Both the position numbers and the translations under genes were made by a program. A stretch of 64,000 nucleotides of DNA from Thuidium tamariscinum. Lineage: Eukaryota > Streptophyta > Bryopsida > Hypnales > Thuidiaceae. Numbering within the stretch: position 1 is the first letter of the stretch; each line of letters begins with the position of its first letter. The stretch covers positions 10,480,501-10,544,500 of the forward strand of contig OX344755.2 of NCBI GenBank assembly GCA_947034885.2, in the 5' to 3' direction. Positions 1 to 64,000 of this stretch are shown here, piece after piece. The notes below the pieces were generated by a model. The model ran no database searches. It was not told the origin of the DNA and saw nothing but the letters and a program-made list of their open reading frames with translations.

Positions 1-210
1 ATCAGGCAGATAGTACGTTCCCAAGATCCTCCCGTGCTGGTAAAGCACAATTGAGAGTTTCCTATTCGCATAACAAAATACCGATTCTCCACCTCCAATT
101 CGTTCGCAATTTGGTCATCTCGACTACAGTACACAAGCTGCAACTTGAGGAATCAAAAAAATAACAAACTCCGACACAAGAAAGGAATCAGAATTCGACA
201 AAGGGCTTAC

Positions 211-291
211 TCCCAAGTACACGTTGAAGAGGTCTTGAACAGCAATGCGAAGGCTGTTCGTGGACTGCACACCTCCAGAGCTGACCTCCAT
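211..291 (-). CDS. First coding exon of an unidentified gene leaving the window on the left
   Basis: On the minus strand an ATG at 291-289 opens 27 codons that end exactly at a consensus donor (GGGA|GTAAGC, intron from 210 downward). The peptide begins MEVSSGG and ends QDLFNVYLG. A good acceptor (pyrimidine run then TTGCAG) lies at 138-140, and the stretch 137-1 stays open in the same phase, so it may be exon 2. A telo-box lies about 100 bases upstream, as is common for plant housekeeping genes. I do not recognise the product. The plus strand has a competing 50-codon ORF (245-397), but it has no splice context. The exon structure is inference. Confidence 0.4.
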
Positions 292-388
292 GGCGGACGC
301 CGTGGCGCTTCAAAGGAAAACAACGGCAAGACAGGCCATGGACGAGAATTCTAGCGTGGGAAGTCGATGGTGCAAGAAACAGAGCTCC

Positions 389-397
389 AAACCCTAA
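389..397 (-). promoter_or_regulatory. Telo-box upstream of the left-edge gene
   Basis: The plus strand reads AAACCCTAA, the plant telo-box (interstitial telomere motif). It lies about 100 bases upstream of the minus-strand start codon at 291. In plants this motif is typical of promoters and 5' leaders of translation and growth genes. The function here is inferred from position only. Confidence 0.35.
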
Positions 398-1380
398 TGG
401 TCTAGACAAGAAAACTTCTCCTTCGACAATCCAAGGTCTGTCGGGAACTCGGAATTGGGGACGATGTTCACCTTTCTGCGTTGACCGGTCCCGGTATGTA
501 TCTGTGCCGTATAGGGTGGGTTAAAGCAGGTCCAATGGAGCCGGTTCCCAGCACGCCAAACGCATCCACTAAAAAACAAATTCAACTGGCCATTTTTCAT
601 CTTCGAGTCAGCAATTTGGTAACTTAAGTTGGCTCCTCAGTTGGCTCACAAATGGAAAATTCATAAATGTTAAAACCTTTTCAAGGATTGTTACATATAC
701 CAATTGATTAGAACTTCCTTCTTTGCATGAAAAGTTTTTATTAATGTAGAAAGATTCATTTGATATTTGCATTGCTAACTTTGCATTGGATCAATTTGTT
801 TTCAAAAGTCACTAGAATGCAATGGCTGTGCCTACCTCTACTTCAAAATTTGGATATTGTACTTGTTTTCTTCTCCATATTGGAGATGTTCTCACAAAGG
901 TGCACAGTGCCAACAAAGTTTCACCTCAATGTTTACTAGATTCAAGTAAAATCAACTACAAAAGGGTGCTACTACCTACAATGACAATTAGATTTTATAT
1001 TAATTTTTATAAATAAGTGTCATATGTCATCTTGTAATTGGTGTAGGGTGTCATGGACTTCTCAAATTTGACATGGAAAGATCAAATTCAATCTTCACAC
1101 CCAACATTTTAAACCAATTTGTATTGAATTCTTTAGTTATTTAGAAAGAAGGTAAAATGTCACTTCACAAATATTGTGGGAAGGAGTTAAGATCAATTAC
1201 TTTTGATCCACTCCTTTTGTGATTGATGAAGGGATCATCTTGCATGCTAGAGAAGAAAATAGGTCCTTCCCAATGAAAATCAATAATGTTATGCACTTCC
1301 TTATCAAAACTAATATTTGCATACAATATATGGATTATCTTTGTGGTGCTCATTTATAAGAGTTACATTCTTTAAGTCAA

Positions 1381-1643
1381 TTGAGTTATTTGTAAAGTAC
1401 ATTAAACCGAGGTTTAAACCCATGAGTTTTGTGAAAAAGCCAGTTGAGTTAAAAAAGTCGAAATAAAAGTGGGTATGAAACTTATTTTTCCATCAAAATG
1501 GTGCCTAAAAAAGTTTGGTCCCCACTTTTGAAGTCGTGTGACATAAGCATCTTGCAAAAAAGTTTGACGCTTCAACTATAGTTGCCTTCTCAACTTCAAA
1601 AAAAGTCATGCCCAAAGTGGGGGGGACTTCACAAATAACTCAA
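1381..1643. mobile_element. MITE-like insertion with 13-bp inverted ends
   Basis: The 263-bp segment starts TTGAGTTATTTGT and ends ACAAATAACTCAA, a perfect 13-bp terminal inverted repeat. Repeat copy B lacks it (junction near 14348), so the insertion is polymorphic between the two copies. The exact target duplication is unclear because the flanks differ by a few bases. It has no coding content. Confidence 0.7.
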
Positions 1644-2273
1644 ATATAGCTAAAATATTACTAGAATGTATTATTTTTTGAAAAAAGATGTTTTGCCATT
1701 AAAAGAAAACAAGGATTTTTGCAACTACAATTTGCAACCAGTTTTGTCATTGCATTAGGCATTTGCAACTAGGTGACAATTTGGAGACTATAGTTGTAGT
1801 GGACAAGTTGCATTAGTTGCAAGTTAGTTGCAAAAAGCAACAAAGTTGTTTCTCATCCGATAGCCTTTATAGAACTTTGTCAATGAATTCTTCCAATGTG
1901 GTTGTTGATGTGGAATTTGATTGTTGCGACTGATTTGCAACTAATTTACAACTAGCTTGCAATTGAATTATTTGTAGATTTTAAAATTTTAATCTCAATA
2001 ATTTGTAGATTTCAAAATTTTTAATCTATCTTCTTTTTTAGATTAGTAATCCAAATATTTATATTAATAGATATCACTACTTTAGAAAATTTTACAATTT
2101 TGCATATTTCTACAATTGGTAGATTTTTGTAGACTATAGAAATCTAAAATCGTAAAAATTTACAAGTTGTAGAAATCTACAAAATATAAAAATATTAGAT
2201 TTTCATTATTAAAATTCATAATACAAGAATGCTACAACTTATGATTCTTATAAGTTTAATCTAATGATACTCC

Positions 2274-2281
2274 TAACAATT
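2274..2281. repeat. Left 8-bp target site duplication of the 10.4 kb transposon
   Basis: TAACAATT immediately precedes the element's CCCGGGGAGGACAC end and is repeated at 12687-12694. Repeat copy B at about 14972-14990 reads CCTAACAATTAATAT with a single copy, which is the empty site. Confidence 0.92.
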
Positions 2282-2345
2282 CCCGGGGAGGACACTTCTA
2301 GTACTTTTGGGGGACCCACGTGCGGCGGTGGGGTATTTTTAGGGG
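2282..2345. repeat. Left terminal region of the 10.4 kb transposon
   Basis: It contains the terminal GGGGAGGACACTTC and the subterminal CCCACGTGCGGCGG block. The same sequence, inverted, forms the right end of the short derivative at 47088-47385. The two conserved blocks are candidate transposase-binding sites. Confidence 0.85.
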
Positions 2346-3033
2346 GCCTATTTACTTCCTAGAAAGCATTTAAAGGACCCCTATTATTATATAAAGCCAA
2401 AAAATTACCCATACTATTATATCTATCATTACTTATAATATGTAGGCAAAAGGAATATATTAGAGGCTATTTTCTTTGAAAGGGTTAAAACTAACAAAAA
2501 AATAATGAGAATACAAGTGACTAACAAATACCTTATAGAAAAATAGATTCAAATTATAACAATGCATGAACACAAATACAACACAAATACATGCATGAAA
2601 AGCAAAACATTAAGGTTGAAAAAATATTGAAGAGATTTTAAGGACAAAAATGTGTTTAAAAACACAAATGTGAAGTTAATCTGTAAACTATGACCACAAA
2701 TATATGCCGCAGCACAAAAAAATACATCATAAATACGCCGTTCTAACTCCTGCACCCAACCAAATTGCAAACATCAATGGAGTTAGATCATTAAATCTGC
2801 CATTTCATCCACAATACCTCAAAATCATTATAAGGACAAGTCCAGTACCATCATAAGGACAAGTCAATTGCTGTCAACACAAATGGTAGAATGGTTTATT
2901 ATTTACAAGCAAGAATTTACTCCATAATGCAGTATAGAATACTAAACTCAAAAATTAATAGCAACTGGATTGAAGCGCACAAACTCATCCTCAAAGATCT
3001 AAATGCAAACTGAATTGAACTTAACTCTAAACT

Positions 3034-3199
3034 CTAAACCTCCCCAAAAAGCATTTCAGCACCCAACTTTCCATCACTTCCACTTATGCCAGAGCTTGTC
3101 ACTGACTGACCTTTGTCTGCTTTTCTATTCACAATTCCAAGTCCTTGCGTGAAGTGTTGCACACCATCGCATTGTGAATTCGAACTCAATCTATGACAC
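3034..3199 (-). pseudogene. Possible terminal exon of an unidentified captured gene
   Basis: On the minus strand an acceptor (TTTTTGCTGCAG) is followed by about 54 open codons ending in TAG at 3036-3034; the last residues are MLFGEV. A second open stretch at about 3330-3460 ends in a run of Lys at a possible donor (AAAAAG|GTACTA). The phases of the two pieces do not join cleanly. They lie inside the 10.4 kb transposon, downstream of the ATP-citrate lyase fragment, and may be another captured gene or the tail of the transposon's own transcript. I recognise no family. Confidence 0.25.
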
Positions 3200-3654
3200 C
3201 TGCAGCAAAAAGATGTCAGATCTCAACCCAATCTTGCCTAATGGTGGAGAGTTGAAGCAAAGAACAAAACTACCGAGTATTTGGAGAAAAACGAACACCG
3301 AAGTTACACCCTTACATTGAACTAGCAATATAGTACCTTTTTCTTTTGACTTCTCAGTGGCCTAAACCGAAGTTTCTCCCCAAAATTGACCGCACTTGCA
3401 GTTCCAGTGTCATCTGGTGCCCGAGAAGGCAATACCGCATCTCTTTGTCTTACTCCAAATTTGAAGAAACAAACAAGAATATAGCATCAAGCAAGCAATC
3501 TCGGCAGGAACTCAACAGTCTACCTATGCTAAAACAGAGATTTTGAAACAAAACATATGACAAGTTAATACAGAATGATGACTTCTTTTATAAAATTGGA
3601 TTGATATCCATCAGATAGACACTTCAGCTACATATTAATCGATGCAAATGGAAT

Positions 3655-3737
3655 AAAGAACTTGACAGCGCTGAGGATGATGCTGAGAATATCATTGGCA
3701 AATACCTTGCATTGGAAAAACAAAATAAGCGGTTGTG
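3655..3737 (+). other. Short open stretch inside the transposon, possible exon remnant
   Basis: The plus strand stays open through an acidic, helix-like segment (KELDSAEDD, then IIGKYLALEKQNKRL) ending at TGA. The composition is protein-like and it has no obvious repeat origin. It could be a fragment of a captured gene on the plus strand. It is short, with no clear splice sites, so this is only a note. Confidence 0.15.
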
Positions 3738-3789
3738 AATAACATCATCCTTGTTGGCAATTTTCATTGGGAGTGAATTCACTAATTAC

Positions 3790-4525
3790 CTCAATTGAAA
3801 CTCCAGTTTCTTCACCTAGAGCGTGCATGTTTGTCAGGCCCTTTAAGTAGTTTGGGCCTCCTCGTCGCACATAAATGTTCATCCTTGCTGCTTTGGGATC
3901 AGATTGCTGGCAACAGACAACAAATGATGAGTTGACAAATAACAAAATGTCAAGGGAGCTTTGGTTAAAACCTGGTACACAAGACAAATGTGTGTTGAAT
4001 CTCGAGGGGGAAGGAAGCTTACCTTCTCACGCATGGCACGAATGATACCATTGAAAGTGGTTGCCACATTAGTGAATTAGCAATGCCTGAGCCTCCAACT
4101 ACCAATGCTCTCTTGCGGCCATCAGGGTTTGCGGTTGCACACTGACACGATCAAGAACTGTGTTAGAATCTAGATTGATTCTCCTTCCAGTACTTTTGAA
4201 AGCGAGGTAAGAATCAAAACCTGTATGAACCATAGAACTTAGCTTTGTAAAGTGGTCATAAAGGTTCCATACAGTAGAAGGATCAAATAGTCACAAGCGA
4301 GCTCAAGAGAGAATTAGATTGAAACTAGGTCCACCATTGTCTGGAAGAAGAATGAACTGAAGGAATTACAGTAAATACGGCTAAAAACTGACAGGAGGAA
4401 AAAATTACATCAATCAAGGCACGTGCATACTGTAAGGTCTCCTCCTCGTTTGGAGCTCCGCTATATTCAGCATAATTGCCAAGTTCTTGTGCATAACCCA
4501 GATCCCCCAATGTTACGACAAACCC
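3790..4525 (-). pseudogene. Captured fragment of ATP-citrate lyase subunit A (three exons with introns)
   Basis: Three minus-strand exons match the C-terminal part of plant ATP-citrate lyase alpha chain: 4525-4409 ([20 protein letters not shown]), 4141-4023 (CATANPDGRKRAL, then the IAN region) and 3906-3790 ([16 protein letters not shown]). Each is bounded by GT/AG sites, so introns were carried along and the capture was at DNA level. The intact enzyme makes cytosolic acetyl-CoA from citrate. Here the N-terminal ATP-grasp region and the last exon are missing. Exon 2 has lost a T in the conserved NFTD segment, shifting the frame, and has a 3-base insertion just before it. It lies between the transposase tail and the left end of the 10.4 kb transposon, so it is a passenger. 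Confidence 0.85.
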
Positions 4526-4760
4526 CTGAGAATCTTCAACCGTAAGGTTGTCCTCCAACTTTTGAAGCCTGCTGATGCTTCAATTGCTCCAGTTGCAACT
4601 GTAAAACTTTGGTTAATGCACTATAAGAGAAACAATTTACTTGGATAGAGTTTCACTTGGATCCAGTACCAAGTTTCTCATTACAGGTGTATAATTACGA
4701 AATGCAAAACATAGTCAGGAGTCACAATAGCTTCATAAATTGGGCAGTCCATACCTAAAA

Positions 4761-7700
4761 TCATCTTGCATTTTTGTCAGTCACAAACTCGCGCAAATGC
4801 TCTGCATCATTGTGATCTAGAGAGTAGACCTCATTTGCAGGGTTATACGCCAAGGTCACGGTACATATAATGCAATCAATGTCGATCCATTTGCTGTCAG
4901 TATGATCGTACTTGAATTTGTCTCGTCCAATATATTTGCGGTAATACTGCAACATGACCTCAATATGCGGATTCTAAGCTTTTCGCTTCCCATTTTCCTC
5001 CAATCTCGCAAGCAAGTCCACAGGCTGCCGCAGCACACCGAACTGCTTTCCATTGCGCCGCCTCATAGCCTGGACTCTACCCAACCAGCAAACACCCTCA
5101 TCTACAGCATGTAAAACATTAGTAGGAGTTAACCTTGAAATATTGGATGGACAACCTCGTTTACGCTTTGCAGCAGATATGACAGTAGAAGACAACCGAG
5201 TAGTGCTTCGCTGGACAAAATGAACAGCACAATCAGACCCAATAGACAGCAAACCTGACCCTGATGACAAGCTCGCCTGCATACAATTGTCGTGGTTATT
5301 AAACTGAATGCTATGCTTTACTCTAGCCAATCGATCCTTGGAAAGAAAGGTACTGCCATTCAACTGCGAAACGAGAGTAGACTTGTAAATGCAATGGTTG
5401 TCCACGCTGACAGTTGCTTCAATTAGCTGACTGCTTGCCGGCTGTGAAACTTGAACCTCGGCACCATTAAGCAAATCAGTCACTACATCTCGGGCTTCAT
5501 CTTGAAGACTTGTTAAATGGTCAGGTAAGCAATCCTCTGTAGTGTTTTCCTCTAGGTTGTCCCTCATGTGAGGTGCTGCAAGTTCAAGTGTTGAAGGTTC
5601 GTTCTGTAAGCGATCCCGCAAGACCTCGGAGTCCCCATCCTCCCCAGCCGTCGGTCTAGCACCTGGTTTGTAATGGAAGCATTTAGGGTCTTCTCTCTCC
5701 ACCAGCCATGGCCTGTCATACCAAATTCTCCATCGTGGCTGGCATTGTGAACTTGGAGCCATATTCAAAGACCTCAACATGCCTTGGGCTTGTTTCAGTC
5801 CCTCCTGCAGCGCTGATATTACCTTTGCGTTTGTTGGAATGAGGCTGTAGTCACCCAAATTGCACCGCTGCTCCCCAGGTTGCAACTTGTGCAATGATTC
5901 CCAGACAAGGTCCATCTTGTTGTGTTGTTTCTTGAAGACTAAACCATTCTTCCCATACTCAACAGCTGAAATGTGGTTCAATGTATTTGCAGTGTTCACC
6001 AATTGGTGGAAGTCATAGGCACGTTCTTGGCCATTCATGCCACCAATTCTTGAGAAGAAGATTTCGCAAGAATCACTCCCAGTCAAATGCAGCGGCACAG
6101 CTAAGTTAGGGAACTTGTCTCTGAAATGACAAATTAGAAGAACAACAAAATGACATGATAATTGAATATCAATAAAACATTGTAGGCTTACAAAATTCTT
6201 TGCCTGCACAGGTTTTTGTGAATTCCCCAATACACTATAATCTCCGTGCTGCAACCACAATCTCCAAAGTCATAAGAAAAAGGAGACCTTGCCACACAAT
6301 ACTATCCTAGAACATAAATCCAAAACAGGAGAACAGAAAATGTCAATATAGGAAGCACATATATCCAAGTAAAATTCCGTTCCAAGGGTTCTTTCACGAT
6401 GAGGATAATCTGGAGCACGCATGCGAGCCAAACATGTCCTGACTTTTGACTGACACAACCTCTGAGCCGCAGCCCAATTCTGCCGGTCCCTTCTTTCTAC
6501 ATCTTCTCCTGTCAAACCATGTTCTTCAACCGTAAACTGCTGAAATACTTGCTCTATGTGACCATGGAGACACAAATCTCCTCCTAATTGCAAAGTTCTA
6601 GCGGCTGAAAGCAACGGATTAATTAGTTTTTTCCCATTATGGAGATAATCTTGGTCATGAAGACCCTTAGCATTCCCACACGAATCTAAAGAAGCAGTGA
6701 ACACCCAACCCTCCCACCCTACATCCAAGCGGATTCCATCGTTCCTCTGGTAGTCTGCCAGCATCAGCTGCCTCCTACGAGAGTCACCGTCACTGGCGTG
6801 TCCCACAATCGGGCCTACTGCTGCAAGGCATTCTTGTTCCCACAACTTGTCAATACTGTCCCATTGACCTCTAACCCAATCGGAATTGAAGCAGTTGCAA
6901 GTGCAGCAGACAATTAGCACAATTCGAGGAAGTAGTTCATGCGAAGGATTTACAACAACTACTTGAGCAAAACTCCCTTTCCTGTTGTTGGAAAATGATT
7001 CTAACATTTTTCGATACCCCTCCTCACCACTCCCAACAATTGGCCTGAAACCAGACACACAGACATGGTTCTCAGAAGGACCACAAAACCCAGCAAGAGT
7101 ATCCCACTTACTTTCCCAAGCCACTCTCCCTTTAACTTTTGTTTCATCCTCAGCGAGAATTACTGGTACTGGACCTAGAATGTTATGAGCCAGCTTAGCA
7201 TCCCTATAAATCTGCGCCACAGTTGCAAAAATTTGTGGGTGTTCACCGGGTAAAAATTGGACCCCTTTCCCTCCCTCCCGTTTCACTTGACGGTAATTTG
7301 CACCTAAGTAGTTCAAAGAAAATAGATCGACCATCCTACGACCACCGTAAACCTTCATAACTTCCCCTAAGCACTTCGTGTTCTTACTGTACCACTTTCC
7401 TCTACGATCACGGTTGAGATTCTACGCCACATCACGGAGGAAATCCCACATCGCAGGCTTTCCACCTAAAGCACTGGACCTGTGGGCGTTGATTATATTT
7501 TGACAAAATTTCAGAACATTGTTCCCACAAGAAGCCTCTCTAGCTAAATCACTCAAACTTGGATGCTTGACCTTGAGCTGAACAATCCTAGCCTGAGCGG
7601 ACCTATGCAACAGTTTCTGACTCTTAAGTTCCTTCCTGAGTTTCCGACCATGCCCAGCGAGTTCCAAAATGGACAGGTAAGCAAGTCGCCTTCCGGCTCC

Positions 7701-9334
7701 TGTGCTTCTCGATCCCCGTTTTTCTACGCTAAACCCTTCCCTTACAACTCGTTTATAAAAGTCATTTTCTTGTGGGATAGAAGAGCACATTTTGCAAGAG
7801 AGATGCGGGAATCCCTTACCAGATTTATCAACCCTAATACAAGATGTATGCCTAAACGTACCGCTGATTTTTATAACTTTTGACCCTCTAGTGAAACTCG
7901 CAGTCAAATGAGGTTCAGGATACCAAACTGAACCGACATGAAGGTCATTCAGCAACTCAGAAACAGAGTAAGACAAACCACCGTAAATGCAATGTGGACC
8001 TTGAAAACCCCAACACAAGGAACCCAACAATGCATTCATGCGGGATTCTAAACACTCACCTGATTGAGATTGAGGCAAAGAACCAACGTGGTCGCCCTGA
8101 GGCAGCTCCCCAGCGTGGTCGGCCTGAGGCAGGGAACCAGCGTCGTGGGCAGTAGCATCCTCAGAAACTCCAGATTCGGCCCTCCACCATCTTCCAAGAT
8201 TCAGCTGATTTGAGTGTACACTGACCCTAGAGGAGAGGGCAGGTCGGCCTCTTCGTCCAGACAGGAGTGGGGCGCCGTGTTTCTTCCCCGTCTTCGCCTT
8301 CTCTACGACCTGTAAGTGCTTGGTAGACACTAAGTGCTGCTCCAAATTAGATTCCAAATTCTTCTTGGGTGGGCACAGGTTGTGCATCTCTCGACAATAG
8401 AAACAGCGCACCTTCATCCAGAAACTCTTTCGTTTGCCTTCTTTGAGCGGCTGGAACACGGTGAAAGGCTTCTGCAAATCTCCCAAACTAGCGTTCACTG
8501 CTTCCATGACTTCAATGCCTTCTTGTATCAATCTCTTGTGCATCTCCGGAGTTAATGGAACGTTCCTACCCTTAGGAGCAACAGATTGCGGGTGATCAGC
8601 GTATTCCACTCCATTATGAGCGCACCAATTCTTCACGTGGGTGTTGCTGACCAAGTGCTTCCATCTAAAATTGTTGAAGATATTTCCAATGTTGCTCCTC
8701 TCGTGCTTACCACTGCCCCCCCAACCTCCTTGCAACATTCTACACAGAAAATTTTCACTACCCCTTGTCCATTGATGTCGACAGTCTTCAGCATCCACCG
8801 ATTGTCTTCCAATGAGGCGCAGTGCAATTCCCTCTTCAGCTTCTCGGCGTGTTCAAGGTAGCGGGCCCAGATCTGCTCCGAAATCAAAGTGGAATGACAT
8901 TCATGCTCTAAAGAATCGGTGACTCCTGATGTCCCACTAACTCTAGAGTTCGCTAGATCGGGAACTGCACCTGCTTCACAATCGAGGGAACAATTTCCAT
9001 CTTCGGGTACCTGCATTTCAGGTACCTACATGGCTTCACTTCGTGTACCTGCATCGTCCAGGCGACGGCGTTTGGAGGCTTCTCCTGAAATCGCATTCCC
9101 CAACGGCAAAACAAAAACATCCACAGGCATGTCGCTGAAGGATTCCATTCTCTGCGGAACTCTGCTGCCCTCCTCCTTGTCCCAGAAGTGGAATGGCCAA
9201 TCCAGCGCTGATTTCTCCTCTAAACGCAGCCTCAGTGATGCATAGGTTTCGTCTTGGGAGACCTTGACCTTGTTGTAGAAAGTTGGTTCTCCAAAATCCT
9301 CCTCTATAGTCCACATTTTAATCGTAGTGGCCAT
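4761..9334 (-). pseudogene. Decayed transposase-like gene of the 10.4 kb transposon
   Basis: One reading path runs from ATG 9334 to TAG near 4761, about 1,500 codons. It is broken by in-frame stops at 9026-9028, 7422-7424, 6270-6272 and 4974-4976 and by a frameshift at a seven-C run (8716-8722). Order of parts: an N-terminal region of about 75 residues with a ubiquitin-like look (Phe-Trp-Asp in the middle); a Cys-x2-Cys site near 8740; a Cys-x2-Cys plus paired His zinc finger at about 8310-8405; a further Cys-rich segment near 7800; then a core with AEDET (about 7148), ASDGDSRRR (about 6790), HDQDYLHNGKKL (about 6640) and SDSCEIFFSRIGG (about 6060). Acidic motifs in that order suggest a DDE-type RNase H fold like P-element transposases. 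The C-terminal part resembles a Tudor/BAH-type segment only loosely. Placement inside the inverted ends supports a mobility role. Precise superfamily unproven. Confidence 0.75.
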
Positions 9335-10283
9335 GACTGACTTCCCTAAACCCTATCCCAACCCTTAAACCCTAAGGACCTCACGAACACGCCTGGAACA
9401 CGCGGTTGCGAGTTTAGTTTTGAGATCTTATACACTGGAGCAGCTTGCACTCCTGCGTTCCTCTCCCTAACCTAAACCCTAAACACTCGCCAATACTCAG
9501 TTGAAACAAACGCCAGATACTGAGATACTGGAATCCTAAAACATCAGTGAGCGAACTGCGGCTAAACCCCGGCACCCAGATCCCTCAACCCTAAACTACA
9601 AGTATCCCCACTCCCAAGTCCCACCAGCCCCAAGCAACAGCATGATATCCACCAAATCACCGTCTAATCTTTGCTGAATTTGAATTGCGACTTCGTATCA
9701 CCTACTCAAACCTGCTGCAAAAGCACGAGTCCCAAATTAGGGTTTAAACCTTCGAGACAAACGATCCAAAGATCTAGGAATTCTCCACCAATTGCAAAGA
9801 CATACAAGAATCACAACCCGATTATGAAACACGTAGCCAGGAACCCCACAGATGGAAATTTTGACCCATGAAAACACTCCAATTCTGGCCTGAAAGAAAC
9901 CGACCAGAATCCCATGTCAAACTCTCTTTGACAAAGGATATATGACCTATAACCCTATCGCCACATTCATTAAACTGGCAAGTTTTTGACAAAGCGGCAC
10001 ATTTCCAAGGCCCACCTCGAACCTCAGACCTGTGTGCACTCAAATGTCACTTTTCAATTTAAAAACCACTCAATTTTAACTAACATGACCATCCTTCTGT
10101 GCAATGTGAATCTTTGAGCCTCAAAGAGTAGATCTGGAAATTCCATAAAACTTGGCATCAAGTCAAATAACTGTCTTGAGCCTCAGGCTCGATCTCAAAC
10201 TCGAAGGCTACTTACTTGAGAATGGCAACTGCAAATTGAGAAAATCTCGTTCATATCATATAGAACGGTGTCAGCAAGCTTAC
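9335..10283. other. Non-coding interior of the 10.4 kb transposon (upstream of the transposase)
   Basis: The stretch is GC-richer than the spacers and dotted with CCCTAAA-type motifs on the plus strand (9355, 9477, 9590 and others), which are TTTAGGG on the transposase strand. It is a plausible promoter and leader for the transposase-like gene. It also holds one copy of a 74-bp exact duplication (9700-9773). I see no convincing exon. Confidence 0.4.
9700..9773. repeat. 74-bp direct duplication, copy 1
   Basis: Identical base for base to 11790-11863, about 2.1 kb away within the same transposon. It contains an AAATTAGGGTTTAAA segment. A perfect match implies a recent copying event inside the element. 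Confidence 0.9.
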
Positions 10284-10477
10284 AATGAAACAACTGTCTC
10301 CTTGAGGCAGATCACACCGATCCACTGATCCGAGCATGGGTCCGATTGCCACGTCCAGTTCTGAGATAGTCCTGGGGTTGCATTCCAGACTTGTCCGATA
10401 TTATGCAATGCATTCACTGCAATGTTCGCACCAAGATTCATTAGAGCCTTCAAGACAAAGAGAGAAAGAGTTTGCAC
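10284..10477 (-). pseudogene. Captured first-exon fragment of an LRR receptor-like kinase
   Basis: The minus strand encodes a degenerate hydrophobic leader followed by ALHNIGQVWNATPGL, then SDPCSDQWIGVIC, and stops at a donor (CATT|GTAAGC). The pattern W-x-x-TP, NW, SDPC, W-x-G-x-x-C is the LRR N-terminal cap of plant receptor kinases, especially the family VIII (HPCA1-like) group. No repeats or kinase domain follow. It lies between the transposase and the right end of the 10.4 kb transposon, so it is best read as a second captured gene fragment. Confidence 0.65.
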
Positions 10478-10536
10478 TCAGAAAAAGACTACCAGAGCTC
10501 AGTCGCCCAAAAGTTGATCGCAGATGCAAACCCTAA

Positions 10537-12640
10537 TGCTAGTTATTGCAGATGTGTCAGGTTTTCTCTTATTACTAGCTAGATGTTTATAACCCATAAC
10601 CCTCTCTTGTGATTTTCATTGCCACATGGTGCAATGTTATTGAAAAAGGGAAGATATTTAAAGGAATAACCTCATCCTCCCCACACTCTTCTAGAAAAAC
10701 CCATCAATCTCCAAGATTCGACAGTCTCAATTAAGTTTGGAGGAGAGGGTTAAGGTTGATGACCGATTTGCGTCTAACGGCCGTCATAAGGCAATTTGGT
10801 ACAAAAAACTGTGTTCAATGTCAACCCTGTAAATCCTAGGATATTTTAGATTCAAGAATACAACAATGCACTCTGTCCCGTACACTCCAATCCAACACTA
10901 ATTTTCATCGGAAACTTCGCCTACCCTAATGTACTAAAATGCTTTGAAAGGCTTGTAGTAAGGGTTCAGTAGAAAAAGACGATTTGAGCAGCCATAGAAA
11001 GGTTTCGAAATTTGCCAACCCTCAAAGTAGGTCAATAAGTGGCAGAATCATTCCAATCCAATTGCAAGAACGTATGCAATGCTCGTACTAGAGAGAAATG
11101 ACTGCTGTGAAGGCCACACGAGGAGACATAGGCTAAATCTTAGAAATCACCAAACAGGTTTCAACTTTCTGATATTTCTGAACCTCGTCGCTGATTAGGA
11201 CCATCGGAAGTCAAGTCAGCTATAAGTTACTTCTCACGCCACCCACTCTCTCACGGTCTGTACAATGTGGGTTAAAAACACTCAACTAATGCCTCCAGTG
11301 CACCAACTTCTGTGCCTACATGAGGTGCCTTGCAAGTTCAGTACGATAACTAGGCAGTAAGCACCTTAGGGCAAAAACTGCATCACCTTGCTAAATCGAC
11401 CAATAACTATCGATGAATACATAGGTTGCCGAGCAATTGTTGCAAGAACTGTCTAAAGTGTGGGCTTGGGAGATCACCTCAGTGGCCAGGTTCGCCAAAG
11501 AATTGGGGGTGTCAGACTGCGATTCAAAATGATTTTGAAATCATTGTCAACAAGCTGCAGCCTATCATCCACAACAAAATCTCATCAGAAATGGGAAAAT
11601 CCATGGCTGAAAACCCTAAATCTTGTTGGACCAGAAATTCATGGTCTAAAACGACCAATTCAAAGGGTCATACTGTGAATACAATTGAATTTATTTGTAA
11701 CCCAATTCTATATCACCAGAGTCCATAAAGAACATTTGATGTATTAGTCAAAAACAGAACAAAATTGGACAAAAGAAGCTCTCCATCTGACCTACTCAAA
11801 CCTGCTGCAAAAGCACGAGTCCCAAATTAGGGTTTAAACCTTCGAGACAAACGATCCAAAGATGGACAAAAGAGAGCACGCAGCTTACTTGTGAATGACC
11901 GGCACGGAATTAGAGCTTCAACTGCTTCAATCCAGCGCTAGATTGAGAGAGAAAAACCGGAAGAGGAAGGGCGGGGAGATGCGGTGATTGCGGGCAGCGC
12001 CTTCGTCACGGATTGCGACCACATGGGGCGATGGGGCGCAGAATGGGGCTCGAGAATCATCAGGCAAGGTCGAAGGAAGGTCGGAGCCTTCATACAACCC
12101 TAAACCAACAAGGTCAATTCTTCAGTGCTCCATTCCTGAAAATACAATCCAGTCATAACCGTCTCTGATCTCAAAACAGCAGCACAATACAATAGCGAGG
12201 CATCCATGTCTGGCATGCACACATCCAGAAGTAGCACATTGAACCCCTGGTGTTGCTGAAAAAAAACATGCGGACTAACAGTTTCTACTAGTCGTTATAC
12301 TAGAAAGATATGCTGGAAAGATATGCTAGAAAGATATGAATTAAAAGAATATGTTGTAGATGAGCTGTAGAATATCTACAGTACTTGATGAGCTGTGGAT
12401 ACTAGTGTGGATACACTATAGCTGTATATGATTAGTATTATAAATATTAATTGAACCTATTAAATTTTTTTCCTAGGATCCCATTCTTTTGCCCCTAATT
12501 TATATCTACCTAAATTCTAATGAACCATATTTTCCTAAACCCTATATTACTTATAAAAGACATGCCACTTTTAATGTCCCCTAATTTATATGTAAATATT
12601 TTATAAATATTACCTGAGATTATTTAAATGTACCCTAAAT
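10537..12640. other. Right interior of the 10.4 kb transposon, no clear gene
   Basis: Moderately GC-rich up to about 12280, then AT-rich toward the end. It contains the second copy of the 74-bp duplication (11790-11863) and a GC-rich patch at 11880-12100 that looks like a captured leader or promoter. Open frames near 11426-11728 overlap one another and show no domain. More captured host DNA is possible but not identifiable by eye. Confidence 0.35.
11790..11863. repeat. 74-bp direct duplication, copy 2
   Basis: Exact copy of 9700-9773. The motif GGACAAAAGA occurs just upstream of this copy (about 11767) and again immediately after it, so the segment looks like an insertion with a short local duplication. 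Confidence 0.9.
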
Positions 12641-12686
12641 TTCGCCGCACGTAGGTTATTAAAAAACGGGAAGTGTCCTCCCCTAG

Positions 12687-12694
12687 TAACAATT
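12687..12694. repeat. Right 8-bp target site duplication of the 10.4 kb transposon
   Basis: TAACAATT directly follows the CTAG end of the element and equals 2274-2281. The following bases (AATATAGGATAATTG) continue the repeat-unit sequence seen without interruption at about 14985. Confidence 0.92.
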
Positions 12695-13546
12695 AATATA
12701 GGATAATTGATATGAGACTTAATCCTAGTTGTTTTTTAGTTGTATACAAATTGTTTCTTAGTTGTAATGTAGCTGCTTACTAGTTGAATTCTAATTGTAG
12801 GATAGTTGAATGCTAGTTGCATAGTAGTTGATAACTAGTTGCACAATCACACAATAGTTGTACAATAGTTGTATAGTTCACATAATAGTTACACAATTGC
12901 ACAAATACTAGTCAACAACTGTAATAAACATTGGATGTAGAATACTTTACAATTCTTTTTCTTTTTCATTCCTGTAATTCTTAACTTCATTTTGCAACTA
13001 CTTTGCGACTACTTTGCAACTACAACAATGTAAATGTCAATTTGGTGCAAATATAGATAGTTGTAGTAAATACGTTTTTCTTCTAGTGCTTATAGTGACA
13101 CTAATTTTGCAATTGATACATTGTAGGATTATACTGGTGGGACAAGAAAACAAACAAATAAGTTTTAAGAGACCATTATATCTAATACATAATAGACTAC
13201 TTTACCCTCAAAAATCATCTATCTTGAGGTCATTTGAATGTACATACTAATGATATAAAAAGTGCATCTTTAATATTATTCAAGTGGTAAAGTTTGACAA
13301 ATAAGTGTTGAAAATTTTCATTCTAAAGAAAAAAATTAATGAATCTTTTGTTATCCTAGCACTTCAATCTCCACATTTTTTTTAGTCATTTCTACAATGA
13401 CACTCTTGCAGTGCCTTAAAATTTTTCTAAGAAACTCTTTATTGTCTATTGTTGTAGAGCATTCAAAGTTTTCTAAGAACCTTTTAAAGTCAAAGACACT
13501 TCTAAAGAGCAATTCTACATTGAGCTTCAACTAAAAAACACGATCC

Positions 13547-15884
13547 AATTCAACTGGCCATTTTTCATCTTCGAGTCAGCAATTTGGTAACTTAAGTTGG
13601 CTCCTTAGTTGGCTCACAAATGGAAAATTCATAAATGTTAAAACCTTCTCAAGGATTGTTACATATACCAATTGATTAGAACTTCCTTCTTTGCATGAAA
13701 AGTTTTTATTAATGTAGAAAGATTCATTTGATTTTTGCATTGCTAACTTTGCATTGGATCAATTTGTTTTCAAAAGTCACTAGAATGCAATGGCTGTGCC
13801 TACCTCTACTTCAAAATTTGGATATTGTACTTGTTTTCTTCTCCATATTGGAGATGTTCTCAAAAAGGTGCATAGTGCCAACAAAGTTTCACCTCAATGT
13901 TTACTAGATTCAAGTAAAATCAACTACAAAAGGGTGCTACTACCTACAATGACAATTAGATTTGATATTGATTTTTATAAATAAGTGTCATATGTCATCT
14001 TGTAATTGGTGTAGGGTGTCATGGACTTCTCAAATTTGACATGGAAAAGATCAAATTCAATCTTGACACCTAACATTTTAAACCAATTTGTATTGAATTC
14101 TTTAGTTATTTAGAAAGATAATAAAATGTCACTTCACAAATATTGTGGGAAGGAGTTAAGATCAATTACTTTTGATCCAATCCTTTTGTAATTGATGAAG
14201 GGATCATCTTGCATGCTAGAGAAGAGAATAGGTCCTTCCCAATGAAAATCAAGAATGTTATGTACTTCTTTATCAAAACTAATATTTATATACAATATAT
14301 AGATTATCTTTGTGGTGCTCATTTATAAGAGTTACATTCTTTAAGTCAATATTAATAGCTAAAATATTACTAGGATGTATTAATTTTTGAAAAAAGATGT
14401 TTCTTCATTTAAAGAAAACAAGGGGTTTTGCAACTAGTTTTGTAACTTTTGTCATTGTATCGGGCATTTGCAACTAGGTGACAATTTGGAGACTATAGTT
14501 GCAGTGGACAAGTTGCATTAGTTGCAAGTTAGTTGCAAAAAACAGCAAAGTTGTTTTTCATTTGATAGCCGCTATAGAACTTTGTCAATGAACTCTTCCA
14601 ACGTGGTTGCTGATTTGGAATTTGATTGTTGCGATTGGTTTGCAACTAGTTTGTAACTCATTTACAACTTGTTTGCAACAGAATTATTTGTAGATTTTAA
14701 AATTTTAATCTCAATAATTTGTAGATTTCAAAATTTTTAATCTATTTTTTTAAAATTAGAAATCCAAATATTTATATTGATAGATTTCACTACTTTAGAA
14801 AATTTTACAACTTTGTAGATTCCTACAATTGGTAGATTTTTGTAGACTATAGAAATCTAAAAATTTACAAGTTGTAGAAATCTACAAAATATAGAAATAT
14901 TAGATTTTCATTATTAAAATTCATTATACAATAATGCTATAACTTATGATTCTTATATGTTTAATCTAATGGTACTCCTAACAATTAATATGGGATAATT
15001 GATATGAGACTTAATCTTAGTTGTTTTTTAGTTGTATACTAATTGTTTTTTAGTTGTAATGTAGTTGCTTACTAGTTGAATTCTAGTTGTAGGATAGTTG
15101 AAAAGTAGTTGAATGTTAATTGCATAGAAGTTGACAACTAGTTGCACAATCACACAGTAGTTGTACAATTGCATAGTAGTCACATAGTAGTTGGACAATT
15201 GCATAGTAGTTGCATAAGTACTAGTCAACAAGTTCTGTAATAAACATTGGATGTAGAATACTTTGTAATTTTTTTTCTTTTTCACTCCTGTAATTCTTAA
15301 TTTCATTTTGCAACTACTTTGCAACTACAACAATGTAAACGTCAATTTGGTGCAAATATAGAGAACTTTAGTTGCATGGCAGTTGCATAGGACATGTAGT
15401 TGCATTGTAGCTAGTTGTAGCGGATACGTTTTTCTTCTAGTACTTATAGTCACACTAATTTTGCAATTGACATATTGTGGGATTATATTGGTGGGACAAG
15501 AAAACAAACAAATAAGTTTTAACAGACCATTATATCCAATACATAATAGACTACTTTACCCTCAAAGATCATCTATCTTGAGGTCATTTGAAAGTACATA
15601 CTAATGACATAAAAAGTGCATCTTTAATATTATTCAAGTGGTAAAGTTTGACAGATAAGTGTTGAAAATTTTCATTCTAAAGAAAAAAATTAATGAATCT
15701 TTTGTTATTCTAGCACTTCAATCTCCACATTTTTTAGTCATTTCTACAATGACACTCTTATAAGGCCTTAAAAACTTTCCAAGAAACTCTTTATTGTCTA
15801 TTGTTATAGAGCATTCAAAATTTTCTAAGAACCTTTTAAAGTCAAAGACACTTCTAAAGAGCAATTCTACATTGAGCTTCAACT
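13547..15884. repeat. Tandem repeat copy B, with empty transposon site
   Basis: The 2.34 kb unit is homologous to copy A. It lacks both the 263-bp MITE and the 10.4 kb transposon, and so gives the pre-insertion sequence for both. It is separated from copy A by about 14 bases. It contains an old CACTA-like element in its second half. Confidence 0.88.
14406..15442. mobile_element. Old CACTA-like element in copy B
   Basis: The left end CATTTAAAGAAAACAAGG and right end TTTTTCTTCTAGTA are degenerate versions of the CACTAGAAGAAAAT ends seen at 32123. The interior has many TAGTTG and TTGCAAC motifs in both subterminal zones. Non-coding and non-autonomous. Confidence 0.65.
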
Positions 15885-16291
15885 GATTTTGAATTAGAAA
15901 AAAATCAATTTAAAGTATAAAAATGTTTTACTCAAAATTTATTTTAGCACTAAACATACCTTAGTAAGGACTCAATTTTACATATTATTCATTGTATTTG
16001 TATATATATATATAAGCTATTAATTTGTTAATCATAGTTGATCACTCAAACAATGAGTATAATGTTCTAATGTTACTTCTATAGAGTCTTCCTTGCAACA
16101 TAGCTTAGTAACCTAAAAATTGCTCATATTTTTTTTTAGAATCAATTTCAAAACTTTAGATAAATAAGTTCTTTTTACATACCAACAATTAAATAGTTGG
16201 AGTTTCTCTTTCTCGCACCTTTGCTTCTTCCAATGAGTCATTAGCATTTGTGCACTGGAATTAATTGTACAATTTCTTGGGCCAAGTATGG
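15885..16291. other. AT-rich spacer
   Basis: No gene, no clear inverted ends. It holds a short TA microsatellite near 16003-16014. Confidence 0.5.
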
Positions 16292-16295
16292 TTAA

Positions 16296-16846
16296 CCCTT
16301 TAGGGCCTAGGGAGCCCCAAGCAACCTCTTGAATTCTTCTAGAATCAAATTTTCATATTAAAATTTTATAATTTAATTAAAATTATTATTTTTCTACAAA
16401 TAAAAATTCATATCTTCTATCTAATGTGATTTTTAATTTATTTTTGGAAAAAAAATGAAATTTATATGATTTTTTTAAGTTTATGCCTTTGAAAAATCAT
16501 AGTAATTACAAAAAAGCTCAATTTTCAACGAAATTTTTATTGAAAATAGAGTTAATTATAATGAACACTATGGTGAAGTTGTAATGCTCTCTTTAGTTAT
16601 AAACAAATAAATTCAATAGAGAAACATGTTCCACAATGCATTTTGAAACTCTAAAATTCCCAACTTCAAATTGCAATAGACAAATCATCATTGCTCCAAA
16701 TTTGATGGCCAATGGCTCATTGGAAGCGGAATACCCGTGCCCTCACATCTTGTTCATACCCCAAGAAGAACTAAGGCCAAGAGAGTGTTCCAATTTCCAA
16801 AATTTAATTTACAAGAACCAAAATTCGCATGCTAGGCCCTAAAGGG
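16296..16846. mobile_element. TTAA-flanked non-autonomous element
   Basis: The 551-bp element starts CCCTTTAGGGCCTAG; its right end is the inverse. It is bounded by TTAA at 16292-16295 and 16847-16850, with no longer flank duplication. It has no coding capacity. It belongs to the TTAA-targeting group seen six more times in this window. Confidence 0.75.
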
Positions 16847-16850
16847 TTAA

Positions 16851-19800
16851 GGAAATTAGGTCTAATTATATTATAAACAATGATATTTTCATAGTCTTCT
16901 TTTATTGATGCTTTGACTTGAGTTTTTGTCAAATGCATTAGAAAAACATGCATTCATGGTTCCAACCTATGCATATCATCATTTAAAAATATATATATAT
17001 ATAGACATACATTCATTTGTGTAGCAAATTGCATCAATAAATAAGGACTTGAATACTTAATGTTTAATAATGTCAACAAATTATACACTGGCATAGTTGT
17101 ACAATTATAAAGGAATGAAAAATATTAGAATTGTTGAATATTCTTTTTAACCAAGCACATAAAATCTCTAATACTTTGAACACTAAATAATTGTCTATCA
17201 ACTATTGCAATCTTAGAATGAATTAGAAATTAGAATGAATGATCATAAAGAATTTTTTGAATAGAATCACTTTCAAAAAATCACCATAATGTATTTATTC
17301 TATTGTTTTTCTTCTACAATTTTTTATATTAAAAATAAAAAATCATTGAAGCCAAAATGAATGCACTAAATTGATTATTGGAATCAATTAGATCATCCTT
17401 TCATATGTTTGATGTTTTTTTGCATCTATAGATTTTTTTTTAATATTAGAATACTGTGGAATTCCAAAATGTTTATAGGATAATGGATAAAAAATTCAAA
17501 TACCTTAGCAAATTAGAGACCACAATGCTAAAGATTAATATAAATAATTAAAAAATTTGGCATATAATTTGGAATCAATTCATTGAAAGTTGAATTATAG
17601 ATTCAATTTCTCTTAAATTTAGTATTAAGCTAAGTGGAAATCACATGATCTTACAACCTAAATAATAATGATAAATGACTTCCAAGAAAACAATTGTCCT
17701 ATTGAAGTGAGATAGAAGTAAATTTAATTAACTAAATGAAACGAGTGAATATACATTTTTTAATACAAACTCAATTGCTTCTCATTATAATGCAAAAAAT
17801 AGGACATTAGAAGAGATTTGAACCTTGAAAAGTGTGCAAGTTCTTGAATAGTGGGAATGTTGTTGAAACGTTGAGAATGTTGCTACATTAGCAATTTGAC
17901 GTGGTTGGGCAACTACTACGTCAAATAATATTAATTTATTAATTATTTTGATCGATTATTAAAAAAAATTCTTGAATTTGATTTTTTTTGCTTTTCACTA
18001 TCTATGGTGTGTACAAACTGTGTCTTTTCTCCCCCCTTCTTCGCAAAGTATGAAAAGATTTTGGTGTCCATTGATGGTTACCATCCACGGTGCATGGGGA
18101 CCTCTTACCAATGAAAAGATTTTGGTGGGAGGATACTAATCAAAGGTTTTACAAATATATGATTTAATGTTCAAAGGATGCACATTCTTTCCTTAATATT
18201 ACTTGATCATTCAAATCTTTTTTAACATCTTTCTTCCCTATTAGTATATGATCATTGCTCTTGCTTTAATTATTGTTGTTCTTGCTACTTAATGTGGAGT
18301 ACATTTGAGTGATGAATATGTTATTCTTTGTAATCATTAAAGAGAGTTCAAATGTCATGGCAATGATCCTCTGAATAAGCAATATTTGCAAGCACTACAT
18401 GAAGTTTTTAATTTTTGAAAGCTATTTTAATGCAACATGCTAAGACCTATGATTTTTTCTTTTTTCTTATTGTGCAATAAGCCAACAACACTAAGCTCTT
18501 TATAGAAGGAGACGAAGCAAACCAAAATACAAAAAGTAGGCCAACGATGAAACATAGGACCTTAAGTGTTTCATTAAATTGTTAGCTATTATATTCTTTT
18601 GGAAGAGCCAACTACCTATTGTTTTGTATTTGCTTGAAATTCAGTAATTTTGATATCATTTTCAAAATTAGAAAACCAACTTGATGCATGTAGAAAAAGA
18701 TTTTGCACTACAATGTTATGTTAAGCAATTTGCATCACTATGTGTAGTATTTGGAGGTAAATTAGAAGATTTAGGGTTTGGCAATTTGTATCTCAATTTG
18801 TAAGCATGTTGATTCTTTCAATTGAATTGTGGTAGAATGAAGTTCTTGTGAATTTTGAATAAGGAATTTAGTATTAAAGTATGTTTGAAATTTTGAATGT
18901 TGACATTTTATGATGGTTGTATTATTATTATTATTTGATTGTCTTCATTATTCTTGTTGTTAATGCTTTTTTATTCACTTGTTTTTGTATTTATAATGCT
19001 TTCTTTGTCATTTGTAGACAATATAGGAGCGTGAAGGGACAACTAAGGAGAATGAGACATGAGATTGAAGACGAAGTTGTTGAAGAAATTAGGGTTTTAT
19101 ACCCTTTCTATAAACTATGTGTACAGAAGTATGTATGGTTTTCATTGTTTTTGACATAATTCCTCACTATCTATGGTGACTATATGTATACAATTTATAG
19201 GTTGTCTATAGAAGATAGCTCCGTCAGGTTCATGTTGTAGGTAGAGTAGTGCAGTGGTAGAGGGAGGTTCACTGTAGCAGGACGGGGGTAGCCGTTTTTG
19301 AAAACTTTGATAGCCTATCAGAAAGTGACACATGTATAATATTAAATAATCAATATATTTATTTGGAAAACCCCTTATGAGTGACTATCCACTCTAAGTA
19401 CAACCTATATAATTTTTTTCTTGAATTTGATTTTTTTGCTTTTCACTACATTTTGAAATTCTTAACATTCTTTTTTAAAATTCAAGAATTTAGACAATCG
19501 GTGGATGGTTAATTTCTAGCATTAGGAATGGTTTTAGGAAATGGCCTCAAACATTTTCTTGGAGGCCGAAAACTCCTCTAATGATTAAATCTTTTATATA
19601 ATATACAAATTGTTAAGAAAGTAAGTCACTTATTTTCTTAACACTAATGTAAATAGTATTTTCAACTCTTTTCTATAAATATTCTTTTTTTTCAAAAGGT
19701 TCAAAGTATGTTCCATCTCAATTAATGTTAACGTTTTGACCCCATTACAAAAGTGGTATGGCTTCAAAAATGACTCCAAGAAATAAGATAAATATATTAA

Positions 19801-20459
19801 AAAACCCACTATACTTAGAACTTATGATAATAAATTGAAAGTGTAAAACCTTATAAAAATCTTGAGAAAACTACTAATATTCAATCCACAACCAATTTGA
19901 GATGGGATTTTCATTTTTTGGTTGCAATGTAATAAAAAAAATGATTGAATAGTTAAGTTGTGGTATATTCAATAGTATTAGTATGATCTATAGATCATAA
20001 GTTTGTATATTTTACTCAAAAACCATTGTAATTGATAAGCCTTTAAAGTTATACTTCTATTAATGTAGCCTACCTATTTTGACCACTTTCCTATTATAGT
20101 CGTACAAGTTGTTTTATTTTCACATATAAGGAGATGAATAGTGATTCATTATGGTGCAAGTTCTAGGACAGTTGTAGTGTGTTATAATTGGTTATAAGTA
20201 TTTGTAGTTGGAAATAGGAAGGTCTATACAACCAACAAGGACAAGAAAAGTTTTGAGGGAAAAAAATTCCAAAATTTTTGGAATCCTTCCAAACTCTTTT
20301 ATTTCTACACATTGGAGAATTCCTACAGTCAACAAATTTGTGCTCCATGTACGCATATTTCCTATGAAGTGGTTGGAACTTGGAAGTTGTTGAAAATGGA
20401 TCATAAGCTACTATTTGAACAATAGATGGACATTGCGAATGGCCCGGCTGAAATAAATT
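16851..20459. other. AT-rich spacer with repeat debris
   Basis: No gene is supported. A roughly 30-bp direct repeat (around TTCTTGAATTTGAT and TTTTGCTTTTCACTA) occurs at about 17968 and 19419, and CACTATCTATGGTG occurs at 17996 and 19167; they bracket an 80-codon open frame (18917-19159). The peptide end IEDEVVEEIR resembles an out-of-context segment IEDEVFAKIR near 43160, suggesting remnants of one old repeat family. TA microsatellite near 16986. Confidence 0.4.
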
Positions 20460-20605
20460 AAGGTAGTTTGCTTGTGAAGCAACCATTTAAGTCTACGTAA
20501 CTCATCATTGACAGTAATACTTATTTCAAACAACATCTACGCCACTTGTTTCTAGGTAGGGGTCGCATTTAGAACAGAGCCGCTTTTAGAGCAGACTACA
20601 GTACC
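20460..20605. mobile_element. Small MITE just upstream of the LACS leader
   Basis: Homologous to the MITE at 34014-34152: it starts AAGGTAGTTTGC and ends in a CGCTTTTAGAGCAGACTAC type arm. The ends are degenerate inverted repeats. It abuts the GC-rich LACS leader region. Confidence 0.5.
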
Positions 20606-22790
20606 CTCCATGACGGACTCCAGCAAACAGAACGCCCAATACCAGGGCACCACGTGGCTTTGTGGTGCGGTTATCCAAATTTTTAAGGAGCGAAGCACGA
20701 ACTCGCGGGTGGCGTTTCCAGGAAGCACCACGTGTTGACGTTGTCGTCGCTACTGCAAATTGTTCGTCCGCTCCGTTCGTCCCTAGTCTAAATCCGGACC
20801 CTCAAGGCAGCTCTCACAAGCTGAAGTTTATGAGCCCCACCACGCTCTAGCGTTAGCTGCTCGCAGTGTTCTTCCGGCAATCATCTCTCGCTTCGTATGC
20901 GTGTATGTTTCGCTTCCTCGATTGCTGTTGCTCGTGACTTTGTGGATTGAATCGGAGCTCAAATTCGCCAAATTCTGCTCGAAATTTCGGCCGTGCGAGT
21001 GTGTCTGCTTCCCCGTGGCGTGTTTCTTGCTAATCTTGTGGTGAGAGGGGATACATTTTGAATGTTGGCTTTTGGAAGATGCTTTGGACGGCTGGGGTAG
21101 GGTTTTGGTGGTTCTTTGTAGTGGATTTGGATGTCGGATGTCGGAGGTTTCCGTTCTCCTTTGTTTGCCTTTCGTGCCTTCGCTACGTCCCTGTCTCGCT
21201 TCGGCTGCATTGAATGAATTGAATTGGAGGTCAAGTTTGGTCTGAGGGCTCACCGATTGAAATTCCGGCTCTGTTGAGTGCCTGCGGTGTGTTTCTTGCG
21301 AAAATTGTGGTAAGGAGGGATTCATTTTGAATGTTCGCTTCTGGACGGGGCTTTCGGACGACTCAGGTCGGGTTTGGTGATTCTTTGTGGTGCATTTGGA
21401 TGCCGGATGTCGGAGGTTTCCGTTCCTCTAGGTTGCATTTCGTGTCTTCGCCCCGTCCCTGTCTGTCTTTTGCTCCATTGAATTGGAGCTCAAATCTGCC
21501 GACTTCGATTGAAATTTCGTCTGTGTGAGTGTGCCTGCTTCCCCGTGGCGTGTTCCTTGTGATGCTTGTGAGAGGGGATGGTTTTTGAATATTTGCTTTT
21601 GGACGGTGCTTTGGATGGCTCCGACAGGGTTTGGTGATCCCTTACGGTGTATTTGGATGTCGGTTGTTTTGTTCTGGGAGTCAGGGTTTGCTGCTTCATC
21701 TACTTCTCATGTTAGGGCTGCTTGTTTGCGTGAATGCCAGGTCATTGAAGAGAGTTGCATGAAATCTTCGTGAATGTGCGGGTGTGTAACAGTGTATCTG
21801 AAATTGTCGATTTTTTTCCGTTCTTTTCTATCGATATTATCGATTTAGGTCACATTACTCTTATGATGAATTTTGAGTTGTCAATGTTATCTCCTTAATT
21901 TGCTGATTATGATTTTGGTTTGGTTATTGATGTGACCTATGGGAAACTTTCGTGGAAGAAAGTACGTCTGGGGAATTTCTTGTTTTTGGATGGAAACAAG
22001 TTAAATTACCGATGTGATGAAATAAATTTATGATTTCTTTGTAGCCCACGGAATGGCCTTGGATACTTGATGCTTGAGATTGCTTGTACCTGAAATATGT
22101 TATTTCTTGAATTTTAAGGGATGTTTTGTTGATGGGGGAAATTTTGAAGAGGTCGTTGGCAACATGTTTTAGGGACGAGTTTTCTTTGTTGTAATGCCGG
22201 TCTCTTCTTTCGGGGCAACTTTGTGCAGAACTACTTGGAATGGCTCGATGAATGCAAGGCAAGGAACGGCACATTTTAAGAAGGGATTGAAATAACCATT
22301 TAAAGATTTTCTCGAAGTGTAGATCTGGAACCTGCTTTCTCATTCAGCACTGATCGACTGTTTGCAATGCAAAACCCATATATCTGACGTAAGCACAAAA
22401 GCTGTCGTGAAGATTAAGATTGAACTTCTTAATACCACCAATCACTATGGAGCAGGACTGAGCAGATAGAAGTGTGTCTTCAGGTCTTGAATGCTGGTTA
22501 CACCTCTGTTTGGTTTGGTTTATGGTTAATTGACGGATCCATGTTGAGATATGAGAAAACAGAATGAGTGGGAAGATCCTGCTACTGCATTGATTGTATT
22601 TGACTTCTACATGAGATTAGTACATTGACTTTGGTTCTATTTTAATTATTCCTTTTATTTGTCCTCTAATGGAGGTCTTCAGAGCAGACTACATGTATTG
22701 GTCGCAGGCATTTCGGTGTATTTTGTCGTTCGTAGGCCACTGTATTTTTGTAGCTTTCATTGACGTTGTCGCAATGGCGCATTCTTGCAG
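20606..22790 (+). promoter_or_regulatory. Presumed promoter, leader exon and leader intron of the LACS gene
   Basis: GC content rises sharply at about 20570 and the stretch has no coherent ORF. A strong acceptor (GCGCATTCTTGCAG) ends at 22790, 63 bases before the LACS start codon, so at least one leader intron is likely. I cannot fix the donor. No convincing TATA box is visible. The 20944-21700 part consists of three tandem repeats. Confidence 0.4.
20944..21700. repeat. Three tandem copies of a ~265-bp unit in the LACS leader
   Basis: Units begin near 20954, 21227 and 21486 (GGAGCTCAAAT or GGAGGTCAAG). They share CTGCTTCCCCGTGGCGTG, TTTTGGACGGTGCTTTGGA, TTTGGATGTCGG and GAGGTTTCCGTTC type segments in the same order. 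Divergence is moderate. They lie wholly upstream of the coding region. Confidence 0.75.
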
Positions 22791-22853
22791 TTTTAGGTCC
22801 TGCTTGCACATTAGTTATATCAAGGCGTTTGCTGCTTGGAACGGCTCACTCAA

Positions 22854-27850
<4,997 letters not shown>

Positions 27851-28699
27851 ACGATTGCTGACGATCAAGGTGCTTCATCTTTGTCAGAACTTGGACTTGT
27901 TACTTGTAGAAATGCGTCCAAAGTTGTGCAATGTCTTGACTACTTGACTACTTACTAGTGGATGCCATGATTGCGATGCTGCTGGAAGCAACGCAACAGT
28001 GTTTTAGTGTGTGTTTATACCCACATTACTCCTTCCAAGTTAGGTTTGAGCAGGAGTCCCTCTGAATCTACTGTAGTATGACGTACAGATATGTATGTAC
28101 TTCCATACGAGTAGATTCTTGTAGCGGAGAACTAAGCTTTCGGCTAACTGATATGAAAGCACCCCTGCTGGATATGTATTGACTGCTTTTTGGACTGCGT
28201 TATGCGAGGGCTGGAATGACTGTCTCATGGAATGACTTACGTGATTTTGTGAACTTGGTATGAACATCTGATGGATCACCTCTATTCTACACTGCACATT
28301 TAATCTCCGCTGTGAAGCGAATGTCGATCTCAATCTCGTGTTGTACCACAGCTTTTGCATTGTTACCGATGCTAGACATTCCTGAGAGCTTAATTTTTGT
28401 GATGAAGTGGCTCCAGGGGTTTCCATGTCCAATGTTTTAGAACGTTGCACCGAACCTGGCAAGAGGAAGAGGAAGAAATTAACACAACTTAGCAAGCCCA
28501 TCATAATGATGCAACTACAAAAGTCTTTCTATACTAAGAACGAGAACCAATCTCATCATCATCATTAGCTGCCATAGTTGCACGTCCGAACAACAGTTAT
28601 CCCACATGGAAATTCGTTCATTGCTGTTTGCAGTCATGGGTCCGTTTCTGAGAAGCTTGAAAAAAAAGAAACCATTAGAGCATGGCCATAGCTGCGCTG
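27851..28699 (+). other. 3' UTR of LACS and spacer
   Basis: Mixed GC content continues to about 28640, consistent with a 3' UTR. No repeat structure or coding signal is visible; the open frames here are shadows. Confidence 0.4.
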
Positions 28700-28703
28700 T
28701 TAA

Positions 28704-29340
28704 CCCCTAAATGCCCAAGGCCTATTTTGAGTGACTTGGAATTTTCTCTAAATTGAACAAAATGCCAAGATTTTGATAACTTGTATCAAATTTTTTTAAA
28801 TTGTAACTGTACATATTCAAACTAGACATGTTAGAGATCTCATGGGAAAAGAAAACACAACAATATCACTTATGGAGTGAAAGATTATAATGATTGACCA
28901 TGAGGGTGTTAAAATTGCAAAAAACTTTCAATCCTCTTTTCACAAGTCAAATCTAAAACAATAGTGACCAAAAAAATATGAGGTTAAAGGGTCTAATATA
29001 TATAACCACAATCAATTTACGGCTTCTTAAAAACTACTCTCTAATTTTTTTAAATGAATTTTGAATGTGATTTTTGATCCAAGATGTAGTGTATTTGAGG
29101 CTCATTTCCAAGAGCTCTCAACACTATAGGGAGTGAAGATTGCAATGGGTACCCTTGCACAAAATCTTGTATAGAAAAATTACTATCATTCATTTTCCAG
29201 ATCGGAATTTTGACACTAAAACTAGACTTCTAGAAGAACTTTCTAAAAATACAAACTACTAAAAATAGCAACTTGAATAGGTTTTATTTAACTTGAAAGT
29301 TTTGCAAACACCAAATTATGGTGCCTTGGGCAGTTAGGGG
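28704..29340. mobile_element. TTAA-flanked non-autonomous element with 18-bp ends
   Basis: It starts CCCCTAAATGCCCAAGGC. The inverse of its right end is CCCCTAACTGCCCAAGGC, one mismatch in 18. TTAA bounds it at 28700-28703 and 29341-29344. Length 637 bp, no coding content. A decayed relative starts near 30380. Confidence 0.85.
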
Positions 29341-29344
29341 TTAA

Positions 29345-30379
29345 ACAACACTGTAAATGATTTGCACCATTGACCTTCCTCTGACAAGGGAGAACAATGG
29401 TGCAAAACGTTTATAGTGTTGTTGCACAATGCAACTTTGGCCATGCTCATACACGGTACTCTTAACCTTTGAATGTTGACATGATGCTAGTTGTCTGATG
29501 AAAGATAGAAAAAATGACCTAGAGATGAAAGAGACCTTCTAGAGGTACTACGATCATGGAGTCCTACACAAACATTTAGGTGTTGAAATTGCACCATTGA
29601 CTATAATGATAAATGCCATGTAATAGATGCCATGCTATCTTTGTCACAATTTTGATGAAGGTAGCATGCAAGGAAGGGTCCTATAAGAGTTTTTCTTGTA
29701 GTTATAAAGAGATGCGTAATAGTATTTATAACTTATTTTCTACTATGGTAATTGGTGTGATGGGTTGCATCTATTATAGTGCAACAAGCTAATTGTGGAG
29801 GCTATTTTGAACCCTCGTTTATATCTTGGGGAAAACATTGGAACTTTTTATTTGTTGTGCAAGATAATATTTGCAAAATCTGAGTTCATATTTGCAATCA
29901 AAGACCCCTAATTAGTCTAGGGAGGTGTTAACATCCTCATTAATATTAGGGGCTTTTTTAATTTTTCACCCTTACCTAGGGCTTTGCAATTGGCTTGTCG
30001 TACTACTTTAGACAAAACCGGCCCAACATGTAAAGGTTAAACATGAATAGTTTCGTTTCTATTTGTTGTTTCAGACTTCCATAAAACCTATCTATAGTGA
30101 TTGTTCCTTGTATTTGTCCTTGGATTCGTCACCTAGTAATTAACCCTATAAGGATGTTGCAGGCCATAATGGTTTGATGGATGATAGAGAAGTTTTGCAT
30201 GTAAGACAAAAGAGCAATTGTTCATCCTTGAAATTTTATGAAAAAATGGGAAAATCATCAATAGTAGTTTGGTTTCCAATGAATAATTTTGAAGGTTTTT
30301 AAAGTAGATGATCCAAACTATTTCTAAAAGGATGATTTCTATGGTAACGACTTCGTCCTTATAGAGTTAAAATTAATTC
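29345..30379. other. AT-rich spacer
   Basis: No gene or clear element ends seen. Confidence 0.4.
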
Positions 30380-30468
30380 TTAAATGTCCAAGGCATTTTT
30401 TGAGCTTGTAGAAATTTACTCTAAGTTTAACAAAAAGATAACATTTTGATAAGTTTTTATCAATTTTT

Positions 30469-30475
30469 AAAAAAA

Positions 30476-30554
<79 letters not shown>
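30469..30554. repeat. Poly(A) run and (TA)n microsatellite
   Basis: About 24 A residues followed by an uninterrupted AT dinucleotide run of roughly 60 bases. It lies within the decayed TTAA-type element. Confidence 0.95.
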
Positions 30555-30558
<4 letters not shown>

Positions 30559-31439
30559 ACAAATTCAAATTAGACATGTTAGAGATTACTTAAAAAAAAA
30601 TGCAACAATGTCATTTATAGATTGAAAGATTATAATGTTTGATCATGGAGGTGTTAAAATTGCAAAACTAACTTGAAGTGTTTTGATCATCTTTTCACAT
30701 GCCAAATCTAAAAAGTTGGTCACCAAAAAAATATGAAGTTGAATGGCCTAACATGTATAACCTTATTCAATTTATAACTTCTCAAAATCTATTCTACATT
30801 TTTTTTAAATGAATTTTTAATGTAATATTTTCTCCTAGATCTAGCGTATTTGAAGCTCATTTCAAAGAGAACTTAGAGCATCTCCACCCACTCACAAGAT
30901 ATAGGGACCAGGAAATGGGTTTTCCCAAGTCTTCTACGTCCCAGGCTTTTCCTAGCCAGGAAGACACCCCAACCATTCCCACCCCAATAGTATAGGCAAA
31001 GAGTTGAATCACATGTTTTAATGCCATTACTTTAATTGTTGGTTGTCAGAATTATTGAGCTTTGGGAAATGGAAATTAGGAAAAAAAAATACTATACTGG
31101 AATAAACTCAAAAGAAGTTGTGGGGTTCAATTTGCTTGAAAATTGAAGATCCAAAAAATGCACTTCTAGGTCTAAATCCACTTTTGAATCTACATCCAAA
31201 AATTAGGAAACTATTTGTTCTAAGAATTTTAAATATTGACTTAAAAAATGAATCCAACAAGTAGTTTCTTAAAAACAATCATGTTGTAATTTGCTTCAAA
31301 ACAAGAACATCACTAATCCAAATGGACTACAAATGAAAGCTATGTAGACAAAAAAAACAATCCATAAGATACTAATAAATTAATCATTCAAATACTAGAA
31401 GTTGTAAAATTTTTACTCAAAATAAAGAATTAAACATAG

Positions 31440-32115
31440 AAAGTATACTTGAGGTTTGTTTGAAGTAGACCTCAAGTACACTTCAAGCACACTTTTACTT
31501 TTTACATTAAATTTAGTTTAAAGTAGAAAAAAAAAATCTATTGAAGTAGACTTTACATCAATATAAAAAGTAAAAACATGTGCTTGAGGTAATGTAAAAG
31601 AGTGTTGAAATAAAGAAAAACACTATATTGAGGTCAAGTACAAAAATTTATTAAAGTAAAATTGAAGCAAAATAAAAGTATGAATTGAGGTGTGCTTCAA
31701 ATGCACCTAAAGCACACTTTTCATTTTCACATAGAATTTGATTTATAAAAAATAAAAACCAAATGTGTTGTTATGTGCTTGAGGTGTATTTGAGGTAGCC
31801 CTCAAGCACACCTCAATATTTTTTTCCATAGAGTTTGATTTTTTTGAAAGAAAAAAAATTGTGTTGAATTGTGCTTGAAGTGTGCTTGAGATTTTCTTCA
31901 AGTACACCTCATGCACAATTCAATATTTTTTTTTCATTGATTTTTAATTTTAAGAAAAATAAAATAAAATCTGTCGAGATGTACTTGAGGTCTACCTCAA
32001 GCATTCCTAAAGCACAACTCAACACAATTCTTGATATCCTAGTGGAATTTGAAATTTAAAAAAATAAAATTGTATTTGGTTGTATTTTAGTTGTGCTTAA
32101 GTTGTGTTTCAGAGC
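31440..32115. repeat. Degenerate ~110-bp tandem repeats
   Basis: Five or six units each contain GTGCTTGAGGTGT-like and complementary CTCAAGCACACCTCAA segments followed by an A/T-rich tail. The units can each form a hairpin. They lie within the GAGCAT-ended element, immediately left of the CACTA-like insertion. Confidence 0.7.
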
Positions 32116-32122
32116 TTACACA

Positions 32123-33196
32123 CACTAGAAGAAAATTGGGGCTTTTGCAACTACGATTAGCAACTAGTTTTGTAGTTGTACAACACATTTGTAATTGGGT
32201 GATAATTTGGAGCTCACAGTTGCAGTGGAGAAGTTGCACTAGTTGCAATGTAGTTGCAAAATCAAAAAGATTGTGTTTCATTAGATAGCCTACGTGGAAC
32301 TTCATCGAAAGTCTTCTGACGTAGAACTTGCTTTTGTGCAACTTGCTTGCAACTTGTATGCAATTGCTTTGCAACTAGTTTGCGACTGCTTTGCAACTAC
32401 TTTACAACTAGTTTGTAACTTGTAGATTTATAGATTTATAGATTTTTTTATCTTAATGACTGTAGATTTCAAAAATTGAATCTCAATGATCTGTAGATTT
32501 TAGAATTTAAAATCTAGCTTTTTTTAGATTATCAAATTCAAATATTGATATTAAATAGATTTCACAAGTTTACAAAACTTTAAATTTCAAAAGTTTTAAA
32601 ATTTCTTATACTTTAAATATTTGTAGATTTCTATAAATTGTAGAAATCTACAAATTGTAAAAATTTGCAAGTTGTAAAATCTACAAAGTGTAGAAATATT
32701 ACAATTGTAATATTAAACTTTATTACTTAAAGATGGTACAACTTACAGCTCTTATCCATCCAATCTAATGGTACTCTTGACAATTGAGATGGGACAATTG
32801 ATATAAAACTTGATTTAATTATTTTCTAGTTGTATTCTAGTTGCAAAGTAGTTGCATTCTACTTGAATTGTAATCAAACTTAGATTATTCCCAACTGTAG
32901 TTTGATACACTTGACTCTACACAACCTAAAGTGGTCCATGTCGACAAGTGTGATGAATTTTGGATGTAGAATACATCATAGAAATTCTTTTGTTAGATTC
33001 CTGTAATCCAGATTTCAACCTGCAACTACTTTGCAACTACATGCAACTCGAAACTTCAATCTACAACTACTTAGCGACTATAATAGTGTAAACATGAAAT
33101 TTGGTGCAAATACAAAGGGTTGTAGTTGCAAGGAAGTTGCATAGGACACATAGTTGCATATCAGTCGGTTGCGGCGGACATGATTTTCTTCTAGTG
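32123..33196. mobile_element. CACTA-like non-autonomous element with 3-bp TSD
   Basis: It starts CACTAGAAGAAAAT and ends ATTTTCTTCTAGTG. The 3-bp target duplication ACA flanks it (32120-32122 and 33197-33199), the hallmark of En/Spm (CACTA) elements. Both subterminal regions hold many TTGCAACTA and TAGTTGCA motifs in opposite orientations, the expected layout of transposase-binding repeats. Length 1074 bp, no coding capacity. Confidence 0.9.
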
Positions 33197-33590
33197 ACAT
33201 TATTAAACCTTCTCAGTCAACTCGCTTGAAGGGGACATGGTCTTGTGGTTTTGAGAGAGGTTTAATTTTTGGCATGACTTGCTTCATTTCCTCTCGGGGT
33301 GGGTCATTGGTGGCGAGTCCGGGCTTGCCCTTGCCCGGGAATGCCTCCTTTCTAGTGAATGAGTGGAAATGCTCTCAACATTACAAAAAGTCAAGATTAT
33401 AGTAGCCCCCCTTGCATAAATCTTGAGTAGAAAACTTATAATCAATCAATTTCACAATCAGTTTTTCATGCTTAAACTAGACTTCAAAATGAAGTTTGCA
33501 GAATAATAAACTACTAAAAAAATAAAACTCGATTGGATTTTATTTAACTGCAAAATTTTCCAAATACTAGATTCCGATGCCAACATTCAA

Positions 33591-34013
33591 TAGCAAGAGT
33601 AAGGATTGCCATTCCTCTCTTGAACAAAGTTCATCCTCGTAGTCTATGGTGGGTAATTAGAAGAGAAAGAAGGTAGAAATTTCATTATTAGAGGGGGCCA
33701 CAACTTTAAAAACAAAGCCAACCAATGAGTATACGTGCCAACCCATGTTCATCACTTTCAGTCAATTGCTTAGAGTTCTATGATAGCTTCATTTAGTTTG
33801 TTACATACTAAATATCTTGGCATTCAATCCGTTACAACAAGCAAGTTTGTCAGATTTACTAATTATGAGGTTACGATTAATTATAGTAGGTCCTCTTCAT
33901 TAATTCATGTAGGTGAGGACTTATCAGACTAGAATTAAGATTTTTCATCTAAACTTTTTTAACCTCCTTCTTCCAATCTTCAATCTCTGACAAAAATTAC
34001 CAAGTGTCCTTAC
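33591..34013. other. Spacer
   Basis: Nothing recognisable. Confidence 0.4.
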
Positions 34014-34152
34014 AAGGTAGTCTACTCTAAAAGCGACTACTTAAGCCCACCTAACTCATCATGGACTGTAAAACATATTTCAAACAACATGGCAGTCGTT
34101 CATAGATAGAGGTCGCATTTACAACATGGTCGCTTTTAAAACAAACTACCTT
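34014..34152. mobile_element. 139-bp MITE with AAGGTAG ends
   Basis: The left arm is AAGGTAGTCTACTCTAAAAG and the inverse of the right arm is AAGGTAGTTTGTTTTAAAAG. Homologous to 20460-20605, where a copy lies beside another gene leader. No clear TSD. Confidence 0.7.
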
Positions 34153-34160
34153 AGGTAAAG

Positions 34161-34229
34161 AATGGTGCAGAATATTTCACACCATTTCATTTATTGAATG
34201 GAATGATGAAATATTCCACATCATTCCGT
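34161..34229. repeat. Imperfect palindrome
   Basis: The arms GAATGGTGCAGAATATTTCA and TGAAATATTCCACATCATTC can pair as a hairpin. It may be a tiny foldback element. Confidence 0.5.
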
Positions 34230-34299
34230 CCAAGAGGAGGCAGCCTTTGTGTTGCTACAGAATGTTATGTGGGCATTTATTAGGGGTTAAGTTTTATCT

Positions 34300-35532
34300 C
34301 ATTTTGAAGTCCAGTCAGTCTTGTGTGGTGGGGTACATTCTTGACTTCCGCGTAAGTCGGAAGGCCCTTCCTCGAACCCCTCGTGCAGGTCGGTTCCTGG
34401 AGAGAGCTCGTCACTCCCTTCTGCTCGAGCAACATCATTTCTCGGTCCTATTCCTGATCGCACTTCTCTTCTCATCACTCTCAGTCACTGAGCTAGGGTA
34501 CTCACCATCCGGCAGGTACGTGACTTTGCTTTTGCTCTCGTTTGACTAGATTTTGTGTGGAGATTCGACTAGACTGTTTCCGATATTCTGGGTTGAGGTG
34601 GGTGTTTGGGCCTGTGATTTGTTTCTTCTCGTTGAGCCCTAGTTTCAATGAACTTGGTTTTGTGTGGAGAGGACAAGATACGGTTGTGTGTGATGTGTTC
34701 TTCGCATATTGCCCTTATTTGATTTGACTTGATTTGATTTTGTGTGGTGCGTACAGTGCTACCGATTGTCTGTGTAGGGTGTTGGAGATTTTGGAATTTG
34801 TGATTCGCTCTTCTAGTTGTGCGGTACTACTCATTTGTGTTGATTTGGTTTGGAGATTCAGGCCTACCGATTTTCGGTTGCCGGAGTTTTATTGACTTGA
34901 ATTTGCGTGGAGTCGAGAGTACTAATGATTTTCGGTTAGGTAGGTGTTTTGTCTTTGTGATGCGCTCTTCCAGTTTTGCACCACTTTTCATTTGAGATGC
35001 TTTTGAGTGGAGATTACAGGACCACCAATTTTTTGTTGCCCTAGTTTTCATTGGCTTGATTTTGTGTGGCCTGAGTCTTGGGTACCACCGATTTTCGGTT
35101 TGGGGGGTGAGTATTTTGTCTTGGGAATAAGCTGTTCTTCTCGTTTTGCCCTAGTCGTCAGTTGATTTGATTTTGTGTGGAGACTTCAGTATTACCAACT
35201 GTGGGTTTTGTTCATTTTGTGCATCAAACCCTAACTCTATCACTTTCATGGCGACATTTTGTGGGTATTAGCTCGTTTTGTGGTGATTCTAAGCTTCTTA
35301 TTTTTTCTTCATCTGTGACTCACACAGGAGGCGTTTCATTGAAGTCCAGGATTGCTGGGTGAATCTCGAGTTATTATAATACTTTCAAGCAGGACGACAA
35401 GATTGAAAAGCATACCCACTCCGCATGCCAGTCCATTGAATTGCTTGCTTGCTGTTACCTCTTTCCAAGCACTCAGGGTGACACCGATTTCTGTCAAGAT
35501 ATTCTAGGTCACGATCAACTGAGTTTTCGAAA
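34300..35532 (+). promoter_or_regulatory. Presumed leader exon and leader intron of the membrane-protein gene
   Basis: A GC-rich, pyrimidine-rich stretch ends in a consensus donor (GGCAG|GTACGT at 34515/34516). Possible acceptors are at 35327 (pyrimidine tract then CACACAG) and 35392. The interval between them carries degenerate tandem repeats. The leader intron is inferred from splice signals only. Confidence 0.45.
34540..35220. repeat. About eight degenerate ~100-bp tandem units in the leader intron
   Basis: Each unit has GATTTGATTTTGTGTGGAGA or a variant, then a partly conserved ACCGATTTTCGGTT, itself a small hairpin. Units begin near 34546, 34655, 34733, 34840, 34895, 34998, 35055 and 35166. 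Confidence 0.65.
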
Positions 35533-36603
35533 ATGGAGACGGAGCTCGATGAAATGCGAACCCTAGGCGTCGTCGGCATCTGCAAAGAAGCCTACACCAT
35601 CACCAAGCTCCACATCCGTCTCTTCCTTTCCCTCGGTCTCACTTTAGTCCTCCCCTTGGGCGCCATCATGTTCTGCCACGGCTTGCTCTCCGATCCTTTA
35701 CTCCGCAAGATCAACCACAACGAGCGAGAGCTTGAAACAGAAAGGGTCGGCTCCTCTGCCGCAGCTCATACCCGATCCGTCCTAGACAGCGAGCTTTTCG
35801 GCTTAGGCATCATCACCATCATCTACGCCATCTTCGTCTTGGCCTTTTCTCTTCTCTCCACGGCTTCCATCGTCTACACCGTGGCCAGCATCTACACCAG
35901 CAAAGGCTTATCCTACAAGAAAGTCTTAAGCGTGGTGCCCAAAGTCTGGAAGCGCTTGTTCATGACTTTTTTCTGGGCGCACATCCTCGTCATCCTCTAC
36001 TACGTCGCCTTCGTTTTCATCATCGTCATGCTGCTGTTGCTTGAATATCAAACAGGAATTCCCTTTACTTTGCTGTTCATCCCATTGATGCTGATGTTTT
36101 ACAGCTTTCTGGTGTACATTTATTTGGTTTGGCATCTGGCGAGTGTGGTGACGGTGTTGGAGGATAGTTACGGGATCAGTGCGATGAAGAAAAGCGCGGA
36201 TCTCATCGAGGGGAAGAGGTGGGTGGGGTGGGTGATGATGCTGATTTATACAGTGGCCACCGTCGTGGTGTTGACACTGTTTAATCTGTTCGTGAAGTGG
36301 CCTCATCACCGTGTGGAGAGTGTATTTGGGAGATTGGTGGTGGGAGTGGCGTTGCTGGGGCTGTGGACGGTGGTGACGGTGCTGGGGATTGTGGTGCAGA
36401 CGATTGTGTACTTTGTGTGCAAGTCGGTGCATTCGGAGAATATTGACAGGGGGTTGTTGTCGGAGCATTTGGATGCGTACTTGGGGGAGTATATGCCGCT
36501 CAAAGGGCCTATTGTTTCCTTGGAAGCCCTAGAGGAAGCGGAACTGGAAGACGTGTCACCGTTGCCGATCAGGTCAAACGGGGGAGTGTTTAATAAGGTG
36601 TGA
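35533..36603 (+). CDS. Plant multi-pass membrane protein (Arabidopsis At4g19950/At5g44860-type)
   Basis: Single exon of 356 residues. Six probable membrane spans: about 28-50, 88-118, 141-170, 176-205, 230-252 and 268-296. The family-specific C-terminal signature is present: VYFVCKS at 292-298, then ENID followed by HLxxYLGEYxPLK at about 302-324. Length and layout fit the plant family, whose molecular role is not established. Sites such as FFWAHILVILYY and EDSYGISAMKKS also fit its conserved loops. The start is the first ATG of the long frame, preceded by GTTTTCGAAA. Third codon positions are GC-rich, unlike the AT-rich surroundings. The gene is isolated, with no operon-like partner. Confidence 0.85.
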   Translation: METELDEMRTLGVVGICKEAYTITKLHIRLFLSLGLTLVLPLGAIMFCHGLLSDPLLRKINHNERELETERVGSSAAAHTRSVLDSELFGLGIITIIYAIFVLAFSLLSTASIVYTVASIYTSKGLSYKKVLSVVPKVWKRLFMTFFWAHILVILYYVAFVFIIVMLLLLEYQTGIPFTLLFIPLMLMFYSFLVYIYLVWHLASVVTVLEDSYGISAMKKSADLIEGKRWVGWVMMLIYTVATVVVLTLFNLFVKWPHHRVESVFGRLVVGVALLGLWTVVTVLGIVVQTIVYFVCKSVHSENIDRGLLSEHLDAYLGEYMPLKGPIVSLEALEEAELEDVSPLPIRSNGGVFNKV

Positions 36604-37577
36604 TTTTCTTTGCATTGAAAAGTCTTGAAATACTCCGTATTAAGGAGGCAGGGGGTCGTCATTCTACAGTTTCATTATGCAAGAGTCATGCCTTTTACAG
36701 TGGACCACTAGCCAGTAGTCATGGACAAGCTTGAATTCAAGACTTTTTACAGTGGAAGGATCCTCAATTCGTAACCTTCGTGGGAACTCAACTCCCTGCC
36801 CGGAAGTTCAAGAATGTTACGAGGAGGTTTACCTGTGTTTGTAGTTGTAGGGGCTGTAACTGTATGTATAGAATGGATGGATTTCTAAATGGAAGGCGCA
36901 TTCTTTTAAAAATAAAAAGTCGTTTCTGTAAGCTATGGTTTTTCCAGCTGCTCTCGAAGTAATAAGTTACCTCCAGTGCTGTGGCTGTTTTGGAAGCTCC
37001 TCCTGCAGTTGCTCTCTATGCACTGCTGTATGCGTTTTCTCCGTTAGTTCGGTGGTGGAGCTGGATTAGGAACTTATCTTCATTCTTTTTTTAGGTGGGA
37101 ATTGTTTGCTATTTGTGGCCAGCAAGTGTACCCATACTTTGCTTCATTTCTTGCTGTGCGCCACTGCGCCTGGAGACGCTGTCCTGGGGGAGAAATGGAC
37201 TTCTGAGAATGCATTCCACTGTCTTCACAACTTTGCATGTTGAAATCATTTCAATGAGATTTGTAGAGGGTACAAATTTTTGGCAATCTCTCCATTGTAC
37301 TTGGGCTCGGGATATTTCGAAGGTGGGTACCCCCCAAACCGCCCCTTTTTGCTACTGAGCCAGGATACTAGATACTGTACTTTTATTAGAATGGGCAAAT
37401 TTCCATATTTTCTTGTTGGCAAGTGAAAGGAGGTTTGAATGCACCAAAGAACATGACATTTGAATACTATATGGAGAAGTTTATTTTGTTGAGGTTCTTA
37501 AATCCATTCTTTTACATAGGTAAGGTACAAATAGAGGATTTTTTTCAATAAATATTGCACCCAAGTGTTGTCCACAA
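36604..37577 (+). other. 3' UTR and spacer
   Basis: Moderate GC to about 37380, consistent with a 3' UTR, then AT-rich. The segment 37400-37535 matches part of the interior of the MITEs at 61074 and 62599 (TTGGCAAGTGAAAG). Confidence 0.4.
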
Positions 37578-37875
37578 TAAGGTAGGGGGCTGTAAAAGCA
37601 ACTCTTTACCAGCTGATTTGCATTTTGGGGAAGCTAAACTCCTTAAAACAATTTTTAGTAAATTTTCATGGTAAGAAAAATGGAATTGGCATCTAACCCA
37701 AGTCATTTCATATTTTTTGGACCTTCATAGAATTAGTTATGAATTTTTGAAGTTGAAAACACAGTGGTTTCTAAAAGCATCCCCCTCCTTAAATGTACAC
37801 TTCTAGTACATGTTTGAGGAAAAATCTACCAGATCGCTTTTAGAGACAGGGTCACATTTACAGCCCCCTACCTTA
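37578..37875. mobile_element. MITE with TAAGGTAGGGGGCTG ends
   Basis: The left end TAAGGTAGGGGGCTGTAAA is matched by the inverse of the right end TAAGGTAGGGGGCTGTAAA. Length 298 bp. The outer TAA/TTA may be target bases. No coding content. Confidence 0.8.
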
Positions 37876-37897
37876 GATCAACTTATGAAGCCATTAA

Positions 37898-38625
37898 CCC
37901 TTAAAAGATGGTCCTATAACCATTGACTTCAAGTGTCATTTCCCATCACTCAATTGTTGCCATCTAGGAATTACATATATATATATATGAAGAATTCTAT
38001 ATTTATTTTTTTTAAATGAAGTTTAATCCCTTCTATACTTTACAAAAAATTTAGATTTTTTTGAGGAAAATTGATTTTTCTAAAAAAATTTGAATTAAAA
38101 GTGAAGAAAAATCACATCATGTAGAAAATTATCTCAAAAAATCTGAAAATTTCACCATGTTTGCATACTATAGTAACAAACATCATGGTGTAAACTCAAT
38201 TTCTATGTTCTATAATTAGAATACAATAGACACTGAAAATACATCCAAAGTTCAAACCATAATAAAATATTCAATATTATGAATTTTTCCAAAATTATAA
38301 TTGGAGTAGAAACTAGAGTAGATGACCTTCATTTCATCAATTGGATTCAAACTCAAAAAGTGTCATCTTCAAGGAGAAATTTTAGATTTAGAGCTAGGAG
38401 AAAAATACACTGAAATAACAAATTTTGCCATCCATTTTTTTTACTTATTTCTCATTAACATGAAAACAAACACTTGCAAGACTACAAGCTCAATTAGGTA
38501 CCCTTCACAACCCTCCATGAAAGTTCAACAAGCAAAAAATGGATGAAAAAATACTTAGAGTCTTTCTTTGCAACACTTTCTAGTCATCCAACTTGCCATA
38601 AATTAGCACTGGTAGCATTTAGGGG
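37898..38625. mobile_element. Possible TTAA-flanked element with weak ends
   Basis: TTAA bounds it on both sides (37894-37897 and 38626-38629). The ends are CCCTTAAAAG and, inverted, CCCCTAAATG, which match only over the first 8 or so bases. It fits the group but is less certain. Confidence 0.4.
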
Positions 38626-38629
38626 TTAA

Positions 38630-38946
38630 AAGGGGGTTGTCCAAAATAGGTACTTCTACCTTACATATTGATTTTGTGGAGATGTATGTAATGAAATGAT
38701 AGTGGTTCAAAGGTATCCAACAAGTGAAAGGAAATTCAAATACACCAAAGAATATGACATTTGAATATTGTATGCAAATATTACAAAGGGTCAAAGTTTT
38801 TTAGTCAAGGTTCTACAATTGTTTCTTTCAGATAGGTACATATTGATTTTAGAGATGTATGCAACAAAATGATAATAGTTTGAGGGTATCCATCTTGTAT
38901 AGAACTAGATTTTGACAAATTAATTGTACCATCATACTAGTATTCA
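38630..38946. repeat. Spacer with a ~70-bp direct repeat
   Basis: About 38640-38710 and 38834-38900 share ACATATTGATTTT, GAGATGTATG and GGTATCCA in order. The interior relates to the 37400 and 61158 MITE sequence. Confidence 0.5.
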
Positions 38947-39980
38947 CACTAGAAGAAAATCGGGGCTTTTGCGACTGCGGCTAGCAACTAGTTTTGTAGT
39001 TGTATAACATGTTTGCAACTGGGTGATAATTTGAAGCCCACAGTTGCAGTGGACAAGTCACACTAGTTGCATAATCGAAAAGATTGTTTTTCATTAGATA
39101 GCCTATGTGGAACTTCATCAATGAAGTCTTCTGATGTGGAACTTGCTTTTGTGCAACTTGTGTGCAATTGCTTTGCAACTAGTTTGCGACTGCTTTGTAA
39201 TTAGTTTACCACTAGTTTGTAACTTGTAGATTTATAGATTTATAGATTTATTTTATTTTAATGATTGTAGATTTCAGAAATTAAATCTCAATGATCTGTA
39301 GATTTTAGAATTTTAGATATAGCTTTTTTTAGATTATCAAATTCAAATATTGATATTAAATAGATTTCACAAGTTTACAAAACTTTAAATTTCAAAAGTT
39401 TTAAAATTTCTTATACTTTAAATATTTGTAGATTTCTATAAATTGTAGAAATCTACAAATTGTAGAAATCTACAAATTGTAGAAATTTGCAAGTTGTAGA
39501 AATCTACAAAGTGTAGAAATATTACAATTGTAATATTAAACTTTATTACTTAAAGATGGTATAACTTACAACTCTTATCCATCCAATTCAATGGTACTCT
39601 TGACAATTGAGATGGGACAATTGATATAAAACTTGATTTAATTATTTTCTAATTGTATTCTAGTTGCAAAGTAATTGCATTCTAGTTGAATTGTAGTCAA
39701 ACTTAGATTATTCCCAACTATAGTTTGACACACTTGACTCTACAAAACCTAAAGTGGTCCATGTTGACAAGTGTGATGAATTTTGGATGTAGAGTACATC
39801 ACATAAATTCTTTTGTTAGATTCCTGTAATCCAAACTTCAACTTGCAACTACTTTGCAACTACATGCAACTCGAAACTTCAATCTACAACTACCTTGCGA
39901 CTATAATAGTGTAAACATTAAATTTGGTGCAAATACAAAAGGTTGTAGTTGTAGGGAAGTCGCATAGGACACATAGTTGC
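38947..39980. mobile_element. CACTA-like element, right end lost
   Basis: The left end CACTAGAAGAAAATCG and the body closely match 32123-33196, including the AAATTGTAGAAATCTACA palindromes and the TTGCAACTA motifs. Homology stops at ACACATAGTTGC (39980), about 45 bases short of the expected right end. It is therefore immobile as it stands. Confidence 0.85.
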
Positions 39981-40168
39981 TACAAAGGAGTTTCCAAAGC
40001 ACCAAAGAACAATGTGACATATGCAAAAGATAGGAAGGGTGAGTCCTTTTGTTGAAGTTCTAGATTCTTTCAGATTGGTACATTTTGATTTTGGAAATGT
40101 ACTCAATATGATTATAGTAGATTTGGGATAGTGATGCAATTATAGAGGCCCAACTTATAAGGAATTAG

Positions 40169-41318
40169 ATTTGACTATGTTTTCACCAAAAACGCTCCAA
40201 AACTGCCATTTCTAAAGCAAGTACAAAATTTCAGAAAAAAAACATCTTTCAATATTTGTAACCATAGGATCTTGTATTAAGGGAGAGGCACCCAATGGCG
40301 TCCCTATACCCAATGCCATCCATTTCTATAGCGCACAATGATTTCAGGCTATAAATGTAGGTAGGCAATACATGGCTTATTTCTTTTGACCTAAAACAAT
40401 AAGCAATCTAAAGTCCCGCTACATTTCTGTTCTAGAATGAATGACTGCTGTAGAAACGGATGGCATTGGGTACACAGACGCCATTGGGTGCCACTGCCTT
40501 ACACTAGTTCAAGAAGATGTGGAAAAAATTTCAGAAATTTCCACCGTGTAGATTGCAAGATATAGTGTTTGAATTGTCAAATAACCATTTTTTGACCCTA
40601 CAAAAATCCGGGCAGCTACACTTCAGTAGCTCTCATTTATATGAAAAAATATCCAAAATGTTTGTAACTCTTTGGATTAATTCTTCAATTCAAGTTGGCT
40701 ACATGCTTAAAAATTTTCAAATAATTTGAAATTGTACAAGATGTAGGAAAAAATGAATAAGTAGAAAGAAGTAGAAAATGGTCCAAAATACTAAATTGTT
40801 AACTATTTTTTTATGGGATTAAAAAATGTCAATCCCAATGGTTGTAATGTTGTAATAAACAATATACATCCAATTTTTTTGTTTTTATTCAAAAATATAA
40901 AAAATTGAGTAAAATAAATAATTTCAAAGTTTATTTTAGTGTACAGATTCCATAAGTACCCATAAACTACCCACAAACTAGAACTTCTATAATTTTCATC
41001 TCATTAATCAAGATGGAATGATTCAAAGCTTTCCAATTAGGTAAAAATCTAAAGAACAAATTTGGAATTTGGGATTTTTAAAAAGTGATTTTTGAAGAAG
41101 TTTTTTTTGCTACCTGAGCTGCCTGCCGAGTAGAGAAAACTACATACCATACAATAACTTTTTCACTATGTAGTCAAAAGTTATGAAAATTGTTGGGCCT
41201 TACTGCTACTCTTCAGACACACGTTTTGTGAAAATTTTAAAGAAAAAAAAACTCCATTTGTAGTAAGCTGCCCAAAATTGCTATGTTGCCAAAAAAACGT
41301 AGTTTGTTCCTTTAGGGG
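40169..41318. mobile_element. TTAA-type element, left end lost, carrying a nested MITE
   Basis: The body matches the elements at 53226 and 57106 from TTTGACTATGTTTTCACC onward. The right end CCTTTAGGGG is followed by TTAA (41319-41322). The left terminal CCCCTAAAG is absent. A MITE (40280-40498) interrupts it. Confidence 0.75.
40280..40498. mobile_element. Nested MITE with GGCACCCAATGGCGTC ends
   Basis: The inner repeats GGCACCCAATGGCGTC and GACGCCATTGGGTGCC are perfect inverses, with a looser match extending outward. TTA flanks both sides within one base, consistent with a PIF/Harbinger-type target. The homologous elements at 53226 and 57106 lack it. Confidence 0.85.
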
Positions 41319-41322
41319 TTAA

Positions 41323-44276
41323 TTAACTAAGTGTACCATCATATAAAGATTCAAATCCATTCATAGTGTGACTATGTGAAGGTCATATACTAATAGCTAG
41401 TCCTAATTAATATATAAATATGGATTCTCACTACCATCAATATATAATGCACAAATTCACTACAAATTGACAATGATAAGATCCTTTATAATCAATCAGT
41501 CACCAACATGAAAAGAGACTAGCTGTACTAAATATTATTATTTTTGTCCCATAATTATACTATTCCCTTCTTGATAGTAATAAAGTATTATGAATTTGAC
41601 AACAATTTTTTAATGCTTGCAAAAATGCACATTACAATCAAATGATTCTATAGTGAAATCAATGTGCAATGTGTCCACTTTAGTACCAAACAAGTGAATG
41701 TGGCTATTAATTGCAATCAAGGAAAAACTAGAAAGTAGGAGGTTACAATAGATACAAATTGTTGCATTTAAATAAGGACAAGCTTTATAGAAAAAGAAGC
41801 CTTCCCTTGCAATTACCTTGCCCACATTGTATGTTTAGATATGTACAAGAATGGCTTGGAATACAATAGATCTCATGGAAAAAAAATGAAACCACTGCAA
41901 CACCAAAGATTTGGTGCCAAAAATGGTAGTGAATATGGGTTGTAGATTGGTTGAAAATTTGTGTTTGTTGGAGGTGTTTGCATATAAAAGTGCAGAGGTC
42001 CAAGACTAGACACTATATGTAGCCAAAGACAAAACAATTTAGTAAGTCACTTCCAATGATCTCAAAACAGTTTCAGGGTTTTTAGCCAAATGTTCATTTT
42101 TGGAAGATTTTCTAAAATTTATACAAATGGCATGAAAAAATTAAGTAGAAAATGAGCAAAATTTAGCCAGTTTTGGGATCACTGGTCACTTCTCTTAGCT
42201 CCAGTATATTTGGTAAGCATTTGTGGTTTGAAAAATTTGTATGAAGTTTTGGAAGTTTGGGAGTGGTTGGAGTCTAGTGGTTTCAAAGTCTGATTGTTGC
42301 ATTCTAGCAAAACATTTACCATGCAATGTAGAGGGAAGGTAGGAGGTCTAAAATTAGGATTCGAATAGACATAAGAAGATTCATAGGCCCCTGGGAAGAC
42401 TGTTTCACGGTTGTTCCCCAAAATTGTTCCCACTACTGCAGACCAGCCCTCTGCTGGTTTGAATTTTTTAATTTTGAAAAAAAAAATTAATTTTTTTTTC
42501 TCAAAAACTTCAGAATGTATTAAAGAGCAAAAAAATGATTTTTTTTTCAAAGAACATTTAAAAGATATTTAATAATTAGTATTTTCTAACGTGGCAGTCA
42601 CTCGACCACATCAGCATAGCGTTCCCAATGTTCCCATAGCATTCCTAGTGTTTGAGAACTCGCAATATTCTAAACTGGTTAGAAATCATCTTATGAGATG
42701 ACTGAGTAGAATTTTTTGTTCATAGATTTCTTACTTTTTGATTTGCATGTAGATTGCTTGATGCTAGCTTCTTTGTAAGTTAGTGTTCCTACTTGGCAAA
42801 TTTTTTTTTTAATAATGTGGTAGGCATATTACAATTTGACTATATTAGGTTTTTAATTAAATGTGACAATTCTAGATAATTACACAAATCTACTTAACAA
42901 GTGCAAAAACTTATTGTTGTAAGAGATGAATTGAGACAATTCTTCTTATCATTTGTGTTGAGGGTTCTTGAAATTTTAGAAAAACAATGCAACTTGCAAG
43001 AACACATGGTGGTAGCCTCTCATATAATTGATTACTTGTTGGATAGTTTACTATAGATTTATTTCATGATTTATTAATGTTTCTTGCCACAATCTCGCTC
43101 CATTGCATAGATAGTCAAATTTTACAAGATGAAGGAGGAGACAAAGACAATGACATTGAAGATGAGGTTTTTGCTAAGATTAGGTTTAGGGTTTTAGTAT
43201 GGTCATTTGTAGAGACTAGATTAGGGAACTTGTAAAGATTTTAGCATTGAAATGTTGATGGTTTTGCCATGGAGATTTTGAACATTTTTTGAAAATAAAC
43301 TATACATGTATTGCTTTAAAAAAATGTAAAAGTCTTACAATCAATAAAAGAATTACTTTTGTACCACTTTCAAATATTTTGGAAAAGTTTTATGATCAAT
43401 GGAGAATTGACACATGTACCCCTTTGTAATACATGTGTGACTTTTATAGAAAACAATACTTTACTACAATGCAATATGCTCAAAAGAGATACTAATTGCT
43501 TCACAATGAAGTACAAGCTAAGTACAATAATATGTAAAGAAAAAATTGGTTGCCTAGCTACCAATTGTATTAAACCTAAAACATCCTTGATGACTAAGAT
43601 AGCCACATCCATGCAATGCCACCTTGTTCTATTATGTACCACCTAATTGTTGACCTTGAATGAATGCCCACTTACTATTGCCAAAAATCCATTACATGCT
43701 ATTAAAAACAACCACTTAAAAACATCAAGATCTTTGAGGTTTCTAGTAAATTCATCAAGAAAAATCCAAAATTTGATCATTGTAAATTGCATAATTCAAA
43801 GAAGTGGCACTTTTTAATGTTTGTACCTTAAAAAGTTGACCTAAATCATTTTGATTGGATAATATGCTTCATGCATGAACATCCATAGTGTGTGTTTTGT
43901 TTGAAGCCTCTTACATAAAATTTGGAGATGTCTTTACATTTTTCAAATATTCACTTTTGTTTTTAGGTAAAATTAAAGAGTAACAATTAGGCAAGAAAGC
44001 TTAACCCTCACTCCAAAGTGTACACAAAGAATACAATACCTTGTATTTAGAATATTTAAATTCTAAAACATGAGGCACACGCTGGACTTGATAGACATGA
44101 AGGCAATTCAAGACTTTTTTTTAGCTTCATGGAATTTGATTGACTAAAGAAAATCTTAAAGTTTAATCATATTTATCAATTTTTTTACACTGTAATCTTA
44201 CATGTCATAAATCATTGAGAGAATGAAAACACTATATTAAAGGAAAATACAACAAGTTGAGTGTAATTGATTATAG
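41323..44276. other. AT-rich spacer
   Basis: No gene is supported. A GC-richer island at 42380-42450 (around CCACTACTGCAGACC) and another at 42590-42660 resemble fragments seen near 46800. The segment 43110-43200 resembles 19013-19100. Confidence 0.4.
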
Positions 44277-44509
44277 AGGCCATATTTGTTAAATTGAGAC
44301 GAAATGGAAACTTTGAGACTTTAGTCCAATTCTTTGAGACCTTTATTCTAACAAATCAAAAATTTATAAACATGTCAACCTATATAAAATCAAAGCTTTG
44401 TGAATATAATAGCTTATCAAAGTCTCAATTCTCCAAATTCTTTCAAAATCAAATACTAATTAAAGATAGTATGAGATTGCGGATAGTTTCATTTTAACAA
44501 ATATGGCCT
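44277..44509. mobile_element. MITE with GGCCATATTTGTTAAA ends
   Basis: The left end AGGCCATATTTGTTAAA is matched by the inverse of the right end AGGCCATATTTGTTAAAA. Length about 233 bp. No clear TSD. Confidence 0.7.
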
Positions 44510-47079
44510 TCAACATGGATTGAAAGATTATAGTATTTGATTATAAGAGATTTTAAATTTTAAAAGTCATTCAATAATATTTTTACAAGTCAATTCTAAA
44601 ATTGTAATCAAAGAAAAACAATGAAGTTAAAGTATATCACACATAGAAACATAATTGATTTATGACATCATAATGTTATAAACTATATAAAACAAACTGA
44701 ATAAATTAGCAATATGGTTTTTCTCCCAAAATTCAATGTATTCATTAGGCTCATTTGCAAGAGCTCTTAAGACTAGAAGACTAAAGTGCATTGTAGCCCT
44801 TACATCATAATCACTTTATTATCCTAAACAATTTGAAAGAAATTGTAAGTCTAAAGTCTTTTTTTTCACAATACAGAAACTCAAAACAAATGGGGGCATT
44901 AGTAGGATAAACACCATCTAAAATCTTTTGAAGAAACATTAATTGAATGTGATTCCTATTATTAAATTATCTAAGTATCTATTCAATCTTATTACACGTC
45001 CAGATTGGATTTTGCATTCTTTTGGTATAGATTTTTTGGACATTTTATAATGAGCTATAAACTTTTCATACCATTGAAAGAGGAATGTGAATTCACAATC
45101 CACCATAGGGTTATCAATAGATGTTTTATATTTTAAGCATGTATGTATAGGGGTTGACTTTAATAGAATCTCACTCCATATTACTTTATATAGTCTGAAG
45201 GCAATGGTAAGCTATAGGGGGTGGTTTTTAGGACAACCTATTTATACATTGTGTACACTCTAGTTCACATTGATTAAAATTTCAATTTTCAAACCATTTA
45301 AAATTTATATTTAGAGTGTAATTACTACAAAATTCAAAAGCCTAGTTCTTAAATTTATGCAGCTTGTATACAGTTTGGATATAAAAGTTTTATTTTGATA
45401 AAATAAATTGTCTCAAAGGTTTATAAATTTTGAAACCTTTCATATAATAATAATTTGACAAAAGAATCATTATATTTTAATAGAGAATAGGACAAATTTC
45501 TTCTTTAATTTTTGGAATCTTATTATTAAATTTCACTTGAAGATTCTATTACATTGTTGCATTCAAAATTGAAATTTATTTTTGGAGATGTAATGAATTT
45601 GATGTTTGGTATACTAGCATAAACCATACTTCTATGCCTTGTGTTGTTGTCACAATCAAATTAAAGTAAAATTAATTTATGATTTTTTAATCCATAAAAA
45701 CTTTGAAATTCAATAACTTTCACACTATAGGTTGGAATGCGATAAAGCAAAGCCCATGCACCCCTCCTTGCAAGAGCTTTGTGATGGTATTAAGCATATG
45801 ATCAAGGGATGCACAGGCTAAGAGATCTCAAGGGAACAAACAAAACAAATGACTTGTTTTAAGGTATGGATATCATATACAAAAATTGCTCATAATTCAA
45901 AGTTTTAAAGCATCAATGAGATAGTACATTTCAAAGTAAGAAATTCATGAAAACAAGTGCTCAGTGACAACATATTGAGTTTGCCATAAAGAACCATACG
46001 TTGATGTATTTAATATATGAGTTAAATACAATAATGCAAGATGCCTTCAACTAGCATGTGAATTTGGATTAATGTGGTTTATTTATTTAGTGGAATTTTT
46101 TGCATTAAATTTAACAAGATTTACATGAAAATATATGAAAGTAGAAGAAAATCATACAAATATTGGATACAATTACATTTATTGTCATAGTCATAGTATA
46201 TACATAATGTAGACTGTACTACATTCATTTATATAAAAAAAAAAATTACTTCTACCTTGTAATTGATCTTAACATATTCATGTAATTTTCAAAATTTTAA
46301 TAGCTCTCAAATGAACTCTTAATTCTTTTAGTTAATTTACAAACAAATGCCAAAGCTAGTTGAAGAATTGGAGATTTTAAACACAATTTTTGGAGATTTA
46401 TGGAACAAACTATAAGATACATTTCAATTTGAAGTTAAATTTTATTATGTATTATTTAATTCAATAAAAATTGAAAATTAAAAAAAAATTATCAACAAAA
46501 TCTAACAAGAGTTTTCATCCCACTTATTTGGAAAAATTTACAAGTATTTAGAATGATTTTTTCACTAATAAATTAGATTAAATTATTAAATAATGAAATT
46601 TTTTTATTAAAATTATTTGAAAAATTATTTCATGTAAGCTTGTAACTTGTACTTTAAAATGTTCAAAATTTATTAGAAAAATCTAATTCTTAATTAGTGA
46701 TGGCAATTTTTGAAGTGTATGAATACTTATGAAAGCCATTGAAGTATACATTAGAAGAGATTTCATTGAAAAGAAGACTATAAATTCCCATGTAGTGCGA
46801 AACTACGGGAACTACAGATCAACAAAAAGTTGATGTGGTTGGGTGACAACCATGTCTAATTTTTTTTCAATTTCAATGGCCCCAAAAAATTATTTATTTA
46901 TTTATTTATTTAATATTTATTATGGCTAACTTTTTTCAATTGTTCCTTCATTGTAGGGGGGAACTAGCAAGAAACAGCCTTTTAAGGAGCCAAATTTCAT
47001 CTAATGTTTTAGTGTTATTTCGATACTTAAGAATCAATGCCAACAACAAAATATCAAAAATAAATTTTTACTTTATATT
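44510..47079. other. AT-rich spacer
   Basis: No gene, RNA or clear element ends. Very low GC throughout. Confidence 0.4.
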
Positions 47080-47087
47080 TTCAATAG

Positions 47088-47385
47088 CTAGGGGAGGACA
47101 CTTCCCATTTTTTAATAACCTACGTGCGGCGGAATATAGGGTACATTTAAATAATCTTAGGTAAAATTTATAAGAAATTTACATATAAAATAGGGGACAT
47201 TAAAAAGGCAAAGTGTTTTAAAAATAAAATAGGGATGATAATATGGCTGATTTTTCCGCTTTATGGTAAAATAGGGACTCTTTTAATGTTGCCAAGTAAT
47301 GATTACAAGTAATTGATAGCCCCCCTAAAAATACCCCACCGCCGCACGTGGGTCCCCCAAATATACAAGAAGTGTCCTCCCCGGG
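47088..47385. mobile_element. 298-bp deletion derivative of the 10.4 kb transposon
   Basis: The left part starts CTAGGGGAGGACACTTCC and follows the right end of the 10.4 kb element for over 100 bases, including CCTACGTGCGGCGG. The right part is the left end of that element inverted (CCCACGTGCGGCGG, then CCCGGGG). The 8-bp target duplication TTCAATAG flanks it (47080-47087 and 47386-47393). It is a MITE-like internal deletion mobilised by the same transposase type. Confidence 0.93.
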
Positions 47386-47393
47386 TTCAATAG

Positions 47394-48190
47394 TCTACAT
47401 CTTCCTAACCTCAACTAAAATTGAGGTGCAACACCTTCAATCAAAAACTATATATGGTAGAGGTACCTATTATTAACACCTCCTCCATTAACAACAAATA
47501 GGGTACCCTATTCCAAAGAAGTTGGGAATGGATTTCCATTTTCTCTTTGGAATGTTTGTCTTTGTACTTTTCCAAGGTTTGGACCAATAAGTAAATGACA
47601 CATAAGTGAATATAAATGTAAGAAGTAATTAGTAGGAAAGTATTCTTGAATGATTGAAATTGGATGACTCTAGATGTTGGTTATAGATCAAGTCCAAATA
47701 TTACCTTTCAAAATTCATAGTAATTTCAATTCAAGAAATAAAATTACCAATTTTTTTGCAATCTCCATTATTTCTATCAATGCATCTCTGGAAATATTTG
47801 CTTTGCCTTGTACTACCCTTGATTATATCCAAATGTGCTTATTTTATCAGTTACGGGTACTTCTATTATAGTTTATGTCAAACAAGACCTTCATGTCTAT
47901 TATTGTTAAATTGAATTAATTAGAATAAGAGAGAGGCACCTACTCTTATCACTTTAAGTAATTATGTGTACTTTGAAGTTGAATCATTATATGCAATTAT
48001 TTTTAATTGATTAGCAATTGAAAATCACAAATTTAAAAAAAAATCTTTTGAACATATATGAATATGCTTCGAACTGTAAAGTCCAAATAAACTTACATGA
48101 TGTGCTCCAAAATGATTTTTTCATTCATGTAATTAAACGGTACATTTCGGGACATTCTTATATCTACGTATTTTCAAGATTGGTTTACGG
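47394..48190. other. AT-rich spacer
   Basis: No gene or element ends seen. Confidence 0.4.
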
Positions 48191-48458
48191 TACAGTGTTG
48201 GGAAATGGGAATACAGTGTTAACGTTGTATCGCAGCTCCGTATCACTGGTGTACACCCCAAGTACATTCTAGGTTGCGGACGAGAGCCGTAAGATCTCCG
48301 AAGAGGCGATCGGGGCCGTCCACCAAGATTAGGGCAACTACATGACCCCCATTCCTTCTCTAGTGTCGTCCTCTTCCGCTTTCTCGCGGTGTCCGTCGTC
48401 GTCCCCGCCTCGCAGCAAATCTCGTCCACCTCGATTTTACAACACACGGCCGTTCAAA
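48191..48458 (+). promoter_or_regulatory. Presumed promoter and 5' leader of the P2 gene
   Basis: GC content jumps at about 48225. A CT/CG-rich stretch (TCGTCCTCTTCCGC, CTTTCTCGCG) immediately precedes the start codon, which suits a pyrimidine-rich leader of a ribosomal protein transcript. No TATA box is assigned. Confidence 0.4.
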
Positions 48459-49472
48459 ATGAAGGTGGTCGCTGCCTACCTGTTGGCTCTGTTGGGAGGA
48501 AACCCCTCTCCGTCCGCCAAGGACATCGATACCATCCTCAGCTCAGGTACATCACCTACTCGCCGCTGCTCTTTGGACCCATTTTTCTGAATCTTTCTGA
48601 TGGAAATCTGCGCTACTGGTGTGTATTAGGAATTTTAGTGTTTTAATGAGCGTACTGATCGATGTCATGGTGGTTTGCACTTGCTTGCAATATTTAGGGT
48701 TGAGATTTAGGGTTTGGGATACACGGGTTTTGATTTGTGTAATAATTGTCTTTTGTTTTGTTCTATTTTGGTGAAGAGTCTCATTTAGAAAAGCTTGTGC
48801 CGACGAATGAGGCCCTCTTAGTCTAGAAATTTTGTGCTTGAAAATGTGCACTGCTGATGGCTGTTACGAAATGTTTAGTTTGCATATGTGTAGGGGTCGA
48901 TGTTGCGGTGATACGTATTGGTATGAAAGTTGTTCGGGCTGAGAAATTAGACTTGTGGATGGGTGTGTTTTTTCTAGCGGTTGTCTTGCCATTTTGTTTT
49001 TGATTTCTGTTGTAGGGTGATTGATTTAAGAAATTTTGGTTATGCAGTTGGCGCTGAAGCTGATGCCGACAGGGTACGCCTTCTTTTGAAGGAATTAGAA
49101 GGCAAGGATATTTTGGAAGTTATTGCTGCCGGAAAGGAGAAGTTCGCGTCCGTTCCCTCAGGTGGTGGTGGTGGTGTCGTGGTGTCCGCCGGAGCAGGCG
49201 GTGCAGCGCCAGCTGCTGCTGCTGAGGAGAAGAAGGAAGAGGAGAAGAAAGAAGAGGAGAAGGAAGAGTCGGATGACGTGAGTTTCACTAGAATACCTAT
49301 TTTATTCAAGTGTGAAACAGATTGCATTGGGACGTTGTTAGTGTTCAATAGTGCATTTCCTTCACTTCAAAGAATCTATTTCAAGAATAAAGTGGAAATG
49401 TATTTTTTGAGATGCTGACTTCATTGTGCTGTCTTGCTCTTGCAGGATATGGGCTTCAGCTTGTTTGATTAA
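48459..49472 (+). CDS. RPP2: 60S acidic ribosomal protein P2 (three exons)
   Basis: P2 forms the lateral stalk of the large ribosomal subunit with P1 and P0 and recruits elongation factors. Exons: 48459-48546, 49048-49277 and 49446-49472, with clean GT/AG sites, giving 114 residues, the usual length. The N-terminal helical dimerisation domain is typical ([15 protein letters not shown], then [13 protein letters not shown]). A Gly/Ala-rich hinge and a Lys/Glu-rich acidic segment follow. The C-terminus is the universal stalk tail, [13 protein letters not shown]. The first intron (about 500 bases) and its position after the SSVG codon fit plant P2 genes. Nothing looks damaged. Confidence 0.96.
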
Positions 49473-50992
49473 GGTCACTTCGACTCGAGGCGCTTTTAGC
49501 TTCAACGCTTTGGGGTTTTGACTGTGTAGTTATGTGCACTTCTGTTGTGATCGCTCCCAGTGGCCGCGATCACGGGGATTTCGAAATGAGAAATTTTTCT
49601 TAATTACGGTTAACTTTTGGATTCTCGCAAATGTCATTCTTATCACATGGTCAATTTTGAATATTGGACCTGTTTTTTGTTGGGAGGATAGTCTGCTTGG
49701 AATTGCAACTATTGACGTTTGCGACTGCAGGTCTTGCTGTGATGTTTATTCGGATGTAGTTGTCATGTTTTAAATCTTTTTCTGGATTTTATTTCCTGAA
49801 AACTAGTGACTTACTTTCTCTTGCCATCACTGTTGTTGTATTCGATTGTGGGTTTGGGAATTTTTGGCACGGTTTAACCACCAAGTAGATTTGAGGACCA
49901 CTCAGATTTTGGAATGCGTTATCTGTTACTTGGGAGCCTGTACTGGCTTGTACCACTTGAAATATGTGGGCATATTCTGTGCGCATTCTGTGGCAAAGAT
50001 TTGGAATTAGTAGGTGTCGAAGACGTGGTTTGTATGACCAGATCATTCGACTAAATTGGACTTATGAACTTCATTTTATGCATGTGATGTCGTATGCCTT
50101 TGGGTGTTGGATTCCGCAGGTTATATGTGTTTGACGCTTGAAGCCACAGCTTTGGACTGAGCTACTGACTTCTGTACAATACAGATGTGATTGTTTGTCT
50201 ATGTTCTGTCGAAACTTGCTGAGGTAGGTCACTTTCTTTTGCTAGAATTGGAGCACTGAGGACTACTGGCAGCGAGTACACTCAGATGTTGATCGTAGAC
50301 AGTGGACTAGATTTTCCATCTGTAGAACTTTGGTCAGTATAGTAAAGCTCTCACCAGTTTTGCTGCCATTCATTCAACCTTGTGGGAGGTTGTATGAACT
50401 AAACAGAAACCTTCGAATGAACTGTAACTCATGTCATCAACGGTTAAGAATTTGGCATGTTTCAACAGACTCGGACATCCCTAACTAGGTGTGACGCAGA
50501 CTGACAACTGTCATTTTACTTCATGTATCAAGTGATATAGAACAAAGACACTACACAATTAATTTGTGTTTTCCATTTCACCTCACAGTGTGTTTGAAAA
50601 CAACATAGAGCAAGGCATGTGAATCTAGTGCCGTGATGGGGCATGGAAATGCAGTAAAGTTAATTTGGTGCCACCCCTATATCGTCCCACTATGATTAAA
50701 TGACAAATGATCCATAATGTTAAGAATGTGACCTTTGGTATCAAAATGGCATCAAGACAAACTGGGTCAACTATTCTAATGTTTGTCTGGTTTGTTGGTT
50801 TGCTATGTTTAGATCTTTGGAAGGAGGGGTGTGAACTTTGTTTCACTGTATTTGGGCTTATAGTGAGAAAGTTAATGAATTTCAAAGCTTCTATGAGTAC
50901 AATAAGATTGAATTAATTTATCTTTGTCTTTTGATAACTGTAACTTTCACATTGCATATCCAAACACTAGGAAACGAAGTCCTTGCACTCCT
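49473..50992 (+). other. 3' UTR of P2 and spacer
   Basis: Mixed GC to about 50500, then AT-rich. No coding signal beyond short overlapping frames. Confidence 0.4.
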
Positions 50993-50996
50993 TTAA

Positions 50997-51834
50997 CCCC
51001 TAAAAGCCCAAGGGGTTAGGACAAAACACAAATGTGCTATAAAATATAAGAATTACAACTTTTTTGAAGTTAGTATCAAAGAAGATAATGTAAAGCACAA
51101 CAAGTAGAAAGTATCCATACAGTCAAAATCATAAAAATGTTTTTAGATTATTTTTAAATGAATTTTGAAGATATAATTTCAAAAATTCACCAAAAATACA
51201 ATTTCTATTTTTAAGATTTGAAATTTTTTATGATTGGTCAAAATTGTATTTTTTATTGATTTATAGAAAAATGCAAAATATTCAACTTCTAAAAGCCCAA
51301 GGGATTAAGACAAAATACAAATGTGTTATAAAATATAAGCTTTACAACTTTTTTGAAGTTAGCATCAAAGAAGCTAATGTAAAGCACAAAAAGTAGAAAG
51401 TATACATATGATCAAAATTTAAAAAATATTTATAGATTCCCTTCAAATGAATTTTGAAGATATAACTTCAAAAATTCACCAAAAATACAATTTCTATTTT
51501 TATGATTTGAAATTTTTTTTGATTGGTCAAAATTATGGTTTTTATTGACTTGTAAGAAAATAAAAAGTATTTACTAATGAGAGCATCAGTAATTCTCCCA
51601 AATAGTAAGTTTTTCAACACTAAGCAATTTTAGACACTTTGTACTATTTCTCCTTTTTTTTGCTATAACTTTTGTTTGACCGTACTGATCTTAGTTTTGA
51701 ATATCAATGTTGAAAGAAAACCCAATTTTTTCAAAACTGAAAAAAAAAAAATTTTGAAAAAAGTTTTTTTTTGCTCAAAAATTCTGCCCGAAGTCAGGCA
51801 GCGACCAGAAAATGGTCGCTTGAGCGCTTAGGGG
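50997..51834. mobile_element. TTAA-flanked element with internal tandem duplication
   Basis: The ends are CCCCTAAAAG and, inverted, CCCCTAAGCG, bounded by TTAA (50993-50996 and 51835-51838). The first ~280 bases are repeated at about 51287-51555 (AAAAGCCCAAGGGNTTA, then ATAAAATATAAG, then GAAGTTAG). Length 838 bp, non-coding. Confidence 0.75.
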
Positions 51835-51863
51835 TTAAACATAGGGCTATCTATTGGTATTAA

Positions 51864-52831
51864 CCCCTCACCACCCAAGGGGCCCAGAAGTGTTCTCACA
51901 CAATCTAGCAACCAACTTCAAAGTATTGTAACTTTTGCATATGATGTCCAAATTCAATAAAAACTTGTTGGGAAAGTTGTGCATAGAGGTCTAATTTCTA
52001 TGGTAAATTTTTAGATCAATCCAAGTTGTATTGAATTTTTGGCAGTCAATCAAAGCTTTCAGGTTCAATTTGAATTCACCAAATTGTATTTTAGGGCTAC
52101 AACTTTGGGGGCTTGTATCTGTTTCATTCAATGCTTGATTTCAATCAAATTTTTGGGTTTTGTTTGCCTTGAGGTCTAGTTATTGTGATAAAAGTTTCAT
52201 GTCAATCCAAGTTGTTTTGAATGGTTGGAAGCAATTTGAAGTTCAAAATCTTGCCATTTTTGGAGTGCAGTGAATATTGGCAACTTATAACTTCTTATAA
52301 ACATGGTTCATTTACAACAATTTTTGTTGGAAAAGTTGAGCATACTAGTCTACTTTTTGTGGTTCAAATTTCATATCAATCCAAGAACTAATGAGTGACT
52401 AAGAAGCATTTTAGTAAAGAGAGGTTCAACCATAGATATGATTTTTTGCTACTTTTTTCACTGTTTTTTGTCATTTCACAATTTTGCAAACACAACAAGT
52501 CAATTTAATGATATTTTTTTCACCAAAGTGTTTTTCTTTTACTTTTGAATCATTTTGTAGTTTAAATTTTTTTCATTTGAGTAGATTTAGAAATCAAATT
52601 TCACCTCTAAATGTGTTTTTAAGAAAATTTCAGCATCTTCTTTGAACACTAAAACATTATAATCTTTCAATCTATACGGTCAAATGACTCCAAATTTAAT
52701 CTACACCATCTTTAACATGCACACTACAAGATTGTACGGTTAAGATTTTCATACATTACTCACATTTAGACTTGTAACACTTGAAAAGTAGGGTTGTTTT
52801 TTGACATAGTTGGGCCTTGGGCGGTGAGGGG
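51864..52831. mobile_element. TTAA-flanked element with ~20-bp ends
   Basis: The left end CCCCTCACCACCCAAGG and the inverse of the right end CCCCTCACCGCCCAAGG match with one change. TTAA lies at 51860-51863 and 52832-52835. It begins only 25 bases after the previous TTAA element. Length 968 bp. Confidence 0.85.
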
Positions 52832-52835
52832 TTAA

Positions 52836-53221
52836 GAATAGAACTTGTAACAAACATTGCAACTAAGTCCTTGGCATTCCAAACATAAAAAACTTAACTT
52901 TGTAAAGTTAAAATATTTATTAATTTATTTTTTATTGTAGGAACAACATAGGACACACTAGTTTTTATGAAATATATATAGTTCTTTACTATGGTAACTT
53001 CTAAGCAATTTTGGAACGAAATAATTGAAAGTATACATGCTATTATTTGGGGAAATTATAATGTGATACGAAGAACCAAGGTAGCCATCAATATAGTTCA
53101 ATAAGACTAAGAAGGCAAGAATCATAATACTAAAATCATAACTCCCTCTCTAATATCACAAATGCTATCATTAATACTAGGGGCTGGTGCTTGGTATGCT
53201 ATGCATTCACTGTATCACATA
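52836..53221. other. AT-rich spacer
   Basis: Nothing recognisable. Confidence 0.4.
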
Positions 53222-53225
53222 TTAA

Positions 53226-54150
53226 CCCCTAAAGTTCTTTGACTATGTTTCCACTAAAAACTCTCCAAAACTGTCATTTTTAGTGCAAGTACCAAGTTTT
53301 AGAAAAAAAATATTTTTGGACAAATGTAACCGTAGGATCTTGTAGTAAAGTAGATAGAAATGATGTGGAAAAAATTTCAGAAGAATCCACCGTGTGGATT
53401 GCAAGATATTAGCGTTTGAATTTGAAAAATTCATTTTTTTAACCCTGCTGAAAATTGGGCAGCTGCGGTTCAGAAGGTCTGATTTGTATGAAAAAATGGT
53501 CAAAATGGTTGTGCTTCTTTGGATTCTTTAGTAAGAACAAGTTGGCTACGTGCTCAAAAAATTTCAAATCATTTGGAATTGTACAACATATAGAAAAAAA
53601 ATAGTAAGTAGAAAGAAGTAGTGAATCATGTAATATACTAAATTGTTAAGAATTTAATTATAGAATTAAAAAATGACAATCCCAACGGTTGTGACATTAT
53701 AATAAAATATCTACATCTAATTCTTTTATTTTTTTTCAAAAATATTGAAAATTGAGTTAGATAAACGATTTCAAAGTTTATTTCAAAGTAAAGAATCCAT
53801 AACTGCCCACAAACTAAAAAACTTCATAACTTTCATCTCATTGATCAAATTAGAATGATTTAAAGCTTTCCATGTATATATAAGTTTGACAATCCAATTT
53901 CAAATTTCAATTTTTCAAAAAAGTGATTTTTTCAGATCTGCCCGAACTGCCCGAGTTGAGAAAAAAGCAACATATTATGCAATAACTTTTTGACAATGTA
54001 GTCAAAAGTTATGAAAATTGTTGGGCCTTAAAGATATTCCTAGATCCCATGTTGTGTAAAAATTTCAAAGAAAAATATTAAAAACTCCATTCACAGGTAC
54101 CTGCCCAAAAAAGTTATGTTGCCAAATACAAAGGGTTGGTCCTTTAGGGG
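53226..54150. mobile_element. TTAA-flanked element, CCCCTAAAG family
   Basis: Ends CCCCTAAAG and CTTTAGGGG, bounded by TTAA (53222-53225 and 54151-54154). The body (TTTGACTATGTTT, then GGATCTTGTAGTAAAG, then TATGAAAATTGTTGGGCCTT) is shared with 57106-58048 and 40169-41318. Length 925 bp, no coding. Confidence 0.85.
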
Positions 54151-54154
54151 TTAA

Positions 54155-57101
54155 TAAAAAATTTATATATTTGAATAGAACGCATGATATTGATTTCAAT
54201 AAGTTCTTAAAATAATTATTTTAAGTATTTTATAAGAATGTTTTCAATCATGAATACATGAAATTCTTATTGTCACACAATGTGATATTACAAAAAAGGA
54301 GTAGCAATTTGCAATCACTTTTGTAATATCACTTTTTACAAAGAGTGATATTATAAAAATAATGTAGTTGTTGCAATGAAGGTGATATTAAAGAGGATCC
54401 ACAAGAAGATATAGTAGAGGTAGCAAATCCATTGGTTTTCTTGGCTTAACACTTCTTTGCACTTCTATGATTTAGTGCTTTTGTGAGATTTGAGCTTTCT
54501 TGATATCAATTTTCTAAATTCTAATGATGATTGCATAGCATAGCAAGCACCAACCGCTAGTCCCTTCTAAGGTCAAAGTGAAATTTTTTGTAGTACCAAT
54601 ATTTCAGATTTCAAATGAGAAGAAATAACTTTGATGAAATTAATAGCATACTTTTAAAAAATGCAATCAAGGTGGTTTTATATTTTTCTTGAACTTGTCA
54701 TAGCTTCAAGTTACAAATGTGTCCATTCAAATTCATTTTTGAGGTATTGGAAGACAAAAGGTCTTATATTTTAGTACATTCACACTAATGTTGTTGCCCT
54801 TTTAATAAAAAAATGTTCTTGTAATTCACCTTAAGTTCAAAGAAGTGATTTGAGTCAATCATTCTATAATCTTTAATATTGATCCTAAAGTTGTCTAAAC
54901 CAGAAGTTTTTTTCCCATCTTAAACCTCTTGGTTCAACTTTAACCCATAATGGTTTACGCATCTCAGAAGCAGATGTACCACATTCAACCTTGATTGTTT
55001 CTTTCAATATAACCAATTGTGGTATTTGGTTTAAACTAAGAAAATGAAACTTGAGAGATTTTATTCTATTGAAATATTGAATAAAGCCAAAAATTCAAAG
55101 AATTATTGCAATTGCAAGCTCTATGTATTTGAATCCATGTATGTTATGTTTTTTTCTTTTTGTTTTAAAATGGATCTTTGCCATTAAAATTAAAATTTTA
55201 ATATTTCATTTTCACCTTCATTTATAGGAAAATATCCAATATTATTCATATATATAATCCAATGAATAAAATTTTATTTCTACCTTTAACCTCCAAAGAC
55301 AAAAAGGACACAATGTGTCTTCTTCAAGTTTTCAATGGAGAATTCTCAGTAGGACAAAACAAATCTCAATATTTTATACACTAGGATCTTGTAGAGTATC
55401 AAGTAGACATATTTGTTGCATTTTCCAATTTTTGAAATTTCAATGTGAGAAGTATTTGGGAAATGTTGTCTAATAGAAAAAGAAGCAAATATAATCTTTT
55501 TCCATTGAAAGGAATAGTAGGGTTGGAAAAGAAGAACTTTTGGAGGCATTTCTAGTCTTTTATTCTTTACAAACATACTTCAAATTTCAAATTTGTACTT
55601 TTAACAATTTCAAAATGCAAGGTTCATTTGGTGTGATTAAGAATACAAAAATAGTTGGATTGATTCCAAATTTTTTGAAGATGTTCCAAATAATGTGCTA
55701 ATAATATCAACTATTAAATTTTTTTAAATGACATATAGATAAGTTTTTAAAAATTTTATAGGATCTAATTTGGCTAGTTTTGGGTAGTATAGATTGTAAA
55801 ATATTTTGTATAAAATAAAAATTACAAGTTTTTTGCACCTTGTGTGATTATATTTTTTGACTTTAAGCCTTCTTAATTTATAATTTTTCAATTCTAGAGT
55901 TTGAATGTAAATTTTTTCATTACAGAAAATTGAGTTGAGAGGATGAGAAAAAATAAAAATAAAAACAAATTTACTTTCAATCCTTAAAAAAATGTTGAGT
56001 AATAGTAGGTACCAACAATGCTAGTATATGAGTATAGAAGTGTGAGCCTATGAGCCTATGAACCTTGAGCCCAAATATAAGTAAGTATCCTACACTCATT
56101 GAAGGTGTTTATAACATAAGCACCTATATAATATAGGTTTTTAGAACATAGATACACTATAACCGTTGAGGTGTCTATAATATAGACACCTATACTACAA
56201 GTGTATAGAATTCTAGGCTCATAGTCTCACACTTTCTATGTTCACATACTAGCAATTGTGTAGTAGGTACTAGAGAGAAGGAAAAACTAAATTGTTAATA
56301 TCTCTAAGATAGAATTTCAACATTTTAATTTCAACATTACAATTAGTCTAAAAAATAAATAAACCACTTCAAAATTTATTTATTTTTGAAATTGTAAAAT
56401 TTGATTAAAAAAAAATCTAATATATTTTTTTCTTAGAAAGATTCTATAAATAAGATGTTCCTTGACTTCCACATTATTAATCTAATAGGAATGAATTAAA
56501 GATTTCTATATAAATAAAAATATGATCTATAACAAATAAATTCTTAAAATTTTCATTTCAAATATTTGAGGATTTGTTTTGCTACCTGGTGAGATGAACA
56601 TTGTGCTTAGGATGGCATAATTTCTGCTATTAAAATAAAATGGAAATAAAATTTATATTCCTAAAAATTAAATGTATTTTTTATTTTAAATTAATGTTTC
56701 AAAAAATCACAATGAAATTTGAGACTATAGAAGCCTATTAAAATCCATTTTGTCCCTTGTAGGAACTTTGGTCTTTTAGGAATTTATTAATTATTTGGCA
56801 ATTAGATGCCCAAAGTTGCTTGCAAGGTACAATGTGCACCTTGTCATTTGTTGCATTCAATAAACTACAAAGTCACTTTAAGGTAATTTTTTGTCAAATT
56901 AGAAAAAATAGGCATCAAATAATATAATTTTCAAAATGAGGCAATTAAACCATCACTTTACAGTATTACCTTTCCAGTAATAGAGGTGTTCTAGTAAGCA
57001 ATAGTGATTTTTAGTTTGAATAATTCAACCATAAAAAATTGTATTAGACAAGTGTGAGAATATGTGGAAAATATTCAAAAAGACTATAAGTTACATTCAA
57101 C
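54155..57101. other. AT-rich spacer
   Basis: No gene. The block at 56040-56250 holds alternating short repeats around CTATAATATAGACACCTATA that can pair with each other. Otherwise featureless. Confidence 0.4.
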
Positions 57102-57105
57102 TTAA

Positions 57106-58048
57106 CCCCTAAAGGTTTTTGACTATGTTTTCACCAAAAATGCTCCAAAATTGTCATTTCTAATACAAGTGCAATTTTTTTTTCAAACACATTTTTGACT
57201 CATGAAACCATAGGATCTTGTAGTAAGGTGGTTTGTAAACATGTGGAAAAAATTTCAAAAATTTCCACTATGTAGATTGCAAGATATAAGCATTTGAATT
57301 GACAAAAATAGTTTTTTTAATCCTGCGAAAATCCGGGCAACTGCACTTCACAAGGTCACATTTGTGTGAAAAAAAATTCAAAATGGTGGTTACTCTTTGA
57401 ATTCATACTTCAATGCAAGTTGGCTACATTCTCAAAAAATTTCAAACCATTTGGAATTGTACAACATATAGGAAAAAATAAGTTAGTAGAAAGAAGTAAA
57501 AAATGAGCCAAAATACTAAATTGTGAACATTTTTTTCATGGAATTGAAAATTTTCAATCCCAATGGTTAAAATGTTGAAATAAACAATCTACACCTTCTG
57601 TTTTTATTTTTTTCCAAAAATATGAAAAATTGAATTAAATGAAGAATTTCAAACTTTTTTTGTACTGTAGAGATTCTGTAACTAGCCGCAAACTACCCCA
57701 AACTCAAAATCTTCATAACTTTTGACTCATTAATCGGAATGGATTGATTTAAAGCTTCCCATGTCTGCATAAACCTAAAGAACCAATTTGAAATTTCACT
57801 TTTTTCTTAAAAGTTTTTTTGAAGAAGTTTTTTCAGCTAATCGGGCTGCCCGCCGAGTAAAGAAAACAACATATCCTGCCATAACTTTTTAACTGTGAAG
57901 TCAAAAGTTATGAAAATTGTTGGGCCTTAAAGCTACTCCTCGGGCACACATTGTATCAAAATTTCAAAGAAAAAAAATAAAAACTCCATCTGTAGTGAAG
58001 TGCCCAAAAATTTATAATCTCAAAAAACGATGTTCAGGGCTTTAGGGA
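57106..58048. mobile_element. TTAA-flanked element, CCCCTAAAG family
   Basis: Left end CCCCTAAAGG; right end CTTTAGGGA. Bounded by TTAA (57102-57105 and 58049-58052). The body is the same family as 53226-54150. Length 943 bp. Confidence 0.85.
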
Positions 58049-58052
58049 TTAA

Positions 58053-59021
58053 CCTACTCTATGAGCTTAATTACAATAACATATTGCAATAAATCCTAAA
58101 TCACTTATAATTTTCTTTAAAATCCTTTGTTTTTCATGTGTTTTTTAATTTGGAGATAAATATGTTCATAATGCCTATTCTCAACTTTGACATGATAAAA
58201 TTGTTGTTAACTACAAAAAGACCACAACGCATTTTGGACAAAAATTATCTGAAACTAACACTTCTTAGGGCAAAAAATGATTTAATTTTTTTCTTAAATT
58301 CAACCATACAAATTTTTACTAGACTATTATGAATGTGTAGGGAAAGAATTCAAAAACTTTAGCCAAACTTATGACATTTGAAGTTTGAACAAAAAATACT
58401 CTTATAGCAAATTTTATTAAAATAGCGGTATTCCATATGCCATTTTTCAAACCGTGTATTTTGAACTCAAAATTGACATCTACGATTGGTATAGATTTTT
58501 AAATATCTAAGATTCATATAGATTTCAAAAATGGCTATGACTAATTTTGATTTCAAACTACATGGTCTAAAACATCTTGGACTAGTATAGATTTCAAACA
58601 TCTATAAAATATACAAATTTAAAAACCTATGACTAATTTAGATTACAGATTGTTTAGTTTGAACTGTGAAAGTGTCAAAGTAATAGAATTTTGCCATTTT
58701 CATGAAATTTTCCATTCTTCCAATTATACCCAAGCAGGTCAATAGACTTAAAACTCTACTCAGAGATTTTGCACTATACATAGTTGTTTTCGACATTTGC
58801 ATCTTACATTATATTAGCTTCATATCCACCAAAATTGTAGAAGTAGAAGAATGGTTTTGCGAATGCTATCTACAATGCCCAAAATATTAGGGCAACATAA
58901 CTTTTGATCTAAGCATCTTATTGGAAAAAGAATTATATTCACACCAAGATAATACATGTTGACACCTAAAATACCTAATATGAATTGAAAGATAGTTGGG
59001 CATATTGGATAAGAATACATA
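58053..59021. other. AT-rich spacer
   Basis: No gene or clear ends. Confidence 0.4.
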
Positions 59022-59086
59022 GGTGATTGCAAGAAACACTTGTACTATTTGTTGCGTTTTCATGATTTTTTGGGAGAGTAGTTTAA

Positions 59087-59966
59087 CCCTTTAGTGACCA
59101 TGGTTGATTTTGGGGGTGGACATAGTTCTTCAAGAAAGTGAATTTTGTGGCCACTCTAATGATGTAATTTTAGATCAAACTGTATAAAGTATTGCCATAA
59201 GGAAGATTCTTGAATTTAACAAAAAATCAAACTCATCCAATGGTACAAATTGCTATAAATAAGGTAAAAGGTCCATAAATCAACCTTTTAAGGGCTAGAA
59301 TTGAATTTTTGGGGGATGGAACATCTTTAAATATTTTTCACTAAATTTTTCTCAAGAGGCAAGTAGAATAGGCATCTAACCCAAGTTGTTTCATATTTCT
59401 TGAAGCATTTTGAAATTAGTTACAAATTTTTGAAATTCACAAAAAATGGTCATCTATGGTCATCAAAAGCAATACCCTTCTAAAATGTGCAGATTTGGTA
59501 CATTGAAGAAAGCAAAATGAACCTCTAAATCATATTTACTTTTAGAGCCTTGTTGGAATTTGAGTTGTTTCCCTTAATCCTCAAAAATCAATGACTTGAA
59601 TGACCCTTTAGAATTTGCACTACATAAATTTTAATGTATAAGTTTACTTTGGGCAATCATGAGATTACAAAGAAACACTTATGCCTTGTCAAGACATCAA
59701 AATACAAAAAAATCTCACAAATTGGTTGATATTTTTTTGTATTTTTGTTGAACACTTCTCATTTGAGAGTCCAGGCCATTTGAGTTGGCAACCTCATAGC
59801 TAATGCATTAATATTCCAATTCTCTTGAAATTGGTTTTCTTTGAAGCACATGAAGACACTCTAATTGCGTTACTCTTTGAGATTTTTGTGATCAAATGTA
59901 TTTTGAACAATATTAGACCAAGAGTGCAAAAATCAACGAAAAAGTAGTCAACCGGTCACTAAAGGG
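59087..59966. mobile_element. TTAA-flanked element with CCCTTTAGTGACC ends
   Basis: The left end CCCTTTAGTGACC and the inverse right end are identical and extend loosely to GGTTGA. TTAA lies at 59083-59086 and 59967-59970. Length 880 bp, nested in the outer element. Confidence 0.85.
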
Positions 59967-59971
59967 TTAAA

Positions 59972-60704
59972 GGGTCATTGCAAGAAAGACCGACCGATTT
60001 ATGTAGCGTTTTCCACAATACTGCTGAAATTTTTGGGAGTACTGTATAATTAGAAAAACAATTTAAAAAAAATGTAAAAAGTATGTTTTAGGTATATACC
60101 TCTAAGAAGAAGGTACCGTAGGAAGGAAAAGTGTAAGAAAATTCTCTAAGTAGGAGAACTAGAAAAGTGCAAATTTTCATGAAAATAGGTACTTTGACAT
60201 TTTAATTTGTAAAAAATAGGAAAAATAATTTTAAAAAAAACTAAAAATTTTCAATTGGGGAGAAATTTATGATGAAGAGATTTCATCAAAAGAATGATCT
60301 CAAAACCATCTTAAATGTTCAAAAGTATGCGTGCAAGGGAGGCCTGTTCGCACATATGTAGAGGAAAGAGAATAATGATTTTTAAGATTTCCTTTGGTAT
60401 AAACATGCCTACCTAGTATGGAAATAGGCTACAAAAATTTCAGCTTTAGATCATTAATTTTGGATGCTCTCCAGTACTAAAAACCCCTAAACTGCAAAGT
60501 GTGACAAATTAGCTTAATTGAAATTTAATTATAAAATTATTTTTGAAAATTTCTGAAAAATAAGGGATTTGATTTTTGTCATGTCAGAAATATTTAGTCA
60601 AAATTTCAAGTTAATATGGTTCATACTTTAAAAGTTATAATCAATAACAACTCCGTCATTCAAAGTGTGACGCAAAATAGTACCGGTCTTTCTTGCAATC
60701 ACCC
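59972..60704. mobile_element. Inner copy of the GGTGATTGCAAG family
   Basis: The left end GGGTCATTGCAAGAAAGACC and the inverse of the right end GGGTGATTGCAAGAAAGACC differ at one base. Homologous in its body to 60705-61634 (ACCTCTAAGAAGAAGGTAC versus ACCTTTGAGACAAAGGTAC). Length 733 bp. Confidence 0.8.
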
Positions 60705-61073
60705 TAAAATTAGAAAATTAATTCTTTTTAAATTTGAAAAATATGACTAATTATATACCTTTGAGACAAAGGTACTTGGGGAGAGAATTGCATAGAAAAT
60801 TTCTCTAAGTAGGAAAACTAGAAAAGTGCCAACTCTCAAGAAAATACATACTTTGTTGTTTTAATTAGGGAAAAATAGAAAAATTAAGTAAATTCACAAA
60901 ATCAAAACTGGAAATTTGTAACAACTTTATGGAAATGATCATTCATTAAAATAATTACTAAAATAATACTTTATATGTTTCAAAATGCAAGTAGAAAGTA
61001 GCTCACTTTGTAGACTTTGACACCACATAAAAATAACTTTTTAAAAATTCCTTCCATGGAGAGCTACAAGTCT

Positions 61074-61347
61074 AAGGTGGATATACCTTAATGCGTCACT
61101 TTTTGACACTGTGCCTAATTACTATTATTGGTCTGTTCAAATTTTCATATAGTCTTCTTGGCAAGTGAAAGCACATTCCAATGTATCAAAAATCGCAGCA
61201 TTTGGAAACAATATACAAAAGTTATTAAGGTTTGAATTGTGATTCTAAAAGTATTCTAGCCAAATAGGTGCATAACGAAATTCAAAATTGTACATCAACT
61301 ATAGATGACGCTTTTAGGTGAGGTGCGCTTTTGGGTTTATCCACCTT
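61074..61347 (+). mobile_element. 274-bp MITE with AAGGTGG ends, first copy
   Basis: Starts AAGGTGGATATACC and ends TTTATCCACCTT. The interior matches 62599-62872 in inverted orientation over nearly its whole length. Confidence 0.8.
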
Positions 61348-61634
61348 ACTTGAAGACCATCTCATCCAAATTTCAGCTCAAAATTTGTTTTTTTGGATAC
61401 TAAATAGTACTAAAAACCTCCAAACTTACTAGTGTGACATTCAATCAAGGTCTATTTTTGGATGATAAACTATTTTTGAAAACTATGAAAAATTAGGAAA
61501 AGTTTATAATAGTTATGACTAAATTCCCTACAAATCTTGAGTCAATTGGAGCCAAAACACAAAAGTTATGGCCAAAAAACGGACCAACATATAGCATGTG
61601 ATGCAAAATAGTACAAGTGTTTCTTGCAATCACC

Positions 61635-62598
61635 ATCTATGGGGCGACGCCTTGTTATACTTGATTCATCATGGATCATTGACATGAGATAATTTTATCA
61701 CATGCCGTGCCTTTTAAGAACCCATGCTCTCTTTATTCATGAAAAATTTCCTACTCCATGAAATACAATTTTAGAAATTAGACATTAAATTTAATGAAAT
61801 TAAAACATTCAACAACTATCTAAAATAGCTTCAAAAGCCACTTATTTTGTATATATCAAGAGATGAAAAGACAAGTTCTTTATACAAGAGGATGGTAGGA
61901 GGTAAAACAACCCATTTAAGATATGGAAATTAGATTGAATAGAAGCTCAACCATTGCTAGTTTAGTCAAAAGCAAGAATTGTGTTTAAAGTAGAATTTCA
62001 TGCCTCATTTTAGAATATTAGAATATTTTTTTTAAAGTCTTTGAACTTAAGTAATGTGAAAAATAAAATTAGTTTCCACCTCTAAAAATCCATTCAAAAT
62101 TTCAAGTTTCCAATCAAAGGTTATAGACAAATTTCAAAGAAGGATTGCAAGGGACATTCCTTCTTTTTCTTCTTTTCAATTATCTTTTTTGACTTTTATC
62201 TATTAATTAGTTTTTTTTCAAAATTCAAAATCTTCAATGACTTCTTGAAGATGAAAGTTAGCATGATCATATACATGAACTTAGTCGAAGGTCTTTTAAA
62301 AAAAATTTATTCTAATATACCTAAATGAAGCTTAAATCTTGCTTTGAACACAATTCCTACATTTGATTTAACTATAAGTAGTTGAACTCTTGCTAATTCT
62401 AAAGAGAGATTTTAGCACTATCCATAGTTGTTGTTTTTGACATTCGCATCCTATATTATTTAAATGACATACCTATCAAAATTTCAAAAATAAAATAGTA
62501 GTTTTGCTACCTAGACATCTCCAAAAATCTAAGGCACCATGACTTCTGATGTCAACAACCCTATTGTAAAGAAAAATTTAAATTTATACCAAGGCAAT
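61635..62598. other. AT-rich spacer between inverted MITEs
   Basis: No gene. Part (62405-62540) resembles 58740-58890. Confidence 0.4.
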
Positions 62599-62872
62599 AA
62601 GGTGGGTAGACCCAAAAGCGCACCTAACCTAAAAGCACCATCTATAGTTGATGTACATTTTTGAATTCCATTATGTACCTATTTGGCTGGAGTACTTTTA
62701 GAATCACAATTCAAACCTTAATAACTTTTGCATAATGTATCCAAATGCTATGATTTTTGGTACATTGGAATGTGCTTTCCCTTGCCAAGAAGACTATATG
62801 AAAATTCGAACAGGCCAATAATAGTAACTAAGCACATTACCAAAAAGTGACACTTTTAAGTGTATCCACCTT
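62599..62872 (-). mobile_element. 274-bp MITE with AAGGTGG ends, inverted copy
   Basis: Starts AAGGTGGGTAGACCC and ends GTGTATCCACCTT. Same length as 61074-61347 and opposite orientation, so the two could pair as a large hairpin of 1.25 kb loop. Confidence 0.8.
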
Positions 62873-63930
62873 ACATATTTTCACCTTGTGTCAAAATTTC
62901 ATGATCATCCGACCCCAAGTTGACTTTGTGCAGTACCTACCAGTACCCAAGATTTTCTTCAGTTTTGTGTGTGTGTACGTTGAACTTTCACTTGGTCCTT
63001 TCAAGGAAAATCACTTCGGCTACGCTGTTTCAAAATACGTGGTCCCAACTCCCCGAGTACTACAAGCGCGTCACCCAATCATGCAGGTCAAAGATTTTTA
63101 ATCCAAACTGGATGGAAAGCAGTTGAATTTGCAGTGGCCTTTTTACGTTTTTTCCACTGTAGAACTGTAGCGCCAGGAGGATTGTGTTTTGCGTGCTGAT
63201 GTTTTCTGATGCGTGCTTTTCACTTAAACAAATAATTTTATTAACTCACTTCATGCAGAATCTGAGGCTCCTGGAATCCTTCCTTTGAAATATCCTTTAT
63301 CCTTCACTCCTTCCAATGAGCTTGGCCACTTGGGTAGCAGCATGTGACAAATTTGGCTGTAAACTGAAGTCGGAGTCTTGCATCCGGGCGAAAGGGAGAC
63401 ACTACATTGGGATTTGTGAAAGCATAAAATGAAACTCTTTGATAAGATTGGTGCTGATTTTCACAACATAGAATAAAATAAACTTCGGCTGGTTAATATT
63501 CTCGAACACCCACAAAGTTCCACAGAGACTGGCATTGTGAGAAACATTCCCGGCTCAGGAGACCCCGCCTGTGGAAGTAAGAAATTCATGGATATGCTCA
63601 ACGGAAACCAGGCAAGACGATGATTACAAGGCAACGGAAACAAGGCAACAATAACTTCTTCCCAATTCGACCGTTGCTACAATCGCAGCTTTCCGTGCAC
63701 GTGTGCCAAAACTCGTTTGGAGAATTCATGGTTGGTTCTTGACAAAATTGTTGTCACTGGTGGTCAGGAACATAATTTACAACTCGGGCAGGGGCACTCC
63801 TATGATTAGTTCAATCACAGTGTTTATTGCCCAAAGAATGCGAATCTGATGGTCTATCCTACATGGAAACCCCCCTAGCTAGCTACAAGCGAGATGCTAT
63901 GGCAGTGAAGACCTAATTACGTTTGCGGAT
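62873..63930. other. GC-richer region, probable 3' flank of a right-edge gene
   Basis: GC content rises from about 62990 to the window end. No long frame is convincing; short overlapping ones are probably shadows. It fits the untranslated end of the minus-strand gene at the edge. Confidence 0.3.
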
Positions 63931-63999
63931 TTACAGCAACTCGACCGGGCCGCCAAGGAAGAGTGCGCAGATCAGTGCCAGCGCCAGGACGGCGAGAGG
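63931..63999 (-). CDS. Possible C-terminal exon of a gene cut by the right edge
   Basis: On the minus strand 22 codons end in TAA at 63933-63931. The peptide ends in a hydrophobic span (AVLALALICALFLGG) and PVELL. Such an end suits a membrane-anchored or GPI-type protein, but the frame is short and the rest lies outside the window. GC content is high here, unlike the spacers, which supports a real exon. Confidence 0.35.
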   Translation of the reverse strand, partial: PLAVLALALICALFLGGPVELL

Positions 64000-64000
64000 T

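What the first reader, a model, noticed from the sequence alone, without database searches (positions are those of the whole stretch)
2282..12686. A 10.4 kb transposon with an 8-bp TSD, and its empty site preserved in the same window
Matching ends (GGGGAGGACACTTC plus the subterminal CC(C/T)ACGTGCGGCG), a TAACAATT duplication and an uninterrupted homologous site in repeat copy B (about 14972-14990) together define the element to the base. The ends and the transposase motifs do not fit hAT. The AEDET / ASDGD / EIFFSRIGG set looks P-element-like but with an unusual N-terminus. This could be an undescribed plant lineage of an 8-bp-TSD superfamily.
Basis: partly seen in the sequence, partly recalled or inferred. 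Interest (0 to 1): 0.9.

Follow-up and report, generated by a model that had tools for sequence, protein, structure and literature searches.

The report
P-element-like transposon family in plant
This is a mobile DNA element in a plant genome whose cutting enzyme is predicted to share its core structure with the fruit-fly P element, a class that a 2023 review's list of such plant transposons does not name; its ends recur at probably over a thousand places, mostly as short copies, and several large copies carry pieces of a plant metabolic gene.

The parts
2274..2281 (.). left target site duplication TAACAATT
2282..12686 (-). the transposon, 10,405 bp; its main gene reads on the - strand
2282..2298 (+). 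left terminal inverted repeat CCCGGGGAGGACACTTC
2315..2327 (+). left subterminal motif CCCACGTGCGGCG
3781..4516 (-). captured exons of ATP-citrate lyase (PF16114): over-cut-off matches at 3781-3906 (profile 121-162) and 4400-4516 (47-85), with a weak third match between them
4761..9334 (-). transposase gene, broken in this copy (in-frame stops, a 1-bp frameshift near 8716 and a 15-bp difference near 9014-9028 relative to the intact copy L031)
9098..9334 (-). N-terminal domain of about 80 aa, homologous to the part of P0131 that models as a ubiquitin-like fold
8637..8746 (-). putative zinc finger 1 (CxxC ... HxxxxxH); residue pattern only; its two halves lie in different frames in this copy
8316..8405 (-). 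putative zinc finger 2 (CxxC ... HxxxxxH); residue pattern only
5949..7451 (-). P-element-like catalytic core (model residues 205-705)
7146..7148 (-). D306, first catalytic aspartate candidate (AEDET)
6789..6791 (-). D425, second catalytic aspartate candidate (ASDGD; D427 is the alternative)
6639..6650 (-). D472-x-x-H475, the C/DxxH signature
6063..6065 (-). E667, catalytic glutamate candidate (GSDSCEIFFS)
10283..10477 (-). short ORF resembling the N-terminus of LRR receptor kinases (weak, best E 0.0088); possible second captured fragment
12643..12655 (-). right subterminal motif CCTACGTGCGGCG
12670..12686 (-). right terminal inverted repeat CTAGGGGAGGACACTTC
12687..12694 (.). right target site duplication TAACAATT
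14979..14986 (.). empty (uninserted) site TAACAATT in the homologous tandem repeat copy
47088..47385 (-). 298-bp non-autonomous copy (MITE) with the same two ends in opposite orientation; TSD TTCAATAG at 47080-47087 and 47386-47393

Best explanation
A cut-and-paste DNA transposon of the P superfamily (in the sense of catalytic core and target site), from a lineage in which a ubiquitin-like domain and two putative zinc fingers stand where animal P elements have a THAP domain. The transposase most likely binds the subterminal CC(C/T)ACGTGCGGCG motif and the 17-bp ends, excises the element with a D-D-E RNase H active site that carries a P-type helical insertion, and joins it to target strands 8 bp apart, which gives the 8-bp TSD. 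Intact long copies would act in trans on the short copies that keep only the ends. Shown: ends, TSDs, empty site, number of end motifs, an intact ORF elsewhere, conserved acidic residues, low dN/dS between families, captured ACLA exons in several copies. Predicted: the fold. Inferred: catalysis, DNA binding by the subterminal motif, GTP use, trans-mobilisation.
Against: No direct sequence match to P: profile A2 against PDB sequences gives nothing relevant at E up to 10. PF21787 hits only 3 of 49 members, the best (P0126) under its cut-off; in the same scan Thioredoxin_4, surely a chance match, also hits 3 of 49 with best E 4.5e-4, so that count alone proves little; P0178 also passes the cut-offs of ArsD and Viral_alk_exo. 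No THAP domain. Of 8 full-length copies whose ends I sought, 1 (L030) has both ends but no matching TSD and 2 (L048, C4:21964441) gave no paired ends. GTP binding was not tested. dS between families is near or beyond saturation.
Confidence: 0.91

Rival explanations
1. An unusual hAT element: 8-bp TSD, short TIRs, and one end that reads CTAGGGG, close to the TAGGG start that I recall for hAT.
Confidence: 0.03
2. A distinct superfamily that shares only the RNase H plus helical insertion plan with P (a sister group of P rather than a member), or a group already named in Repbase such as Novosib.
For: No direct sequence match between this family's profile and P in PDB; the N-terminus differs; PF21787 support is thin in the plant members; Repbase could not be consulted.
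Against: The fold match covers 406 of 442 residues of the solved P chain including the insertion; P0178 passes the PF21787 cut-off; same TSD length; the spacing of D664 and E667 equals that of D528 and E531 in P.
Confidence: 0.25
3. The ORF is a domesticated host gene that happens to lie between chance repeats.
For: Large single-exon gene; C-terminal Tudor-like match in two distant relatives.
Against: Insertion shown by the empty site; 54 scored transposase matches in the genome, 47 of them with stops inside; the same kind of ends around L030, L031 and L038.
Confidence: 0.01

Closest known systems
Drosophila P element transposase (PDB 6p5a, 6pe2) and THAP9
   Same: Predicted HTH, split RNase H and helical insertion domain; D, D, E residues with the same DxxE spacing; 8-bp TSD; short TIRs with an inner inverted motif; internally deleted short copies (reported for zebrafish P-like copies too, PMC7776569 passages)
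   Different: No THAP domain found; ubiquitin-like fold and two putative zinc fingers at the N-terminus; 1,519 aa in one exon; plant host; no sequence match to the P chain in my profile search
hAT (Hermes, Ac)
   Same: 8-bp TSD, short TIRs, helical insertion in RNase H, C/DxxH signature
Transib / RAG1
   Different: 5-bp TSDs (recalled); much weaker fold match
Pack-type elements such as Pack-MULEs (recalled)
   Same: Carry host gene exons between transposon ends
   Different: Here the capture lies in the long transposase-bearing copies of a P-like family

Membership tests
P superfamily (in the sense of catalytic core and target site) | 8-bp target site duplication | tested here: met
   window 2 of 2; 16 of 20 C1 copies perfect; L031, L038; L041, L054; not in L030; ends not found for L048 and C4:21964441
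P superfamily (in the sense of catalytic core and target site) | RNase H-like core with D, D, E | tested here: met
   predicted fold and conservation D306 45/45, D425 45/47, E667 31/31 of rows with letters, of 49; catalysis not tested
P superfamily (in the sense of catalytic core and target site) | P-type helical insertion domain between beta5 and alpha4 | tested here: met
P superfamily (in the sense of catalytic core and target site) | GTP as cofactor | not testable with these tools
   no residue-level superposition and no biochemistry; only the DxxE spacing agrees
P superfamily (in the sense of catalytic core and target site) | Pfam PF21787 (TNP-like RNase H N) | tested here: inconclusive
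   3 of 49 members, best E 2.6e-4 at 21.7 bits, under the cut-off 24.6; P0178 49.4 bits; the window protein itself has no hit
Animal P / THAP9 subfamily | N-terminal THAP domain | tested here: not met
   no THAP hit in the eight ORFs scanned of the element nor among the families listed for 49 members, many of which lack the N-terminus; the N-terminus of P0131 models as a ubiquitin-like fold
hAT | hAT transposase domains in Pfam | tested here: inconclusive
   not among the 25 families listed of 28 for 49 members at E up to 1; absence of an HMM hit is not proof
hAT | closest solved fold is a hAT transposase | tested here: not met
KDZ (Kyakuja-Dileera-Zisupton) | KDZ transposase domain in Pfam | tested here: inconclusive
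   not among the 25 families listed of 28 for 49 members at E up to 1
Kolobok | TTAA target (recalled) | tested here: not met
   TSDs are 8 bp with varied sequence

The most novel reading that the evidence does not exclude
A so far undescribed non-THAP branch of the P superfamily, present in land plants and animals, that has been active in a plant genome, that carries a ubiquitin-like domain plus zinc fingers in place of THAP, and that captures and spreads host gene exons in its autonomous-size copies.
Probability: 0.5. Interest if true: 0.75.

Novelty: new variant of a known kind. Interest (0 to 1): 0.66.

Why it matters
A 2023 review counts nine DNA transposon superfamilies in plants and names the seven with TIRs; P is not among the seven (PMC10741241, passage). 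Another review says that THAP domains are restricted to animals (PMC7776569, passage). A plant P-type element with an intact single-exon transposase and probably over a thousand copies would make the origin of P elements, the role of their DNA-binding domain and possible use as a plant gene-transfer tool directly testable. 8-bp-TSD MITEs in liverworts, ferns and their kin could be misfiled as hAT (inference).

Tried and rejected
A response-regulator reading of the ORF at 12103-12294, which I first suspected by eye, found no support (best PDB hit E 0.35, unrelated). The LRR-receptor reading of 10283-10477 is weak (best E 0.0088), and Pfam scans of the 9335-12678 region in six frames gave no LRR hit; a genome search for its source did not complete. 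A scan of bacterial and archaeal genome contigs found no relative. Sequence searches of PDB did not reach P. Nine paper searches listed no description of such a family that I could recognise; the listings were capped (15 of 30, 15 of 23, 10 of 24, 12 of 2,157, 10 of 192). There I saw titles and abstract beginnings, and I saw passages only of PMC9033089, PMC7776569, PMC10045372, PMC10741241 and PMC6327564. KDZ, Kolobok, Dada and hAT are not among the 25 of 28 Pfam families listed. Searches (PF21787 in the own genome; CCCGGGG end in the own genome) did not complete. The N-terminal model (mean pLDDT 58.4) is poor outside residues 1-80 and about 150-350; only residues 1-82 were covered by the fold matches, so I claim no fold for the rest, and the zinc fingers rest on residue pattern only. 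The first dN/dS run failed for loci on the minus strand and was repeated for those.

Full report
Observation. The element spans 2282-12686 (10,405 bp). Its ends are CCCGGGGAGGACACTTC on the left and, on the reverse strand, CTAGGGGAGGACACTTC on the right; the TSD is TAACAATT at 2274-2281 and 12687-12694. It lies in copy A of a direct tandem repeat (579-2281 plus 12687-13532); copy B (13547-15884) keeps a single TAACAATT at 14979-14986. Copy A without the element aligns to copy B at 95.1% over 2,250 aligned columns, gaps not counted. Copy B shows an undisturbed site, so most simply the element entered copy A after the duplication.

A second copy in the window. The end blocks recur at 47091-47104 and 47369-47382, with the subterminal blocks inside. 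They bound a 298-bp copy, 47088-47385, with TSD TTCAATAG. Its two ends resemble the right and left ends of the long element at 86% (168 columns) and 76% (157 columns), so the two ends are distinct and both are kept.

Genome-wide. GGGGAGGACACTTC with up to one mismatch occurs 1,279 times forward and 1,278 reverse, against 17 and 21 for the reversed control; the exact 17-mer CTAGGGGAGGACACTTC occurs 369 and 392 times against 0 and 0. I did not pair all of these; over a thousand copies is an inference. The list shows the first 100 places, all on C1; I fetched 20 of the pairs seen there and left other pairs and unpaired places. Seventeen are 297-298 bp, one 649 and two 1,687-1,688 bp. At the fixed offset used for the window elements 16 of 20 have a perfect 8-bp TSD, two have one mismatch and two have two; the best of 9 offsets gives the same counts.

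Transposase copies. A search with the read-through window protein scored 54 matches at 47-100% identity, of 207 candidates; 47 of the 54 have stops inside the match. Copy L031 on C4 has one uninterrupted, intronless ORF of 1,519 aa, inside an element of 10,390 bp with perfect TSD GGAATAGT. L030 has no stop in the matched part, but its long open frame begins like the window's frame-shifted one, so its N-terminus is probably broken too. Copy L054 (59% identity) has an intact ORF of 1,513 aa in an element with TSD CTGACAAA and ends beginning CTCGGGGGG (5 of 18 TIR positions differ). L038 (82%) has TSD TGAAATCA and L041 (73%) ATTACATT, with 3 of 18 differing. Of 8 full-length copies whose ends I sought (window, L030, L031, L038, L041, L048, L054, C4:21964441), 5 have perfect TSDs, L030 has both ends but no TSD, and 2 gave no paired ends. 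As a control, 8 of 42 mismatched left-right pairs gave an exact 8-mer with up to 5 of 18 TIR mismatches. Two of the 8 are the same family in the other orientation. In the control hits printed (at most two a pair) none begins C..GGG, as the four element ends found in true pairs do; one true pair (L063/L064) also gave a second, chance-like hit.

What the window copy can do. Its gene has in-frame stops, a frameshift and a 15-bp insertion relative to L031, so it is very probably not autonomous. Seventy-three mismatches in 4,573 alignment columns separate the two, 65 of them transitions. Between families dN/dS is 0.145 (L038), 0.139 (L039), 0.09 (L041) and 0.086 (L042), with dS 1.0 to 2.6, so these are rough; for L048 and L054 dS is saturated. 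Against copies of about 92-97% protein identity it is 0.522 (L030), 0.407 (L036), 0.66 (L032) and 0.239 (L033), as partly decaying copies would give.

Gene capture. PF16114 exon matches (21 in the genome) fall on two loci that look like the host's ATP-citrate lyase genes (C2:27626241-27627371 and C10:4049196-4050270, profile 10-164); in or next to five transposase copies (window, L030, L031, L032, L040), there between profile positions 47 and 162; and on one fragment on C6 away from the 54 transposase matches. The window, L030 and L031 align at about 98-99% through this region, while the alignment to L038 covers only the transposase part and the ends. So the exons were most simply taken up once, before the 98% group spread. 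Twelve of the 54 transposase matches are at 92% or more; five of these have the exons. The exon set is incomplete, so a function of its own is not shown.

Distribution. So it is a wide eukaryotic lineage.

Verdict. A P-superfamily transposon by core and target site, outside the THAP-bearing animal subfamily; a new variant of a known kind. The review PMC10741241 does not name P among the seven TIR superfamilies of plants (passage). My paper searches (listed under Tried and rejected, several of them capped) showed no description of it, but Repbase was out of reach.

Noticed in passing
window 3781-4516; also C1:31542477-31543212, C4:11803189-11803924, C3:13431936-13432669, C1:53717819-53718554: Exons of ATP-citrate lyase in or next to five copies of the transposase; two apparent host genes on C2 and C10.
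   Followed up: yes
window 10283-10477 (-): Short ORF with weak similarity to the N-terminus of LRR receptor kinases; perhaps a second captured fragment.
   Followed up: partly
window 9691-9773 and 11781-11863: An 83-bp direct repeat (95%) inside the element, upstream of the transposase gene; its 74-bp identical core also matches in L060 and L061.
   Followed up: partly
window 579-15884: A tandem duplication of about 2.3 kb, into one copy of which the element inserted.
   Followed up: yes
window 9368, 9475, 9587: AACCCTAA (telo-box-like) motifs just upstream of the transposase start: 3 of 16 in the window on both strands.
   Followed up: no
L059 and L060 (C1:31540978-31550556): A near-identical copy with both ends but no matching 8-bp TSD; recombination between copies or a rearrangement is possible.
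   Followed up: partly
P0128 residues 1066-1119 and P0146 residues 1160-1217: C-terminal PTM/DIR17-like Tudor domain (PF21743) in two distant relatives; a chromatin-reading tail on a transposase would be of interest.
   Followed up: no
L023, L026 (C1:10882400-10884220 and 15288660-15290475): Copies of about 1.69 kb that keep about 500 and 350 bp of the two ends of the long element: internal deletion derivatives.
   Followed up: partly
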